Shown here: positions 1 through 58,418 of the stretch, piece by piece
Layout: each line of letters opens with the position of its first letter
How positions within the stretch are numbered: the stretch's first letter is position 1
DNA from: Acidobacteriota bacterium
Lineage (GTDB): Bacteria > Acidobacteriota > Thermoanaerobaculia > Gp7-AA8
Direction of reading: 5' to 3'
DNA length: 58,418 bases
Assembly: GCA_021781455.1 (NCBI GenBank)
Contig: JAJXWV010000031.1
Coordinates: 1-58,418 of the forward strand
Made by a program: the position numbers and the translations under genes
Notes under the pieces: model-generated
What the model saw: the letters and a program-made list of their open reading frames with translations, nothing else
Told to the model about the DNA's origin: nothing
Database searches by the model: none

Positions 1-98
1 ACTTCGCTCGGCTTCTCGCCGCTCCGGACGCGGCGTACCGCCATCAGTCTGATCGTTTCGCTGCTCTCGTGCGAGAGTGTTCGGCCGTCGATTCGAAT
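1..98 (-). mobile_element. IS630-family transposase, N-terminal part, cut by the window edge
   Basis: Reading leftwards from about position 98 the frame gives an Arg-rich helix-turn-helix segment containing DGRTLSHE, then MAVRRV and SGEKPSEV, which matches my knowledge of the DNA-binding N-terminus of IS630-type DDE transposases. The frame runs off the left edge of the window, so the catalytic domain is not visible. An in-frame stop lies at 141-143. No ATG, GTG or TTG start sits at the expected place; an ATT at 96-98 precedes the usual first residues RIDGR, so either a rare start is used or the copy has lost its start. Family call from motif memory only. Confidence 0.5.
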
Positions 99-318
99 GA
101 CGTCATTGTACCGCAGGTGAATGGCTTCGTGTAGACTAACTTACGGACCGATTAGTAACTTACTTAGCTAACGTCAGGACTCTTTCCGGAATGACGCCGA
201 TGGCGCCGCGATTCTGGAGCGCCGTGGCCTGTCGGGCGTTTCTGCGCGGCCACTTCACGAACGCCGTCCAGCGGTTTGGTCTGGGGAGCCGCCGCGCGCG
301 ACGGATCCCCAACCGGAT

Positions 319-1254
319 CTATGGTCGGCACCTCGAGTCCTCGGGGCGAAGCTTCACGCCGCGGACACGCTCTCGCAGCGCGGTGGGCGGAGCGACGCTC
401 GTCGAGGAAATCGACGCGCGCGGCACACGTTCGGCCTTGCCGCCGGCTGCGTCCAGGCGCCACGCTTCTTTGCCGCTCCGAATCATCAGCGTTCCGGGCG
501 CCGTCCACGAGAGGTCGACCGGCGCGGTCGTCGCAATGGACGCGCGCGTCGCCACGCCACCGGTGGCGTTGACGACCACGATCTCGGTCGCTGCGTCCGT
601 ATGCTCGGCCAGCGCCACGCGGCTGCTGTCAGGCGACCAGACGAGCGGGCCCATGAAGCGGTGATAGCTCGAATCGCCTTCCGGCGGATACACGACTTTG
701 TCGTTGATCAGGAGCGTGGAACCGTCGTATGGCGGCGGGGCGCCGTGGGGGACGTTGGCGCGTTGCGCGAGCAGACGCCCGTTCGGCGAGACCGCGAACC
801 ACGACCCGACCTTCTCGTCGACGACGCGCCCCGAATCGATGTCCCACTCCAGATACTGCGACGTCGACGGGTTGACATGTCCCTCGGCAAACACGTGCCG
901 CGAATCACGCCAGCCGGTCTGAAGAATGGCGTTGACGGGACTATCGGCGGGAAGGGTCAGCGTGCGCAGCACCTGGCCGGCGTCATTGATGACGACCAGC
1001 TCGGGCCGGGTGCCGCTGTCGAGCCGCACTTCATGCGCATAGACGATGCGCTCTCCAGCCGGAGAGAAGCGCGGCGAGAATACTCCGCGCTCGTCGGAAG
1101 CGACGAGGCGAACCTCATCGCCCTGGGCGAGCCACAATCCGCCGCCCGCAACCCAGAGCCGGTCGCATGCCCGCGCCGGCGAAGGCGCCGCCGTGATCGA
1201 GAAAACGACCCCTGCGGCGAGCACGACGGCGACGTTCCATCCTAGTTTGCGCAT
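319..1254 (-). CDS. Secreted TolB-like beta-propeller protein
   Basis: A protein of 311 residues. The start chosen is the ATG at 1254, which follows a good ribosome site (GGAGGCGG) and opens a clear signal peptide (MRKLGWNVAVVLAAGVVF, cleavage near PARA-C). Upstream in-frame codons have no ribosome site. The rest is rich in short beta-strand repeats of the TolB/WD40-like type (for example FSPRFSPAGERIVYA and VWSPDSSRVALAE), so it is probably a periplasmic or exported beta-propeller without visible catalytic residues. Its start lies inside the last codons of the 3D-domain gene (13-bp overlap), so the two were probably translated together. The specific role is unknown. Confidence 0.7.
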   Translation of the reverse strand: MRKLGWNVAVVLAAGVVFSITAAPSPARACDRLWVAGGGLWLAQGDEVRLVASDERGVFSPRFSPAGERIVYAHEVRLDSGTRPELVVINDAGQVLRTLTLPADSPVNAILQTGWRDSRHVFAEGHVNPSTSQYLEWDIDSGRVVDEKVGSWFAVSPNGRLLAQRANVPHGAPPPYDGSTLLINDKVVYPPEGDSSYHRFMGPLVWSPDSSRVALAEHTDAATEIVVVNATGGVATRASIATTAPVDLSWTAPGTLMIRSGKEAWRLDAAGGKAERVPRASISSTSVAPPTALRERVRGVKLRPEDSRCRP

Positions 1255-1570
1255 TGTCCGCCTCCACTCAGATATCGCACGGTTCCGCGGAAATTTCCCC
1301 AACCTTGCATGGCCGCACGCCCGAAGCCCTGGAACACATCGATGTGGTAGCCGTTGATTCTGCCGCCGGTATCCTGCGCGACACGCGTACCGACGTTCTC
1401 GATGGCGACCGAGGCGCCCATCGGAACCACAGCCGGATCGACCGCGATGCTCGTGCCGGCCTGCAGACAGGCGCCGGATGCCGTGTGCGGGCAGTTGGTG
1501 ATCGTGAAGCAGACGTTGTTCTGATTCAGCGGATGTCGAAGAAGAGCACGAGAAGGAAACGGGCTCTCAT
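1242..1570 (-). pseudogene. Frameshifted exported 3D-domain protein
   Basis: An ATG at 1570 with a strong ribosome site (GGAGGTGAAGC) opens a hydrophobic signal sequence (MRARFLLVLFF) that reaches a TGA after 14 codons. In the next frame the same stretch continues without a stop to 1242 and encodes a 3D domain: IAVDPAVVPMGASVAI, then VGTRVAQDTGGRINGYHIDV and FQGFGRAAMQGWGN. The three conserved Asp of the 3D fold (VDP, AQDTGG, HIDV) are present. This domain is the catalytic beta-barrel of MltA-like lytic transglycosylases and of small secreted proteins. The 329-nt span is not a multiple of three, so one frameshift near 1525-1545 separates signal and domain. It could also be a sequencing error. 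Confidence 0.6.
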
Positions 1571-1809
1571 CGCTTCACCTCCCGTCTCCACTCTCGCGGC
1601 CGCAGGTCCCAACGAACCTCGGCCCCGGCCTTCTTCGGGATGTCGAAGCGCTGCCCCAGGACCTTCGGATTCAGCGACGGCACCGAAACCCAGAACACCG
1701 CCTGGTCGGTGGTGAACTCCGCAAACCCCTCGGCATTGCTGGTGAGTGTGACTGAAAGTGCTCGAGTCCACCCTCGCTGCGCGTCGCTGAACGGCCCGGC
1801 CGCGAAGTC
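1567..1809 (-). pseudogene. C-terminal fragment of an unrecognised protein
   Basis: The frame is open for about 80 codons and looks coding (segments DFAAGPFSDAQRGWTRAL and GFAEFTTDQAVFWVSVPSL, then a basic end, RREVKR). Its TGA overlaps the ATG of the 3D-domain gene by four bases (ATGA), a normal operon junction. Upstream, however, it runs directly into the TAG that ends a displaced copy of the ROK-kinase tail, with no plausible start. I read it as the 3' remnant of a gene whose 5' part was lost by rearrangement. I do not recognise the family. Confidence 0.35.
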
Positions 1810-1812
1810 GGC

Positions 1813-1912
1813 CTACGTCATCTGACGCGCCAGCGCGCAGGCGCCGAGGGCGCCGGAGTGGTCGCCGAGCCGCGCGTGGACGATCCGGACTCTCTTCTCC
1901 CGGTCGGGCCCG
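1813..1912 (-). repeat. Displaced copy of the 3' end of the ROK kinase gene
   Basis: About 95-100 bp here match the last 30 or so codons of the intact ROK kinase gene (5946-6905) with only a few mismatches, in the same orientation, and encode EKRVRIVHARLGDHSGALG and ACALARQMT followed by a stop at the same place (TAG here, TGA there). Similarity fades upstream at the codons for GPDREKR and downstream just after the stop. It is a fragment, not a gene. Confidence 0.8.
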
Positions 1913-1934
1913 CAGATCGTGCTTCCCGATGCGC

Positions 1935-2123
1935 GCTCCCCTGAACGAGGAAGGGGTCGCCCGCGCCGCTCACCTCGATGAAGAGCATGCCGGGCGCAGC
2001 GCCCGGCTGCAAAAGCCCGTCGATGAGCACCGGCGTGGTGATCGCCGGCAAGCTGGTGAGGAGGTTGATTGGATTCTTCGGTAGACGGGAAACGGCCCTG
2101 GTCGAGTTCTCGATGACGGCGCG
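1935..2123 (-). pseudogene. Fragment of a CSLREA-type beta-helix protein
   Basis: One frame encodes NPINLLTSLPAITTPVLIDG followed by LLQPGAAPGMLFIEVSGAG. This is the typical start of the parallel beta-helix repeats in large secreted CSLREA-domain proteins (consensus S-LPAIT-PV-IDG-QPGA, from memory). Before and after this stretch the frame no longer resembles the family; downstream it meets the ROK-tail duplicate in another frame. It is a remnant of a much larger surface protein gene. Confidence 0.5.
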
Positions 2124-2180
2124 CGACGAGACGGTTGCCGCCGTCGCGCAAGACGGTCGAAGTTCAAGTCCGATCGGCGC

Positions 2181-2354
2181 CTACTCCCGCCTTCCGAGCC
2201 GCCGTTCTGCGCGGTCGGCCAGAGCCCAGAGCGCGACGCCGACCTCGACAATTGCGCAAAGAACCACGGTCAGCAGCACGACCCACCAGCCAGCGAGCTT
2301 CCAGGCCGCGAAACTCAGGCCTGCGTAGACGGCGAATCGGAAGAGCGCTTTCAT
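2181..2354 (-). CDS. Small two-helix membrane protein
   Basis: A protein of 57 residues starting at an ATG preceded by GGAGGG. It has two hydrophobic helices (about residues 5-20 and 24-46, including WWVVLLTVVLCAIVEVGV) and a basic tail, RAERRLGRRE. There are no catalytic motifs; it is probably an inner-membrane protein. Separate from its neighbours: the divergent radical SAM gene starts about 150 bp to the right. Confidence 0.55.
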   Translation of the reverse strand: MKALFRFAVYAGLSFAAWKLAGWWVVLLTVVLCAIVEVGVALWALADRAERRLGRRE

Positions 2355-2505
2355 CCCTCCAAGTGAATCACGGATCGGCCGACCGCAGCCGACAGTCAAG
2401 AGCCCTCGGCAGAGGTCCGTTTGACCCACGACCGAACCCGCCGCGAGCTCACGTTGCCATAACTGCCGTGCTTCACATCACATCGCAGCGTGATATTCTC
2501 TCGGC

Positions 2506-3930
2506 GTGGCTAAAGTACTGTTCATTCAGGACGCTCTCTACGAGTCCTTCGGACCGCAATACATGTCGGCGGTGGCCAAGCAGGGAGGCCACGACGTCGA
2601 GATGTTCATCCTCTCGGCCGACGGGGACCGCAATCTCGCTCCCACGCTGCGGCGGATGCAGCCCGACATCGTGGCTCTCTCCATCACTTCGTTCGGCTTC
2701 AAATGGGCCATCGATGCAGCGAAGGAGGCGAAGGAGACGATCAAGACGTTGACCGTGTTCGGCGGCGCCCATCCGACTTTCGCACCCGACTTCATCGTGC
2801 AACATCCCTACATCGATCTCGCCTGCAAGGGCGAAGGAGAAGGGGCGTTCCTCGACGTCTGCAACGCAGTCGATTCGGGAAGCGACGTGTCCGAGATCGC
2901 GAACATGATCAGCCACGATGGCCAGGGCGGACTGAAGCGGATTGAGCTCCGCGCGCTGGTGGCAAACCTCGACACCATCCCGTTCGCCGACCGCACGCTG
3001 CACTTCAAGTACCGCACGCTGCGCGAGCTTCCGTACAAGCGCTTCATGGCCGGCCGCGGCTGTCCATACAAGTGCACCTACTGCTTCAATCTCGCGCAGG
3101 CCGAGATGTACGACGGCCTCGGCAAGTACGTCCGCTACCGCTCGCCGGAGAACCTCATCGAGGAGATCCTCCAGGTCAAGAGCAAATACGGGATCGGGAC
3201 GGTCGGCTTCATCGACGACACCTTCACGACGAATCGGAAGTGGCTACTCAAATTTCTGGAGATCTACCGCCAGGAAGTCAAGCTTCCCTTCACCTGCCTG
3301 GTGCGGGCGAACGAACTGAAGGAGCACGTGGCCGAGGCGCTGGGACAGTCGGGATGCCGGTACGTCTCGTTCGGCATCGAAGTCGGCAACGAGCAGATCC
3401 GCAACAACATCCTCGCCCGCCACATGACAGATGAGCAGATCCGCAATGCGGCGGCGCTGATGCACAAGCACGGCGTGAAGTTCCTGACGTACAACATGTT
3501 CGGCGCGCCGGGCGAGACGCTCCAGGACGGGCTCAAGACTGTGCGCCTCAACGCCGAGATCGGGACTGATCTCGTCGGCGCCAGCGTCTTTCAGCCGCTG
3601 ATCGGCACCGAATCGTTCGATTATTGCCAGCGCGAGGGATATCTCGATCCCGACTTCAAGGTCGAAGACTTCGACAGCATCACCGTCGCCTCCCCGCTGA
3701 AGAAGATGCCGGACCTGAAGTACCTCGTCCGCCTGCAGAAGGTCGCGTTTCTCGGCATTTTCTGGCCGAAGATGATTCCGTTCCTCGGAAAGATTGTGAA
3801 GTATCCGCTGGACCCGCTCTTCGCTCTCGCCTACAAGGTGTCGATGGTGATGCGGTTCAAGCTGCGCTTCGGCTTGTCGATGATGGACGTCGTCAAACTC
3901 GGAGTGCGCGCCCGCGGCCGTTTCGGCTGA
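2506..3930 (+). CDS. B12-binding-domain radical SAM protein
   Basis: A protein of 474 residues with a GTG start at 2506. The N-terminal part (about 1-130) is a cobalamin-binding-like Rossmann domain (VLFIQDAL, IVALSITSFG, TVFGGAHPTF, CKGEGEG). The radical SAM core follows: GRGCPYKCTYCFN gives the CxxxCxxC cluster motif at Cys186, Cys190 and Cys193, with the downstream strand VGFIDDTFT. The family performs methylations, rearrangements or hopanoid and lipid modifications using a [4Fe-4S] cluster, S-adenosylmethionine and often cobalamin. The substrate cannot be read from sequence; the basic, amphipathic C-terminus (MMDVVKLGVRARGRFG) suggests membrane association. Its stop codon abuts the stop of the convergent secreted-protein gene with no gap. 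Confidence 0.85.
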   Translation: MAKVLFIQDALYESFGPQYMSAVAKQGGHDVEMFILSADGDRNLAPTLRRMQPDIVALSITSFGFKWAIDAAKEAKETIKTLTVFGGAHPTFAPDFIVQHPYIDLACKGEGEGAFLDVCNAVDSGSDVSEIANMISHDGQGGLKRIELRALVANLDTIPFADRTLHFKYRTLRELPYKRFMAGRGCPYKCTYCFNLAQAEMYDGLGKYVRYRSPENLIEEILQVKSKYGIGTVGFIDDTFTTNRKWLLKFLEIYRQEVKLPFTCLVRANELKEHVAEALGQSGCRYVSFGIEVGNEQIRNNILARHMTDEQIRNAAALMHKHGVKFLTYNMFGAPGETLQDGLKTVRLNAEIGTDLVGASVFQPLIGTESFDYCQREGYLDPDFKVEDFDSITVASPLKKMPDLKYLVRLQKVAFLGIFWPKMIPFLGKIVKYPLDPLFALAYKVSMVMRFKLRFGLSMMDVVKLGVRARGRFG

Positions 3931-5553
3931 TCACGAAGACCCCGAAGGCCTGCGCCGCACGCTCTTCCAGATGCAGCCCTCCGGAGCCAGGCATCGCAAA
4001 GTCGACGTCCCGATCCACGTGTAGTCGTGCGCCGCGGCGTGCAGCGCTTCCCCGCGCGCAGCGGCCGGAACGTGGATGGCGAAGCGGTGCGCTGTCCCTC
4101 CTCCGCACAACGCGTTGACCGCCGGCTCGCTGGCTGCATTCGCTCGCGCGGCGCCCACGACCGTCCCGTGCTCGTTGGCGATGTCGACCCACACGGTGCC
4201 ACGCACCTCCGACGGTTGTGACCACGGGAAATCGGGATCGCACGCCCACCCCTCCGCCACCCCGTCGCGCGAGACACCCTCGAAAAAGCCGATAGGCGCG
4301 CTGTGGTTCGGCGGCATGAACCACGATTCGGCGCCGCGGCCTTCCGATTTTCCGATCCATTCGAAGCCGTGAATTTCGTAGACCTCGTATCGCCCGCGCG
4401 AGAAAAACCCGTTTGTCTCGGTGAACCTTTGCTGGTTGACCGGAGAGGTCGATCGGTAAATGGTCTCAGGAATGTCGGGCGGCCCATCGACGATGTCCGG
4501 GAAGAACGTCCGCACTGTGAAGTCGGCGCTGTTGAGGTGGTACATGTCGGGGTGGTAGACCGGTTCGCGCTGCGGATCGCCTCCACACCAGGCGTTGTCG
4601 AGCAGCGTCCACACGCCGCCGCTGCGGAGCGGGGTGATGCAACCGCCGTGGCCGCTAGCGTCGGGTCCGCGGAACTCCGTGCCGCTGGCCGACGCGCGTT
4701 GCACCTCGGCGAAGAGCCCGCGGGCAACGATCTCGTCGTCGACCGACAGCGGCGGCCCATAGTGGCCGTCGTAGCCGGACGCGCGCAGCCCGACAACCGC
4801 CGACGCAATGCTCGTCAGCAGCCCGAACCCGTAATGCACGAGCTCGTACCCGTGATTCAGCGCGAGGGTCACGGCCGATCCGGATTCCAGCTCGCTGATG
4901 GTGCCGTCGCAGAGGCGCGTGCGGTCACTCGCGGCGAACTTCGCCGGGTTGTGAATGCAGATGGCCGCAAAACCGGCGTGGATGTTGTCGATCGCCTTCT
5001 CCTGCAGCGCATCGACGTCGTCTCCCCTGCCTGCGCGGTAGGCGGCGATCCAGGCATACGCGGACGCATCGCCCGAGCGATCGTCCATGCAGGTGTTAGG
5101 CGGGTCCACTTCGAGGCCGCAGGGGATCGGCTCGGGCAGCGTCACTCCCACTTCGAAGCGCTGCAGGACGAGCGTCAGGAGGCAGTCGAGCGGCGTGTCC
5201 GGTGCGACGGTCCCGCTGCAGTCGCCGGCTGCCGCGTATCCCTCGTTGCCGAGCCGGTTCGCGGTAGCCATGACCAGCCCCACGTTGTAGCTGTCGAGCC
5301 AGCGTCGGAAGGCATTCGGCGAGGCATTGAGGCTGTTCGCCAGCTTCGCCTGGAGGGCGGCGAGCGCGCTCTCGACGCAGCGCGGGTCGTCGGCGTCTGC
5401 TTCGATCCGGCCATAGTCGTTGAGGTCGAGATCGACGTCGCCGGTCGTGTCGCCGCGATATGCCGTCGTGAAGTCAGGGGCGTCGATGTGGCAGGCGATG
5501 ACACGCGCACCGCAGAGGAACAACGCCAGAGCAAGCGATGGCAGCCGCAGCAT
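3931..5553 (-). CDS. Large secreted protein with C-terminal GWACDPD-type domain
   Basis: A protein of 540 residues with a signal peptide (MLRLPSLALALFLCGARVIA). It is Cys-rich (at least 14 Cys), consistent with life outside the cytoplasm. I do not recognise the main domain (about 20-410). The last 130 residues contain EGWACDPDFPW, GAARANAASEPAVNALCGGG and HRFAIHVP, a beta-sandwich module I know from secreted glycan-active and surface proteins. It ends exactly where the convergent radical SAM gene ends, so the two genes share no terminator space. Extracytoplasmic location is well supported; function unknown. Confidence 0.7.
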   Translation of the reverse strand: MLRLPSLALALFLCGARVIACHIDAPDFTTAYRGDTTGDVDLDLNDYGRIEADADDPRCVESALAALQAKLANSLNASPNAFRRWLDSYNVGLVMATANRLGNEGYAAAGDCSGTVAPDTPLDCLLTLVLQRFEVGVTLPEPIPCGLEVDPPNTCMDDRSGDASAYAWIAAYRAGRGDDVDALQEKAIDNIHAGFAAICIHNPAKFAASDRTRLCDGTISELESGSAVTLALNHGYELVHYGFGLLTSIASAVVGLRASGYDGHYGPPLSVDDEIVARGLFAEVQRASASGTEFRGPDASGHGGCITPLRSGGVWTLLDNAWCGGDPQREPVYHPDMYHLNSADFTVRTFFPDIVDGPPDIPETIYRSTSPVNQQRFTETNGFFSRGRYEVYEIHGFEWIGKSEGRGAESWFMPPNHSAPIGFFEGVSRDGVAEGWACDPDFPWSQPSEVRGTVWVDIANEHGTVVGAARANAASEPAVNALCGGGTAHRFAIHVPAAARGEALHAAAHDYTWIGTSTLRCLAPEGCIWKSVRRRPSGSS

Positions 5554-5560
5554 GGCGAAC

Positions 5561-5899
5561 TCAGCCCGACTGCAGAGAACGAGCGCTCAGGATCCGGAGG
5601 TGATGCGGCTCGTGTCCGGGGATGTGGAACCCGCGCCGGAGCCATGCCACGGCAGCGAGCGATTCGAAACGGGCGCTGCTGCTTCGCTGGGGAAGATCGC
5701 GTTCGCGGAGCCGATCGGCCAGCGTGCGGTTATCGACGTCCGCGCAGACGACAGAACGCCGCTGGCGGAAGCTTGGAATGTATGCCGCAAGGACTCCGGC
5801 GACGTTTCCCTTCGCGCGCGTGCTCTCCGTGGCGCGGGCGCCGTTTCCCGCCGCATGCGAGCCGGAGGGCTTTCGTGCGGGACGATTCACGCCGTGCAT
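5561..5899 (-). CDS. Hypothetical protein with DinB-like C-terminal motif
   Basis: An open frame of 112 codons directly upstream of the secreted protein gene. The first 45 residues are basic and low-complexity, as expected of non-coding high-GC sequence. The second half looks coding: DNRTLADRLRERDLP, then LRRGFHIPGHEPHHLRIL. That end resembles the C-terminal helix of DinB/YfiT-like four-helix-bundle proteins (H-x-PGH-xxHH-x-x-I), so it may be a truncated member. The start at 5899 has no convincing ribosome site. It could equally be a remnant. Confidence 0.35.
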   Translation of the reverse strand: MHGVNRPARKPSGSHAAGNGARATESTRAKGNVAGVLAAYIPSFRQRRSVVCADVDNRTLADRLRERDLPQRSSSARFESLAAVAWLRRGFHIPGHEPHHLRILSARSLQSG

Positions 5900-5945
5900 C
5901 GTACCTTACGCTGCAATGGAGCAGATCAGCGATGGCGGGCGGGAA

Positions 5946-6905
5946 TCACGTCATCTGACGCGCCAGCGCGCAGGCGCCGAGGGCGCCGGAGTGGTCGCCG
6001 AGCCGCGCGTGGACGATCTGCACTCTCTTCTCCGGGTCGGGCCTCAGAAACCGGCTGCGGGCCACCTCGGCGATCGGCGCGACGAACGCCTCTTTCAGGC
6101 GCTGGGCGATTCCCCCGCCGATCACGATCATTTCCGGATCGAACAGGTTGACGACGTTGCCCGCGAGCAATCCGAGATAGTGCTGCGCCCTCGCCATGAC
6201 CTCGGTCATCACCGGATCGTTCTCTTTCAACGCCCGCTCGATGACGCTGCTGGTCATGCGATCCTTGTTCCGCTCCTTCATGATCCGCAGCGCAGCGCTT
6301 TCCGTTTCGGAGGCGCGGACATCGCGCTCGATGGCCGTGCGGCTAGCCAGCGCCTCGACGCATCCGCGCCGTCCACAGGAGCAGACGGGGCCGTCTTCCT
6401 TGATGAGCATGTGACCGATCTCTCCGGCTGCGCCGCGGAATCCGCGGTCGATCCTGCCCCGTGCGATCAGGCCTCCGCCGATGCCGGTGCCGACCCAGAT
6501 CCCGACTGCCCGCTTCGTGCCGCGGGCGGCCCCGTAGGCGTGCTCTCCCAGGATGGCGACCTGCACGTCGTTGCCGAGGACGACATCGGGGCCGAGGCGT
6601 TTGCGGAGTGTGGACGCGAGAGGCACGTCGCTCCAGCCGAGGTTCGGTGCACGCACGACGATGCCGCGCTTGAGATCGACGGCACCGGGCGCGCCGATTC
6701 CGATCGCGCGGATGTGGGAGGGGAGGAGCGATGCCTCCTTCGCAGCCTCGACGATGCAATCGCCGATCTGCTGGATCGTCGCCTGCGGTTCCGCTCCCGG
6801 CGTCGTGGTGTTTCCGGCGCTCCCGAGCACGCGTCCTTTGCGATTGGCCACGACGGCGATGAAGCTCGTCCCACCCAGGTCGACCCCGGCGTAGATCTTC
6901 GACAT
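5946..6905 (-). CDS. ROK-family sugar kinase (glucokinase-like)
   Basis: A protein of 319 residues. ATG at 6905 with a good AGGAGAG site. It has the N-terminal phosphate-binding DLGGTS, the ROK signature around GEIGHMLI, and the zinc-binding CSCGRRGCVE just after it, with the catalytic Asp in VVLGNDVQVA (about residue 110). ROK kinases phosphorylate glucose or related sugars in the cytoplasm. Family assignment is firm; the precise sugar is inference, most often glucose. Monocistronic as far as visible. Its last 30 codons are duplicated at 1813-1912. Confidence 0.9.
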   Translation of the reverse strand: MSKIYAGVDLGGTSFIAVVANRKGRVLGSAGNTTTPGAEPQATIQQIGDCIVEAAKEASLLPSHIRAIGIGAPGAVDLKRGIVVRAPNLGWSDVPLASTLRKRLGPDVVLGNDVQVAILGEHAYGAARGTKRAVGIWVGTGIGGGLIARGRIDRGFRGAAGEIGHMLIKEDGPVCSCGRRGCVEALASRTAIERDVRASETESAALRIMKERNKDRMTSSVIERALKENDPVMTEVMARAQHYLGLLAGNVVNLFDPEMIVIGGGIAQRLKEAFVAPIAEVARSRFLRPDPEKRVQIVHARLGDHSGALGACALARQMT

Positions 6906-7020
6906 GTTGCGCTCTCCTGTTGTGGAGTGGACTTTATCGCGAAGCGGAGCCGGCGTGACGGATTTGAGATTTGAGATTGATGACTTATGAACCGCAGAAG
7001 CACGGGTCTATCGGTTCAGC

Positions 7021-7095
7021 AATCATGGCTCTTCAGGATATTCAGTGGGTCCGGCGAAATTTCGAAGAGGGCACTCCCGCCGCGGAGCGGCGAGA
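7021..7095 (+). repeat. Dispersed repeat, copy 1 (inverted partner at 26630-26708)
   Basis: This block, beginning AATCATGGCTCTTCAGGATA and running through GGGCACTCCCGCCGCGGAGC, is roughly 80 % identical to the reverse complement of 26630-26708. Both copies lie in gene-free DNA next to A/T-rich runs of the type CAATCTCAAATC. No protein is implied; the short open frames in the two copies differ downstream. Confidence 0.7.
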
Positions 7096-7100
7096 TTTAA

Positions 7101-7315
7101 GGCGGCGTAGCCGCCGTAAGAATTTAGCGGCGGCCGTCAGGCCGCCGGAGCAAGCGATCACGTCGGCGTACGAGGGCACGAAGTGCCCGACAGGAGGTCG
7201 GGTGAAACAGACCGAGGATCTGTCGCGCGCTGCGCGCGCTCGGACGCTGGGTCGGGCCGATCGAACGGCGGCCTGACGGCCGCCGCTAAATTATTATGTC
7301 GGCGGCTCCGCCGCC
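7101..7315. repeat. Composite palindromic repeat
   Basis: A 27-bp arm at 7121-7147 (AATTTAGCGGCGGCCG and on through TCAGGCCGCCG) returns exactly inverted at 7266-7292, and outer GGCGGC-NN-GCCGCC hairpins flank the arms at 7101-7116 and 7300-7315. Each arm also folds on itself. The rest of the 526-bp gap between the ROK kinase and the BNR gene (6906-7431) holds only this element, the dispersed repeat at 7021-7095 and two direct copies of AATCTCAAATCTCAAA-like sequence near the edges. I see no gene in it. Confidence 0.7.
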
Positions 7316-7431
7316 TCTGGAGTTTGGCACTTCTCTCTTTCTCATCTCACCCACGGAAATCCCCGTAGAGCCTCAATCACCAATCTCAAATCTCAAACCC
7401 GTCGCGGGATCCACCTTGCTACGATGAGGGG

Positions 7432-10400
7432 ATGAAGCACACGTTCAGGCCCCTCGCGCTCGTCCTCGTCCTTCTCGGGCTCTTCGCCTCCGCCGCGGCG
7501 GGTGCTCCCGTTCCGGCCGCGCTCTTCGATGGGATGTCATGGCGGGAGATCGGGCCATACCGCGGTGGTCGCATCGCCGCGGTCGCCGGCGTTCCGAATC
7601 AACCCGATACGTATTACCTAGGCGCGGCGATCGGCGGTGTCTGGCGCACGACTGACGGTGGACAAGAATGGGAGCCGATCTTCGATCACCAGGCCGTCGG
7701 GTCCGTGGGCGCAATCGCGATCGCGGCGTCGGATCCCAACACGATCTACGTCGGGACGGGGGAGTCCGCGCCGCGCGAGGACGTCTCGTTCGGCGACGGC
7801 ATGTACAAATCGACCGATGGCGGGAAGACGTGGACGCACATCGGTCTCGACGACACGCAGCACATCGCGCGCATCGTCGTCGATCCTTCCGACCCGAAGA
7901 CGGTGCTCGTCGCGGCGTTAGGTCACGTTTACGGGCCTAACAGCGAGCGTGGCGTCTTCCGGACGACGGACGGAGGCCTCACCTGGAAGAAAGTCCTCTA
8001 CAAGGACGACCAGAGTGGCGCGATCGAGCTCGCGGCCGATCCCGACAATCCGAAGACTGTCTTCGCGGCGCTCTGGCAGATGGGCCGCACACCGTGGAGC
8101 CTCTCCAGCGGCGGACCGGGCAGCGGGTTGTACAAGTCGATCGACGGCGGAGCCACCTGGAGCGCCGTCACGGGCGGCGGATTCGCGAAGGGGATCATCG
8201 GAAAGATCGGAGTCACGGTCGCCGCGGGAACGAACGGCCGGCGCGTCTATGCGCTCGTCGAAGCGACCGATGGCGGCCTCTATCGGTCCGACGACGGAGG
8301 AACGACCTGGCGTCTGGCGAATGACGACCACCGCCTGTGGTCGCGGGCGTGGTACTTCACGAAGATCTGGGCGCATCCGAAAAATCCGGACATCGTCTAC
8401 GTCGCGGGCGGGTCGTTCTGGAAGTCGACGGACGGCGCGAAGAATTTTGAGCGCGTCGGGATTCCGGGAGCGGACAACCACGACTTCTGGATCAACCCGT
8501 CGAGCCCGGATCACATGATCGAGGGATTCGACCAGGGCGTGGCCATCTCCGTGGACGGCGGCCGCACCTGGGACAAGCGCAACAATCTTCCAATCGGCCA
8601 GTTCTACCACGTGTCGACCGACCGCGCCTTTCCGTACTCGGTCTACGCAGCGCAGCAGGACATCGGCGCGATCGCGATCGCCAGCCGCGGCTGGGGCGGC
8701 ATCACGGAGCGCGACTGGTTCAACGTCGGCGGCGACGACGCCGAGTGCGGTTTCGTCTGGCCCGACCCGCTGCACCCGAACCTCGTCGTCGCCGGAGGCT
8801 ACGCGGGCGCGCTCACCGTCTTCGACAAGGAGACGCACCAGCTGCGCGACATCGCTCCCTGGTCGAACGCCAACGGCGGACACCCGGCCAGCGATCTGAA
8901 GTACCGCTTCACGTGGACTTCGCCGGTCGTCTTCTCGCCGCACGATCCGCAGCTCTTGTACATGGGCTCGCAGTCCCTGATGTCGACACGCGACGGCGGA
9001 TCGACGTGGAAGGTGATCAGCCCCGACCTGACCAGGAACGACCGCTCGAAGCAGGGGAGGTCCGGCGGTCCGATCACCAAAGACGATGCCTCGGTCGAGT
9101 ACTACGACGTGATCTTCGCCATCGCGCCGTCGCCGCTGCGCGCCGGCCAGATCTGGATCGGCACGGACGACGGCCTCGTGCAGCTCTCGACCGACGGGGG
9201 ATCGACGTGGACGAAGGTCACCCCGCCGGGCCTCCCGGAGTGGGCGAAGATCTCGATGATCGAGCCTTCGCCGTTCGACGCGGACACCGCGTACGTCGCG
9301 GTCGACGCGCACAAGCTGGACGACTTCGCACCGTACATCTTCAGGACGCACGACAACGGCCGGAGCTGGACGCGGATCATGAACGGCCTCCGCAGCCCGG
9401 CGCACGTCTACGCCGTGCGTGAAGACCCGAAGCGCAGGGGACTGCTCTTTGCGGGGACGGAGACCGGCGTCTACGTCTCGTTCGACGACGGGGACGACTG
9501 GCAGCCGCTCCAGTTGAACCTTCCCACGACGTCGATCCGCGATCTCGCCGTTCACGACGACGACCTGGTCGTGGCGACGCACGGGCGCTCGATCTGGATT
9601 CTCGACGCCATCGAGCCGCTGCGCGAGGCGACCGTGCCCCTCGCCGCCGAGCCGCTGCACCTGTTCGCCCCGCGGACCGCGCTGCGCATCCATGAAGCGG
9701 GCACGTACACTGTGCCGGTCGAGCCGGCCGGCGCGAACCCGCCCGACGGAGCGATCCTCGACTACACCCTTGCCTCTGCCGCAAAGAATGTCTCGCTGAC
9801 CGTCGTCGACAGCCAGGGACGCACGGCGTTTGCCGCGACGAGCGGCGCGGACAAGTTACCGTCGTCGGCCGGCATGCACCGCGTGACGTGGAACCTCCGT
9901 TACCCGCTGCCGCCTCTGATCCCGACGGCGGTCTACAACGAGCGTCCGCCGCGCGGCGTCTTCGCTCTTCCCGGCTCGTACACCGTCAGGCTGACCGCAG
10001 ACGGGCGGACGGTGACGGCGCCGCTGACCGTCGGGCTGGATCCGCGGGTCAAGGTGACGGAAGACGCGCTCGCCGCCGAGTTCGCGCTCGCGAGCCGGCT
10101 CATGGAAATGCTGGGCGAGATTCACGCGGCCGCGCACGGGATCATGGAAGTGCGGCAGCAGATGGCGGCCGTCCGGCCGAAGCTTCCGGCGCACGACGCG
10201 GAGCTGCTCTCCTCGATCGACCGGCAGGCCGGCGAAATTCTCAACGCCATCTACGAACCGCAGGCAAAGACCGGCACCGATCTCCTCAACGATCCGATGC
10301 AGCTCAATGTCCGGGTCGCCTATCTGGAGGACGAGGTCGATTTCGGCGACGGCGCGCCGACCTCGCAATTCGAAGAGATGACCGGCGAATACCGCCGCGA

Positions 10401-10554
10401 TCTCGACGCACAACTCGCGCGCTGGCAGCAGCTCCGCTCGACGGGGCTTGCCGAACTGAATCGCCGCCTAACAGCGAAGGGCCTCGTCCCGATCACGTGC
10501 TGCTCGGCCATCCCGCCAAAGAGCGCCAGGGACACGAGCGAAGAGGGGGAGTAG
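7432..10554 (+). CDS. Secreted BNR/Asp-box (VPS10/sortilin-like) propeller protein, paralog 1
   Basis: A protein of 1,040 residues. ATG at 7432 behind GAGGGG, with a signal peptide ending near AGA. The body holds many Asp-box turns of the form S/T-x-D-G-G-x-T-W (TTDGGQEW, STDGGKTW, TTDGGLTW, SIDGGATW), making tandem beta-propellers of the VPS10/sialidase-like type (about 30-720). A C-terminal beta-sandwich (about 750-870, SYTVRLTADGRTVT) and a helical tail follow. These proteins are annotated as glycosyl hydrolases of the BNR type, but I see no sialidase active-site Arg triad, so binding or carbohydrate processing is undecided. Two paralogs lie at 49711-52980 and 54066-57308. Confidence 0.85.
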   Translation: MKHTFRPLALVLVLLGLFASAAAGAPVPAALFDGMSWREIGPYRGGRIAAVAGVPNQPDTYYLGAAIGGVWRTTDGGQEWEPIFDHQAVGSVGAIAIAASDPNTIYVGTGESAPREDVSFGDGMYKSTDGGKTWTHIGLDDTQHIARIVVDPSDPKTVLVAALGHVYGPNSERGVFRTTDGGLTWKKVLYKDDQSGAIELAADPDNPKTVFAALWQMGRTPWSLSSGGPGSGLYKSIDGGATWSAVTGGGFAKGIIGKIGVTVAAGTNGRRVYALVEATDGGLYRSDDGGTTWRLANDDHRLWSRAWYFTKIWAHPKNPDIVYVAGGSFWKSTDGAKNFERVGIPGADNHDFWINPSSPDHMIEGFDQGVAISVDGGRTWDKRNNLPIGQFYHVSTDRAFPYSVYAAQQDIGAIAIASRGWGGITERDWFNVGGDDAECGFVWPDPLHPNLVVAGGYAGALTVFDKETHQLRDIAPWSNANGGHPASDLKYRFTWTSPVVFSPHDPQLLYMGSQSLMSTRDGGSTWKVISPDLTRNDRSKQGRSGGPITKDDASVEYYDVIFAIAPSPLRAGQIWIGTDDGLVQLSTDGGSTWTKVTPPGLPEWAKISMIEPSPFDADTAYVAVDAHKLDDFAPYIFRTHDNGRSWTRIMNGLRSPAHVYAVREDPKRRGLLFAGTETGVYVSFDDGDDWQPLQLNLPTTSIRDLAVHDDDLVVATHGRSIWILDAIEPLREATVPLAAEPLHLFAPRTALRIHEAGTYTVPVEPAGANPPDGAILDYTLASAAKNVSLTVVDSQGRTAFAATSGADKLPSSAGMHRVTWNLRYPLPPLIPTAVYNERPPRGVFALPGSYTVRLTADGRTVTAPLTVGLDPRVKVTEDALAAEFALASRLMEMLGEIHAAAHGIMEVRQQMAAVRPKLPAHDAELLSSIDRQAGEILNAIYEPQAKTGTDLLNDPMQLNVRVAYLEDEVDFGDGAPTSQFEEMTGEYRRDLDAQLARWQQLRSTGLAELNRRLTAKGLVPITCCSAIPPKSARDTSEEGE

Positions 10555-10594
10555 TGTCGAGAACGAAGCGACCAAACCATCATGCGAGGATGTG

Positions 10595-11029
10595 ATGACG
10601 AGTTCGGATCCACATAAGACGTTCCTGCGGCGGCGGTTCGAGTTCCGTTGTTCGCGCAAGGGTTTTACGCTCGACGAGATTGCCGCCGTGGAGCGGTATG
10701 GTTCGTGGTTGTTTGCTCTTGAAATGCAAAGAATCAGTCCAGTGACCGATGAGCAACGCCACTTCGTCGGCGTCTTCAGGCAAGGACTAAAACCTCTCAC
10801 GGCCTTTGAAAAGCTTTGGAAGAAATATCGAGATGAGTATTGCGCGTCGCGCGCCGGTTGGGTCACTTCGGCGACTGGCAAAGGCAACGCGCCGCTTGAG
10901 GAGTGGCGCGAGCTGCTCGATTTTGAAGCCGAGGAGAAGTTGATCGCGAAGGAGCTTGCGGAGGACGCCGAGGACTTTGCTCGGGTCGACGAAGAGGGGT
11001 GGTACTACGCCGAACCGCGTCGTCGATAG
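10595..11029 (+). CDS. DUF413 / MaoP-like protein
   Basis: A protein of 144 residues. I chose the ATG at 10595 because GAGGA at 10586-10590 is correctly spaced from it; a GTG three bases earlier is too close. The segment RKGFTLDEIAAVERYG, then PVTDEQRHFVGVFRQG and FEKLWKKYRDEY, matches DUF413, the family of the E. coli macrodomain Ter protein MaoP/YifE (FT-x-E-A-x-x-LE-x-G and PVT-x-E-E-x-x-F are the family landmarks). The C-terminus is Glu-rich and extends past the usual domain end. A role in chromosome organisation is inference from MaoP and may not hold here. It may share transcription with the BNR gene 40 bp upstream. Confidence 0.6.
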   Translation: MTSSDPHKTFLRRRFEFRCSRKGFTLDEIAAVERYGSWLFALEMQRISPVTDEQRHFVGVFRQGLKPLTAFEKLWKKYRDEYCASRAGWVTSATGKGNAPLEEWRELLDFEAEEKLIAKELAEDAEDFARVDEEGWYYAEPRRR

Positions 11030-11220
11030 CTGAACGACTGCTCTCGACTCAAGAGTCAGAGTGCGTCGCCTTTGGCCAGCCAAGTCACGAGAAGACGCCG
11101 ATGCACCCCTTGCCGGAGCCGCGATAGCAGTCAGCCATTCCCATTCCGAGCGAGAACCTGTAAGTTTCGAACTCGGACGGTTGGTGCGAGAGTCGGAGTG
11201 CTCGCCCTCTTGCTGAGGCC

Positions 11221-13341
11221 ATGAACGGAACCTGGAAAGACATCGAGAAGCTGGAAAAAGATCTTTGGGAAGCGGCGGACAACCTTCGCGCGAACTCGAA
11301 GCTCACGTCGAACGATTACTTCATGCCGGTCCTCGGCGTGATCTTTCTGCGGCACGCTGCGAACCGCTTCGAGGCGGCGCAGAAGCAGATCCAAGAGGAT
11401 CAGGCGTCCGGGCGCATGCCGAAGCGGAAAGTGCTGCCGGCGGACTTCGTGAGGCGCCGGGCGCTCTGGTTGCCGAAACAGGCGCGCTACGAATGGATCA
11501 TGGAGCAGGCGGCGACGCGCGAGACCGACCTGCCGACTCTCGTGACGGCAGCGATGAACGCGATCGAGGCGGATTTCGAGCCGTTGCAGGGCGTCCTGCG
11601 TAAGGATTACGGGATCTTCGAGCCGAAGGTGCTCGAGGACCTCATGCGACTCTTCAATAGCGAGCAGATCCGCGGGGCCAGCGGCGACGTCTTCGGGCGG
11701 ATCTATGAGTACTTCCTCGCCGAGTTCTCGATGCAGAAGGCGCACGACAACGGCGAGTTCTTCACGCCGTCGTCGATCGTGCAGACGATCGTGAACGTCA
11801 TTGAGCCGGACCACGGGACGGTGTTCGATCCGGCGGCCGGATCGGGCGGGATGTTCGTGCAGTCGAGCCACTTCATCGAGCACGAGGGAGAGGACACGGC
11901 CAAGCGGGTCGTCTTCTACGGCCAGGAAAAGAACCCCGACACGATCCGCATCGCCAAGATGAATCTCGCGGTGCACGGTCTGGAAGGGAAGATCGCCGAG
12001 GCGATCACGTACTACCAGGACGAGCACACGCTGCGCGGGAAGTGCGACTTCGTCATGGCCAATCCGCCGTTCAACGTCGATCTCGTCGATGCGGAGAAAG
12101 TGAAGACGGATCCGCGGCTGCCGTTCGGACTGCCCGGCGAGAACAAGAACAAGAAGGTCCCGAACGGGAACTACCTCTGGATCTCGTATTTCTGGAGCTA
12201 CCTGAACGAGCATGGCCGCGCGGGATTCGTGATGTCGTCGCAGGCGTCGAGCGCGGGACACGGCGAAAAAGAGGTGCGGCGGAAGATCGTCGAGACAGGC
12301 GACGTCGACGTAATGATCTCGATCCGGGGGAACTTCTTCTACACGCGGACAGTGCCGTGCGAGCTTTGGTTCTTCGACCGCGGGAAACCGGCGGAGCGGA
12401 AGGACAAAGTGTTGATGCTCGACGCGCGGAACGTGTTCCGGAAGGTAACGCGGAAGATCTACGACTTCTCGCCCGAGCAGATGAAGAACCTCGCCGCGAT
12501 CGTCTGGTTGCATCGCGGCGAGACGAAGCGCTTTCTGCGCCTGGTCGACGACTACTTCTTCTCGTTAGGCGAGGAGTGCCGGCTCATCGCACCGATGCTC
12601 GATCGGTTCGATGCGGGGCTTGCTGGGGTTATAGAGCGGCTCGACCCGGTGGTGAAGCTCGCCGGCAAGAGCGGATCGCTCGATGACGCAAAGCGGCAGG
12701 CGATCGGCGAGGCCGCAGCGGAATTGCGTGACGCATCCGCAGCGTACGCCGGGGATCGCGCGGCGCTGCTGGCCGCTCTGACGAAATTCAGCAAGGCGCA
12801 CGCGAAGGAACGCTCGCGCACGAACAAGGCGCAGCACGCCACGCGAAAGGATTTCGATTCGATCGCGGAGTCGATACGCGGGCTCGTGAAGCAGATCGAC
12901 CTGCTGTACAAGCTCGCCTCGCGCCTCGGCGATCGAGCAGTCGAAGCGGGCGCGGACGACGCGATCGCGAGTGCATTCGACCGCCGTTCCCTCGGCCGCC
13001 TGATCAAGCAGCTCGACGAAGAACGGAAGACGGCCGTCGAGCAGCTGAAGCAGGCCGCCTACGTTCATCGCCAGATCGCTTGGCTGCAGGAGCGTTTCCC
13101 TAACGCCGAGTTCCAGTCCGTTCCCGGTCTCGTGAAGCTCGTCGACCGCGCCGAGATCGAGGCTGCGGACTGGAGCCTCACGCCTGGCCGCTTTGTCGGC
13201 GTTGCTCCTGCCGAAGAGGACGACGACTTCGACTTCGAGCAGACGCTGCGCGACATCCACGTGGAACTGAGCGATCTGAACAAGGAAGCGGTGGAACTTG
13301 CCACGAAGATTAAAGACAACTTCGAGGAACTTGGCGCGTGA
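11221..13341 (+). CDS. hsdM: Type I restriction-modification methyltransferase subunit
   Basis: A protein of 706 residues. It has an N-terminal HsdM helical domain (about 1-150), the SAM-binding motif FDPAAGSGGMF at 202-212, and the N6-adenine catalytic motif NPPF at 281-284. With HsdS it methylates adenine in a bipartite target; with HsdR it forms the restriction complex. The protein is about 200 residues longer than typical HsdM: from about 450 on it carries a Lys/Glu/Ala-rich coiled-coil region. The stop overlaps the GTG start of hsdS by four bases. The 190 bp upstream hold no gene; a promoter is probably there, but I could not pick one. Confidence 0.95.
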   Translation: MNGTWKDIEKLEKDLWEAADNLRANSKLTSNDYFMPVLGVIFLRHAANRFEAAQKQIQEDQASGRMPKRKVLPADFVRRRALWLPKQARYEWIMEQAATRETDLPTLVTAAMNAIEADFEPLQGVLRKDYGIFEPKVLEDLMRLFNSEQIRGASGDVFGRIYEYFLAEFSMQKAHDNGEFFTPSSIVQTIVNVIEPDHGTVFDPAAGSGGMFVQSSHFIEHEGEDTAKRVVFYGQEKNPDTIRIAKMNLAVHGLEGKIAEAITYYQDEHTLRGKCDFVMANPPFNVDLVDAEKVKTDPRLPFGLPGENKNKKVPNGNYLWISYFWSYLNEHGRAGFVMSSQASSAGHGEKEVRRKIVETGDVDVMISIRGNFFYTRTVPCELWFFDRGKPAERKDKVLMLDARNVFRKVTRKIYDFSPEQMKNLAAIVWLHRGETKRFLRLVDDYFFSLGEECRLIAPMLDRFDAGLAGVIERLDPVVKLAGKSGSLDDAKRQAIGEAAAELRDASAAYAGDRAALLAALTKFSKAHAKERSRTNKAQHATRKDFDSIAESIRGLVKQIDLLYKLASRLGDRAVEAGADDAIASAFDRRSLGRLIKQLDEERKTAVEQLKQAAYVHRQIAWLQERFPNAEFQSVPGLVKLVDRAEIEAADWSLTPGRFVGVAPAEEDDDFDFEQTLRDIHVELSDLNKEAVELATKIKDNFEELGA

Positions 13342-14510
13342 GCTGGCCTTACGCGCCACTGGACTTTGTCAAAGCGCCTACGCGATATGCGCTCGTCGGC
13401 GGCCCGTTCGGTTCGAACCTGACAACGCGTGACTATGTCGATGACGGCGTCCCAGTCATTCGCGGCTCCAATCTCCCTGACGATGCTACCTTTCGGGATG
13501 AGGATTTCGTGTTCGTGTCGGAGACCAAAGCTGACGATCTCCGATCGAACACTGCTTACCCGGGAGATGTGATCTTCACCCAGCGAGGCACGCTCGGTCA
13601 GGTCGGCGTCATCCCTCACGATGCGCGGTTCGCCAGGTACATCATTTCCCAGAGCCAGATGAAGCTCTCGGTTGACCCCGAGAAAGCCAACCCTCGTTTC
13701 GTCTACTACTTCTTTCGTCTGCCCGCGACCGTACAGAAGATCATCAACCAGACTTCGACGTCCGGCGTGCCTCACATCAATCTTGCAGTGTTGAAGGAGT
13801 TTGAGATCCCTTTGCCAGATGTCGTCATACAGGACGTGGTCGTTGACGTCCTGTCCGCCTTCGACGATCTGATCGAGAACAACCGGCGGCGGATGGCTCT
13901 GCTGGAGGAGGCGGCGCGGCAGCTCTATCGCGAGTGGTTCGTCCGCCTCCGCTTCCCCGGCCATGAGCACACTCGCGTGGTCGATGGCGTGCCAGAGCGG
14001 TGGGAACGAACCGCACTTGAGAATGCGCTAGTCCTTCAGCGTGGCTTCGATCTGCCCGCTCAAGCTAGAAATCAAGGAGACGTGCCAATCTATGGTTCCA
14101 CCGGCATTTGCGGCTATCACGATGCCTCGCGGGTCGCCGGACCCGGCTTGGTTACGGGACGCAGCGGTTCACTGGGCGAAGTTCATTTTGCTCCCTCAGA
14201 CTTCTGGCCGCTCAACACGGCCCTGTGGGTGAAAGAGTTTCGGCGGGTTACACCACTGTTCGCGCTCTATCTCCTTAGAGGAATGGATCTCAAGCAGTAC
14301 AACGGCGGCGCCTCAGTACCGACCCTCGATCGCAAAGCGGCGCACAAAGCCGAGATTCTTCTTCCGGATCATCGGATGATCGGGATGTTCGACGATTTCG
14401 CACGAACTGTGTACGCACAAATTGCGAACTTGGAAAAGCAGAATCAGAAGCTCCGCGCCGCCCGCGACCTTCTCCTCCCGCGCCTCATGAGCGGAGAGAT
14501 CGCGGTATGA
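13338..14510 (+). CDS. hsdS: Type I restriction-modification specificity subunit
   Basis: A protein of 390 residues starting at a GTG that overlaps the hsdM stop (GTGA). It shows two target-recognition domains, each followed by a conserved helix: IPLPDVVIQDVVVDVLSAFD-L-I-x-N near 160-180 and ILLPDHRMIGMFDDFAR near the C-terminus. The family uses each domain to read half of the DNA target. The central spacer helix MALLEEAARQLYREWF is typical. The terminal LLLPRLMSGEI motif shows the protein is complete. The next gene starts in the last four bases. Confidence 0.92.
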   Translation: MSWPYAPLDFVKAPTRYALVGGPFGSNLTTRDYVDDGVPVIRGSNLPDDATFRDEDFVFVSETKADDLRSNTAYPGDVIFTQRGTLGQVGVIPHDARFARYIISQSQMKLSVDPEKANPRFVYYFFRLPATVQKIINQTSTSGVPHINLAVLKEFEIPLPDVVIQDVVVDVLSAFDDLIENNRRRMALLEEAARQLYREWFVRLRFPGHEHTRVVDGVPERWERTALENALVLQRGFDLPAQARNQGDVPIYGSTGICGYHDASRVAGPGLVTGRSGSLGEVHFAPSDFWPLNTALWVKEFRRVTPLFALYLLRGMDLKQYNGGASVPTLDRKAAHKAEILLPDHRMIGMFDDFARTVYAQIANLEKQNQKLRAARDLLLPRLMSGEIAV

Positions 14511-15031
14511 GCGATCGCAAGAAGATCGTCATCATCGCCGGGCCGAATGGCGCGGGGAAAACGACCTTCGCGCGCGAATTCCTTCCGGCCGAGGCAGGAT
14601 TGCCGCTGTTCGTCAACGCGGATCTGATCGCCGCCGGTCTCTCTCCGTTCGATCCCGATGCCGCCGCCATTCGCGCCGGACGGCTCATGCTCGAACAGAT
14701 CGACGCTCACGCCCGCGCCGGACACAGCTTCGCGTTCGAGACCACACTCGCCGGTCACACGTACCTCCGCCGCATCGAACGCTGGCGTGCGGGCGGTTAC
14801 CTCGTGGAGCTCGTCTTTTTATCGCTTCCTTCAGCAGAGGACGCAATCAAGCGCGTCGCCACGCGCGTTCGACAAGGTGGTCACGACATTCCCGCCGACG
14901 TCGTCCGACGCCGTTTTGCGGCCGGTATGAGAAACTTTCTCGAGCTGTACAGGCAACGCGTCGACTACTGGATCTGGTACGACAACAGCGGCACGCGGCC
15001 GGTACTCCTCGGCAAAGGACATAAGCAATGA
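14507..15031 (+). CDS. Zeta-toxin-like P-loop kinase/ATPase
   Basis: A protein of 174 residues. Walker A is GPNGAGKTT at about 12-20, followed by FVNADLIAAGLSPFDP, then FAFETTLAG (conserved in zeta/UDP-GlcNAc-kinase-like proteins, COG4185), and Arg residues at the expected lid position (VATRVRQGGHDIPADVVRRR). Zeta toxins phosphorylate UDP-N-acetylglucosamine; many relatives have unknown substrates. The ATG lies in the last four bases of hsdS and its own stop overlaps the start of the small partner gene, so it is embedded in the restriction operon. Toxin activity is inference. Confidence 0.8.
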   Translation: MSDRKKIVIIAGPNGAGKTTFAREFLPAEAGLPLFVNADLIAAGLSPFDPDAAAIRAGRLMLEQIDAHARAGHSFAFETTLAGHTYLRRIERWRAGGYLVELVFLSLPSAEDAIKRVATRVRQGGHDIPADVVRRRFAAGMRNFLELYRQRVDYWIWYDNSGTRPVLLGKGHKQ

Positions 15032-15243
15032 GCGGCAACGTGGAATGGGACGATAACTCCGACATGCAGGCGGTTCCTCAGGCGCTCGCTCGTGCCGCTC
15101 GTCGTGCCAGAGACATCGCGCGACAGACCGGCACGCCGCTCGTCATCGTTCGCGACGGCGTGCTGATCGAAATCGATCCCGATGATCCGCGACTCGATGA
15201 AGAGAACGGCCCCGCTACTCCCGATACGGTTCACGATCGCTGA
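15028..15243 (+). CDS. Small partner of the zeta-like protein (putative antitoxin)
   Basis: A protein of 71 residues translationally coupled (ATGA) to the zeta-like gene. It is helical and basic in the middle (ARAARRARDIARQTG), followed by TPLVIVRDGVLIEIDP and an acidic tail. This strand-turn-strand end is typical of small proteins found next to COG4185 ATPases. An antitoxin or regulatory role is inferred from the coupling, not from a recognised fold. It is the last gene before the REP/RAYT insertion that separates it from hsdR. Confidence 0.6.
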   Translation: MSGNVEWDDNSDMQAVPQALARAARRARDIARQTGTPLVIVRDGVLIEIDPDDPRLDEENGPATPDTVHDR

Positions 15244-15277
15244 TTGTCTGCACTCATTTTTCCGTGACACGCATGCT

Positions 15278-15336
15278 CGCGCGCCGGAGGCGCGCCGAAC
15301 GGTAGCCGGTGGCGGAGCGCCAGCGACGCCACCGGA
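15278..15336. repeat. REP-like palindromic repeat, left copy
   Basis: A 59-bp unit with two internal palindromes: GCGCGCCGGAGGCGCGC and GGTGGCG...CGCCACC. The same unit lies inverted at 15933-15990 with only a one-base gap and about one substitution. The two copies bracket the RAYT transposase gene, the arrangement expected of a REP/BIME element with its own transposase. Confidence 0.8.
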
Positions 15337-15381
15337 TGACATCGGTGGATTCAAGTGTGCGCCCCGGACGGGGCGCCGGAC

Positions 15382-15828
15382 CTACCAGAGATATCGTTCG
15401 TCGAAGGTGACCCCGAGGCTCTCGAGAATCGCGCGATACTCCTCCTGAAACGTGCGATGGCGGTGATGCTCCTCCTGCGATTCGATGTATTGCACCACTG
15501 AGTCGAGATCGCGACGGCTGAACGTGAATGCGCCGTATCCCTCCTGCCATGCAAACTCGGACACTCCGACTGTGTCGTGTACCCAAACCGACGACGCGCG
15601 CTTGATGTCGCGGAGAACATCGGCGAGGCAATGCATTGGCCGGAGACCGACTGCGAGGTGAACGTGATCCACGGTGCCGCCGACTCGAGAGGCGACTCCG
15701 CCGGCCTGACGAATGCAGCCGCCGAGGAACGCGTGGAGGCTGTCTCGCCAATTCTCGTCGATTAACGGTCGGCGCTCTTTCGTGCTGAAGACCAGGTGAT
15801 AGTCGAGCGCGGTGTGCGTGGAAGGCAT
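15382..15828 (-). CDS. REP-associated tyrosine transposase (RAYT, IS200/IS605 Y1 type)
   Basis: A protein of 148 residues. The start is the ATG at 15828 behind GGAGAA. Y1-transposase features are visible: N-terminal strand ALDYHLVFSTKERRP, the metal-binding HUH-type pair in GTVDHVHLAVGL, and a C-terminal helix with the candidate nucleophile Tyr in VQYIESQEEHH. These enzymes cut and rejoin single-stranded DNA at REP hairpins. Here it sits exactly between two inverted REP-like units, which supports RAYT rather than a free IS200 element. It lies inside a restriction operon, between the zeta-like pair and hsdR. Confidence 0.85.
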   Translation of the reverse strand: MPSTHTALDYHLVFSTKERRPLIDENWRDSLHAFLGGCIRQAGGVASRVGGTVDHVHLAVGLRPMHCLADVLRDIKRASSVWVHDTVGVSEFAWQEGYGAFTFSRRDLDSVVQYIESQEEHHRHRTFQEEYRAILESLGVTFDERYLW

Positions 15829-15932
15829 CGTGCGTTTCTCCGCTACGAGCATTCCTCGGATCATCGGTGCATTCAATGTTTCTACATTGCGAAGATCCGG
15901 CGCCGGGGCGCCCATTGTCGGCGGCCCCGTGG

Positions 15933-15990
15933 TCCGGTGGCGTCGCTTCGCTCCGCCACCGGCTACCGTTCGGCGCGCCTCCGGCGCGCG
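15933..15990. repeat. REP-like palindromic repeat, right copy (inverted)
   Basis: Reverse complement of 15278-15336 with one indel and one substitution. It carries the same two internal palindromes. It lies upstream of the RAYT start and about 130 bp before hsdR. Confidence 0.8.
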
Positions 15991-16124
15991 TTTCGGCAGG
16001 CAGGCCCACGGGCGCATCTGGCTCGGGCGGGGGTGTCGAGCGCAAATCTCTGACGCGTTGATTGGGCCTGAGTCACTACCTCCTGTAGAGTTAGAACCAT
16101 GGCGGCACTCGACGAGGAGCCTGC

Positions 16125-19100
16125 GTGGCGCTAACCGCGATCAACAGCGAAGACCGGCTCGTTCAGAAGACCTTCGCCGACCATCTCCACGACGCCCACG
16201 GCTGGGAAAGCGTCTACGCCTACAACACCGAGACGTTTGGCCCGAACGGAACGCTCGGCCGCGACTCCGAACGCGATGCCGTTCTGATGGGCGAGCTCCG
16301 CACCGCTATCGGGCGCCTGAATCCGGAAATGCCCGAAACCGCGCGCGATCTCGCGATCGAAAAGCTCACGCGCAGCGATCTCTCGCGATCGCTTCTCCAG
16401 CACAATCGCGAGTTCTACGGCTTCATTCAGAGAGGCGTGCCGGTTGACTGGCTCGACGAGACGGGTGAAATCCACTACGCCCGAGCACGCGTGATCGATT
16501 TCCGCGACGCGAAGAACAATCGCTTCCTTGCCGTGCGCGAACTCAAGATCCAGGGGACTCACGTTCCTCACTACAACCGCCGCGCCGATCTGGTCTGCTT
16601 CGTCAACGGCCTGCCGCTCGTCTTCATCGAGCTGAAGGCGGTGTACCGGAACATCCGAGCGGGCTTCGACGACAACCTCACCGACTACCTCAACGAAAGC
16701 ATTCCACACGCGTTCCATCACAACGCCTTTCTCGTCGTGAGCAACGGCGACCACGCGCGCTACGGATCGATCACGAGCAAGTGGGATCACTTCTCCGAAT
16801 GGAAGCGCGACCGTGAATCCGACAAAGGACGCGTCGACGCCGAGGCGCTGTTAGACGGCATGTTGGCCAAGGAGCGGCTGCTCGACATCGTCGAAAACTT
16901 CATCCTTTTTGATGACAGCCGACCCGGCGGCACACGAAAGATCGTGGCGCGCAATCATCAGGTGATCGGCGTCAACAATGCCGTGGCATCCGTCGAACGG
17001 CAGGAAGAGCTCAAACGCCAGTACCCGCCCGAAGCGCGTCTGCTCGAATACCGCGCCGTGGTCGAAACGAGGCTCGACCGTGTCGCCGACGAAGACGTGG
17101 CACCTCCCAGAGCCGTGGAGGAACTCGTCCTCTCGAAGCGTGCCCATCCCGATCTCGGGCGCATCGGCGTCTTCTGGCACACGCAGGGAAGCGGCAAGTC
17201 CTACTCGATGGCCTTCTTCGCCGAGAAGGTCCGGCGCTCGATCCCTGGAAACTTCACGTTCCTGATCATGACCGACCGCGAGGATCTCGACGACCAGATC
17301 CGGCGGACGTTCGTCGGTTCCGGCATCACCGATGAGAAGACTCCGCGCGCCGGATCGGGCAAAGAACTGAAAACGATCCTCCTCGGCAACCATCGCTATG
17401 TCTTCAGCCTCATTCACAAGTTCAACCAGCCTGTGACCGAGCCGTACAGCGAGCGTGACGACATCATCGTCATCTCCGACGAGGCGCATCGGACGCAGAT
17501 GGGGAAGTTCGCGCGCAATATGCGCCAGGCGCTTCCGAATGCCTCGTTCATCGGCTTCACAGGCACGCCCATCCTCAAGCACGACGAGCTAACTAAGAAG
17601 ATCTTCGGCGGATACATCTCGCGCTACGACTTCAAGCGATCCGAGGAAGACGGATCGACAGTCAAGTTGATCTACGAGAATCGCGGAGAGAAGCTCGGGA
17701 TCGAACGGCTCGACCTCAACGACCGCATCGCCGAGGCAGTCGAGAAGGCGGACCTCGATCAGGACCAGACTACGCTGCTCGAGAAGCTGCTCGGAAAAGA
17801 CTACGAGATCATCACGGCCGACGACCGCCTCGACAAGCTGGCCGACGATTTCGTCGAGCACTGTTCGACTCGTTGGGAGACCGGCAAGTCGATGATGGTC
17901 TGCATCGACAAGATCACCTGCGCGCGGATGCTGCAGCGGATCGAGCCTCGCTGGCAGGCGACCCTCCTTCAGGTCCGGGCGGCCGCCGCCGCCGCGGAAG
18001 GCGACCTGGCGATGGCCAGCGAAGCAGATCAACGCGAGCGTCTGAGCCGCGAGCTCGAATCATTGCGCGGGCGTGCACGATGGATGGAGAGCACCATCAT
18101 CGAGATCATCATCAGCGAGGCGCAGAACGAAGGGCGCGACTTCGCGAAGTGGGGCTTCGACATCATCCCTCATCGGGTGCGGATGAAGCGTGGCTTCGAA
18201 ACACCGGATGGCAAGCGCGTGAGCGTTGAGGACGCGTTCAAAGACCCCAACCATCCGTTCCGCGTGGCGATCGTCTGCGCGATGTGGCTGACGGGTTTCG
18301 ACGTCGAATGCCTGGCAACGCTCTACATCGACAAACCGATGAAGGCGCACACGCTGATGCAGGCCATCGCCCGCGCGAACCGCGTCTACCCCGGCAAAGA
18401 CTGCGGCGTCATCGTCGATTACAACGGGATGCTCAAGAGTCTCAGGCAGGCGCTCGCCGATTACGCCCTCGGCGACGAGGAGGGCGAGGAGTCAGGAACA
18501 CCGGCCGCCCCGATCAAAGAGCTCGTCGCGGCGCTGATCGACGCGATCGAAGAGGCTGAGCGTCACCTCGCTGCGCACGGCTTCGACGCGACACGCTTGA
18601 GGGGAGCGACCGGCTTCACGCGCATCGAAGCGCTCCGCGATGCGGTCGACGCCTGCTACACGTCGGACGAGGTCAAGCGCCGTTTCGAGATCATCGCGCG
18701 GCACGTGTTCATCCGGATGAAGGCCCTGGTCATGGAACCGGCCGCGTGGTCGTACGCCGAGCGGCACGACAACCTTGAAGCGATCTACAAGAAGCTCCAG
18801 GAACGGCGGGACACTGCGGATGTCACCGAGCTGCTGAAGGAACTGCATCGGATCGTCAATGAAGCCATCAGAGCTCAGGACGTCGGCGTCGATCATGCCG
18901 AAGGCCTCAAGGTGGACTTGAGCAAGATCGACTTCGAAAAGCTGCGCGAGGAGTTCGCACGCAAGGTCCGTCGCAAGCATTCGGCGTTGCAGGACATCCG
19001 CGACATCGTCGAGAAGAAGCTCGCAGACATGCTGCAGAACAACCCGCTGCGAATGGATTACTACCGCCGATACCAGGAGATCGTCGCCGACTACAACCGG

Positions 19101-19502
19101 GAGAAGGATCGAGCCACGGTCGAAGCAACGTTTGCGGCCCTGATGGATCTGGTCGCGTCGCTCGACACTGAGGAAAAGCGGGCGGCCGAGGAGGGTCTAA
19201 CCGAGACCGAACTGGCCTTGTTCGACCTGATCCTTCAGGGAAACATCGGACGGGCAGATCGCGAGCGAATCAAGCAGGCCAGCAGGCATCTGCTCGGGTC
19301 GATTCAGCGCGTGCTGGCGACCATGCCGCGGTGGACGGAAACGAGCACGACGCAGGCTGAGATTCGAACGACGATTCTCGACGATCTGTGGAGAACGCTT
19401 CCGCAGCCGCCATTCGATGACGAAGAGCTTCAGCGGGTCACGGAGCGCGTCTACGCGTACGTTTGGGGCAGGAGCGGCGTTGGAACAACGCCGTTCGCCT
19501 GA
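16125..19502 (+). CDS. hsdR: Type I restriction endonuclease subunit
   Basis: A protein of 1,125 residues. GTG at 16125 preceded by GAGGAG. The nuclease site is RRADLVCF (Asp155) and FIELKA (Glu169, Lys171). The translocase follows: Walker A TQGSGKS at 353-359, DEAH at 452-455, the motif III-like FTGTP, and the motor end around MWLTGFDVECLATLYIDKP and QAIARANR. With HsdM and HsdS it translocates and cuts unmethylated DNA. It is separated from hsdMS by the zeta-like pair and the REP/RAYT insertion, but all four subunit-level parts appear intact. A protein-kinase scrap follows its stop directly. Confidence 0.95.
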   Translation: MALTAINSEDRLVQKTFADHLHDAHGWESVYAYNTETFGPNGTLGRDSERDAVLMGELRTAIGRLNPEMPETARDLAIEKLTRSDLSRSLLQHNREFYGFIQRGVPVDWLDETGEIHYARARVIDFRDAKNNRFLAVRELKIQGTHVPHYNRRADLVCFVNGLPLVFIELKAVYRNIRAGFDDNLTDYLNESIPHAFHHNAFLVVSNGDHARYGSITSKWDHFSEWKRDRESDKGRVDAEALLDGMLAKERLLDIVENFILFDDSRPGGTRKIVARNHQVIGVNNAVASVERQEELKRQYPPEARLLEYRAVVETRLDRVADEDVAPPRAVEELVLSKRAHPDLGRIGVFWHTQGSGKSYSMAFFAEKVRRSIPGNFTFLIMTDREDLDDQIRRTFVGSGITDEKTPRAGSGKELKTILLGNHRYVFSLIHKFNQPVTEPYSERDDIIVISDEAHRTQMGKFARNMRQALPNASFIGFTGTPILKHDELTKKIFGGYISRYDFKRSEEDGSTVKLIYENRGEKLGIERLDLNDRIAEAVEKADLDQDQTTLLEKLLGKDYEIITADDRLDKLADDFVEHCSTRWETGKSMMVCIDKITCARMLQRIEPRWQATLLQVRAAAAAAEGDLAMASEADQRERLSRELESLRGRARWMESTIIEIIISEAQNEGRDFAKWGFDIIPHRVRMKRGFETPDGKRVSVEDAFKDPNHPFRVAIVCAMWLTGFDVECLATLYIDKPMKAHTLMQAIARANRVYPGKDCGVIVDYNGMLKSLRQALADYALGDEEGEESGTPAAPIKELVAALIDAIEEAERHLAAHGFDATRLRGATGFTRIEALRDAVDACYTSDEVKRRFEIIARHVFIRMKALVMEPAAWSYAERHDNLEAIYKKLQERRDTADVTELLKELHRIVNEAIRAQDVGVDHAEGLKVDLSKIDFEKLREEFARKVRRKHSALQDIRDIVEKKLADMLQNNPLRMDYYRRYQEIVADYNREKDRATVEATFAALMDLVASLDTEEKRAAEEGLTETELALFDLILQGNIGRADRERIKQASRHLLGSIQRVLATMPRWTETSTTQAEIRTTILDDLWRTLPQPPFDDEELQRVTERVYAYVWGRSGVGTTPFA

Positions 19503-19642
19503 TCGATAGCAATCATCCCCACATCTGCACGCTTTACGACGTCGGCCGGCAGGACGACATCGCCTACCTGGTCATGGAGCCCATCGAAGAGCCGAAGCGT
19601 CACCCGGTCGCGAAGGAGATCGTGCTCGTTCCATTTCGATGA
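19503..19642 (+). pseudogene. Fragment of a Ser/Thr protein kinase
   Basis: Directly after the hsdR stop, in another frame, the DNA encodes NHPHICTLYDVGRQDDIAYL then VMEPIEE before it stops. This matches the N-lobe of bacterial Pkn-type kinases (LNHPHI-x-x-L-YDVG...YLVMEYLEG). No catalytic loop follows. The open frame extends slightly back into the 3' end of hsdR. The fragment marks an old recombination point; it is not functional. Confidence 0.6.
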
Positions 19643-19762
19643 GGCTCCTGGTCACTTCCGTCTCCCATCGGTGGAGTCCTCGGAAGTTGCCAAAGACAGT
19701 TGTCACCACGGCGTGACCTCAGCGGCATTCCGAGGGATCATTAGACAGTTCGGAACGACGTG

Positions 19763-20905
19763 ATGAAGGTTGACGTCAAAGCGGAGCTGGTGCGCTGGGC
19801 GCGTGAGCGGTCGATGATCGAGCGCGACGTTCTCGAGGAACGCTTTCCCAAGCTCGATGCGTGGGAGAGCGGCGAGGCGCTTCCGACGTTGAAACAGCTC
19901 GAGAACTTCGCACGAGCCACGCATACTCCTTTCGGGTACTTCTTCCTTTCTGAGCCGCCGGTCGAGCGGATGCCGATTCCCGATTTCCGAACGGTTGCCG
20001 GCGCACGGATCGGCCGTCCGAGCCCCGATCTCCTCGACACGATCTATCTCTGCCAGCAGCGTCAGGAGTGGTATCGCGAGTTCGCCCGCTCCACTGGCGA
20101 GCGTCCAGTGTCCTTCGCGGCTTCCGCGACTGCCACCTCGAACGTGATCGAAGCAGCCGCAAACATCCGACACACCCTCGGCTTTGATGTCGAAGAGCGC
20201 CGCCGGATCCCGACTTGGACCGACGCATTGCGCCGCTTCATCGAGGTCGCCGACGCCGCCGGCGTGCTGGTCATGGTCAGCGGCGTCGTCGGCAGCAACA
20301 ATCGGCGCAAGCTCGACACGGATGAATTCCGCGGCTTCGCTTTGGCTGATCCGCTCGCGCCGCTCGTGTTCATCAACGGCTCGGACACGAAGGCGGCGCA
20401 GATGTTCACCCTCGCTCATGAGCTCGCTCACGTCTGGCTCGGCCAGTCCGCGGTGTCGGATTCGCAGCCGTCTCTTGCGCCCGATAACCGAGTCGAGCGT
20501 TGGTGCAACGAGGTCGCTGCGGAGCTGCTGGTTCCGATGGCGATCCTGCGCGACGAATACCGCGACGGCGCGAATGTTGAGCACGAGATGGAGCGGCTGG
20601 CGCGGCGCTTCAAAGTCAGCACGCTCGTGATCCTGCGCCGCATCTTCGACGTTGGCAGCCTGACGCAGCAGCACTTCCATCAGGCGTACGAGAGCGAGCT
20701 GCAGCGCCTGCTCGCCCTCCCGGCCGGCAGCGGAGGCAACTTCTACCTGACTCTCGGGGCGCGAGCCAGCAAGCGATTCGCGCGGGCCCTGGTGGTGAGC
20801 ACGCTCGAGGGTCGCTCGTCGTTCACCGAGGCGCTGCGACTTCTCGGCTTCAAGAAGATGACGACATTTCGGGAGCTGGGCCAGAACCTGGGGCTCGCTG
20901 TCTGA
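19763..20905 (+). CDS. XRE/ImmA-IrrE family regulator-metallopeptidase
   Basis: A protein of 380 residues (ATG at 19763; a GTG lies three bases earlier). The N-terminal 70 residues form a helix-turn-helix-like unit (WARERSMIERDVLEERFP, TLKQLENFARATHTPFGYFF). The zinc-peptidase motif HELAH is in FTLAHELAHVWLG near residue 217, with the downstream NEVAAELLVP Glu. ImmA/IrrE proteins cleave or relieve repressors. Here it is followed, overlapping by one base, by a DUF4411 gene, a known pairing. I infer a toxin-antitoxin-like or defence-linked unit in which this protein controls its partner. Confidence 0.85.
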   Translation: MKVDVKAELVRWARERSMIERDVLEERFPKLDAWESGEALPTLKQLENFARATHTPFGYFFLSEPPVERMPIPDFRTVAGARIGRPSPDLLDTIYLCQQRQEWYREFARSTGERPVSFAASATATSNVIEAAANIRHTLGFDVEERRRIPTWTDALRRFIEVADAAGVLVMVSGVVGSNNRRKLDTDEFRGFALADPLAPLVFINGSDTKAAQMFTLAHELAHVWLGQSAVSDSQPSLAPDNRVERWCNEVAAELLVPMAILRDEYRDGANVEHEMERLARRFKVSTLVILRRIFDVGSLTQQHFHQAYESELQRLLALPAGSGGNFYLTLGARASKRFARALVVSTLEGRSSFTEALRLLGFKKMTTFRELGQNLGLAV

Positions 20906-21390
20906 TGGCGTACCTGCTCGACGCGAACGTCTTCATCGCGGCGAAGAATCTTCACTATGGACTCGACTTCTGCCCCGCATTCTGGGACTGGCTGATCGAA
21001 CGGAATCAAGCCGGGATCGTCTACAGCGTCGAGAAAGTTGCTGACGAGATCGAGGATGGCGCCGATGATCTGTCGGAATGGGCGGCGGCTTTGGATCCGA
21101 CGTTCTTCCAGGCGCCAGACCCCTCCGTGATTGCGTCTCTGGCCGCAGTCAGCGACTGGGCAACGTCTGGCGGGTACGAACCGGCCGCGATCAGCACGTT
21201 CCTGCAGGTCGCCGACTATTACCTCGTTGCGCAAGCGCATGCTGGCCAGCACATCGTCGTGACGCACGAACGGCCCGCAGCCACGACGCGAAGGATCAAG
21301 ATTCCCGACGCGTGCATAGGCCTCGGAATCAAGTTCATGTCGCCCTTCGAAATGCTGCGTCGGGAGCACGCCCGCTTCGTGCTTGGCTGA
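20905..21390 (+). CDS. DUF4411 PIN-like protein
   Basis: A protein of 161 residues whose ATG overlaps the preceding TGA. PIN-fold acidic residues can be seen: LLDANVFI (first Asp), EKVADEIEDG (Glu), QVADYYLVAQA (Asp) and VVTHE. PIN proteins are metal-dependent ribonucleases, often toxins. The pairing with an ImmA/IrrE protein is the usual DUF4411 context. Ribonuclease activity is inferred from fold residues only. Confidence 0.8.
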   Translation: MAYLLDANVFIAAKNLHYGLDFCPAFWDWLIERNQAGIVYSVEKVADEIEDGADDLSEWAAALDPTFFQAPDPSVIASLAAVSDWATSGGYEPAAISTFLQVADYYLVAQAHAGQHIVVTHERPAATTRRIKIPDACIGLGIKFMSPFEMLRREHARFVLG

Positions 21391-21566
21391 CTAGCGGTGG
21401 CGCAGGCAGCCACCGACATTCTTGTCCGTGCAAGTTTCCCGACACCTGACGCTCGACGAGCGGAATGCGGTCGCGAACCAGATCGCGGCCGGATGGGCGC
21501 TGCGGAAGTGACGGACGATTGCGGTGCGATTCCGATCGTCAAAAACGTGCCGGGGCGCTAGCCGAC

Positions 21567-21609
21567 TTGAATGGTGTGGCGCACGCCACTAAGATGTGGC
21601 GCACGTCAC
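21567..21609 (+). promoter_or_regulatory. Sigma70-like promoter with tandem operator-like repeats
   Basis: TTGAAT at 21567-21572 and TAAGAT at 21590-21595 are separated by exactly 17 bp. A 15-bp direct repeat TGTGGCGCACGYCAC occurs at 21575-21589, filling the spacer, and again at 21595-21609, overlapping the predicted start site near 21602. The repeats are 20 bp apart, about two helical turns. This is the expected layout of a repressor or activator site controlling the peptide operon that starts at 21706. The rest of the gap from 21391 holds a small hairpin (GGTGGC...GCCACC, near 21395) and no gene. Confidence 0.55.
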
Positions 21610-21661
21610 CAACAATCCGTGTCTATCGCCACGTTATCGCGGCAGGATGCTGCTCTAGGCT

Positions 21662-21685
21662 GTCCGTTATTCCGGATAAATGGAC
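21662..21685 (+). promoter_or_regulatory. Imperfect palindrome in the leader of the peptide operon
   Basis: GTCC-G-TTAT-TCCGG-ATAA-AT-GGAC lies in the predicted 5' untranslated region, about 20 bp before the first start codon and just before its ribosome site. It could be an operator half-site pair or an RNA hairpin affecting translation. Confidence 0.35.
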
Positions 21686-21705
21686 TTCCTTCGAGGAGCA
21701 GATCC

Positions 21706-22233
21706 ATGTCGTCATCATCGACATCGAGACGTCTCGTCGCTCTTTCCGCACTCCTGCTCGGTGCACTCGGGCTCGCCGTCACGGGATGGCAAATGCGCCA
21801 CAAGCTTCCGCTGCCGACGACGACGGTTGGCGTCGGCAAGCCGCTTCCGTCGATCGTCGTCAGCGATCCCACCGGGCGGCCCGTCGATCTTGCCACGGTG
21901 GTCGGAGGCGGATCCCGTTCCGTCATCGTCTTCTATTCGCCGTCGTGCGGCGTCTGCCAGAAGGAGCTGCCGCAGATCGGTCCATTCCCCCCGGAGCTCA
22001 GGCTTGTCCTGGTACGCGAGCCGGGCGACGACATGGCCGACCCGCTCGCATCGGCGGTCAGTCAGCGGTTCGCTGATCGCGACGGCGCGCTCAAGCGCGC
22101 CTTCGTCCTGCCGGTGTTGCCCACGGTGCTGCTGGTCGACGAAAGAGGATTCGTACGCGACGGTTTCGTCGGCGAGCATGAGGCTCGATCCGCTCAGCAG
22201 AAACTGGTCGCCTTTGCCCGTCGGGGGCGCTGA
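21706..22233 (+). CDS. Membrane-anchored thioredoxin-like protein, first gene of the peptide operon
   Basis: A protein of 175 residues. ATG at 21706 behind GAGGAG. One N-terminal membrane helix (about 10-28) after the basic start SSTSRR puts the rest outside the cytoplasm. The thioredoxin fold is shown by VIVFYSPSCGVCQKELP, with the redox pair Cys81/Cys84, and by the cis-Pro strand LPVLPTVLLVDERG. It probably makes, reduces or rearranges disulfides in exported substrates. The next genes encode peptides with four Cys each, the obvious candidates. Seven bases separate it from the C39 peptidase gene. DsbD-like recycling partners are not in the window. Confidence 0.8.
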   Translation: MSSSSTSRRLVALSALLLGALGLAVTGWQMRHKLPLPTTTVGVGKPLPSIVVSDPTGRPVDLATVVGGGSRSVIVFYSPSCGVCQKELPQIGPFPPELRLVLVREPGDDMADPLASAVSQRFADRDGALKRAFVLPVLPTVLLVDERGFVRDGFVGEHEARSAQQKLVAFARRGR

Positions 22234-22240
22234 GATATCG

Positions 22241-22828
22241 ATGCCGACGCGATCGCAACGACTTGGCGCCGCAGCGATTCTTGCGGTTCTCGCGATCGCG
22301 GGCGCGGCGTTCGTGTCGCTGCCAGCAATCGTCCGTCGCGTTGCGTTGCCGAGGGAGCGACTGAAGGAATTGCGCGCAGCAATCGAGGGTGCGAGGTACG
22401 TCGGTGACAGCGGCGTCATTCTGCAAAAGCACCGCAACGATTGTGCGGCGGCTTGCCTGAAGATGATCCTCGCCGGCCGCGGCATCGAGCGAGACCTCTC
22501 GACCCTGGCGCTCGATGCCGGCACGTCCGCTGCCGGCGCTTCGATCGCAGGGCTGCGCGTGGCCGCAGCGCGCGCAGGAATCGAGTCGCGCGCCTGGTTC
22601 CTGACCAAAGCCGATCTTCGCCGAGCTCCTCTGCCCGCCATCGCCTTCGTTCGCAGCGACCACTTCGTCGTCATCCGGCGATTCCTCGCTCCCGATCTGG
22701 TCGAGGTCGATGACCCCGCAATCGGAAGGCTGCACTGGCGTTTCTCCGCATTTGCGCGGGCGTGGAAAGGAGAAACGATCGTCTTCGACCCGACATGGGA
22801 TCCACAGCAAAGAGTGTCGTGCCGATGA
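22241..22828 (+). CDS. Membrane-anchored C39 (double-glycine) peptidase
   Basis: A protein of 195 residues. An N-terminal membrane helix (about 9-26) follows the basic MPTRSQR, so the catalytic part should face outward. The C39 signature is complete: Gln and Cys in ILQKHRNDCAAACLKMIL, His in RSDHFVVIRR, Asp in VEVDDPAIG. C39 peptidases cut leader peptides after Gly-Gly, usually as the N-terminal domain of a PCAT-type ABC exporter in the cytoplasm. Here the domain is free-standing and apparently extracytoplasmic, which is unusual. The two small genes that follow both contain a Gly-Gly before a Cys-containing core. Confidence 0.88.
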   Translation: MPTRSQRLGAAAILAVLAIAGAAFVSLPAIVRRVALPRERLKELRAAIEGARYVGDSGVILQKHRNDCAAACLKMILAGRGIERDLSTLALDAGTSAAGASIAGLRVAAARAGIESRAWFLTKADLRRAPLPAIAFVRSDHFVVIRRFLAPDLVEVDDPAIGRLHWRFSAFARAWKGETIVFDPTWDPQQRVSCR

Positions 22829-22859
22829 CCGGCACGATTCAACCAAGAAGGAGGTCCTC

Positions 22860-23117
22860 ATGAAGAAACGGTCCTATCTGCTGCTCGCGGTTCTCGCGGC
22901 CATCGCCGTCTCGGTCAGTGCCGTGAGCGCATTCGTGCCGCCGGCCGGAAGTCACGCGCTGGTGGCGAGTGTCCAGACGCAGCTCTCCGGCGGCGTGAGC
23001 TGCGATGGTGCCCTCGGTCTCACCGGCGCTCTCGCTCTCGGCGCATTGACCCCCTGCTCGATCATGTGCGCGGTTGGCGCGTGGTACAGCCTCGCGCTCA
23101 TCGCGTACGCGTGCTGA
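22860..23117 (+). CDS. Precursor of a four-Cys hydrophobic peptide (peptide A)
   Basis: A precursor of 85 residues. ATG at 22860 after a perfect AAGGAGG. Residues 1-24 are a Sec-type signal (MKKRSYLLLAVLAAIAVS, then AVSA). A linker ends in QLSGG at 41-45. Cutting after Gly45 would release 40 residues with Cys at 3, 21, 25 and 40, the last residue being Cys. The product is strongly hydrophobic, Gly/Ala/Leu-rich (DGALGLTGALALGAL) with a single acidic residue and no basic one. Peptide B has the same Cys layout. I infer a bacteriocin-like or signalling peptide; no known family recognised. Signal peptidase could alternatively cut after Ala24. Confidence 0.75.
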   Translation: MKKRSYLLLAVLAAIAVSVSAVSAFVPPAGSHALVASVQTQLSGGVSCDGALGLTGALALGALTPCSIMCAVGAWYSLALIAYAC

Positions 23118-23136
23118 GCACCTCCGAGAGGGAGCA

Positions 23137-23229
23137 ATGAGATCCGAAAAATGGCTTCTGGCTGGGCGCATCATGGGCGCACTGGGGATCCTCCTGGTGC
23201 TGTGGCAGTACGCCCGGATGCACGCGTAA
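23137..23229 (+). CDS. 30-residue single-helix membrane peptide
   Basis: ATG at 23137 follows GAGAGGGAG, a strong ribosome site. The product starts MRSEKWLLAGR, has one membrane helix (IMGALGILLVLWQY) and ends RMHA. It lies 19 bp after peptide A and 19 bp before peptide B, inside the operon. Its size, single helix and position suggest an immunity or accessory peptide, but nothing in the sequence proves that. There is no Gly-Gly site and no Cys. Confidence 0.5.
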   Translation: MRSEKWLLAGRIMGALGILLVLWQYARMHA

Positions 23230-23248
23230 GTATCTAACAGGAGGTTCC

Positions 23249-23500
23249 ATGAAAGGTCGAAGGGGTATTTTCATCGTGGCGATGGTTTTGACAGTCGCAA
23301 TCGCAACATCGGTATCAGTTGCGGGCGCGTCCGGCAGCGGCATTCTCGGTCCCGTCCAGCAGGCTTCCGCCGTCGGCGGCGACGCCTGTGAGTTCGCCGG
23401 CGGATTTGCCCTCGGACTCGGAGTCGCGGGACTCTTCGGTTGCGTGGTCTGCGGTGGCGGCGCTCTCGTACTGGGAGCAGCGCGGTTCTTGATGTGCTGA
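23249..23500 (+). CDS. Precursor of a four-Cys hydrophobic peptide (peptide B)
   Basis: A precursor of 83 residues with ATG at 23249 after ACAGGAGG. Residues 1-27 form a Sec-type signal (MKGRRGIFIVAMVLTVAIAT). The linker ends in ASAVGG at 39-44. Cutting after Gly44 releases 39 residues with Cys at 3, 21, 24 and 39 (again C-terminal). Spacing is C-x17-C-x2-C-x14-C against C-x17-C-x3-C-x14-C in peptide A, although the other residues differ (EFAGGFALGLGVAGLFG between the first two Cys). Both peptides have glycine-rich helix-like stretches, as two-peptide bacteriocins do. Same inference and limits as peptide A. Confidence 0.75.
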   Translation: MKGRRGIFIVAMVLTVAIATSVSVAGASGSGILGPVQQASAVGGDACEFAGGFALGLGVAGLFGCVVCGGGALVLGAARFLMC

Positions 23501-23518
23501 ACGGGTAAGTGAACGTCC

Positions 23519-23548
23519 AAGTTGGCGCCCCTTCCGGGGCGCCAACTT
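23519..23548 (+). terminator. Perfect 13-bp hairpin between peptide and transporter genes
   Basis: AAGTTGGCGCCCC, loop TTCC, then the exact complement. No T-run follows, so it is not a classical full terminator. In this place, after two precursor genes needed in excess and before membrane transporter genes, it could protect the upstream mRNA end or lower downstream expression. It ends about 11 bp before the permease start, so it could also limit ribosome loading. Confidence 0.5.
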
Positions 23549-23559
23549 CGCGGAGCGCG

Positions 23560-25035
23560 ATGGTGTTTCTTCTCGGAAGGATGCTTTGCAGACAGAGGTT
23601 ACGGCGCCTGCAGCGACAGTACGGCTGGCCGGCCGTGCTGAGCATGGCCGCGTTGGCCATCCTGATCACCGGCAGGTTCGCGCACGTCATCGGACGGTTT
23701 CCTCTCGTCGTGACGGTTTCCGACCTGGAGAAGATCGCTGGTTCGCTGTGGCTGACGTGGGTCGCCGTCGGTGTGGTCACCGGGCGCGATCTGACGTGGC
23801 ATATCGGCGCCGATCGTCTGATCGCGCTCAGGATCGGATTCGTGCGCCTGTATGCGGTGGAGCTCGCGCTTTCCCTCTTCACGGTCCCGCTGGCCGTGGT
23901 CCTTTCGATCCTTTCGATGGTGGCAGTCCTCGGCCGATGGAGCGCGAGCCGTTGGTTCTTGGCCGCGATCGGGTTCGTAGCGGTGGTGTACACGGTTAGA
24001 GCGACCGTCTCACTTGCGAGAGTCGCGGCATTCAGAGCCAGGGTCCTTCCCCTACGCGCACGAGTCTTCGTCTATGTCGTCATCGCCATGATCGTCGCCG
24101 TCGTCGCCGCTCCCTGGCTGGTCCGGCTGCACCCCGCGCGAGCGCTGGCGGATCTGCTGCTGCAGCAGTCCACGATGCGAGCGCTGCTGATTCTCCTCCT
24201 CTCCGTTTCTGCCCTCCTCATCGCGGACTTCTTCGTCACGAAAAGCGTGGTCTACTCCGGCAGTTCGGGCCCTGCGTCGAGGCGCGGCGCCAGCCGTCGT
24301 GCGGAGAGCCTGCCGCTCGGGAGCGTGTGGCTGCGGCTTCCGCTGCTTTGGCGAGTGAGCATGGCAGGGTGGCTGCGGAACCGCAGCGCAGTCCTTCTCC
24401 TGCTGTGGGGCGCCGCATACGGATTTGCATGGCCGTTTTTCTCGCGTGTGCAAGGGGTGTACGACTTCGTGCCGTACATCTGGATGGTGATGATCTTCCA
24501 TGCTTACTTGCGCGGCAACGTTCTGGGTGTCGACGGCGCGGGGCTCTGGTTCTACACGACGCTCGGCGTCACGATGGATCGGCTGATGCGCGTGAAGAAC
24601 GCGACGCTGACGGCGATGCAGGCCGTCATGATCGGCGCGGTTCTGCTCGCGGCGGCGCTGAAGCGTCACTCGGGCGTCGAGACGCCGCTGACCTGGGCGT
24701 GCCTGCTGTCGTTCGCTGTATGCGGGCTGCTCGTTGGAGAGATTGCGGGGACGATCATGTCGATCCGCTATCCGGAGAGAATCGATCGCACGTCAATGTA
24801 CTCGGGCGGATTCACGGTCGGCGCGCTCCTCGTGCCGGTGTTGCAGTTCATTCTCGCCGGGGGAGCATTGATCGTTTTCGCCGTGCCTCCGACTCCGACG
24901 AACTGGTTCCTGTTCATCGCTGCACCGGTGGTCCTGGCGGTGCTGAGATGGCGCGCACTCCCGGTCTGGCGCTCCGCTCTGCTTCGGCGCGACGGGGAAG
25001 AGATGCTTGACAAGATCGGGGCGCTGGCGGCATGA
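23560..25035 (+). CDS. Large polytopic membrane protein, ABC permease partner
   Basis: A protein of 491 residues from the ATG at 23560 (GGAGCG just upstream; an earlier GTG at 23509 would run through the hairpin). About 10-12 hydrophobic helices are visible, for example WPAVLSMAALAILITG, LFTVPLAVVLSILSMVAV, VFVYVVIAMIVAVVAAPWLV and VGALLVPVLQFILAGGALIV. A loop near 230-260 is Ser/Arg-rich. I do not recognise the family by sequence. It overlaps the ATPase gene by four bases (ATGA), so it is almost certainly the membrane half of an ABC system for peptide export or self-protection. Confidence 0.75.
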   Translation: MVFLLGRMLCRQRLRRLQRQYGWPAVLSMAALAILITGRFAHVIGRFPLVVTVSDLEKIAGSLWLTWVAVGVVTGRDLTWHIGADRLIALRIGFVRLYAVELALSLFTVPLAVVLSILSMVAVLGRWSASRWFLAAIGFVAVVYTVRATVSLARVAAFRARVLPLRARVFVYVVIAMIVAVVAAPWLVRLHPARALADLLLQQSTMRALLILLLSVSALLIADFFVTKSVVYSGSSGPASRRGASRRAESLPLGSVWLRLPLLWRVSMAGWLRNRSAVLLLLWGAAYGFAWPFFSRVQGVYDFVPYIWMVMIFHAYLRGNVLGVDGAGLWFYTTLGVTMDRLMRVKNATLTAMQAVMIGAVLLAAALKRHSGVETPLTWACLLSFAVCGLLVGEIAGTIMSIRYPERIDRTSMYSGGFTVGALLVPVLQFILAGGALIVFAVPPTPTNWFLFIAAPVVLAVLRWRALPVWRSALLRRDGEEMLDKIGALAA

Positions 25036-25790
25036 CCGAGGCCATCCGAGTCGAACGGCTCTCGAAGGACTATGGTCGCGCCCCGGCCGTCCAGGAGCTC
25101 ACTTTCAGCGTCGAGAGTGGGACGATCTACGGCCTCATCGGCCCGAACGGAGCCGGAAAGACGACGACGCTGTCGATCCTGGCGGGCCTGCTCGCCCCGA
25201 CTTCGGGACTGGTATCGATCCTCGATAAACCGGTTGTGGCCGGGCGCGCCTCTGCGCACACGGAGTCGGGCTTCTACTCGTCGCAGTTCGGTTTCTTCGA
25301 CTATCTGACCGGCCGCGAGATCCTCGCGCTGGGCGGCGGAATGAACGGCCTGACACCGGCCACAGTGGAGACGCGAATCGACGATCTCCTCAATCTGTTC
25401 GATCTCCAACCGGCCGCTGATCACTACGTCTACGAATACTCCCACGGCATGCGCCAGAAGCTCGGCCTCGCCGCGGCGTTGATTCATGCACCCGCCGTTC
25501 TTCTTCTCGACGAGCCCTTCGACGGTCTCGATCCGACCTCGCTCTACAGGCTGGTCGCCACTTTGCGCGCCGTTTCTGACGCCGGAAAGTCGGTGCTGCT
25601 GACGTCGCACGATCTTGCGCTCGTCGAGCGCGTCTGCGGCCGTGTCGGCGTCCTCAACCACGGGCGGATGGAGCGGGAGATCGATCTCAATTCGGACCTC
25701 GGCCCGTCGCGCGACCGCCGCAGTGCCCTCGAGGCCGCGCTGTGGGAGATCGTCGGCGCCCCGACTTATGAACCTCTCACGTGGATCTGA
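25032..25790 (+). CDS. ABC transporter ATPase of the peptide operon
   Basis: A protein of 252 residues. Walker A GPNGAGKTT, the signature region YSHGMRQKLGLAAAL, Walker B VLLLDEPFDGLD and the H-loop LLTSHDLAL are all present. It has the CcmA/drug-ABC (DRA/NatA-like) form common in bacteriocin immunity and export. It is coupled to the permease upstream, and the Yip1-like gene begins 13 bp downstream. With C39 as a separate protein, this is not a PCAT-type exporter. Confidence 0.9.
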   Translation: MTEAIRVERLSKDYGRAPAVQELTFSVESGTIYGLIGPNGAGKTTTLSILAGLLAPTSGLVSILDKPVVAGRASAHTESGFYSSQFGFFDYLTGREILALGGGMNGLTPATVETRIDDLLNLFDLQPAADHYVYEYSHGMRQKLGLAAALIHAPAVLLLDEPFDGLDPTSLYRLVATLRAVSDAGKSVLLTSHDLALVERVCGRVGVLNHGRMEREIDLNSDLGPSRDRRSALEAALWEIVGAPTYEPLTWI

Positions 25791-25803
25791 TCACGGAGTG
25801 AAC

Positions 25804-26544
25804 ATGGAAACGATCGCAACCGAAGCCCAGTTTGTAAGCGAGCCGCCGCGCGCGTTACGCGGGCTGATGCTCTACTGGCAGATGTTCACCAATCCGGTGG
25901 TCACGCTCACTTTGCTGCGCGACACGCCGCGCGCCTTTCTGCCGACGCTCACAGCTGCAGTCATCGCCACCGCCGTCAACTACTACGTCATCTACAAGAT
26001 CGGCCTGCGGCGGCTGATGGAACAGGCATTCCGTGCGACCGCCGCGGTCGACGTCGACACGCTCATCGCCAGCGCCATGACGCACCGCGACGAGATCATG
26101 ACCACTCAGGCCCTGTCCGCATTTTTCGGCCTCGTGGTGACGGTTCTTCTCCTCGCCCTGCTGTACTGGCTTGCTGCAACCGTCGCAGGAGGCGATGTCT
26201 CCTACGAGCGGATCCTTGCCGTCGTCGCGCACGTGACTTTCTTCACGACCGCCGTCAAGGAAAGCATGATCGCCCTCGTGGTGACGGTAAGCCGCAACCT
26301 GAGCACGTTCAACATCAAGAATCCCCTCGGGACGAACCCGGCGTTCTTCGTCCAGACCACCTCGCCGGGCCTGAACCGCATGCTCCTGAGCGCGGATGCG
26401 ATCACGATCGCCGGCGTCGTCCTCACGATCATCGGCATCCGGCGCGTTTCCACTTCGCTCTCCCCAACAGCGGCGGCGGCCGTCGTCCTGGTCCCCTGGC
26501 TCGTTTACGTCATCGCGGCCGCGTGGCTGCCGTGGCTCGGCTGA
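25804..26544 (+). CDS. Yip1-like integral membrane protein, last gene of the peptide operon
   Basis: A protein of 246 residues with ATG at 25804 behind GGAGTG. The N-terminus is soluble (METIATEAQF, PPRALRGLMLYWQMFTNP), followed by about five membrane helices, with the first near FLPTLTAAVIATAVNYYVIY. Layout and the P-x-x-x-F-like entry resemble Yip1-domain proteins. In Bacillus subtilis the Yip1 protein YknW works with an ABC transporter (YknXYZ) that protects against the Sec-exported SDP toxin. That parallel makes a self-protection role attractive here, but it is inference. Confidence 0.65.
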   Translation: METIATEAQFVSEPPRALRGLMLYWQMFTNPVVTLTLLRDTPRAFLPTLTAAVIATAVNYYVIYKIGLRRLMEQAFRATAAVDVDTLIASAMTHRDEIMTTQALSAFFGLVVTVLLLALLYWLAATVAGGDVSYERILAVVAHVTFFTTAVKESMIALVVTVSRNLSTFNIKNPLGTNPAFFVQTTSPGLNRMLLSADAITIAGVVLTIIGIRRVSTSLSPTAAAAVVLVPWLVYVIAAAWLPWLG

Positions 26545-26629
26545 CTGCGATGGGCGCAGGCACGAACTGTGCGGGCCCTTTGTGCTGAGGCGTGAACGTG
26601 AAGAGCACGATCGCGACATTGGTCTCCCG

Positions 26630-29237
<2,608 letters not shown>

Positions 29238-29702
29238 GCGTGGCGTGTCTGTTCGAATCAGTGAGCGCGGAATTGCGGGGCCCGCGGAATTGCGCGCCTG
29301 ACCTTATTTGTCCCGCTTCAATCCGACTGATCTGGCATCGGGGACGACTCGAGTGGCACTTGGATTGCTCGTGTCTGGTCCTGTGACCACACAAGAGCTT
29401 CCAGCGCTCCCTGTTGCCGGCAAGCTTTGCATCCGGCAGGACGACGCTGTGCAGGGCGCCGAAGCACAGACTTGTGATCCCGAGCAACTCCTCTCGGTCG
29501 ATGATTTCGTCGAAGAGTTCGACATGCTGATGAACTTCGGCGTCGACGGACGGGTGAGTCGGGGCTGAGATCCGCACCTCTCGATGCTGTCAGGCGGCGC
29601 CTGGCCGCCTGGATCCCTCGCTGACGGTCCCACGAAACTCCCAGAGTATTTCGCGTGTTCGTTGCCCATCTCCCCGCCGCAGCGGGGGACACACGGCGAG
29701 CG
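29238..29702. other. Intergenic region, possible small open frame and repeat fragment
   Basis: A TTG-initiated frame of 86 codons (29308-29568, +) contains LPVAGKLCIRQDD and LLSVDDFVEEFDMLMNFGVD, which looks partly coding, but there is no ribosome site, and I do not recognise it; the opposite strand is also open. At 29265-29290 GCGGAATTGCG occurs twice around GGGGCCCG. At 29652-29689 there is a partial copy of the CTCCCCGCCGCAGCGGGG repeat seen at the window's right end. Confidence 0.3.
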
Positions 29703-30038
29703 TCAATCGTCGTGCAGCGAGCGCAGATAAGCGATGAGCTGCCAGCGGCGTTCGTCCGGCAGCTGCGCCCAGGAGGGCATGCCACGCCTCAGAGCTCCGT
29801 TGGTGATGAAAGAGAAGAGAGCAGGATCGGGCAGGCTTTGCACGGCCGCCCTCCGGAGACTCGGTGCTGCATGGCCGCTGGCGTCTGCGCCGTGACACGC
29901 GGCGCAGTGCTGGAGGAAGAGCTTCGCCCCCGCCTGCACCGCTTCCGGACGATTCGCGTAAGGATTCCTCGCGGGGATCGGAGCGCTCGCGCAGGCGGTG
30001 ACGACGAGGAGCACGAGAGTGAAGGCGGCGATTCTCAT
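29703..30038 (-). CDS. Lipoprotein cytochrome c (class I)
   Basis: A protein of 111 residues. The N-terminus MRIAAFTLVLLVVTACAS is a lipoprotein signal with lipobox VTAC. CAACH near residue 45 is the heme site, and RRGMPSW gives the Met axial ligand. The final helix LPDERRWQLIAYLRSL is typical of small class I cytochromes. It would carry single electrons in the periplasm. Its ATG overlaps the stop of the outer-membrane protein gene upstream (ATGA), so the two are co-translated; the electron partner is not in the window. Confidence 0.9.
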   Translation of the reverse strand: MRIAAFTLVLLVVTACASAPIPARNPYANRPEAVQAGAKLFLQHCAACHGADASGHAAPSLRRAAVQSLPDPALFSFITNGALRRGMPSWAQLPDERRWQLIAYLRSLHDD

Positions 30039-30892
30039 CGGATGTGGCCCTCATAGGAGATGCCGAATCGCACGAACGAGCGGTTGCTGGTCTGAGTCAG
30101 GCCGCGCGCGGGGCTGAGACGAAGCGTGATTCCGTTCGGCAGACTCCAGGCGACCGATGCCGCGAGATAGTGCGAGGTCTGCGACAGGGTGAGGTTTCCG
30201 GCCTCGCCGAGGCCTCCGTACATTTCGAGGCCGAGCGTGAAGTTCTCGCGACAGAGGTGGCATTCGAACGGCTGGGCGGCGAGGGCAAGAGGGCGGCTCG
30301 TGCCGACCGCGTAGCCGAGCTCCCACGGCGCTCCGGCCAGGTTCTTTTCTGCGATTGCGTTCGCGGCGACGTTCCAGCCGCGCCTGTTGCCGGAGAGGAT
30401 CAGCTTTGTCTCGACTTCGCGCTCTGTCTCGGTTCGCGCCTCACGGATGGGCTCCGCAAAGTCACGCCAGGAGTCGAAGCCGACGATCTCTTTGGCGACG
30501 CGGTCCGCGCCGTTGGTGTCGGCGAGCTCCACGTAGAAGACGGGGTTGACGGGGTGCTCGTGCATGAGCAGGCGGAAGCGGTTTTCGAGGCGGAAGCCGG
30601 TGAAGGCGCTGGGACCGGCGGTGGCCGAAGCGCCGTCGAGGTAGAGGGAGCTGGTCCACCAGGCGGTGGTTCCGTACTCGAGCTCGAGGCTGGTGGCGAG
30701 GGAGCGGGGGCCGTTGCGGGGGGAGGCGAGAACGGGGCTGAGGGAGATCTCGAGATTTCCGGGCTCCTCCATATGGTGGTCGTAGAGGACGAAGTAGGGG
30801 CTCTCCTGGGCGCGGGCCGGGCGTGCGGTGGCGCAGAGGAGAAGGGCGAGAAGGAGTCCCATGAATTGCGACTGAGTCTCAGTATTACGCAT
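30035..30892 (-). CDS. Outer-membrane beta-barrel-like protein
   Basis: A protein of 285 residues. The signal peptide is MGLLLALLLCATARPARAQ, preceded in frame by MRNTETQSQF; both starts lack a good ribosome site, and I keep the longer. The mature part is made of alternating amphipathic strands (LEISLSPVL, LATSLELEYG, TAWWTSSLYL, ITLRLSPARG) and ends in the aromatic-poor strand SFVRFGISYEGHIR. A CHLC pair at about 219 is odd for a porin-like protein and may bind metal or heme. Translational coupling with cytochrome c suggests a shared redox or metal role; inference. Confidence 0.65.
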   Translation of the reverse strand: MRNTETQSQFMGLLLALLLCATARPARAQESPYFVLYDHHMEEPGNLEISLSPVLASPRNGPRSLATSLELEYGTTAWWTSSLYLDGASATAGPSAFTGFRLENRFRLLMHEHPVNPVFYVELADTNGADRVAKEIVGFDSWRDFAEPIREARTETEREVETKLILSGNRRGWNVAANAIAEKNLAGAPWELGYAVGTSRPLALAAQPFECHLCRENFTLGLEMYGGLGEAGNLTLSQTSHYLAASVAWSLPNGITLRLSPARGLTQTSNRSFVRFGISYEGHIR

Positions 30893-31019
30893 GCGTGCGG
30901 AGATTAATCGACCCGCCCGGAGGCGTCAAGGACCGTGCCCACATCCGGCATAAACTGCAGCCTCGGTGACGAACCTCATGACCGCCGTGGGCATCGCGAT
31001 GCACAGGCGGGCACGGATG

Positions 31020-31389
31020 CGGCGAAGTTCTCGGCAAATTGCGAGCGGATGCTCGTGGAGATGATCCGCCAGCACTACAACCATCCGGCCATCTTCTTCT
31101 GGGGCACGATGAACGAGGTCATGCTCTGCGGCTCTGCGAGACGAGGGCCGGAGCGAAGCCCGGCGACCGCATCTTCTCGATTTTTGCGAACGGCCGGGAG
31201 ATCGTCCACGATCTCGATCTCGCGGCGGAGTACGGCGCCTACACTGCGGTCTCGCGAACGTTTTTCGCCGTTGCGGCCGACGGCAGCGGGATCTCGATCG
31301 AGCTCAGGCCGACCGCAGGTGAGGCCTCGATCAGCGGGATCGAAGTGAGGCGATGGCTCGGGACTGCCGTGTCAGGTGCCCGGCGCTGA
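31020..31389 (+). pseudogene. Remnant of a GH2 beta-galactosidase with malectin domain
   Basis: One frame encodes NCERMLVEMIRQHYNHPAIF then FWGTMNE, the GH2 catalytic region with the acid/base Glu. About 40 bp later, in another frame, the DNA encodes RIFSIFANGREIVHDLDLAA and ISIELRPTAGEASISGIEV, the end of a malectin carbohydrate-binding domain. All sequence between these parts and the whole N-terminus are gone. It is a deleted and frameshifted relic. Its tail overlaps the 3' end of the channel gene on the other strand. Confidence 0.7.
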
Positions 31390-32467
31390 CATCACTCTGC
31401 AGATATCGAAGCTCGATGTCGCGCCACACCGGTTGTTCGGTGACGGTCAGCATCTCGAGATTGATCTCCTCGCGCAGCGGGCTGCCGTTCGGAATGATGA
31501 AGCCGTAGTTCTCGGTCTCGACCATCTGCGGAAGGATGGTCAGGTTGAGCCGGTCGCGGCACAGAAATTTCAGCGTGGCGGCGTCGTCGACGAACGCGTC
31601 GACCTTCCGGCTGGCGACGGCATCCAGGCCGCTTCCCAGCGTTGGAAAGGGCTTCGTCGCGATGTCGTGATGGCGCAGGTACGCCTGGGCAACGCTCCCT
31701 TCGACCGCGCCCACGACATGCCGGCCCAGGTCGTGATAGCCGCGAATTGCGCTCAGGTGTCCGAGGGAGAGCTTCGCAGTCACGGTCGCGGTGAGCGCCG
31801 AGACGCAGATCACGCTCACCAGCATCCACACCAGTGCCACGAGGCGACCGGCCGCTGTCACCGGCACTTTGTCCCCGTAGCCGACGCCGGTGAACGTCAC
31901 TCCCGACCACCAGAAGCCGTCGCCGATGCCGGCGACTCCTCGGGAAAAGCGATTGGCGTTCTGCTTTCGCTCCAGCAGCCACATCGCCGCTCCCGCGAGC
32001 AGAAGGAACGCGAACAGGGCGCCGAAGATCATGGCGAAGTCCTTCGAGAAGATCGTGCTGACCACGTCCTGCCAGCGCACGCTTTCCGCATCGCGGAGCA
32101 CGACGATGCTGAGGCCGGAGGTGTAGAAGACGTGGGTGAAGTCGACCACCCGCTCTCGTTCGGCGGTGATGGCGAAAGGGTTGACCGCGATATCGAGCTC
32201 GTTTCGCGAAATCCTCAGGATCAGCTCGTCGCGGGGAGCCTCGACGAATGTGTAGCGGTAGTGGAGCCCGTTCGCGATCTGCTTCCAGAGGTCGACGCTG
32301 ATGCCGGTCCACTGACCGGCGGCGTTCTTGAACGAGAACGGAGGAATCTCGCAGATCCCGACCTGAAGCGTTCGCCCGGCCGTACGCTCTGAAGGCTGGG
32401 CGGCAGCGGAGGCAGTGGTGCAGAACAGCAGTACGAGGGCGTACGCCAGGGCGGGGCCGGCTCTCAT
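31331..32467 (-). CDS. GluR0-like ligand-gated potassium channel
   Basis: A protein of 378 residues. ATG at 32467 behind AGGAAGG, with a signal peptide ending SAAAQ. Domain order is that of a prokaryotic ionotropic glutamate receptor: periplasmic binding lobe 1 (VGICEIPPFSFKNAAGQWTG; the ITAERERVVDFT segment carries the ligand Arg equivalent), membrane helix 1 (about 145-165), a pore loop with the K+ filter TGVGYGD (193-199), membrane helix 2 (about 208-230), then lobe 2 (VDAFVDDAATLKFL). The family passes K+ when an amino acid binds. The ligand is not certain. The last 10 residues lie over the GH2 relic and may not be native. Confidence 0.88.
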   Translation of the reverse strand: MRAGPALAYALVLLFCTTASAAAQPSERTAGRTLQVGICEIPPFSFKNAAGQWTGISVDLWKQIANGLHYRYTFVEAPRDELILRISRNELDIAVNPFAITAERERVVDFTHVFYTSGLSIVVLRDAESVRWQDVVSTIFSKDFAMIFGALFAFLLLAGAAMWLLERKQNANRFSRGVAGIGDGFWWSGVTFTGVGYGDKVPVTAAGRLVALVWMLVSVICVSALTATVTAKLSLGHLSAIRGYHDLGRHVVGAVEGSVAQAYLRHHDIATKPFPTLGSGLDAVASRKVDAFVDDAATLKFLCRDRLNLTILPQMVETENYGFIIPNGSPLREEINLEMLTVTEQPVWRDIELRYLQSDVSAGHLTRQSRAIASLRSR

Positions 32468-32654
32468 GACCTTCCTGCAGTGTCTCGCATCATCATCGAT
32501 GATTCTACACACAGGCTGGAGAGGGCGCCCCGACGCCCGAGCCGCTTCACCGGTTGCACGCGTGCATGGCTTGCAGAAGAAGCATGCGACTCTTGCCGTG
32601 GGTGCGCGATCCCTTGGGCATCACCGCCTCGACGCGTTATCCTCCGCCCCTTCC

Positions 32655-33038
32655 ATGACACACTCGACGTCACTCCAGCTCCTCGGCTACGCCGCCTCGA
32701 TCCTCATCGCGGTCTCGCTGCTGATGCGATCGATCGTGCGCCTGCGCATCGTGAACATGGCCGGCGCGGCCACGTTCTCCGTGTATGGATTCCTCATCGG
32801 CGCCTATCCGGTCGGTCTGCTGAACCTGCTCACGACGATGATCAACGTCGTGCAGCTCGTGCGGTTGCAGAGGCGGAGGGAGATCTTCCGCATCCTGGAG
32901 GTCGCTCCCGATTCGCGGTACGTCCGCTACTTTCTCGAATTCGAGGCGAGCGACATCGAGCGCTACTTCCCGCGGTTGCGAAGCCGTATCAGATCCGGCA
33001 GTTTTTGCGGCTCGTTGAGCGTTATGATCTACGCCTGA
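32655..33038 (+). CDS. YgjV-like small inner-membrane protein, C-terminus altered
   Basis: A protein of 127 residues with ATG at 32655. Three hydrophobic helices (SLQLLGYAASILIAVSLLM, IVNMAGAATFSVYGFLIGAY, VGLLNLLTTMINVVQLV) and a soluble tail (APDSRYVRYFLEFEASDIER) match YgjV-type proteins. Homologues, as I recall, continue with a conserved soluble part. Here the frame leaves the pattern near residue 110 (SGSFCGSLSVMIYA), where the DNA turns into a HicA-like fragment in another frame. The gene was probably truncated by a deletion that joined it to a hicAB remnant. No good ribosome site. Confidence 0.6.
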   Translation: MTHSTSLQLLGYAASILIAVSLLMRSIVRLRIVNMAGAATFSVYGFLIGAYPVGLLNLLTTMINVVQLVRLQRRREIFRILEVAPDSRYVRYFLEFEASDIERYFPRLRSRIRSGSFCGSLSVMIYA

Positions 33039-33052
33039 GTAGCGGATCGTGA
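32981..33052 (+). pseudogene. HicA-type toxin remnant
   Basis: In frame before a TGA at 33050 the DNA encodes KPYQIRQFLRLVERYDLRL, which resembles the first helix of HicA/YcfA mRNA interferases (KPY-x-L-x-x-L-x-x-x-x-x-YD-x-R). The beta-sheet and catalytic His that should follow are missing. The stop overlaps a GTG that opens a HicB-like fragment, preserving the usual hicA-hicB junction. Confidence 0.45.
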
Positions 33053-33138
33053 AGGACTACCACATCAACATCTTCTACAGCGACGAGGACGGCGGATACA
33101 TCGCCGATCCGGACCCGGTCCGCTTCGTTCCCGCATAG
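33049..33138 (+). pseudogene. HicB-type antitoxin remnant
   Basis: A GTG start overlaps the preceding TGA, then 29 codons: KDYHINIFYSDEDGGYIAD, the first strands of a HicB antitoxin (Y-x-x-x-I-x-x-SDEDGGYIA-x-x-P). Instead of the expected domain it continues PDPVRFVPA and stops at a TAG. The DNA-binding C-terminus is absent. Confidence 0.6.
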
Positions 33139-33209
33139 CAACTGGGTTACCCTTTCGCGTCGCGGGTCGGGCCGGTGAGGCGCGACTCCGTTGTTCAGCG
33201 TCGCCTCTC

Positions 33210-33373
33210 TAGTGGCCTGTATTGGTTGAATTGGTACCAGTGGCGCCGGGATCGGCGACGTGAGCGAGGCGCGCCGACGCAGGCATAGCGGTGACTATGC
33301 TGAGGAGGCGCAACGAAGCTCACGGCGTCGAGACCAAGCCAAGTGGTACCAATTCAGCCGATACAGGCCACTA
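33210..33373. mobile_element. MITE-like element, 164 bp
   Basis: The ends are inverted repeats of about 30 bp: the left end starts TAGTGGCCTGTATTGGTTGA and continues ATTGGTACCA; the reverse complement of the right end starts TAGTGGCCTGTATCGGCTGA and continues identically. CTAG is present at both outer ends, a possible target duplication. The inside contains a hairpin (GCATAG...CTATGC near 33285) and inner parts that also pair imperfectly. It has no coding capacity. The right end interrupts a nucleotidyltransferase gene. A non-autonomous transposon needing a transposase elsewhere is the simplest reading. Confidence 0.7.
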
Positions 33374-33719
33374 GTTTCGACAATGCCTGGCTGAAAAAAT
33401 CGTAATGGTGAAAGAACAGCGGTCCGCTCTTGCCGATGAACGAACTTCGCTCCCGCCATCCGGGCAACTCAGGGATGAAATCTCCGGGCGACGCGAGCTC
33501 GATGTTGACTTCGAGGTTCTCCTTGATCGCCGGAATGCTTCGCAGAATCTCGTCACGCTAGGGATCGATCTTCAGGTCGATGTCGATCGTCGTTTCCCGC
33601 CATCCTTGGAGAACGGCAGTGGCACCGCCGGTCAGGTAGACGCGTGCCTCGGCTCTGGCAACCCGGCCGAGTGCCTCGATGAACGCGTGAAGGCGGCCGG
33701 AATCGACTACGCGGCGCAT
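33373..33719 (-). pseudogene. Nucleotidyltransferase (DUF6036/AbiEii-like), nonsense codon and truncation
   Basis: From the ATG at 33719 the frame encodes LHAFIEALGRVARAEARVYL, TGGATAVLQGWRETTIDIDL and KIDP, i.e. the GG...A and DID metal-binding signature of minimal nucleotidyltransferases. A TAG at 33558-33560 then breaks it. The same frame continues with VNIELASPGDFIPELPGW, then GKSGPLFFHHYDFFSQALSKL before it is cut by the MITE-like element. Its start overlaps the end of the upstream partner gene by 13 bp. Both lesions make it inactive unless the stop is read through. Confidence 0.7.
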
Positions 33720-33982
33720 TCGGCAGCGCGCTCGAAGCTGACGAGCTCGCGGATGAGAGCGTTGTATCGCCCATGCGCCGAGTCCGCATCTTCACGAGCG
33801 AGAAGGGCGAATAGACGGTGGTCGGGATCGCTCACCGGCACCTCAGGAATCGACAGCCCGATCGAGCGCAGGCGCGGCTCTCCGATCAGCACGACCAGTG
33901 CGGGCGCTGTCTCGCGACCTGCCGCAAGATCGGCGAGTCCCTGCTGGACGAGATCCCACCCGGGCAGCCGTTCATAAGTCAT
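33707..33982 (-). CDS. Small partner protein of the broken nucleotidyltransferase
   Basis: A protein of 91 residues from the ATG at 33982 (MTYERLPGWDLVQQGLADLA). The ending SAHGRYNALIRELVSFERAA overlaps the nucleotidyltransferase start. I have seen this arrangement of a short helical protein followed by a DUF6036-type nucleotidyltransferase, which suggests a toxin-antitoxin-like pair. The protein itself shows no catalytic motif. It appears intact while its partner is broken. Confidence 0.55.
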   Translation of the reverse strand: MTYERLPGWDLVQQGLADLAAGRETAPALVVLIGEPRLRSIGLSIPEVPVSDPDHRLFALLAREDADSAHGRYNALIRELVSFERAAECAA

Positions 33983-34042
33983 CGGATCGAGTATAGCGGG
34001 TGCCGAACATGGCGGCTTTTCCGCGACCGCAGACATGGCAGG

Positions 34043-34170
34043 CTCGTCATCCCGCGCGTGAGCGAGGGATGTGGGAGGAGCGGTGCTCAAAAACGGACCC
34101 ATCGACCCGCCGCACGCCCGCGCTACGGGCGCACTTTGAGCGCCGCCCACCCGCCCAGATCCCTCGCTCG
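34043..34170. repeat. Dispersed CTCGCTC-type repeat, inverted copy plus broken copy
   Basis: 34043-34077 is an inverted copy of the unit CCC-RATCCCTCGCTCRCGC-TCGGGATGAC seen whole at 35248-35294 and 44856-44905. At 34141-34170 a direct copy stops after CCCTCGCTCG, exactly where GH20 coding sequence begins. Between them lies sequence without a gene. Confidence 0.6.
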
Positions 34171-35036
34171 AGTACGCCCGCCAGCGGCACATCACAATCG
34201 TTCCGGAGGTCGAGATGCCGGGCCACGCCCAGGCCGCGATCGCCGCCTATCCCGAGTTAGGCGTGACCGGGCAGCCGCTGGAAGTCTGGACGCAGTGGGG
34301 CGTCAACCCGAACATCTTCAATCCCAGCGAGAAGACGATCCTCTTTCTGCAGAACGTCCTCACCGAGGTTCTCGAGCTCTTCCCCGGGAAGTTCATCCAC
34401 GTCGGCGGCGACGAGGCCATCAAGGACGAGTGGAAGGCGAGTCCGGAGGTGCAGGCGCGGATCAAGGAGCTCGGCCTCAAGGACGAGCGTGAGATGCAGA
34501 GCTACTTCACGCACCGCATGGACGCGTTCCTGGCCGCGAAAGGACGACGCCTCTTCGGATGGGACGAGATCCTGGAAGGCGGCCTCGCGCCCGGCGCGAC
34601 CGTCATGTCGTGGCGCGGCATCGAGGGCGGCATCACCGCGGCGAAGGCCGGGCACGACGTGGTCATGTCTCCCACCACGAACGCCTACCTCGATTACGCG
34701 CAATCACAGGACCCGGGCGAGCTGCCCGGCATCGGAGGCAACCTGCCGCTGGACGTGGTCTACGGATTCGAGCCGGTTCCCGCCGCACTGACTGCCGAAG
34801 AAGCGCGCCACATCCTCGGCGCGCAGGCGAACATCTGGACCGAGTACATCGCCTCGCTCGGGCACATCGAGTACATGGCCTTCCCTCGCCTGGCGGCGAT
34901 GGCGGAGGTCGGCTGGACGGCCCCCGGCCGCAAGAATTACGACGACTTCGTCGCGCGCATCCTCGTCCACGAGCAGCGCCTGCAGAGCACGGGCGTCAAC
35001 TACAGGGCGATCAAGAGACCGCCTGGCAAGGCGTGA
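34164..35036 (+). pseudogene. GH20 beta-N-acetylhexosaminidase lacking its N-terminal half
   Basis: The frame begins in a dispersed repeat and at once encodes EYARQRHITIVPEVEMPGHA, the GH20 barrel strand. The catalytic Asp-Glu pair is in FIHVGGDEAI. Later barrel parts (LFGWDEILEGG, VVMSPTTNAYLDYAQ, ILGAQANIWTEY, FPRLAAMAEVGWT) and the normal C-terminus are present. A complete enzyme needs some 250 more N-terminal residues. An internal ATG at 34215 would give 273 residues without the first barrel strands, so activity is unlikely. GH20 enzymes remove terminal GlcNAc/GalNAc. Confidence 0.85.
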
Positions 35037-35085
35037 AGGACGCGCTGCCTAACGACCTGCCATCCCAATGGCCTTGTCAACCGGT

Positions 35086-35294
35086 CTCGCCCCCTCATCC
35101 GCCTTCGGCACCTTCTCCCCCGCGTCGATCCTCGCAGAAAGTGCCACCGCGAACATCAAAGCGGGAGAGAAGGTGCCGAAGGGATGAGGGGGTCTCCTTC
35201 GGAACGAGAACGAACACACGCCCGCCCGCAGGATCTTGTGCATTCGTGCGCCGCCCGACCGCCCAGATCCCTCGCTCGCGCTCGGGATGACGAG
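35086..35294. repeat. Dispersed repeats between GH20 and the GGDEF-EAL gene
   Basis: CCCCTCATCCGCCTTCGGCA and CCTTCTCCCCCGC (35087-35122) return inverted as GCGGGAGAGAAGGTGCCGAA and GGGATGAGGGGG (35161-35192). The unit matches the one at 58349-58398. The CCCAGATCCCTCGCTCGCGC unit follows at 35248-35294. No gene fits this gap. Confidence 0.65.
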
Positions 35295-35302
35295 TCACGG
35301 CA

Positions 35303-38300
35303 CTACGAGGCGGGGATTGGTTTCACGGCCGGCAGCGGCATGGCGTTCATCATCAGCTGCCTGAAGCTCTCGGGAGCGACGGCCGGGCTGAAGTAGAAGC
35401 CTTGTGCCTCCTGACATCGTTGGCGTTTGAGAAACTCGAGCTGCTCGCGCGTCTCGACACCTTCGGCGACGACGCGCAGGCCGACCGTGTGGCTCACGTC
35501 GATGATGGCGGTGGCAATGGCTGCGTCGCTCGATACTCTCGCCACCCCGTCGATGAGGCGCCGGTCGATCTTGACTGCGTTCATCGGCAACACCTGCAGA
35601 TAGCGGAGGGACGAGTAGTCGCTGACGAAATCGTCGACGGCCACCGACACGCCGATCTCGCGCAGGAAATTGAACGTCTCGATGGTCACGTCGACGTGGT
35701 GCATGGCCGCAGCCTCGGTGATCTCGAGCTCCAGCAGCGACGGATCAATCCCGCAGGTATCGATGGCGCGCTGAACCACCGCGGCGAGGTCTCGCTGCGC
35801 AAACTGCCGGGCGGAGATGTTCACAGCCATCCGCGGCGGAGCCACTCCGGCATCGCACCACTGGCGGAGCTGGCGACAGGCCGTGAACAGCACCCATTCG
35901 CCGAGCGGCAGGATCAGCCGCGTGTCTTCGGCGAGTGGAATGAAGTCGGCGGCCACGACGACGCCACGCTCCGGATCGTTCCAGCGGACCAGCGCTTCGG
36001 CGCCCGTGATGAGGCCGGTGTCGACCGACACCTGTGGCTGATAAGCGAGCGCCAGCTCGTCGCCGGCCATGGCCTTGCTCAGGCGGGACTGCATCGACAC
36101 GCGCTCCATGTCGCGCGTCTTCATCTGCTCGGTGCAGAGCTGATAGGTGTTCCGACCCGCTTCCTTGGCGCGGTACATGGCGTTATCGGCATTGCGGAGC
36201 AGCGTGTCGATGTCTCCGCCGTCGTACGGGTAGACCGCGACGCCCACGCTGACCGAGACCTCCATGGTCGTCGTGCCGACGGTGGCCGGCTCGGCCACGC
36301 GCTCGAGGATCTTCTCGGCCACACGCGCGGCGTCCTCGGGCTGACGCAGATCCGTGAGGACGACGGTGAACTCGTCGCCGCCCAGGCGTGCCACCGTATC
36401 GGTCTGCCGAACACAGCTCCGCAGGCGCTGCGCCGTTTCGACCAGCAGGCCGTCGGCGATGCTGTGTCCGAAGGTGTCGTTGATGGTCTTGAAGCGGTCC
36501 AGATCGATGAACAGCACCGCGAGGTTCCCGCGGGCGCGTTTCGCCGACAGGAGGCTGAGCTCCAGGCGATCGACGAACAGGCGCCGGTTCGGCAGCTGCG
36601 TCAGCGCGTCATGGTAGGCGTGGAACTCGATCTGCTCCTCGGCGCGCTTCCGATCGCTGATGTCGACGGCGGTCATGTGCAGGAGGGCCCGATCGCCGCG
36701 GCCGAGAAGCGAGACGTTGGCCAGCGCGGAGACGCGCTCGCCGTCGCGCCGTTTCAGCTCGATCTCCAGACCGCGCAGGGTGGGAGTGTCGTCGAGGTTG
36801 CGCCGGATCTTCTCCGCTGCTCCGGCGCGCGCGAACACGTCGTCGAGATTGTGGTTCGTCAGCTCGTCGGCCGAATAGCCGACCATCTCCGCGAACGTCG
36901 AATTGCAGTCCACCACCCGACCGGCAATCGTCGCCACGCAGACTCCCGCGGCGTTCTGTTCGAACAGCAGCCGGTACCGTGCCTCGGAATCGCGCAGGGC
37001 TTCCTCGGCGACCAGCCGCGCCGTCACATCGCGGAAGCTCCACACGCGCAGCGGCGCGTCGTCGAGGTAACGGCCGATGGAGTACTGCTCGAAGCGGCGG
37101 CCATCCTTCAACTCGAGCAGGTGGAAACTCTCCGCTTCGGGATGGACGTGGAGTGTCTCCAGACTGCGCAGAAACTCGGCGGGATCGGCCAGCTGTTCGA
37201 CCAGCAGCCCGACCACATCGTGAGACTCGTCCTGCTCCATCAGCTCGGTCGGAATGCCCCACATGTCGGCGAAGCGCTGGTTCCAGGTGAGGACCCTCCC
37301 CTCCTGGCCCATGACCAGAATGCCGTCGGCCGTGGAGTCGAGTGTCGACTGCAGGAGCGTCACGGCGCGCCGCGCCTCCCATTCGTAACGCTTCCGGTCG
37401 CGCAGATCGCGCCCGATGAGCACGGCGCCCGTAACCTCTCCCTGATGGGTCACGGGCGATTGCGAGAGCGTCAGCTCGATGGGCTGGCCGGCTTTGGTCC
37501 GGAACAGGTACTCGCGATCGCGGACCCACCGGCCTCGCAGCGTGGCCTCGTTCCCATCGGTCGGAACCATGAGCTCCTCGAGTGGCCGGCCGACGATGTC
37601 CTCCCGGGTATATCCGAGGAAGGTGCACGCGGCATTGTTCGCGAACTGGATCCTGCCGTCGCGGTCGCTCACCAGAAGAAGGTCCCTCATCGTGCCGATG
37701 ATCTCGTTCGCCGCGAGCGATGGAGTGATCGGCACCAGCCCGAGTCTCGCGACCGTGTAGATGGTTACTGCCGTATACCCGAGCAGCGCCGCCCAGCCGA
37801 ACGGGTAAATGGAGACACCGTATACCGGCAGGTAATCGACGACGGCCAGGTAGCCAATGCCCAGTGCAATCGCGAAAAGGCGGATCCGCTCGCGGTCAGT
37901 CCCTTTCGAGCTCGGGTAGGCGCGAACGATCTCGACGGCGGCCGCAATCAGCAGGCCTGCAAAAAACAGCAGGTAGGGCACGCTCGCGGCCACGTTGTAG
38001 GCGGGATAGAAGCCCCACCAGAACCGCCGCACGCCCGTAACGAGGTAATCGGTGGTGAGGGTCAGGATTCCGAACTGCGCGGCGACCAGCCAGGCAAGCC
38101 ACGAGACAATCCGGCGTCGATCGGCGATGCGAAGAATACTCGTGACGAACTCGTAGACGGCCGGGGCGAGAAGAGGCACAAAGGCGTAGCCGACCCTGGC
38201 CCAGAAAAGCGCAGTACGGGCGTCGACGGCCAGGAACATGAACACGAACGAAACCTGCCACGCCGCGGCCACACTGGCCATGGCGAGTATGGCCACACTG

Positions 38301-38416
38301 ATCCGCGAGAAACGCGTCAGCACGATCCAGATCGCGAACAGCAGCACCACGGCCGCCGTGACAGCCGGTGCGATCGCGAACGGCGAGAACTGATACGCCG
38401 GATGAGCGAGAACCAT
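35303..38416 (-). CDS. 7TM-PAS-GGDEF-EAL cyclic-di-GMP protein
   Basis: A protein of 1,037 residues from the ATG at 38416, chosen because seven membrane helices start at once (about 10-220; 7TM-HisKA-N-like sensor region). Three PAS domains follow (about 235-600; for example LLVSDRDGRIQFANNAACTF). The cyclase domain has ARLGGDEF and an RQTD inhibitory I-site five residues before it, both intact. The EAL domain keeps EALVRW, NISARQF, LELEITE, the DD pair and AEGVE, but loop 6 reads DDFVSDYSSL instead of DDFGTGYSSL. Synthesis and breakdown of cyclic-di-GMP are both possible; the altered loop may weaken the phosphodiesterase. Confidence 0.9.
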   Translation of the reverse strand: MVLAHPAYQFSPFAIAPAVTAAVVLLFAIWIVLTRFSRISVAILAMASVAAAWQVSFVFMFLAVDARTALFWARVGYAFVPLLAPAVYEFVTSILRIADRRRIVSWLAWLVAAQFGILTLTTDYLVTGVRRFWWGFYPAYNVAASVPYLLFFAGLLIAAAVEIVRAYPSSKGTDRERIRLFAIALGIGYLAVVDYLPVYGVSIYPFGWAALLGYTAVTIYTVARLGLVPITPSLAANEIIGTMRDLLLVSDRDGRIQFANNAACTFLGYTREDIVGRPLEELMVPTDGNEATLRGRWVRDREYLFRTKAGQPIELTLSQSPVTHQGEVTGAVLIGRDLRDRKRYEWEARRAVTLLQSTLDSTADGILVMGQEGRVLTWNQRFADMWGIPTELMEQDESHDVVGLLVEQLADPAEFLRSLETLHVHPEAESFHLLELKDGRRFEQYSIGRYLDDAPLRVWSFRDVTARLVAEEALRDSEARYRLLFEQNAAGVCVATIAGRVVDCNSTFAEMVGYSADELTNHNLDDVFARAGAAEKIRRNLDDTPTLRGLEIELKRRDGERVSALANVSLLGRGDRALLHMTAVDISDRKRAEEQIEFHAYHDALTQLPNRRLFVDRLELSLLSAKRARGNLAVLFIDLDRFKTINDTFGHSIADGLLVETAQRLRSCVRQTDTVARLGGDEFTVVLTDLRQPEDAARVAEKILERVAEPATVGTTTMEVSVSVGVAVYPYDGGDIDTLLRNADNAMYRAKEAGRNTYQLCTEQMKTRDMERVSMQSRLSKAMAGDELALAYQPQVSVDTGLITGAEALVRWNDPERGVVVAADFIPLAEDTRLILPLGEWVLFTACRQLRQWCDAGVAPPRMAVNISARQFAQRDLAAVVQRAIDTCGIDPSLLELEITEAAAMHHVDVTIETFNFLREIGVSVAVDDFVSDYSSLRYLQVLPMNAVKIDRRLIDGVARVSSDAAIATAIIDVSHTVGLRVVAEGVETREQLEFLKRQRCQEAQGFYFSPAVAPESFRQLMMNAMPLPAVKPIPAS

Positions 38417-38849
38417 ATTCTTTCTTGTGAACCTGCAGCTATTCTGGGCGCCAGAGCCAATCGCTGTCGAGCGCTGAACCGCGAAAAACATTGAGATTGT
38501 GTCAGTTCTCACTGAGACGGCTGATCGCTGCCGTGACAGTGGAGCGAATTCACGGAGCTGTCGGCCCCCAGCAACGCCGCATCGATCGAGTGTGAGTGTC
38601 CCGGCCGGCATCGCGCCGACTTTCTGTGCGCGTCTCCCATCACAAGTTACAAATGTCGAGTGAGCGCTCGATCGTATCGCCGTTGAGCGATTACAGGCAA
38701 TTTGCGCCCCAGGGCCGCTCACAATATTGACCAATCGATATACCGACGCCTCTATCCATCGATATACGCGAGCCACCCTTCAATAGGCCGCGCAACTGCC
38801 GCATTGATGGATTGTCGAGTGCCGCGTGTGCGCATACATTCCCAACATC
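38417..38849. other. Divergent intergenic region with short direct repeat
   Basis: This 433-bp gap separates the GGDEF-EAL gene (leftward) and the protease gene (rightward). CCAATCGATATACC near 38731 and CCATCGATATACG near 38755 are direct repeats about 24 bp apart, each with the palindrome ATCGAT; they could bind a regulator. I see no small gene. Confidence 0.35.
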
Positions 38850-40526
38850 ATGAGAAAAGCAGCATTGGTGTTCGGTGGACTGGCCCTGGTCGCTACGGTC
38901 GCCTTCAGTGGCGACGGAAACATCCATCGGAGTGCGCGCCACATTCCTGGTCGGTATGTGGTGGTGCTCGAACCCGGCGCCGATATGACGTCGGTCGCAG
39001 GCACCGCGCGCAGTCTCAAGAGTGCCCATGTCCGGCAGACATACCATCATGGGCTCAAGGGATTCGCGCTCGATGCCAGCGATGGCGACGCCCAGGCGCT
39101 CGCTCGCGACTCACGCGTGAAGTTCGTGGAAGAAGACTCCACGGTTTCCGCGGCTGCGACGCCATGGGGCCTCGATCGGATCGATCAGCGATTCCTCCCG
39201 CTGAACGACACGTATGTGAGCAAGGGAACCGGAGCCGGCGTGACCGCTTATGTCGTCGACACCGGGATCTTGGCGGAACACAGCGATTTCGGCGGCAGGG
39301 TGGCTGCAGGCTTCGACGCCGTCGGCGACGGCGGCGGCACGGCCGACTGCAACGGTCATGGGACGCACGTGGCCGGCGTGATCGGCGGCGCAAGCCATGG
39401 CGTGGCCAGCTCCGTCACTCTCGTTCCTGTGCGCGTCCTCGATTGCACCGGATCGGGCAGCCTATCCGCTATCCTCGCCGGCCTCGATTGGGTGCTTCAG
39501 GATCATGCCCAGTCCGGGCGTCCGGCGGTCGTGAACATGAGCATCAACGGCAACGCCTCATCAGCACTCGACGCGGAAGTCAACAGCCTGCTCGCCGCCG
39601 GCCTGACCACGGTCGTCGCTGCGGGGAACAACAACGCCGATGCGTGTACGACTTCGCCGGCCAGGGTGCCCGGCGCGCTCACGGTCGGAGCGACCGACGA
39701 GCTGGACAGCCGCGCGCCGTGGTCGAACTACGGCGCATGTGTCGACCTCTTTGCACCGGGATCCAACATCGTCTCGGACTGGTATACCAGCCCGACGGCT
39801 ACAGCGGTATCCAGCGGTACTTCGGAGTCGGCGCCATTCGTCTCCGGAGCCGCTGCTCTCGTTCTCGAGCAGTATCCGACCGCCTCGCCGAGCGTCGTTT
39901 CGCAGACGATCGTCTCTCAAGGCACACAGGACGTGCTCAGTGGAGTCGGCCTCACCTCGCCCAATGTTCTTCTGTTTTCTCTGATCAACACGCTCGACAC
40001 GACCGGAAGCGCTTCCCAGCTTCTGTCCGATCCGGGCTTCGATTACGGCACCACGTTCTGGGCATCGGACATCTGTTCCCCGACCAATCCCATCGGTTGC
40101 GCTCCCTTCGACCTCAGCGGAAGCAGCGACTATTACGGTGCAAGCCTGCCCCCGCGGCAGGGGAACACTCACAAAGCCGCGCTGGGTGGACCAACCCGGA
40201 GTGGGCATCTGATCTCCGAAGCCGTAACGGTTCCCGCAGACACGCGCATGGCGAAGCTGAGCCTCTACCTCTGGATCGTCACGAAGGACAAGAAGTCCTC
40301 GGCGGACGATCTGATCAAGGTCGAGATTCGGGATAACGCCGGCAACGTGCTCGAGACGCTGGGGACATTCAGTAATCTCGACGCCTCTCCCGGCTATCTC
40401 CTCCGAAACTTCGACGCCAGTGCATACCGAGGAAAGACCATCCGTGTGGCGTTCACTGTGGCGCAGGACGCCGGAGCTCCGACGTGGTTCCTGCTCGACC
40501 AGGTACAGCTGAACATCTGGCGTTAG
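38850..40526 (+). CDS. Subtilisin-like serine protease (S8, proteinase K type) with C-terminal beta domain
   Basis: A protein of 558 residues from the ATG at 38850, which opens a signal peptide (MRKAALVFGGLALVATVAFS). An I9-type propeptide follows (about 30-100, GRYVVVLEP...FVEEDSTVSA). The catalytic triad is Asp137 (VVDTGI), His170 (NGHGTHVAG) and Ser325 (SGTSESAPF), with oxyanion Asn260 (AAGNNN). GTSESAP replaces the usual GTSMAAP. Residues 390-558 form a beta-sandwich module (AALGGPTRSGHLISE, IRVAFTVAQDAG) like those on secreted proteases. It is exported and self-activated; a general protein degrader is likely. Confidence 0.93.
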   Translation: MRKAALVFGGLALVATVAFSGDGNIHRSARHIPGRYVVVLEPGADMTSVAGTARSLKSAHVRQTYHHGLKGFALDASDGDAQALARDSRVKFVEEDSTVSAAATPWGLDRIDQRFLPLNDTYVSKGTGAGVTAYVVDTGILAEHSDFGGRVAAGFDAVGDGGGTADCNGHGTHVAGVIGGASHGVASSVTLVPVRVLDCTGSGSLSAILAGLDWVLQDHAQSGRPAVVNMSINGNASSALDAEVNSLLAAGLTTVVAAGNNNADACTTSPARVPGALTVGATDELDSRAPWSNYGACVDLFAPGSNIVSDWYTSPTATAVSSGTSESAPFVSGAAALVLEQYPTASPSVVSQTIVSQGTQDVLSGVGLTSPNVLLFSLINTLDTTGSASQLLSDPGFDYGTTFWASDICSPTNPIGCAPFDLSGSSDYYGASLPPRQGNTHKAALGGPTRSGHLISEAVTVPADTRMAKLSLYLWIVTKDKKSSADDLIKVEIRDNAGNVLETLGTFSNLDASPGYLLRNFDASAYRGKTIRVAFTVAQDAGAPTWFLLDQVQLNIWR

Positions 40527-40575
40527 GCGGCCGGCGCAAGCAATGACCACACCGAACATCGGCAGAGACGATGTC

Positions 40576-43500
40576 ATGAGATTCGCACGCTTCGGAATCA
40601 GTTTCGTGATCGCGCTCACGTTCTTGACGGGCAGCGCGTTCGCCATCGATCCGGCTCTGCCTCTCGATCAGAACGTGGTTCGCACGTGGAGCGTCGATCA
40701 GGGGCTTCCGCAAGGGACCGTTTCCGCGCTGGCGCAAACCGCCGACGGTTACGTCTGGGCTGCCACGCAGGAGGGCTTCGCACGCTTCGACGGCACCGAG
40801 TTCGTCGTATACGACAAGGCCGCGACCCGCGAGATTCGCAACAACTTGACGGTCGCGCTGTTGTCCGCCCGCGACGGCAGCCTCTACGCCGCAACCAAGG
40901 GCGGAGGGGTCGTGCACGTGGAAAGCCGGCGCATTCACACCTATGGCGTGGCGGACGGCCTGCCCAGCGACGACGTGATCGCGCTGTACCAGTCGGGTGA
41001 CGGCACCGTCTGGTTCGGAACGCAACGAGGTTTGGCCCGCCTTCAGAACGACGGCCGCATCGCCACCGTGGCCGGCTCCGAGGGCATGGTCGTCACCACG
41101 CTCACCGAAGACTGGGCCGGCCAGCTCTGGATCGGCACGATGCACGGCATCGCCACGCTGAAGGACGGACGCCTGGTCCGGCATGACAGCGACGGGTTTC
41201 CCACTGCGCAGATCCTTTCGATCCGCGTCACCCGCGACGGCAGCGTCTGGATCGGCACCCTGGGATCCGGACTTTACCGGTACCGGTCAGGCCAGTTCCG
41301 CGCATACACGGCGGCCGACGGACTACCGTCGGCCAGCATTTACGCGATTTACGAAGACAGCCACGGCACGCTGTGGATCGGCACAATGGACCACGGGGTC
41401 GGCCGTTTTCGCAACGAGCATTTCGACTTTGCCTCCGACTCGTTCGGCATCGGCAACAAGGGTGTTTCGTCGTTCCTCGAGGATCGGGAAGGCAACCTCT
41501 GGATCGGCTCGACGAACGGCCTGACTCGCGTCACGGAGGGACGAGTCCTTTCCTTCACCACGGCCGAGGGACTGCTCGCCGACAAGGTGCGAACGGTCAA
41601 CGCCGATTCGAACGGCACACTGTGGATTGGAACCGGTCGGGGCGTGCAGACGTTCGACGGCCATCACTTCGGAAAGGGCAGCGGACTGTCGAGCGACCTG
41701 GTGATGTCGACGTGGAACGGGCGCGACGGAAGCTTGTGGGTAGGCACGCTTGATCATGGACTGAATCGCATCTATCAGGGACACACGACCGTCTACGACA
41801 CGACGAACGGCCTGCTCAGCAATTTCGTGATGTCGCTGTATGAAGACCGCGGCGGCTCCATCTGGGTCGGAACGACTCGCGGGCTCCAGCACATCGTGAA
41901 CGGCACGCTTTCCCCGGAGGTCTTCAAGATTTCCGGAGAGCTGGTCGGAGCGATTTTCGAAGACCGAAACGGCGCCCTGTGGGTCGGCACGCAGGATGGA
42001 GGTCTCAACCGGATCGCCGGCGGGACCATCACGACCTTCACAAAGCAGAGCGGGCTTTCGAGTGATCAGATCTTTTCGCTTTACGAGGACACCACGGGCT
42101 CGCTGTGGGTCGGGACCGGCGGCGGCGGATTGAATCGCTACAAGAACGGCCGTTGGACGAGCATCACCACTCGCGAAGGCCTCTTCGACGACAGCGTCTT
42201 CGCCATTCTGGAAGACGGCAACGGCTTCCTCTGGATGAGCTGCAACAAGGGCATCTTCCGCGTGTCGCGGCAGCAGCTCGATGACTTTGCCGAGGGATTG
42301 CAGCGGAAGGTCCGCAGCGTCGCGTACGGGCGACCCGATGGCATGGCCAGCCGCGAGTGTAACGGTGGCACCCAGCCGGTGGCCTGGAAGACGAGCGACG
42401 GGAAGCTGTGGTTTGCCACGGTCAAGGGCGTGGCCATGATCGACCCGAACCGCGCTCGCGCCGCAACCGCCCCGCCCGTAATCATCCAGGACATCTTTGC
42501 CGATCGCCACCGGCTGGACCCGTCCGCTCCGCAGTCGCTCGCCGCGGGAACGAAGACGCTCGAGTTCCATTACACCGGAATAAACTTCGCCGCACCCGAG
42601 AAAGTTCACTATCAATACAGGCTCGAGGGATTCGACAAGGAATGGGTCGATGCAGGCATCCGGCGGCAGGTCTCGTACACGAACCTGAAACCGGGCAGCT
42701 ACCGCTTCCAGGTGCGTGCCGCAATCGACGACGGTCCATGGAGCACCGGCACGACCACGTTCCGGCAGCGCGCGTTCTTCTATCAAACCCCATGGTTCCT
42801 GGGCGCCGCAATCCTTCTGATCATCGGTTCAGTGGCCGGCGCACATCGCACGCGAGTGAGGCTGGTTCGCGCGTCGGCCGAGCGGTTCAAGCTCCTGTTC
42901 GATCGCAATCCGGCCGGTGAGTACCGGGCCAATGCCGCGGGCGGGATCCTCGACTGCAACGATGCCTGTGCCCGGATGTTCGGGTTCGCCTCGCGCGCGG
43001 AGCTGATGGCTCACGGAATCTCCGATCTGTTTTCGACCGAGACGGAGTGGCAGACCATGCTCGCGCGTCTGCGCGATCAGGGCTCGCTGAGCAGTTTCGA
43101 GACCGCCCTGCTCCGCGCCGATGGCACGGAGATCTGGGTGCTGATGAACGTCAGCATGGTCACCGACGCCAAGGGCAACGCCGTCATCGAGGCCACTCTG
43201 GTCGACATCACGGATCGCAAGCGGGTCGAGGAAGAGGTTCGATACAAGGCCCACCACGACGTCCTCACCGGGCTGCCGAACCGCGCCTTGTTCAAGGACC
43301 GTCTGACCATTGCCCTCAACTACGCGCATCGCCAGGGCAACCAGCTGGCGGTGCTGTGCCTCGATCTCGATGGATTCAACGTGGTCAATGAGGCGTTCGG
43401 CCGAGCCGGCGGAGACGATCTCCTGAAGATGGTGGCGCAACGGCTGGCCGCATGCGTGCGTGAGGAAGACTCGGTGGCTCGCGTCGGCGACGACGAGTTC

Positions 43501-44592
43501 ACCCTGCTGATCATGAAGCCGGCCAACGTGGGCGACGTCACGCTGGTGGCGCGGAAGATCCTTCAGACCATCGCCAGCCCCATGACCGTCGACGGTCACG
43601 AGTTCAACATCACCACCAGCATCGGGATCGCCTTTTACCCGCAGGACGGCGGCGATGCCGAGTCTCTGCTCAAGAACGCCGACAGCGCCTTGTACATGGC
43701 GAAAGAGGCGGGACGAAACAGCTACCAGCTCTGCTCGCCGTTCCTGGCGCGGAAGGCGGCCGAGCGGCTCACCCTCGAGACCGCCCTGCACCAGGCCCTC
43801 GATCAGCACGAGTTCGTGCTGCACTACCAGCCGCAGCTCGACCTTCGATCGCAGATGGTCACCGGGATGGAAGCGCTGATCCGCTGGGATCGAGGCGGCA
43901 AGACCATGCTCCGTCCCGCCGAGTTCATCGGCGTGGCCGAGGAAACGCGGCTGATTCTGCCGATCGGCGAGTGGGCCATCGAGGAGGCCTGTCGCCAGGG
44001 ACAGGTGTGGCACAACGAAGGAACAGGCCTGCGAATCGCGGTGAACGTCTCCGCACGCCAGTTCCAGCAGGCGAACGTGGTCTCGATGATTCACGACTCC
44101 CTGGAACGGTCAGGCTTCGATCCCCACTTCCTGGAGATCGAGATCACCGAGAGCACGGCCATGGCCGATCCCAACCTGACGGCCGAGATCCTTCTCGACC
44201 TCAAGAACCTGGGCATCAGCGTGGCCATCGACGATTTCGGGGTGGGGCATTCCTCGCTGAATTACCTGAAGCGCTTCCCGATCGACGCCCTGAAGATCGA
44301 TCAGTCGTTCGTGCAGGACATCGCGCGCGGTGGCAGCGACGGAGCGATCGTTTCCGCCGTGATCGCCATGGGCAAGGCCTTGAACATTCGCGTGATCGCC
44401 GAGGGTGTGGAAACCACCGAACAGCTGGCCTTCCTCCGCGAGCACGGCTGCCATGAGTTTCAGGGATATCTGTTCAGCAGGCCGATGGCGGCGAGCGCGC
44501 TCAGCGAGATGATCCACAACACGTCCCCGGGCGCCTACACCCACCGCTACGCACGGACGATCCAGGCCGTTGCTTCCGCCACTGAGCACTGA
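40576..44592 (+). CDS. Periplasmic-propeller, PAS-GGDEF-EAL cyclic-di-GMP protein
   Basis: A protein of 1,338 residues from the ATG at 40576, with a signal peptide (MRFARFGISFVIALTFLTGS). About 14 propeller repeats of the form G-x-LWIGT-x-x-GL fill 25-640 (two-component-regulator propeller), followed by a Y_Y_Y domain (FHYTGINFAAPEKVHYQYRL), a membrane helix (about 742-760), and a PAS domain. The cyclase motif is GDDEF instead of GGDEF; the RxxD I-site (REED) remains. The EAL domain is complete (EALIRW, NVSARQF, LEIEITE, DDFGVGHSSL, AEGVE). I infer a phosphodiesterase gated by a periplasmic sugar-like signal, with a GTP-binding rather than catalytic GGDEF. Confidence 0.92.
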   Translation: MRFARFGISFVIALTFLTGSAFAIDPALPLDQNVVRTWSVDQGLPQGTVSALAQTADGYVWAATQEGFARFDGTEFVVYDKAATREIRNNLTVALLSARDGSLYAATKGGGVVHVESRRIHTYGVADGLPSDDVIALYQSGDGTVWFGTQRGLARLQNDGRIATVAGSEGMVVTTLTEDWAGQLWIGTMHGIATLKDGRLVRHDSDGFPTAQILSIRVTRDGSVWIGTLGSGLYRYRSGQFRAYTAADGLPSASIYAIYEDSHGTLWIGTMDHGVGRFRNEHFDFASDSFGIGNKGVSSFLEDREGNLWIGSTNGLTRVTEGRVLSFTTAEGLLADKVRTVNADSNGTLWIGTGRGVQTFDGHHFGKGSGLSSDLVMSTWNGRDGSLWVGTLDHGLNRIYQGHTTVYDTTNGLLSNFVMSLYEDRGGSIWVGTTRGLQHIVNGTLSPEVFKISGELVGAIFEDRNGALWVGTQDGGLNRIAGGTITTFTKQSGLSSDQIFSLYEDTTGSLWVGTGGGGLNRYKNGRWTSITTREGLFDDSVFAILEDGNGFLWMSCNKGIFRVSRQQLDDFAEGLQRKVRSVAYGRPDGMASRECNGGTQPVAWKTSDGKLWFATVKGVAMIDPNRARAATAPPVIIQDIFADRHRLDPSAPQSLAAGTKTLEFHYTGINFAAPEKVHYQYRLEGFDKEWVDAGIRRQVSYTNLKPGSYRFQVRAAIDDGPWSTGTTTFRQRAFFYQTPWFLGAAILLIIGSVAGAHRTRVRLVRASAERFKLLFDRNPAGEYRANAAGGILDCNDACARMFGFASRAELMAHGISDLFSTETEWQTMLARLRDQGSLSSFETALLRADGTEIWVLMNVSMVTDAKGNAVIEATLVDITDRKRVEEEVRYKAHHDVLTGLPNRALFKDRLTIALNYAHRQGNQLAVLCLDLDGFNVVNEAFGRAGGDDLLKMVAQRLAACVREEDSVARVGDDEFTLLIMKPANVGDVTLVARKILQTIASPMTVDGHEFNITTSIGIAFYPQDGGDAESLLKNADSALYMAKEAGRNSYQLCSPFLARKAAERLTLETALHQALDQHEFVLHYQPQLDLRSQMVTGMEALIRWDRGGKTMLRPAEFIGVAEETRLILPIGEWAIEEACRQGQVWHNEGTGLRIAVNVSARQFQQANVVSMIHDSLERSGFDPHFLEIEITESTAMADPNLTAEILLDLKNLGISVAIDDFGVGHSSLNYLKRFPIDALKIDQSFVQDIARGGSDGAIVSAVIAMGKALNIRVIAEGVETTEQLAFLREHGCHEFQGYLFSRPMAASALSEMIHNTSPGAYTHRYARTIQAVASATEH

Positions 44593-44906
44593 AGCCACGA
44601 GGTCACGAGGTTTCGAGGTTGGCGCCGGAGCTGTAGCAAGGGACCGATAGGAGTCCCATAAGGTCCCACAGGTCCCACCGGCTGTGCAGAAATCCGCGCT
44701 GATCGCCTGCGGCCGCATTGACTTCACCACAGAGAACGCAGAGAACGCAGCGCAGGCTCGCGAGGCTCGCCCGCAACCGAGTGGGAGTTTCCTGGAAACG
44801 TCAGCGCGGGATCTGGGGTGACGGGCGGCGCGCAGGACTCCCAGGGACCTTCTTCCGCGCGCCACCCACCCTCCCAAATCCCTCGCTCACGCTCGGGATG
44901 ACAGGC
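44593..44906. other. Intergenic region with short tandem repeats and a dispersed repeat
   Basis: CACGAGGTCACGAGG, AGGTCCCACAGGTCCCAC and AGAACGCAGAGAACGCAG are small tandem repeats (44595-44755). The CCCAAATCCCTCGCTCACGC-type unit lies at 44856-44905 and ends against the stop of the ABC/M1 gene. No gene found. Confidence 0.5.
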
Positions 44907-47900
44907 CTACCCGCCGGTCACGCTCTTCACGTTGTCGTCGGGATTGCGGTCGACGAGCTTGTCGAGCGGATCGATTCCGGCGTGACCCGGCTTCTGACCC
45001 ACGACGATGTCGAAGGTGGAGCGCGACGCGGTGATGTGGTGCTTCTCGATCGCCAGGAGCTTCGCCTTCTCCACCTTGCTGGTGTCGTCGAACACGCCGA
45101 TGTCGATCCAGTCGTCGAGCGGGACGGACTTCTCCGAACCGGAGGCGTCGGAGCGGAGCTTCTTCGCCTCGACGGTCAGGTGCACGACGTACTTGCCATC
45201 CGCGCGCCGCGTCCAGGTAGCGTCTGTGGCCTTGTTGTCGTACAACGTGATCGTCTCGAAGAGGTCGGTGACCAGCGGCTGCCTCTCCGGCGGCGTCTGG
45301 GCGCGAAACTCGGCGACGAGGTCGCGCGTGGTCGGATATGGCGGGCCGGCAAAGGCGTGCTTGCGGATGAAGTTGCGCAGCGCGGCGTTGACGCGCTCCT
45401 CCCCGATGGCCTCGCGCAGCGCGTACATGGCTATGGACCCTTTTCGATAGTGGATGTACGGCTGGTTCTCGACGAGCATCAGCGGCATCTCGGCGACCAG
45501 CTCGCCGCCTCGGCCGCTGAGATAGCGGTCGAGCTCGAACTTCAGGAAGCGGCGCATCTTGTCGCGGCCGTACTCCTTCTCCATGACCATGAGCGCGGAG
45601 TACTGAGCCAGCGTCTCGGTGATCATGGTCGCTCCCTGCACGTCGGCACCGACGACCTGGTGGCCCCACCACTGGTGCGCCATCTCGTGCGCTCCGACGT
45701 AGAAGACGTAGTCGATGTCGTCCTTGTCGCGGAGGTCGGCGATGAAGCCGAGCGACTCCGACCAGGGAATGGTGTTCGGGAACGACTGCGCGAACCGCGA
45801 GTAGTTCGGGAACTCGATGATGCGCACCTGCTGGTGCTGGTAGGGCGAGAAGTTCGCCGTGTAGTACTCGAGCGATTTCTTCACCGCATAGATCATGCGG
45901 TCGACGTTGTACGGGTGCTTGGCATCGTAGTAGATCTCGATGGGGATCCCGTGCCAGGAATCGCGCCGGACCATGTAGCGCGCGGAGAGATACGACCAGA
46001 ACGGCAGGATCTTCGCGGTGGTCTTGTAGCGGAAGTAGCGGCGCCCGCCGGCCGTCCACTCGCGCTGCAGGTAACCGGGGGCGACGGCGATCTGATCGGG
46101 CGACGTGCTGACGGTCGTGTCGAGGTCGATCCAGTCCGCCTCGCGCGAGAGCTCGTTGTTCATCTGCGCGGCGCGGTCGTCGATCTTCGGCATGCGCTGC
46201 ACCGGGGCGAGCCCGTATTTCCTTCGCTTGGCCGCGTCCTGCAGCTCGCCGTCACGGTTGTAGCCGAGGTGCGGGAAGATGGCCATGTTGTTCACGAACG
46301 TGCCGTTCGCGGCGATGGTGTTGTCGCGGAACTCGTTCTCGAACCCGCGATTGTGAATCTTCACTTCGAACGACAACGGCAGTGACGCCCCGGGCGCGAG
46401 CGGCCGCGCGAGGCGGTAGATCGTGTACCCATGTACGCGGTCACTGGAGGCAACCGCGGCCCCCGGAATCCTGCACACGAACGACGGCACGTCGGGAGAC
46501 TCGGCCACATACAGGTCGCGAAGCGGCGCTCCGGTCCTGTTGACGAGCGTGTAACGGCCGCGCGCCTCGAGCCACCGCCTCGACGGATAGATGTCGACGT
46601 CCGCCTGCGCGGCGACGATCCGCGGCTGCGGAACGCGCTCGAACTTCTTGTACAGCTTCTCCGTCTCCGCGCTCCGCTTCTCCCGCTGATCGGCGGTCTC
46701 ATAGTGGTTCAGTATGTTCGTGTTGTAGTAGATGACCGAGCCGGTCGCGGCGAACGCAACGAGGAGAACGGCAGCCGCGACAAACGCCGGCCGTCGGAAT
46801 CGTTGCCGGGCGATTTTCATTCTCTGCGCCCAGACGGTCTCCGTGCCGCGGATCCATAGAAGATGCCCGATCACGAGCAGCAGGCCCGCGAACAACATCC
46901 AGTAGAGCGTGAGCCAGAGGCGCTGCTGCAGGAAGTGGCCGAAGCCGTTCATGTCCGAATAGCGCATGGCCGGCAGGTCGAACACGCGATAGAGCGTGTG
47001 CTCGTAGTGCAGGGGGCCTAGCGCGGAGACAGCGATCAGATAGAACACCGCGGCGAGATAGCCCAGGTTGCGGTTGTTCGTCAGGATGTGCGCGAAGAAC
47101 ATCAGAACGGCGAACATCACCACTTCCGTGCCGGTGATGAGCATGACGTTCTCGAAGTACACGGCGAGCTCGAAATTGAAGTAGTGCTTGGCGATCTGCA
47201 CGCTCATCGTGGTCAGCACCGCCACGGCCAGCGTGGCATAGAGCATCAGCACGAGTGCGGTGAGCTTTCCGGCCCACATGGCCATCGTCGGCGCCGGTGT
47301 GGCGTCATAGACCTCACTGAGCCGAATGCTCCGCTCGCGCCACACCACCTCGCCGGCATAGAACGCGGCAATGATGACCGCGAAGCCGACGAAGCCCCCG
47401 TTGATCGCCGTGACCATCAGATGCGTCACCGGGTAGACCGGCGTGCCGTAGAGGACGGACGAGCCGACGCCGCCGCCGATCGTGTTGAGCACGCCCAGCA
47501 GAAGGATGACCAGGAACGGAAGGCTGCGAAGAATCGACGCGCACTCCACGCGAACCGTGCTGAGATATTGCCGCCACGACGCCGCCCGGTCGAACCGCTG
47601 CGAGACTTTCGGCAGCGGCAACACTTCGCGGGCGATGCTCTCCTCGCTCTTCTGAAGCTTCCTGCGGCCATTGGCGGTCGCCACCTGCATGCGAAACCGC
47701 CACATCGTCAGGGCGAGAAAGCCGAGCGCCACGATCGTCCAGAGAACACGGTTCCAGAGGAACGCCCCTTCGATCGGCAGTACGCGCGTGTTCTTGTCGA
47801 AGACCGTCCAGTAGCGCGTCACCAGGACAAACGGAGTCAGGGCGAACGGATCGCTCAGGCTCTTGAGCGTGAGATTTTCCAGGTTCCTCTGCACGAGCAC

Positions 47901-48479
47901 GCGCGAGAGGACGTAGCCGACATAGAACGCCGCCACGCTGACGTACGTCCAGGCCATGCTGCGGGTGAGCGCCGCCACGGCGAAGAAGACGGCCGCGAAC
48001 AGGAGCAGGTTCGGCAGGATCAGGACGAAATACGAGAACAGGTACGGCTTCAGCACAAAGGCGCCGATCCGCTCCTTGTCGAGCCACGGCATCTTCGACC
48101 CGATCATGATCGCCAGGACCACGCCGCCGTAGATCAACGAGATCATCGCGAACGCCGCCGCGAAACGCCCGCTCAGGTACTGCCACTTTTTCACGGGCGA
48201 CGAGAAGAAAAGCGAGTCGGTGTTGAGCTCGAAATCGCGGTAGACGGCGTTCGCGACATAGGCGGTCGCGGTTAGAACGCCGAACACCGACATGATCAGC
48301 AGAAACTGCATGATCACGAACGGCGCGTTCCGGTTCACGTTGCCGAGGCTCCCGCCGATCTGGACGGCATCGGTGGTCACCGCTCCAAAGGTCAGCAGAA
48401 AGAAGATGCCGAACAGGATGTAAAACAGCGGACTCCGCAGGTGGTACTTCAGCTCGAACTTGAAGATGTTCCAGGTCAC
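44907..48479 (-). CDS. ABC-2-type permease fused to an M1-family aminopeptidase
   Basis: A protein of 1,190 residues. The GTG start overlaps the stop of the ATPase gene (GTGA). Residues 1-560 hold about 12 membrane helices in two permease halves (FKFELKYHLRSPLFYILFG at the start, then RVECASILRSLPFLVILLLG). The rest is an M1 zinc aminopeptidase: a beta-rich entry, then VGAHEMAHQWWGH (zinc site HExxH, near residue 930) and ITETLAQYSAL with the third zinc ligand, and PFRKGS-like YRKGSIAMYAL. This fusion is known in Bacteroidota and Acidobacteriota; it presumably couples transport with trimming of peptides outside the membrane. The substrate is unknown. Confidence 0.9.
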   Translation of the reverse strand: MTWNIFKFELKYHLRSPLFYILFGIFFLLTFGAVTTDAVQIGGSLGNVNRNAPFVIMQFLLIMSVFGVLTATAYVANAVYRDFELNTDSLFFSSPVKKWQYLSGRFAAAFAMISLIYGGVVLAIMIGSKMPWLDKERIGAFVLKPYLFSYFVLILPNLLLFAAVFFAVAALTRSMAWTYVSVAAFYVGYVLSRVLVQRNLENLTLKSLSDPFALTPFVLVTRYWTVFDKNTRVLPIEGAFLWNRVLWTIVALGFLALTMWRFRMQVATANGRRKLQKSEESIAREVLPLPKVSQRFDRAASWRQYLSTVRVECASILRSLPFLVILLLGVLNTIGGGVGSSVLYGTPVYPVTHLMVTAINGGFVGFAVIIAAFYAGEVVWRERSIRLSEVYDATPAPTMAMWAGKLTALVLMLYATLAVAVLTTMSVQIAKHYFNFELAVYFENVMLITGTEVVMFAVLMFFAHILTNNRNLGYLAAVFYLIAVSALGPLHYEHTLYRVFDLPAMRYSDMNGFGHFLQQRLWLTLYWMLFAGLLLVIGHLLWIRGTETVWAQRMKIARQRFRRPAFVAAAVLLVAFAATGSVIYYNTNILNHYETADQREKRSAETEKLYKKFERVPQPRIVAAQADVDIYPSRRWLEARGRYTLVNRTGAPLRDLYVAESPDVPSFVCRIPGAAVASSDRVHGYTIYRLARPLAPGASLPLSFEVKIHNRGFENEFRDNTIAANGTFVNNMAIFPHLGYNRDGELQDAAKRRKYGLAPVQRMPKIDDRAAQMNNELSREADWIDLDTTVSTSPDQIAVAPGYLQREWTAGGRRYFRYKTTAKILPFWSYLSARYMVRRDSWHGIPIEIYYDAKHPYNVDRMIYAVKKSLEYYTANFSPYQHQQVRIIEFPNYSRFAQSFPNTIPWSESLGFIADLRDKDDIDYVFYVGAHEMAHQWWGHQVVGADVQGATMITETLAQYSALMVMEKEYGRDKMRRFLKFELDRYLSGRGGELVAEMPLMLVENQPYIHYRKGSIAMYALREAIGEERVNAALRNFIRKHAFAGPPYPTTRDLVAEFRAQTPPERQPLVTDLFETITLYDNKATDATWTRRADGKYVVHLTVEAKKLRSDASGSEKSVPLDDWIDIGVFDDTSKVEKAKLLAIEKHHITASRSTFDIVVGQKPGHAGIDPLDKLVDRNPDDNVKSVTGG

Positions 48480-49372
48480 GCCGCCTTCTCCTCGTGCGTG
48501 GCGCGGCGGAGTGTCGAGAAGTAGACGTCCTCCAGCGAGCCGGAGACAGCCTCGAACGAGGCGTCCGGCCGCGAGTCGCTGAAGACGTGGATCACCGTAC
48601 GTCCGGCGATCAGGCGCGTGGAGATCACCGCGAAGTGCTTCTCGTACTCGGGCAGCTCCTGCTTGGTGATCGTGCGCCGCCAGATCCTGGAGTCGATCTC
48701 GCGCACCGACTGCATCGGCTCGCCTTCCATCAGCAGCCGTCCGTTGGAGATGATGGCCATGCGCGAGCAGAGGTCGCTGACGTCGTCGACGATGTGCGTC
48801 GACAGGATCACGATCACGTTCTCGCCGATCTCCGCCAGGAGGTTGTGGAAGCGCACCCTTTCGCCGGGATCGAGCCCGGCGGTCGGCTCGTCGACGATGA
48901 TCAGTTTCGGGTTGCCGAGCAGCGCCTGGGCAATCCCGAAGCGCTGGCGCATGCCGCCGGAGTAGGTGCCGAGGTTCTGCTTGCGCGATTCGTAGAGGTT
49001 CGTGCGCCGCAACAGCGCTCCCACCACTTCCCGCCGGTCGCGCGCGCTGGTGATCCCTTTCAGCACGGCAAAATGGTCGAGCATGGTCTCCGCGGTCATC
49101 CGCGGGTAGACGCCGAACTCCTGCGGCAGATAGCCGAGGATGCGGCGGACGTCGTCTTTCTGCCTGAGGACGTCGATGCCGTCGAGGGTCACCGATCCGG
49201 AGTCAGCCTCCTGGAGCGTGGCAATGGTGCGCATGAGCGTCGACTTCCCCGCGCCGTTAGGCCCGAGCAGGCCGAACATGCCCGTGGGAATGGCCAGGGT
49301 CACGTCCTGCAGCGCCTTGACCCCGTTGGGATAGGTTTTCGACAACGCCTCGATGCGAAGCTCCAGCGGCAT
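48476..49372 (-). CDS. ABC ATPase paired with the permease/M1 fusion
   Basis: A protein of 298 residues. The start is the ATG at 49372 with GGAGGAA correctly spaced; a second ATG four codons earlier overlaps that ribosome site. Walker A GPNGAGKST, signature YSGGMRQRFG, Walker B LIIVDEPTAGLDP and ILSTHIV are present. The C-terminal 80 residues (ELPEYEKHFAVIST and on) are a DrrA-like extension. Translationally coupled to the permease/M1 gene. Confidence 0.92.
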   Translation of the reverse strand: MPLELRIEALSKTYPNGVKALQDVTLAIPTGMFGLLGPNGAGKSTLMRTIATLQEADSGSVTLDGIDVLRQKDDVRRILGYLPQEFGVYPRMTAETMLDHFAVLKGITSARDRREVVGALLRRTNLYESRKQNLGTYSGGMRQRFGIAQALLGNPKLIIVDEPTAGLDPGERVRFHNLLAEIGENVIVILSTHIVDDVSDLCSRMAIISNGRLLMEGEPMQSVREIDSRIWRRTITKQELPEYEKHFAVISTRLIAGRTVIHVFSDSRPDASFEAVSGSLEDVYFSTLRRATHEEKAA

Positions 49373-49397
49373 TCGTTCCTCCATGACAGACCGATTT

Positions 49398-49580
49398 TCA
49401 GCAGGGTTGTACGAAACCGCTGAAGGAAGGTTCCCGGGGCGCAGCGACGCGCAGCAGCACGTCCGCAACCCCGCGTCGTGAGTCGGACACGCCGATGCCG
49501 TTCCAGTGCGTCGCCGCCTCATTCGTCGAGGCGAGGAGCGGCGCCACCGGCTGCCAGCGCGAGTCGTCGCGGTCGCGCGA
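49398..49580 (-). other. Possible C-terminal gene remnant upstream of the ABC operon
   Basis: One frame reads RWQPVAPLLASTNEAATHW, then NGIGVSDSRRGVADVLLRVA and FSGFVQPC before a TGA 26 bp upstream of the ATPase start. It looks coding, but no start or family can be found; toward 49700 the sequence becomes ordinary high-GC non-coding DNA that also carries the start region of the divergent BNR gene. Confidence 0.25.
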
Positions 49581-49710
49581 CTCGCGTCCCGCTCCGTCAG
49601 TCGTTGCGGCGTAGCGCGGCTGCGCCCGACGGAGGAAGGGCTTGCCCCGGTTATGTCGATGGTGGATCGGAAGGACAACGACCGCGTCTCTACGCTACGA
49701 TGCCCGTGCG

Positions 49711-52700
49711 ATGAGAAAAGCGATCGTTCTGCTGTTGCTGGCAATTCCGCTCTTTGCTGCTGAGAAGCCTGCCGAGAAAGCCGAGGAGGAGAAAGCGCCT
49801 TTTGCCGGCCTCGAGCTGCGCGAGATCGGGCCGGCGCTGACGTCGGGCCGCATCGTCGATCTCGCCGTCGATCCCGGAAATCCGGAAACGTGGTTCATCG
49901 CTTCGGCGTCAGGCGGCGTCTGGAAGACGACGAATCACGGAACGACCTTCCTTCCGGTGTTCGATCACGAAGGCTCGTTCTCGATCGGGTGCGTCGCGAT
50001 CGATCCGCACAACTCGCTCGTGGTCTGGGTCGGCAGCGGAGAGAACAACGCCCAGCGCTCCGTGTCGATGGGCGACGGCGTGTACAAATCGGTCGACGGC
50101 GGCAAGAGCTGGAAAAACGTCGGTCTGAAAACCTCGGAGCACATCGGGAAAATCATCATCGACCCGCGCAACTCCGAGGTCGTCTACGTCGCCGCGCAGG
50201 GGCCGCTCTGGGCCTCTGGCGGTGACCGCGGCCTGTACAAGACGACGGACGGCGGGAAAACGTGGAAAGCCATCCTGACCATCAGCCCTGACACCGGCGT
50301 GACCGATGTCGTGTTCGATCCTTCGAATCCCGACACGCTGTACGCGGCGTCTTACCAGCGCCGCCGCCACGTCTACACGCTCATCGACGGCGGTCCGGAG
50401 TCCACGGTCTACAAGTCGACCGACGCCGGGGCGACGTGGACCAGGCTCGATCACAAGAACGGCCTGCCGAAAGAGGACATGGGGCGGATCGGCCTGGCCG
50501 TCGGCCGCAAGAACCCGAACATCGTGTATGCGACGATCGAATCGACGCAGAAGGCCGGCGGCTTTTTCCGGTCCATGGACGGCGGTGCGAATTTCAAGAA
50601 GATGAACGACCGCGTGGCCCAGGGGCAGTACTACGGCGAGATCTTCGTCGATCCCAACGACGACGACCGGATCTACAACGTCGATGTCTGGATCCACGTC
50701 AGCGACGACGGTGGCAAGACGTGGCACGAGATCAACCACAAGAACATGCATCCGGACAACCACGTGGTCTGGATCGATCCGTCTAACAGCGATCACCTGC
50801 TCGTCGGCAACGACGGCGGCCTCTACGAGACCTTCGACCGCGCCGCCAGCTGGAACTTCAAGCCGAATCTGCCGGTGACACAGTTCTATCGCGTGGCCGC
50901 CGACAACGCCCTTCCGTTTTACAGCGTCTATGGCGGCACGCAGGACAACTTCTCCCTCGGCGGTCCGGCGCGCACGACCGACGTGCAGGGCATCTCGAAC
51001 CAGGACTGGTACGTGACCCAGGGAGGCGACGGCTTCCGCTCCGTCCCCGATCCGAAGGACTCCGACATCATCTACGCCGAGGCGCAGAACGGGGCCCTCG
51101 TGAGGTTCGACAAGCGTACGGGCGAAGCCGTCGACATTCAGCCGCAGCAGAGCGGCACCATGGACCCCCTGCGATTCAACTGGGACTCGCCGATCATCGT
51201 CAGTCCTTTCGACAACAATCGGCTCTATTTCGCGGCGCAGTATCTGTTCCGCAGCGACGACCGCGGGAACACCTGGAAGCCGATCAGCCCCGATCTGACG
51301 CGGCACATCGACGTCAATACGCTGCCGATCATGGGACGCGTCTGGGGCATCGACGCCGTCTCGAAGAACGCCTCCACGTCGTGGTACGGCAACGTCGTCT
51401 CTCTTGCGGAGTCACCGAAGCAGGAAGGGCTGATCTACTCAGGCAGCGACGACGGCCTGGTCCAGGTGACCGAAGATGGCGGCGCGACCTGGCGCAAGCT
51501 CGACAAAGTGCCGGGCGTGCCGGAGATGACGTACGTGTCGGCGCTCGAACCGTCGTGGTCGGACGCGAACACCGTCTACGCCGCATTCGACAACCACAAG
51601 ACTGGGGACTTCAAGCCGTACCTCTTCAAGAGCACCGACCGCGGGCGCACGTGGAAGTCCATCAGCGGCGACCTGCCGCAGCGCGGCAGCGTCTACGCGG
51701 TCGTCGAAGATCCGGGCGACCCGAAGCTTCTGTTCGCCGGCACCGAGTACGGCCTCTTCTTCACACAGGACGCCGGCGGGAAGTGGACACAGATCAAAGG
51801 CGACTTCCCCACCATCGCCGTGCGCGATCTCTGGATCCAGCGCCAGCACAGCGACCTCGACATCGCCACGTTCGGCCGCGGCTTCTGGGTGTTGGACGAC
51901 TACACGCCGCTGCGGACGCCGGCCGCGGAGCTCAGCGCGCACGACGTCACGCTCTTCCCCACCCGGGACGCGGCGCTGTACATCGAGCGTTCGCAGCTCG
52001 GGCTGCGCGGGAAGTCGTTCCAGGGCGACACCTACTTCACGGCTGCGAATCCGCCGTTCGGCGCCGTCTTCACGTACGACCTCAAGAAAGCGATCGAGAC
52101 GAAGCAGAAACAGCGCTGGGAGGCGGAGGCGAAGATCGAGAAGGCCGGAGGCAACGAGCCGGTGAACATCCCGGCGCTGGCGGAGCTTCACGCCGAGGAG
52201 CGGGAGCTCGAGCCGGCCATCGTGCTGGTCGTCTCCGACCCCGACGGGAACGTCGTCAGGCGCGTGATCGGGCCGGTCAAGGCGGGCATTCATCGCGTGG
52301 CGTGGGACCTGCGGTATCCGTCGCCCGAGCCGGCGCAGATCAAGGCCGCGGAAGAGAACGACCCGTTCCAGTTGCCGCCTCCCGGTCCGCTCGCTGCGCC
52401 CGGGAAGTACAGCGTGCGTCTCTACGAACGCGTCAACGGCGTCGAGACGCCGATGGGAGAGGCGCAGACGTTCAACGTCGTGCCGCTGTACGCGTCGTTG
52501 ATGAACGCGAACGATCGCGGCGTCGTCCTCGACTTCTCGAAGAAGGCGACGCGGCTGCAGAGCGCCGTCATGGGAGCATCGCGGGCCACCACCGACGCGC
52601 TGACGCGCGTCGACTACATCCGTCATGCCCTCGATCAGATGGAGAACGTCGATCCGAAGCTCGTGGCGCAGGTCAACGCCGTCAACACCGCGCTGCTGGA

Positions 52701-52980
52701 CGTGCGCGACGAGATCCGCGGCGACCCGGTGCTCCGCGCCCACAACATGCCGATGCCGCCCTCGCTCATGAACCGGGTCGACACCGCCGTCGGAGTCCTC
52801 GGCACCACCACCGCGCCGACGGCCACGCAGCGCGAGGCGCTCGACCTGGCTACGGCCGCGGCCTCGAAGATGCTCGACCGGCTGCGGACGCTCATCGACA
52901 CCGATCTCGTCTCCATCGACCAGCAGCTCAACAAGGACGGCGCGCCCTGGACGCCGGGGAGGGTGCCGACGCTGCAGTAG
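49711..52980 (+). CDS. Secreted BNR/Asp-box propeller protein, paralog 2
   Basis: A protein of 1,089 residues from the ATG at 49711 with a short signal peptide (MRKAIVLLLLAIPLFAAE) and a Lys/Glu-rich linker. Asp-box turns include KTTNHGTTF, SVDGGKSW, TTDGGKTW, STDAGATW and STDRGRTW. The layout is as in paralog 1: tandem propellers, GFWVLDDYTPL before a beta-sandwich (KYSVRLYERVNGVETPMG), then a helical tail. It has extra inserted helices (KQRWEAEAKIEKAGG, near 820) that paralog 1 lacks. Function undecided between carbohydrate processing and binding. Confidence 0.85.
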   Translation: MRKAIVLLLLAIPLFAAEKPAEKAEEEKAPFAGLELREIGPALTSGRIVDLAVDPGNPETWFIASASGGVWKTTNHGTTFLPVFDHEGSFSIGCVAIDPHNSLVVWVGSGENNAQRSVSMGDGVYKSVDGGKSWKNVGLKTSEHIGKIIIDPRNSEVVYVAAQGPLWASGGDRGLYKTTDGGKTWKAILTISPDTGVTDVVFDPSNPDTLYAASYQRRRHVYTLIDGGPESTVYKSTDAGATWTRLDHKNGLPKEDMGRIGLAVGRKNPNIVYATIESTQKAGGFFRSMDGGANFKKMNDRVAQGQYYGEIFVDPNDDDRIYNVDVWIHVSDDGGKTWHEINHKNMHPDNHVVWIDPSNSDHLLVGNDGGLYETFDRAASWNFKPNLPVTQFYRVAADNALPFYSVYGGTQDNFSLGGPARTTDVQGISNQDWYVTQGGDGFRSVPDPKDSDIIYAEAQNGALVRFDKRTGEAVDIQPQQSGTMDPLRFNWDSPIIVSPFDNNRLYFAAQYLFRSDDRGNTWKPISPDLTRHIDVNTLPIMGRVWGIDAVSKNASTSWYGNVVSLAESPKQEGLIYSGSDDGLVQVTEDGGATWRKLDKVPGVPEMTYVSALEPSWSDANTVYAAFDNHKTGDFKPYLFKSTDRGRTWKSISGDLPQRGSVYAVVEDPGDPKLLFAGTEYGLFFTQDAGGKWTQIKGDFPTIAVRDLWIQRQHSDLDIATFGRGFWVLDDYTPLRTPAAELSAHDVTLFPTRDAALYIERSQLGLRGKSFQGDTYFTAANPPFGAVFTYDLKKAIETKQKQRWEAEAKIEKAGGNEPVNIPALAELHAEERELEPAIVLVVSDPDGNVVRRVIGPVKAGIHRVAWDLRYPSPEPAQIKAAEENDPFQLPPPGPLAAPGKYSVRLYERVNGVETPMGEAQTFNVVPLYASLMNANDRGVVLDFSKKATRLQSAVMGASRATTDALTRVDYIRHALDQMENVDPKLVAQVNAVNTALLDVRDEIRGDPVLRAHNMPMPPSLMNRVDTAVGVLGTTTAPTATQREALDLATAAASKMLDRLRTLIDTDLVSIDQQLNKDGAPWTPGRVPTLQ

Positions 52981-53182
52981 GCGCGGCGAGGGAGTCTCCA
53001 CCCCGCAGGCCGGCCGCGGTCCACGCGACCGGCCGAAGAGCGTCATCGCGCGCAACTGCTTCGATGCGCGGCGATCAGGCTCGCGCGGAGATTGTGCGTC
53101 TGCGCGCGGGCGACCCGCGCGGCGGCAAACTGGCCGCACACACGAAGCCAGTGGCCCACGACGCTCGTGTTACACTGACTTC

Positions 53183-53422
53183 GTGCGAAACGTGACCATC
53201 ACGCTCGACGAGGAAACCGCGCGGTGGCTCCGGCTCGAGGCCGCCGAACAGAACACCAGCGTCTCCCGACTGGTGGGGACACTTCTGCGCGAGCGCATGA
53301 CTGCCGATCGCGCCTACGAAGCCGCCATGACGGCGTATCTCGAGCGCAAGCCTCGAAAGCTCCGCAGCGGGGCGCGCCTTCCCCGGCGCGAGGAGGTCCA
53401 CGATCGAACTCGTCTTCGTTGA
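53183..53422 (+). CDS. Ribbon-helix-helix antitoxin (VapB/CopG-like)
   Basis: A protein of 79 residues from a GTG at 53183. RNVTITLDEETARWLRLEAA followed by SVSRLVGTLL is a ribbon-helix-helix DNA-binding domain: one strand and two helices. The basic tail (RKPRKLRSGARLPRREE) should wrap the partner toxin. It overlaps the PIN gene by about 20 bp. Antitoxins of this type repress their own operon. Confidence 0.75.
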   Translation: MRNVTITLDEETARWLRLEAAEQNTSVSRLVGTLLRERMTADRAYEAAMTAYLERKPRKLRSGARLPRREEVHDRTRLR

Positions 53423-53849
53423 CACGAACGTGCTCGTCTACGCGCGCGATTCGTCCGAACCCGAAAAACAGCGCGCGGCCATGGCCTGGATGCGCGAACT
53501 GTGGCAGTCGCGCAGCGGACGGCTCAGTCAGCAGGTCCTTCAGGAATACTACGTCACCGTCACGCGCAAGCTACGGCCCGGACTCCCGCCCGCCCTTGCC
53601 CGCGACGACGTCCGTTCACTGATGCGGTGGGATCCGGTGCTGCCCGGGCCCGCACTCGTGGAACATGCCTGGGCGATCGAGGAGCGCCACGGTCTCTCGT
53701 TCTGGGACGCCATGATCGTGGCGGCAGCCGCGGCGACCGGCGCCGCGAAGCTGCTCACCGAGGATCTGCAGTCCGTTGCGGAGATCGAGGGCCTCTCCAT
53801 CGTCGATCCCTTCCGGACCACTCCCTCCGATCGCATTCACGATCGTTAG
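53400..53849 (+). CDS. PIN-domain ribonuclease (VapC-like toxin), abnormal start codon
   Basis: The coding frame starts IELVFVDTNVLVYARD and the ribosome site AGGAGG at 53391-53396 is four bases before an ACG (53400-53402) where ATG is expected. The PIN acidic residues are Asp in VDTNVLVY, Glu in VLQEYYVTVTRK, Asp in LSFWDAMIVAAA and LLTEDLQ. The first standard start is a GTG at 53430, which would delete the first catalytic Asp. So the toxin is made weakly from ACG, or is inactive. About 149 residues. Confidence 0.7.
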   Translation, partial: TIELVFVDTNVLVYARDSSEPEKQRAAMAWMRELWQSRSGRLSQQVLQEYYVTVTRKLRPGLPPALARDDVRSLMRWDPVLPGPALVEHAWAIEERHGLSFWDAMIVAAAAATGAAKLLTEDLQSVAEIEGLSIVDPFRTTPSDRIHDR

Positions 53850-54065
53850 GCGGACAAACGTCACGCCCGGGCCGTCCGGCTCGTACCGCATGGCCACCGC
53901 GCCGGAGGCGAACCCCAGCCTTCACGCCTCCCGCGAACAGTCCCCGTCCCGAGAGGCCTTCTTTGCCGCTTTCCTGTCAATGCGCATTCCGCGCGACGCC
54001 GAATCTATAATCTTCGTCACTCATCGCATCCTTCCGCCGCTTTCCAAGCCATCAGGAGGCCTTCC

Positions 54066-57000
54066 ATGCGAACGCGAAGTGGGTTCATGCTGCTGTGTGC
54101 TCTGTTGTTCGTCCTCGGCGCGATGCCCGCGCTGGCCGCGCGCAAAGAACCCCCCAAACCGCCGACGACGACGACGGCGCCGGAATCGAACCTCTCCGAG
54201 CAGCTCTCGGCCTTCGAGTTCCGCAACATCGGTCCGTTCAGCGGCGGGCGCGTGACCGCGGTTGCGGGTGTGCTGCAGCAGCCCTTCACGTTCTACTTCG
54301 GCGCGACCGGCGGCGGCGTCTGGAAGACCACCGACGGCGGCCTGCACTGGCAGCCGGTCTCGGACAAGGACTTCAAGACCGGCTCGGTCGGCGCACTGGC
54401 CGTGGCGCCGTCCGACCCGAACGTCGTCTACGCCGGCATGGGCGAATCGCCGATCCGCAGCAATGTCTCCCACGGCGACGGCGTCTACAAGACCACCGAC
54501 GGCGGCCGTCACTGGGTCCACCTCGGCCTCGCGGCCACGCAGCAGATCGCGCGCATCGCCGTCGATCCTCACGACCCCGACCGCGTCTACGTCGCCGCGC
54601 AGGGGCACGCCTGGGGACCGAATCCCGAGCGGGGCATCTATCGCTCCGAGGACGGCGGGAAGAGCTGGAAGCAGGTGCTGTTCGTCAGCGACAAGACGGG
54701 GGCCTGCGATCTGTCGATGGATCCGAACGGCTCGCGCACGCTGTACGCGGCGTTCTGGCAGGCCGTGCGCCGGCCGTGGACGCTGAAGGACGGCGGGCCG
54801 GAGAGCGCGATCTACAGGTCGGTCGACGGCGGCGACACGTGGAAAAAGCTCACCAACGGCCTTCCGCACGAGCCGTTAGGCCGCATCGGCGTCTCCGCGT
54901 CGGCGGCCGAGCCGGGCCTCGTGTGGGCCATCGTCGAAGCGAAGAAAGAGGGCGGCGTCTACCGCAGCACGAACGGCGGCGAGAAGTGGACGAAGGTCAG
55001 CGCCTCGCACAAGCTGCGCGAGCGCGCCTGGTACTACTCGTGGATCTACGCCGACCCGAAGAGCGCGGACACGGCCTACGTCCCGAATGTCGGGTTCTAC
55101 CGGACGACCGATGGCGGCCGGAGCTTCGATCGCATTGCCGTCCCGCACGGCGACAACCACGACCTCTGGATCGACCCGAACGACCCGCACCGGATGATCG
55201 CCGGCAACGACGGCGGCGCGACGATCACGTTCGACGGCGGCAAGACGTGGTCGACAGAGCTCAACCAGCCGACCGGCCAGTTCTACCGCGTGGCCACGGA
55301 CAACCGATATCCATACTGGCTGTACGGAGCGCAGCAGGACCGGTCGAGCGTGGCCATCCCCAGCGGCGTGCCGGGACGAGCGATCGATCTCCACGACTGG
55401 TACGAGGTCGGCGACGGCGAGGCCGGCTGGATCGCGCCCGACACCAGGGACCCGAACATCGTCTACGTCCCCGGCTATCCCGGGCAGCTCACCGCGTACG
55501 ACCACCGGACCGAGCAGCGGCGCTCGATCGACCCCTGGCCCGAGCTCACCGACGGCCGCGCCGTCCGCGACCTGAAGTACCGCTTCAACTGGAGCAGCCC
55601 GATCCTCGTCTCGCGCTACGACTCGAACGTTCTCTACTACCCGGCCCAGAAGGTCCTGAAGAGCACCGACCGCGGCATGTCGTGGAGCGAGATCAGCCCT
55701 GACCTGACGCGGAACGATCCGGCCAAGCAGGGCTACGCCGGCGGCGAGATCCAGCGCGACATCTCCGGCGCGGAGTTCTACGACACCATCATCTCCATCG
55801 CCGAATCGCCGCTCGACCGCAATGTGCTCTGGGTCGGAAGCGACGACGGCCTCGTGCACATGACGCGCGACGGAGGCGTGCACTGGACCGACGTCACGCC
55901 GAAGGGAATCCCCCAGTGGATCGCGATCAACTCGATCGAGCTCTCGCCCACCGACCCTTCGACCGCCTACCTCGCCGCGATCATGCAGGGATTCGACGAC
56001 GACCACACGTACCTCTACAGGACGCATGATTCCGGCGCCACGTGGACGCGCATCGGCGCCGACATCCCCGACGGGTCGTTCGCCCGCGTCATCCGGCAGG
56101 ACCCGCTGCGGCCGGAGCTCCTCTACGCCGGAACGGAGACGGGTCTCTACATCTCCTTCGACGACGGCGCGCACTGGCGAAAGTTCCAACTGAACCTCCC
56201 GGCCGTGCCGATCACCGACCTGCAGGTCAAGGACGGAGACCTCGTCGTGGCCACGCAGGGACGGGCCTTCTGGATCCTCGACGACCTCTCGCCTCTCCGC
56301 CAGTGGAAGGACGACATCGCCGGCCAGACGGTCCATCTGTTCACGCCACGGACGGCGTACCGGCTCAATGCCGAGACTGTCGAGCATCCATCGACGCCGC
56401 CGGCGCCGGTCGGCCAGAACATCCCCAATGGAGCGCTCATCAACTATTGGCTGCAGAAGAAGCCGCAGGAGAGCGACGACATCACCATCGAGATCCTTCG
56501 CGGCGGACAGGTCGTGCGCCGGATCACGAGCCAGCTCTCGAAGAAGGAGAAGGAAGAGAAGGCCGAGGAAGAGCAGTGTCCCTGCTCCGACCTCAAGGCG
56601 CAGAAGGAAGAGCACCTGAAGCCGAAGGCGGGGCTGAACCGCTTTCTGTGGGACTTCCGTTCCTCCCGGCCGACGCTCATTCCGAAGGCGGTGTTCAACG
56701 AGGGGACGGCCAGCGCTCCGCGGGTCGGAGCGGGCGACTATGAGGTCCGCCTAACGGCCGACGGTCAGACTCAGACGGCACCGCTCCCCATCGAGCCCTC
56801 CCCCGGCCTCGGCGCGACCGCCGCCGACCTGGCGGCGCAGTCGGACCTGCTGCAGCAGATCTCCGACAGCCTGTCGGACACGCACGTCATGGTGCTGAGG
56901 ATCCGCGACATCCTCGCCCAGGTGGACGGCGTGACGCGCCACGCGGCGCAGGCCGGAAAGGGAGAGGCGCTCGAAGCGCCGGCCCGCGCCGTGCGCGAGA

Positions 57001-57308
57001 AGCTCGAAGCGATCGCCGCGGAGCTCACGAACCCGGAGATCCAGGCCGACGAGGACGACCTGAACTACGAGCCGCGGTTCGATCACGAGCTCACGTATCT
57101 CGCCGGAGAGATCTCGAGCACGGCCGCCAGGCCCACGGACTCGGAAACGCGCTACTACGCCCTTCTGCAGCAGAAGCTGGCGGGGATCGAAAAGGAGTTC
57201 GACGCCGTCCGCAACGGCGAGCTGGCCGCGTTCAATCAGGCGGTCGAGGCGCAGCACATCCCGCCGGTCATGATGCTCGAGAAGGTCGGTGACTCGATGC
57301 CGAAATGA
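54066..57308 (+). CDS. Secreted BNR/Asp-box propeller protein, paralog 3
   Basis: A protein of 1,080 residues; ATG at 54066 behind AGGAGG. The signal peptide ends MPALAA, followed by a Pro/Thr linker (PPKPPTTTTAPE). It opens FEFRNIGPFSGGRVTAVAG, closest to paralog 1 (WREIGPYRGGRIAAVAG). Asp-boxes include TTDGGLHW, TTDGGRHW, SEDGGKSW and SVDGGDTW. A charged insert, KKEKEEKAEEEQCPCSDLKA (about 826-846), adds two Cys not found in the other paralogs. Same uncertainty about function. Confidence 0.85.
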   Translation: MRTRSGFMLLCALLFVLGAMPALAARKEPPKPPTTTTAPESNLSEQLSAFEFRNIGPFSGGRVTAVAGVLQQPFTFYFGATGGGVWKTTDGGLHWQPVSDKDFKTGSVGALAVAPSDPNVVYAGMGESPIRSNVSHGDGVYKTTDGGRHWVHLGLAATQQIARIAVDPHDPDRVYVAAQGHAWGPNPERGIYRSEDGGKSWKQVLFVSDKTGACDLSMDPNGSRTLYAAFWQAVRRPWTLKDGGPESAIYRSVDGGDTWKKLTNGLPHEPLGRIGVSASAAEPGLVWAIVEAKKEGGVYRSTNGGEKWTKVSASHKLRERAWYYSWIYADPKSADTAYVPNVGFYRTTDGGRSFDRIAVPHGDNHDLWIDPNDPHRMIAGNDGGATITFDGGKTWSTELNQPTGQFYRVATDNRYPYWLYGAQQDRSSVAIPSGVPGRAIDLHDWYEVGDGEAGWIAPDTRDPNIVYVPGYPGQLTAYDHRTEQRRSIDPWPELTDGRAVRDLKYRFNWSSPILVSRYDSNVLYYPAQKVLKSTDRGMSWSEISPDLTRNDPAKQGYAGGEIQRDISGAEFYDTIISIAESPLDRNVLWVGSDDGLVHMTRDGGVHWTDVTPKGIPQWIAINSIELSPTDPSTAYLAAIMQGFDDDHTYLYRTHDSGATWTRIGADIPDGSFARVIRQDPLRPELLYAGTETGLYISFDDGAHWRKFQLNLPAVPITDLQVKDGDLVVATQGRAFWILDDLSPLRQWKDDIAGQTVHLFTPRTAYRLNAETVEHPSTPPAPVGQNIPNGALINYWLQKKPQESDDITIEILRGGQVVRRITSQLSKKEKEEKAEEEQCPCSDLKAQKEEHLKPKAGLNRFLWDFRSSRPTLIPKAVFNEGTASAPRVGAGDYEVRLTADGQTQTAPLPIEPSPGLGATAADLAAQSDLLQQISDSLSDTHVMVLRIRDILAQVDGVTRHAAQAGKGEALEAPARAVREKLEAIAAELTNPEIQADEDDLNYEPRFDHELTYLAGEISSTAARPTDSETRYYALLQQKLAGIEKEFDAVRNGELAAFNQAVEAQHIPPVMMLEKVGDSMPK

Positions 57309-57381
57309 GCATGGGGTTCGGCTCTGGTGCGCTGCCGGTTGCGCCGTCTTCCTCTCCCATCGATGGGAGAGGAGAACGGGA

Positions 57382-57498
57382 TCACTGAGCGCGTGCAATC
57401 CTGCTGGTGACGCGCGCCGAAGCCGTGTTGGCGGCCCAGGCAACGCATGCGGGAGCAAGCGAGACAACAGCGAACGCCACTGCCACCGTTCTTTTCAT
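57382..57498 (-). CDS. Possible 38-residue exported peptide
   Basis: A minus-strand frame starts MKRTVAVAFAVVSLAPACVA, a good signal-peptide sequence, then about 18 more residues to a TGA. It lies head to head with a DUF3617 remnant. The ribosome site is weak. It may be the stranded signal sequence of a lost gene rather than a gene of its own. Confidence 0.25.
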   Translation of the reverse strand: MKRTVAVAFAVVSLAPACVAWAANTASARVTSRIARAQ

Positions 57499-57504
57499 CG
57501 ACTC

Positions 57505-57743
57505 ACGACGTCAAGTGCGAAGAGCACGTCGTCCGCTCCACGGGAAAAGATCTCGAAGTGCGCGAAACGTGCGGCGAGGGGACGTCGAAGAGCGAGATCC
57601 ACCTGCTCTTCCACGCCGTCGACTCCGAACACGTGACCGGCACGGCCGACGTGACCGCCACGATGGGCGGCCACACCATGCATTCGCAATCGAAGATGAG
57701 CATGAAGTGGCTGGGGGCGTGTCCGCCGGGGAAGAACGAGTAG
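57505..57743 (+). pseudogene. DUF3617 protein, C-terminal remnant
   Basis: The frame encodes VKCEEHVVRSTGKDLEVRE, then GTADVTATMGGHTMHSQSK and MKWLGACPPGK, matching the C-terminal half of DUF3617 periplasmic proteins (Cys pairs and the final KW-x-G-x-C). No signal peptide or first half precedes it; the frame upstream is non-coding-like. It looks 5'-truncated. Confidence 0.55.
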
Positions 57744-57876
57744 GACGCGGAGCGCCAAAGACGCGCGACTCGTCCCCCGGCTGAGCTCACGGTGCAGTCG
57801 CCCCGCGTCCACGATGGCCCGGCCGATGCAGGCGGAGGCCGCACAGCCCGGCATCCGCCCTGCATCGTCGCCCGCC

Positions 57877-57969
57877 ATGGTGAGCCGCCGGCTGACCTCG
57901 CTCCTGATCGCGCTCTCGGTGAGCGGCTGCTGCTCCGCGATCCTGCGGCAGCTCACGGCCATGCCGTGA
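57877..57969 (+). CDS. Possible 30-residue lipoprotein-like peptide
   Basis: ATG at 57877 opens MVSRRLTSLLIALSVSGCC, a lipoprotein-type signal with Cys, then stops after 30 residues. The ribosome site is poor. It overlaps the start of a methyltransferase remnant in another frame, so it may be the start of a deleted lipoprotein gene. Confidence 0.2.
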   Translation: MVSRRLTSLLIALSVSGCCSAILRQLTAMP

Positions 57970-58230
57970 TCGCCGCCGATGGCGTCGTGATTGCTGCCTA
58001 CGCGATCTTCGTCGCCGTCTGCACGAGAACCGCTGGGCATCGCGGATCATCGAAGTCGAAACGGGACAGAAGATCGTCACGACCGGACCCTATGCCGTGG
58101 TGCGCCATCCGATGTACGCCGCCGCCGCGCTCATCGACCTGTCCACTCCGGTCGCCCTCGGTTCGCTCTGGGGAATCCTGTTGACGGTTCCGCTCGCAGC
58201 GATTCTCGTGCCGCGGATCCGAAATGAAGA
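57955..58230 (+). pseudogene. Isoprenylcysteine carboxyl methyltransferase-like remnant
   Basis: AADGVVIAAYAIFVAV in one frame is continued, after a frameshift near 58015-58025, by ENRWASRIIEVETGQKIVTT and GPYAVVRHPMYAAA in another. TGPY-x-VVRHPMY is the hallmark of ICMT/NnrU-type membrane methyltransferases. The first helices and the C-terminal part after RIRNEE are missing. Not functional as read. Confidence 0.65.
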
Positions 58231-58348
58231 GTCGGTCGGTCCCGATCACGATCGTGACGAACTGGGTGGCGCAGCTGAGGAAGTGACTCATGTGAGTCAT
58301 CGAAGAAGTGAGTCATCAGTGTTTATGCGGGCTCTGGCGTTCGTTGCC

Positions 58349-58398
58349 CTTCTCCCCGCCGCAGCGGGGAGAAGGTGCCGAAGGCGGATGAGGGGTCT
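58349..58398. repeat. Dispersed CTTCTCCCCGC hairpin repeat
   Basis: CTTCTCCCCGC-CGCA-GCGGGGAGAAG forms a perfect hairpin, followed by GTGCCGAAGGCGGATGAGGGG. The same unit occurs inverted and broken at 35087-35192 and partly at 29652-29689. It closes the window. Confidence 0.65.
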
Positions 58399-58418
58399 CC
58401 TTTTGAACCAGAACGAGA

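Follow-up and report, generated by a model that had tools for sequence, protein, structure and literature searches.

The locus described here raises the question of what kind of element is formed by a single transposase gene lying between inverted palindromes inside a restriction (hsd) locus. REPINs have long been a puzzle: they are mobile repeats maintained by a transposase whose own gene is seldom copied. A preliminary description had read this locus as a complete REP/RAYT unit that had separated hsdR from hsdMS. The window, by which we mean the whole stretch of 58,418 nt of Acidobacteriota DNA that was analysed, probably contains at this place a REPtron-like unit whose transposase is of the IS200 type and belongs to TnpA_Y1 subclass 1.2. 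Published systems are compared throughout on the basis of portions of the papers cited.

Inverted ends and class of the transposase

We note that the near-identical inverted units of 59 and 58 nt, each with two palindromes, were correctly recognised at the outset. The units at 15278-15336 and 15933-15990 are 97% identical; their arms at 15278-15319 and 15949-15990 are 100% complementary over 42 nt and are followed by a second perfect pair of 15 nt, and each unit folds into two hairpins with MFE z-scores of -1.7 to -3.5 against dinucleotide shuffles. The inverted-repeat score at the locus is 42, compared with at most 13 in 20 shuffles of the same locus, and the inverted ends are not a product of chance. 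Overlooked in the first reading was a third hairpin, hp3, on the gene side of each unit, which brings each end to about 100 nt; the right copy was not chosen as the best hairpin of its flank by our hp3 detector. The transposase gene, as had also been described, lies between both units within the restriction locus (Table 1). It is intact, and its product matches Y1_Tnp (PF01797, E 4e-20) and also the IS200/IS605 model NF033573. Rfam families gave no match in the window.

Table 1. Coordinates of the features discussed in the text
Feature	Position	Strand	Remarks
TTAG-type inverted pair without gene, REPIN-like	7098..7317	.	same window, different pair; family cognate to the C61 transposase
hsdM	11221..13341	+	N6_Mtase, HsdM_N; flank, outside the element
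hsdS	13338..14510	+	Methylase_S; flank, outside the element
zeta-like kinase gene and small second gene (15028-15243)	14507..15243	+	AAA_33, Zeta_toxin; hsdS-hsdR slot, outside the element
left hp1	15279..15295	+	GCGCGCC-GGA-GGCGCGC, 7-bp stem, GGA loop; compensatory changes in 6/7 pairs, 21 GTAG-type units
left foot GTAG	15302..15305	+	after 6-nt linker CGAACG; GGTAG nearly invariant in 21 units
left hp2, REP-like palindrome CCGGTGGCG..CGCCACCGG	15306..15335	+	folding
left hp3	15359..15376	+	GCGCCCC-GGAC-GGGGCGC; inverted counterpart seen
TnpA_Y1 transposase, 148 aa	15382..15828	-	ATG at 15828, stop 15382-15384; DHVH / WQ / YIESQEEHH
right hp3, shorter form	15899..15912	-	inverted-repeat search
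right hp2	15934..15962	-	folding
right foot GTAG (CTAC on +)	15963..15966	-	
right hp1	15973..15989	-	folding
hsdR	16125..19502	+	TIGR00348, E 5e-135; flank, outside the element

Of the label RAYT, one part stands, namely a Y1 transposase between GTAG-tagged inverted palindromes, but the defining protein motif is absent. RAYTs are defined by an NP motif adjoining the catalytic tyrosine (PMC2817692, PMC6006769), and their home, class 2, has motifs of the YxxNP type, whereas subclass 1.2 carries DH[IV]H, WQ and YIKNQKEHH and is given, in the portion of the survey by Quentin et al. (2018, PMC6006769) used here, as devoid of REPs and as usually lacking the end structures typical of IS200. In the window protein the HUH motif is DHVH, followed by WQ and by the catalytic tyrosine motif YIESQEEHH with a C-terminal tail of 26 aa. 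Among 84 proteins (80 relatives and the four genes of the window's own genome) a motif count found DHxH in 79, Y---Q--HH in 77 and Y...NP in none, while the figure for WQ, 83 of 84, is biased because one scan pattern contained WQ. A profile of the four own proteins matched the IS200/IS605 TnpA structures 2fyx, 2xm3, 2a6m and 2vhg (E 1e-12 to 4e-11), and no chain named TnpA_REP was among its nine structure matches at E<=1. The window protein thus fits TnpA_Y1 subclass 1.2, a predicted placement made by the published motifs and not by the survey's HMM. Membership of class 2 (TnpA_REP) was rejected on the motifs, there being no NP after the catalytic tyrosine, and the class 3 motifs NHVH, W[TA] and YV..EQ do not occur in the window protein.

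A classical RAYT or REPtron with a class 2 transposase would account for a gene flanked by inverted GTAG-tagged palindromes, and also for the REPIN-like pairs made by a sister family described below. That reading is contradicted at the level of the protein motifs and by the structure matches, and it further has against it the three hairpins of each end and a genome in which the exact unit is not multi-copy, the over-representation expected of a REP being seen not for the window gene but for the sister TTAG type; we regard it as quite unlikely. The "complete REP/RAYT unit" of the preliminary description is organised as such units are, but hp3 had been missed from it, and in its exact form the unit does not behave as a REP present in many copies of this genome.

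The same ends around related transposases

We searched the loci of the 84 proteins with a unit detector of the form hp1-linker-NYAG-hp2, which was written after the loci of the own genome had been seen. Flanks of the full 450 nt were available at 69 of these loci, and the 15 with shorter flanks were left out. In the 69, units lay upstream in 45, downstream in 44 and on both sides in 33, and in 32 of these 33 the two units share their foot. The same detector applied to 138 shifted windows found 2 upstream, 6 downstream and none on both sides. The four own genes are all positive; without them the numbers are 41 upstream, 40 downstream and 29 on both sides, of 65 loci. Of 107 flanks, 94 have a linker of 6-9 nt, and the distance between the end of hp2 and the gene is in most cases 47-75 nt. 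An hp3 was seen in 60 of 93 flanks, compared with 7.7% of shuffles, once 14 flanks in which the unit was too close to the gene or too distant are set aside. The centre CCGGAGG is often common to hp1 and hp3. The relatives that bear such ends are mostly Verrucomicrobiota, Planctomycetota and Acidobacteriota; transposase relatives as such occur in many phyla. In 13 of 67 loci no unit was detectable; presence or absence of a unit required 9 changes on the tree, as compared with a mean of 12.1 and a minimum of 8 in 300 shuffles, and is not clearly clustered.

These counts bear on the possibility that the palindromes are terminators only, or the duplicate left by a local inversion, and have no connection with the transposase. 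Palindromes between operon genes would suit such an explanation, and REP-like hairpins can act in RNA. However, the same end architecture recurs around relatives (33 of 69 loci as against 0 of 138 control windows), the distance from end to gene is nearly fixed, the foot type tracks the transposase tree as set out below, and a scan for terminator-like sites gave none at the window units. Taken as a whole this explanation is very improbable, and a simple local inversion, which the preliminary description had named as a possible objection, was rejected on the recurrence of the ends around relatives.

The hairpin stems show compensatory changes. Across 21 GTAG-type units from the own genome and three relatives, 95.4% of cells pair, and changes on both sides occur in 9 of 24 pairs, compared with 4.7 in shuffles. 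The covariation score is 0.227, as against 0.084 for shuffles, a generous control because the unit sequences are related, and at most 0.050 for slid structures, which are the stricter control. Further pair types do not exceed those of the shuffles (14 versus 13.5).

The foot type corresponds to the phylogeny of the transposase. A quick tree was built from 82 proteins (L095 and L135, whose frames are disrupted, were left out), and on it the 61 rows with a TTAG (31), GTAG (19) or CCAG (11) foot require 10 changes of foot type, compared with 25.4 on average and never fewer than 18 in 500 shuffles; rows without such a foot were dropped. Most CCAG rows fall within a single 15-row clade (support 99). 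In a Bacteroidota/Ignavibacteriota clade of six rows (support 100), one of which, L138, is without a full flank, no unit was detected. L063 and L064, to which the window protein is most closely related, have the TTAG foot and not GTAG. A third end type is present in the own genome at the C13 transposase (L015, 2780-3800), where CTAG/GTAG feet accompany different hairpins and further copies lie downstream.

Copies without a gene, an empty site and the hsd slot

The preliminary description proposed counting the unit in the full genome, and held that a repeat found only here would speak against it. This is so in a narrow sense only: in its exact form the hp2 palindrome of the window gene occurs, in the whole genome, only at the gene's own two ends, while the family of ends is dispersed. 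Full-length units of the GTAG type number nine at four places (E < 1e-7): the window gene has two, the C87 gene is surrounded by four, C33 has a pair without a gene and C57 a single unit. In their linker, the units found elsewhere than in the window are closer to the C87 type than to the window units. Several tandem partial GTAG-type ends adjoin the C87 transposase gene (L013, reversed locus, ~2590-2900). GTAG-type pairs are also present in G001, G004 and G013. Since GTAG copies are few and the exact form is not dispersed, the window unit may be recent, foreign or inactive.

The C33 pair provides one empty orthologous site. It sits between hisIE and cdd, in a gap of ~390-450 nt; the gap is 88 nt in G015 and ~150 nt in G011, where the pair is absent. 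In G015 a ACCACAGAG-type palindrome is uninterrupted, and here the GTAG pair lies between its arms. The comparison, which leaves out G012 (other sequence in the gap) and G009 (no cdd match there), shows presence versus absence and gives neither direction nor date. A ACCACAGAG...CTCTGTGGT-type palindrome surrounds the GTAG-type pair at L016 5901-6480, and pieces of its left arm recur elsewhere in the genome.

Dispersal is far more extensive for the TTAG type, which is cognate to the C61 transposase. A covariance model of this type, whose whole-genome counts are lower bounds, gave at least 150 matches in the own genome at E up to 4e-6 and at least 149 at 1e-6. The matches listed occupy 93 places on 44 contigs and include 57 pairs; in 49 of these the halves are arranged head-to-head, 14-22 nt apart. 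In most of thirty copies inspected the borders are sharp and the flanking sequences unrelated, and left and right halves differ consistently; some genome places share a longer form. One such pair, also overlooked in the first reading, lies in the window upstream of a gene at 7432; its longer form, from ~7021/7028, is common to other genome places, and no clean empty site was found for it. Among 18 family genomes the own genome has at least 149 TTAG units, G001, of the same genus, at least 18 and G006 at least one, and the other 15 have none among the matches listed. Related transposase genes occur in 9 of the 18, and the single match in G001 adjoins a TTAG unit. In 29 genomes of named relatives (30 loci out of 80) the exact hp2 pattern was found in 20, in up to 78 copies and in some genomes including the transposase's own ends, and the reversed pattern in none of the 29.

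Alternatively, the unit might be an ordinary insertion sequence of the IS200/IS605 type that moves as a whole, with the palindromes as its ends. For instance, the match to the IS200/IS605 family model, the hairpin ends and the spread of relatives over many phyla would all be expected of one. However, the other three transposase copies of the genome are only 43-54% identical to the window protein and not near-identical, gene-less units (of the TTAG type) far outnumber transposase gene copies, and the ends are inverted, whereas IS200/IS605 elements, as described, have no terminal inverted repeats (PMC2817692, in the portion used). The near-identical copies and non-inverted ends by which subclass 1.1 IS200/IS605 is recognised were not found, and we consider an ordinary insertion sequence unlikely.

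Turning to the REPtron-like unit in its surroundings, hsdM, hsdS and the zeta-like gene are linked by overlapping start and stop codons, the small second gene ends at 15243 and the element begins 35 nt further on. A genome of the same class (G046) has hsdM-hsdS-hsdR with a gap of only 34 nt between hsdS and hsdR, without the zeta pair and without a transposase, from which it follows that something entered this gap. The claim that hsdR was separated from hsdMS thus holds as to insertion, but in 4 of 4 plasmid relatives inspected the gap also holds accessory genes (RecQ/DprA, PilT-domain, IrrE/DUF4411/Abi, or dcd). The hsdS-hsdR gap is an accessory slot, and the position of the element is therefore plausible. 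Of 396 genomes sampled from the phylum, 49 carry zeta homologs, and those loci inspected lacked these hsd genes and the transposase; since the two do not occur together there, joint mobility of the zeta pair and the transposase is not supported. The preliminary description suggested that the insertion could alter how strongly the nuclease is expressed relative to the methylase. A scan of 15000-16300, which covers the sigma-70 type only, found no promoter of that type for hsdR. Downstream of hsdR, at 19760-21390, lies an IrrE-like and DUF4411 pair, such as is found between hsdS and hsdR on an Acetobacter vaccinii plasmid. Further on, at 22091-25035, the open reading frames might encode a C39-type peptidase, short peptides of the leader type and membrane proteins, which may together form a cluster for peptide export.

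Proposed mechanism and comparison with known systems

Our best reading is a REP/REPIN-like system of an IS200-type transposase, for which we infer binding, cleavage and mobility of the window copy. Each end consists, in order, of hp1, a linker of 6-9 nt, an NYAG foot (here GTAG), hp2, about 20 nt, hp3 and then the gene. By analogy with work on IS200/IS605 and TnpA_REP, a transposase dimer would act on single-stranded DNA, binding hp2, with the foot as a guide to cleavage whose AG would select a CT-like dinucleotide, and joining would proceed through a 5'-phosphotyrosine. TnpA_REP cleaves at CT, and in one tested system the GTAG foot guides the choice of site (PMC8266576, in part); the AG common to the NYAG feet would be compatible with this. 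The cognate transposase may mainly mobilise inverted pairs that lack a gene, in preference to its own gene. In the window one gene unit, lying on the opposite strand, has probably entered the accessory slot that follows hsdS and the zeta-like pair and precedes hsdR.

More broadly, we lean, if only somewhat, towards the view that in several phyla subclass 1.2 transposases operate a REP/REPIN system of their own, marked by ends of three hairpins, an NYAG foot specific to each clade and miniature elements of ~220 nt. Our literature search found no description of REP-like ends for this subclass, and single cases may have been mentioned earlier. If true, this would represent a REPtron class separate from class 2 TnpA_REP; it would then either stand midway between IS200 and REPtrons, or REPINs would have arisen in it independently. 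A second, IS200-like subclass with the REPIN habit, different ends and a variable foot would allow a test by comparison, which would ask whether inverted ends, the AG of the foot or the order of hairpins are needed. It would also offer a candidate cognate substrate for a transposase subclass reported, in the available portion of the survey, to have none (PMC6006769).

With subclass 1.2 as surveyed (PMC6006769, in part) the window protein shares its length of 148 aa, DH[IV]H, WQ, Y---Q--HH and the C-terminal tail, and the genome shares the few diverged copies. It differs in that the survey's entry for REPs is "no" and typical IS200 ends are lacking there, whereas we find composite hairpin ends and dispersed pairs, and in that the subclass is placed mainly in Cyanobacteria and Bacteroidetes as compared to the three phyla named above. 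For Bacteroidetes the entry "no REP" agrees with our unit-less Bacteroidota/Ignavibacteriota clade. TnpA_Y1 class 3, in the same portion of that survey, resembles the present case in its occurrence in Acidobacteria/Planctomycetes, in a gene flanked by several hairpins and in dispersed copies; its protein motifs are not those of the window protein, and its foot is CnGA.

The composite TIRs P. putida 607 and P. fluorescens 4255 (PMC3733652) come from other species, and the portion of the paper used describes their second stem-loop as unrelated and does not describe a three-hairpin order. Like the ends described here, they consist of a degenerate GTAG unit plus a second stem-loop flanking a Y1 transposase gene, and their presence in hundreds of copies is a further likeness. 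Compared with REPtrons and RAYTs (Nunvar 2010, PMC2817692; Di Nocera 2013, PMC3733652; both in part), the NP motif is missing here, each end has three hairpins and the foot varies between GTAG, TTAG, CCAG and CTAG; shared are the gene between inverted GTAG-tagged palindromes, the apparent coevolution and the dispersed copies, here for sister types. REPINs, as described in the portion used of Bertels and Rainey (2011, PMC3116915), lack the ~215-225 nt length, the three hairpins per half and the consistently differing halves of our TTAG type. With them the present system shares compensatory stem changes and dispersed inverted pairs of units, the latter seen in the TTAG family and the C33 pair and not in the window gene's own unit.

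Follow-up and report, generated by a model that had tools for sequence, protein, structure and literature searches.

The DNA analyzed here, a stretch of 58,418 nucleotides from an Acidobacteriota genome that we call the window, carries a cassette built around two small peptide genes, A and B. From 5' to 3' it comprises a thioredoxin, a free-standing C39 peptidase, A, a 30-aa membrane ORF, B, a stem-loop, a permease, an ABC ATPase, and a Yip1/YknW protein. The gene order is identical in the window and in the cassettes of two further genomes, L066 and L171. The features are as follows.

21706-22233, forward strand: TlpA/ResA-like thioredoxin-fold protein (PF00578, E 1.9e-6) with an N-terminal membrane anchor and a CGVC active site.
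22241-22828, forward strand: free-standing C39 double-glycine peptidase (PF03412, E 3.6e-24) with an N-terminal membrane anchor and without ABC domains.
22860-23117, forward strand: peptide A precursor with a Sec-like signal peptide, a propeptide, GG at 22989-22994, and the core at 22995-23114; orthologues in L066, L067, and L171.
23137-23229, forward strand: 30-aa single-TM ORF, MRSEKWLLAGRIMGALGILLVLWQYARMHA, between A and B; 39-aa homologues in the same place in L066, L067, and L171.
23249-23500, forward strand: peptide B precursor with a Sec-like signal peptide, a propeptide, GG at 23375-23380, and the core at 23381-23497; orthologues in L066 and L171.
23519-23548, forward strand: stem-loop directly 3' of B, with a 13-bp perfect stem, a TTCC loop, and no T-run (z -3.2).
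23560-25035, forward strand: polytopic membrane protein, presumed ABC permease; the ATPase gene overlaps the end of its gene.
25032-25790, forward strand: ABC ATPase, DrrA/lantibiotic-protection-like (PF00005, E 1.2e-27).
25804-26544, forward strand: Yip1/YknW-family membrane protein (PF04893, E 2.9e-9; NF052650 YknW, E 3.7e-14, below the cut-off).

The intergenic gaps from the thioredoxin gene to B are about 7, 31, 19, and 19 bp, and good ribosome sites were seen by eye ahead of A and B. The promoter scan found no sigma-70-like site. L066 (z -2.9) and L171 (z -6.1) have stem-loops of different sequence at this position, and another follows the peptide gene of the L068 cassette (z -5.1). The element is likely an mRNA stabilizer or partial terminator, and it probably sets the level of the peptide genes above that of the ABC genes. 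Our guess is that the 30-aa ORF is a candidate immunity or accessory peptide. Codon-substitution ratios of A, B, and this ORF were 0.3-0.8; in genes this short, such values are too noisy to be proof of selection.

Direct reading gave MKKRSYLLLAVLAAIAVSVSAVSAFVPPAGSHALVASVQTQLSGG up to the cut and VSCDGALGLTGALALGALTPCSIMCAVGAWYSLALIAYAC beyond it for A, a core of 40 residues with Cys at positions 3, 21, 25, and 40 after the GG. The corresponding parts of B are MKGRRGIFIVAMVLTVAIATSVSVAGASGSGILGPVQQASAVGG and DACEFAGGFALGLGVAGLFGCVVCGGGALVLGAARFLMC, with a core of 39 residues and Cys at 3, 21, 24, and 39. The positions, spacing, coordinates, and terminal Cys that a preliminary description had assigned to both peptides were thus confirmed. 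When four Cys were placed at random in cores of 40 and 39 residues, agreement at all four positions within one residue arose in 789 of 1,000,000 trials, and agreement in all three gaps in 4054 of 1,000,000. Conservation of the pattern in other genomes is stronger evidence than these odds.

The search for homologues was based on the alignment of the C39 peptidase, which was scanned against a one-genome-per-species collection (84,980 species). The closest loci were L066 and L067, with 49-51% identity over the matched segment; the third genome, L171, came from searching the phylum with the thioredoxin alignment. In both L066 and L171, the order of A, the small ORF, and B is that of the window; in L067, A and the small ORF are present and the contig ends after them. 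A was detected in these three genomes only, among 38 genomes of their class. Searches with the single sequence of A lacked power for Gly/Ala-rich peptides such as these, and the top match of the first peptide search, L002, was rejected because it lies antisense to a kinase gene.

Every copy of A (window, L066, L067, and L171) has the pattern C-x17-C-x3-C-x13/14-C, and every copy of B (window, L066, and L171) has C-x17/18-C-x2-C-x14-C, in both cases with a terminal Cys. Over the seven sequences, the four Cys columns are invariant, and so are those of Met1, a single leader Leu, one of the two GG glycines, and a single Gly of the core. The Cys positions are therefore kept in all four A and three B sequences, which is what the alignment of homologues had been proposed to decide. 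The residues between the Cys, previously described as not alike except for being hydrophobic and Gly/Ala-rich, do have this composition but are not wholly unlike: a profile-profile comparison of A with B gave E 1.5e-4 and a probability of 51%, and because of this match the two are probably diverged paralogues. The suggestion of two disulfides in one shared fold is strengthened by the Cys kept in every homologue found, by the adjoining thioredoxin-like gene with its invariant CxxC, and by the probably shared ancestry of A and B. It sits less well with an odd fifth Cys in the B peptide of L066. The AlphaFold model of A is a helical hairpin (helices 50-62 and 67-84) of low confidence (pLDDT 61). 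No match to the bacteriocin families of Pfam and NCBIfam was found for A, B, or their relatives.

The window C39 protein has 49-51% identity to proteins of another class, versus about 40-43% to those of a second genus of its own class (matched segments), which suggests that the cassette may have moved between lineages. Viral contigs held no relatives of the C39 protein; the plasmid matches were weak, and the annotated ones are ABC exporters.

Both putative processing enzymes appear intact. In the thioredoxin, the CxxC (C81 and C84) and P139 are invariant in 11 cassette homologues. In the C39 protein, residues Q62, C68, H141, and D158 are invariant in 13 homologues, and the Cys-His-Asp set and the Gln are complete; it also matches the PDB entry 6mpz, "Double Glycine Motif Protease domain" (E 2e-9).

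For GG peptides, the described site of cleavage is the cytosolic face of ABC exporters, where C39 domains cut them. The cassette has no C39-domain ABC exporter; a further C39 match was seen on another contig (G000:C55), within a long open frame. This frame could encode an ABC exporter, which could carry out the usual export of GG peptides. Each of the seven A/B precursors starts with a basic N-terminus, continues with a hydrophobic stretch (mean KD 2.1-2.9), and reaches the GG after a further 17-22 residues. These leaders of 39-45 aa contain a Sec-like segment, as judged by eye and hydropathy. The window C39 and thioredoxin proteins also have a basic segment and a single hydrophobic helix at the N-terminus; under the positive-inside rule, the active domains of both would face outward. 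The simplest reading of these sequences is that Sec exports the peptides, and that they are then oxidized and finally cut at GG outside the inner membrane.

The presumed permease had no match in Pfam, NCBIfam, or the PDB. Its identity is 31% to the L066 and L171 proteins and 17-22% to those of sister cassettes, and at E 1e-10 a search of 149 genomes of the window's class found it in no other genome. A fold search with its model, whose confidence was lower than the pLDDT of A, returned nothing significant. The ATPase matched TIGR01188 (E 8.2e-56) and TIGR03740 (E 1.6e-41), in both cases below the curated cut-offs. Yip1 was also found in the L066, L058, L056, and L068 cassettes.

We consider it probable that the locus encodes a gallocin-A-like two-peptide (A plus B), disulfide-stabilized, membrane-active bacteriocin with Sec export, periplasmic C39 cleavage at GG, and ABC/Yip1 self-protection. 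The observed basis of this model is the gene content and order, the conserved Cys, the intact catalytic residues, the bipartite leaders, and the conserved stem-loop. A bacteriocin is indicated by the small, hydrophobic, Gly/Ala-rich cores, the GG sites, the peptidase and thiol partner, the divergence outside the Cys, and the ABC/Yip1 unit. An antibacterial disulfide-locked pair is most likely since the Cys are kept across genomes and neighboring genes would provide for clipping, oxidation, and producer protection.

From here we infer each biochemical step of the A/B system, together with its antibacterial activity, target, and immunity. The A and B precursors would be exported through Sec and lose their first segment to signal peptidase. 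Their cysteines would then be oxidized outside the inner membrane by the membrane-anchored thioredoxin-like protein, and the membrane-anchored C39 peptidase would cut after the Gly-Gly in the periplasm to release hydrophobic cores of 38-41 residues. Each core is predicted to be a two-helix hairpin that Cys1-Cys4 closes and that carries Cys2-Cys3 (CxxxC/CxxC) at its turn; on membranes, A and B would act jointly. The producer would be protected by the permease/ATPase/Yip1 complex, and perhaps also by the 30-aa ORF.

Gallocin A is the closest analogue. It consists of two peptides that form helical hairpins and require a disulfide near their ends and the surface thioredoxin BlpT; its immunity protein is encoded by a small third gene, and its leader, a typical GG leader, has 23 aa in all (PMC10100652). 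The gallocin A type of class IIb comprises gallocin A, thermophilin 13, brochocin C, and ABP-118 (PMC10100652). Shared with A/B are two adjacent GG-site peptides with few charges and Cys near both core ends, a thioredoxin-like partner outside the cell membrane (here suggested by the N-terminal anchor), and a small third ORF; for A, a helical hairpin is predicted at the low pLDDT given above. In contrast, the gallocin peptides have two Cys each, 23-aa leaders, and cleavage by an ABC exporter, whereas A and B have four Cys and a Sec-like signal plus propeptide, and their cassette has a stand-alone anchored C39 peptidase, a diderm host, and an ABC/Yip1 unit.

Pediocin PA-1 (class IIa) is made as a GG precursor with four Cys, including a C-terminal one, and has a dedicated thiol accessory protein. 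These three traits are shared with A/B. Unlike pediocin PA-1, A and B lack the YGNGV motif (direct reading) and have another Cys spacing and hydrophobic Gly/Ala-rich cores, and no C39-domain ABC exporter accompanies them.

Cassettes with thioredoxin, C39, peptides, permease, ATPase, and Yip1 were also found in a second genus of the Thermoanaerobaculia, with MAGs labelled Holophagales SB06xx and others, and in the Ignavibacteriales genome L068; in some of these sister loci, ATPase and Yip1 stand in another order. They carry other Cys-containing hydrophobic GG peptides, from one to three per cassette and one in L068. Grouping of 49 loci (34 distinct) gave 21 peptide families; each candidate had been pre-selected to contain two or more Cys and a GG-like site, and hence has both by construction. 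In most families, however, one Cys lies near the core start and one no more than five residues from the end, which is not a selection effect and fits an outer Cys1-Cys4 bond. The L058 and L053 peptides have an extra inner CxxxC, as in A.

A and B could instead be two independent single-peptide bacteriocins that use one common maturation cassette and form no obligate pair. The variable number of peptides per sister cassette, with some mixing, fits this alternative, and so does the probable paralogy of A and B, which duplication in an arms race would be expected to produce. Against it, A and B occur together and in the same order in three of three complete loci. In the sister genus, families 1 and 0 co-occur in 10 loci (Fisher p 0.005) and families 3 and 4 in four of the four loci scored (p 1e-4), although shared descent inflates both values, and the L052 locus holds another pair with a common framework (C-x2-C-x28/30-C-x3-C). 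We therefore regard independent action as rather unlikely. The proposal that A and B are two partners gains support from their joint presence in all complete loci and from the fixed adjacent pairs of sister cassettes, and is tempered by the range of one to three peptides per cassette, which would also suit single peptides.

The L052 locus, in the window's genus, encodes two Cys peptides without a clear GG site (4810-5145, C-x2-C-x30-C-x3-C; 5181-5468, C-x2-C-x28-C-x3-C), as well as a C39, a thioredoxin-like gene, and an ABC ATPase; the framework differs from that of A/B and is shared within the pair. Many sister cassettes also encode, between C39 and the hydrophobic peptides, conserved secreted Cys peptides rich in proline (e.g., ...FPFPPSPRPFPVPWPFPSPWPGPDKCLPPILF).

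L054, 7900-8211: proline-rich Cys peptide.
L056, 7535-7852: proline-rich Cys peptide.
L060, 8241-8570: proline-rich Cys peptide.
L059, 8708-8992: proline-rich Cys peptide.

In two of the families (2 and 13), the GG leader is short and canonical and lacks the Sec-like segment, so that the export route is not uniform and may differ for these two. Such leaders of 22-25 aa occur in the same cassettes as Sec-like peptides (L054, 7686-7859; L060, 8015-8200), which implies two export routes or cytosolic cleavage. In the Ignavibacteria, L082 (5034-6200) encodes a C39 relative and a six-Cys GG/GA peptide.

The self-protection proposed for the bacteriocin has a parallel in YknW, a Yip1 protein of the YknWXYZ ABC transporter, which protects against SDP, a 42-aa toxin with one disulfide (PMC4887032). 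Both systems combine a peptide of about 40 residues with a disulfide (here predicted) and a Yip1 protein and ABC transporter linked to protection (here proposed). YknZ is MacB-like and works with the YknX adaptor, whereas the cassette permease has no match among known families and the cassette showed no adaptor gene. The Sec-type leader, small size, disulfide potential, and Yip1-plus-ABC partner resemble SDP/YknWXYZ (PMC4887032), and A and B might be cannibalism or signaling peptides aimed at the producer's own population. This seems improbable, as SdpAB-type maturation genes were not found in the cassette, none of its proteins matched an SdpA/SdpB-type family, and Yip1 alone does not set the target.

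FapD is a C39 peptidase that works in the periplasm, and the periplasmic C39 class has been called uncharacterized (PMC5557850). FapD and the cassette C39 have in common an extracytoplasmic location and Sec-targeted substrates, both predicted for the cassette C39, and GG/GA candidate sites. FapD acts in amyloid secretion, on a substrate that is unclear, whereas the likely substrates of the cassette C39 are the adjacent GG peptides. A structural role for A and B, as secreted amyloid or pilus-like peptides processed by a peptidase of the FapD/FilB type, is very improbable: the C39 protein weakly matches the models of FapD (E 1.3e-4), itself periplasmic (PMC5557850), and FilB (E 0.014), but its match to the bacteriocin-exporter model TIGR03796 is stronger (E 5.5e-15), A and B are short and hydrophobic without Asn/Gln-rich repeats, and fap is without a described ABC/Yip1 unit in PMC5557850.

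Returning to the bacteriocin model, we tentatively propose, with some reserve, a diderm family (Acidobacteriota and Ignavibacteria) of disulfide-locked hairpin bacteriocins that would be exported by Sec, oxidized by a dedicated thioredoxin, and then cleaved at GG by a stand-alone, anchored C39 acting outside the inner membrane; immunity would come from Yip1 and a permease of a new family. If true, this would extend the range of disulfide-stabilized two-peptide bacteriocins, known from Gram-positive bacteria, into uncultured diderm phyla. The cassette is also a small, clear candidate peptidase-substrate pair for testing the periplasmic C39 class, and its family offers many natural Cys frameworks for comparison. 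An earlier description of the cassette may exist outside the open-licence literature.

Next to the peptide cassette, on its upstream side, the window encodes a zeta-toxin-like gene (14507-15031), an IS200-type transposase (15382-16017, reverse strand), the R subunit of a type I restriction system (16125-19502), and a pair of M78/IrrE-like and DUF4411 genes (19760-21390) resembling a toxin-antitoxin unit. The peptide cassette may lie within a defense/conflict region. Farther downstream, at 31331-32512 on the reverse strand, lies a solute-binding and ion-channel protein with glutamate-receptor-like ligand-gated domains (PF00497, PF07885, and PF10613), a bacterial GluR0-like channel.
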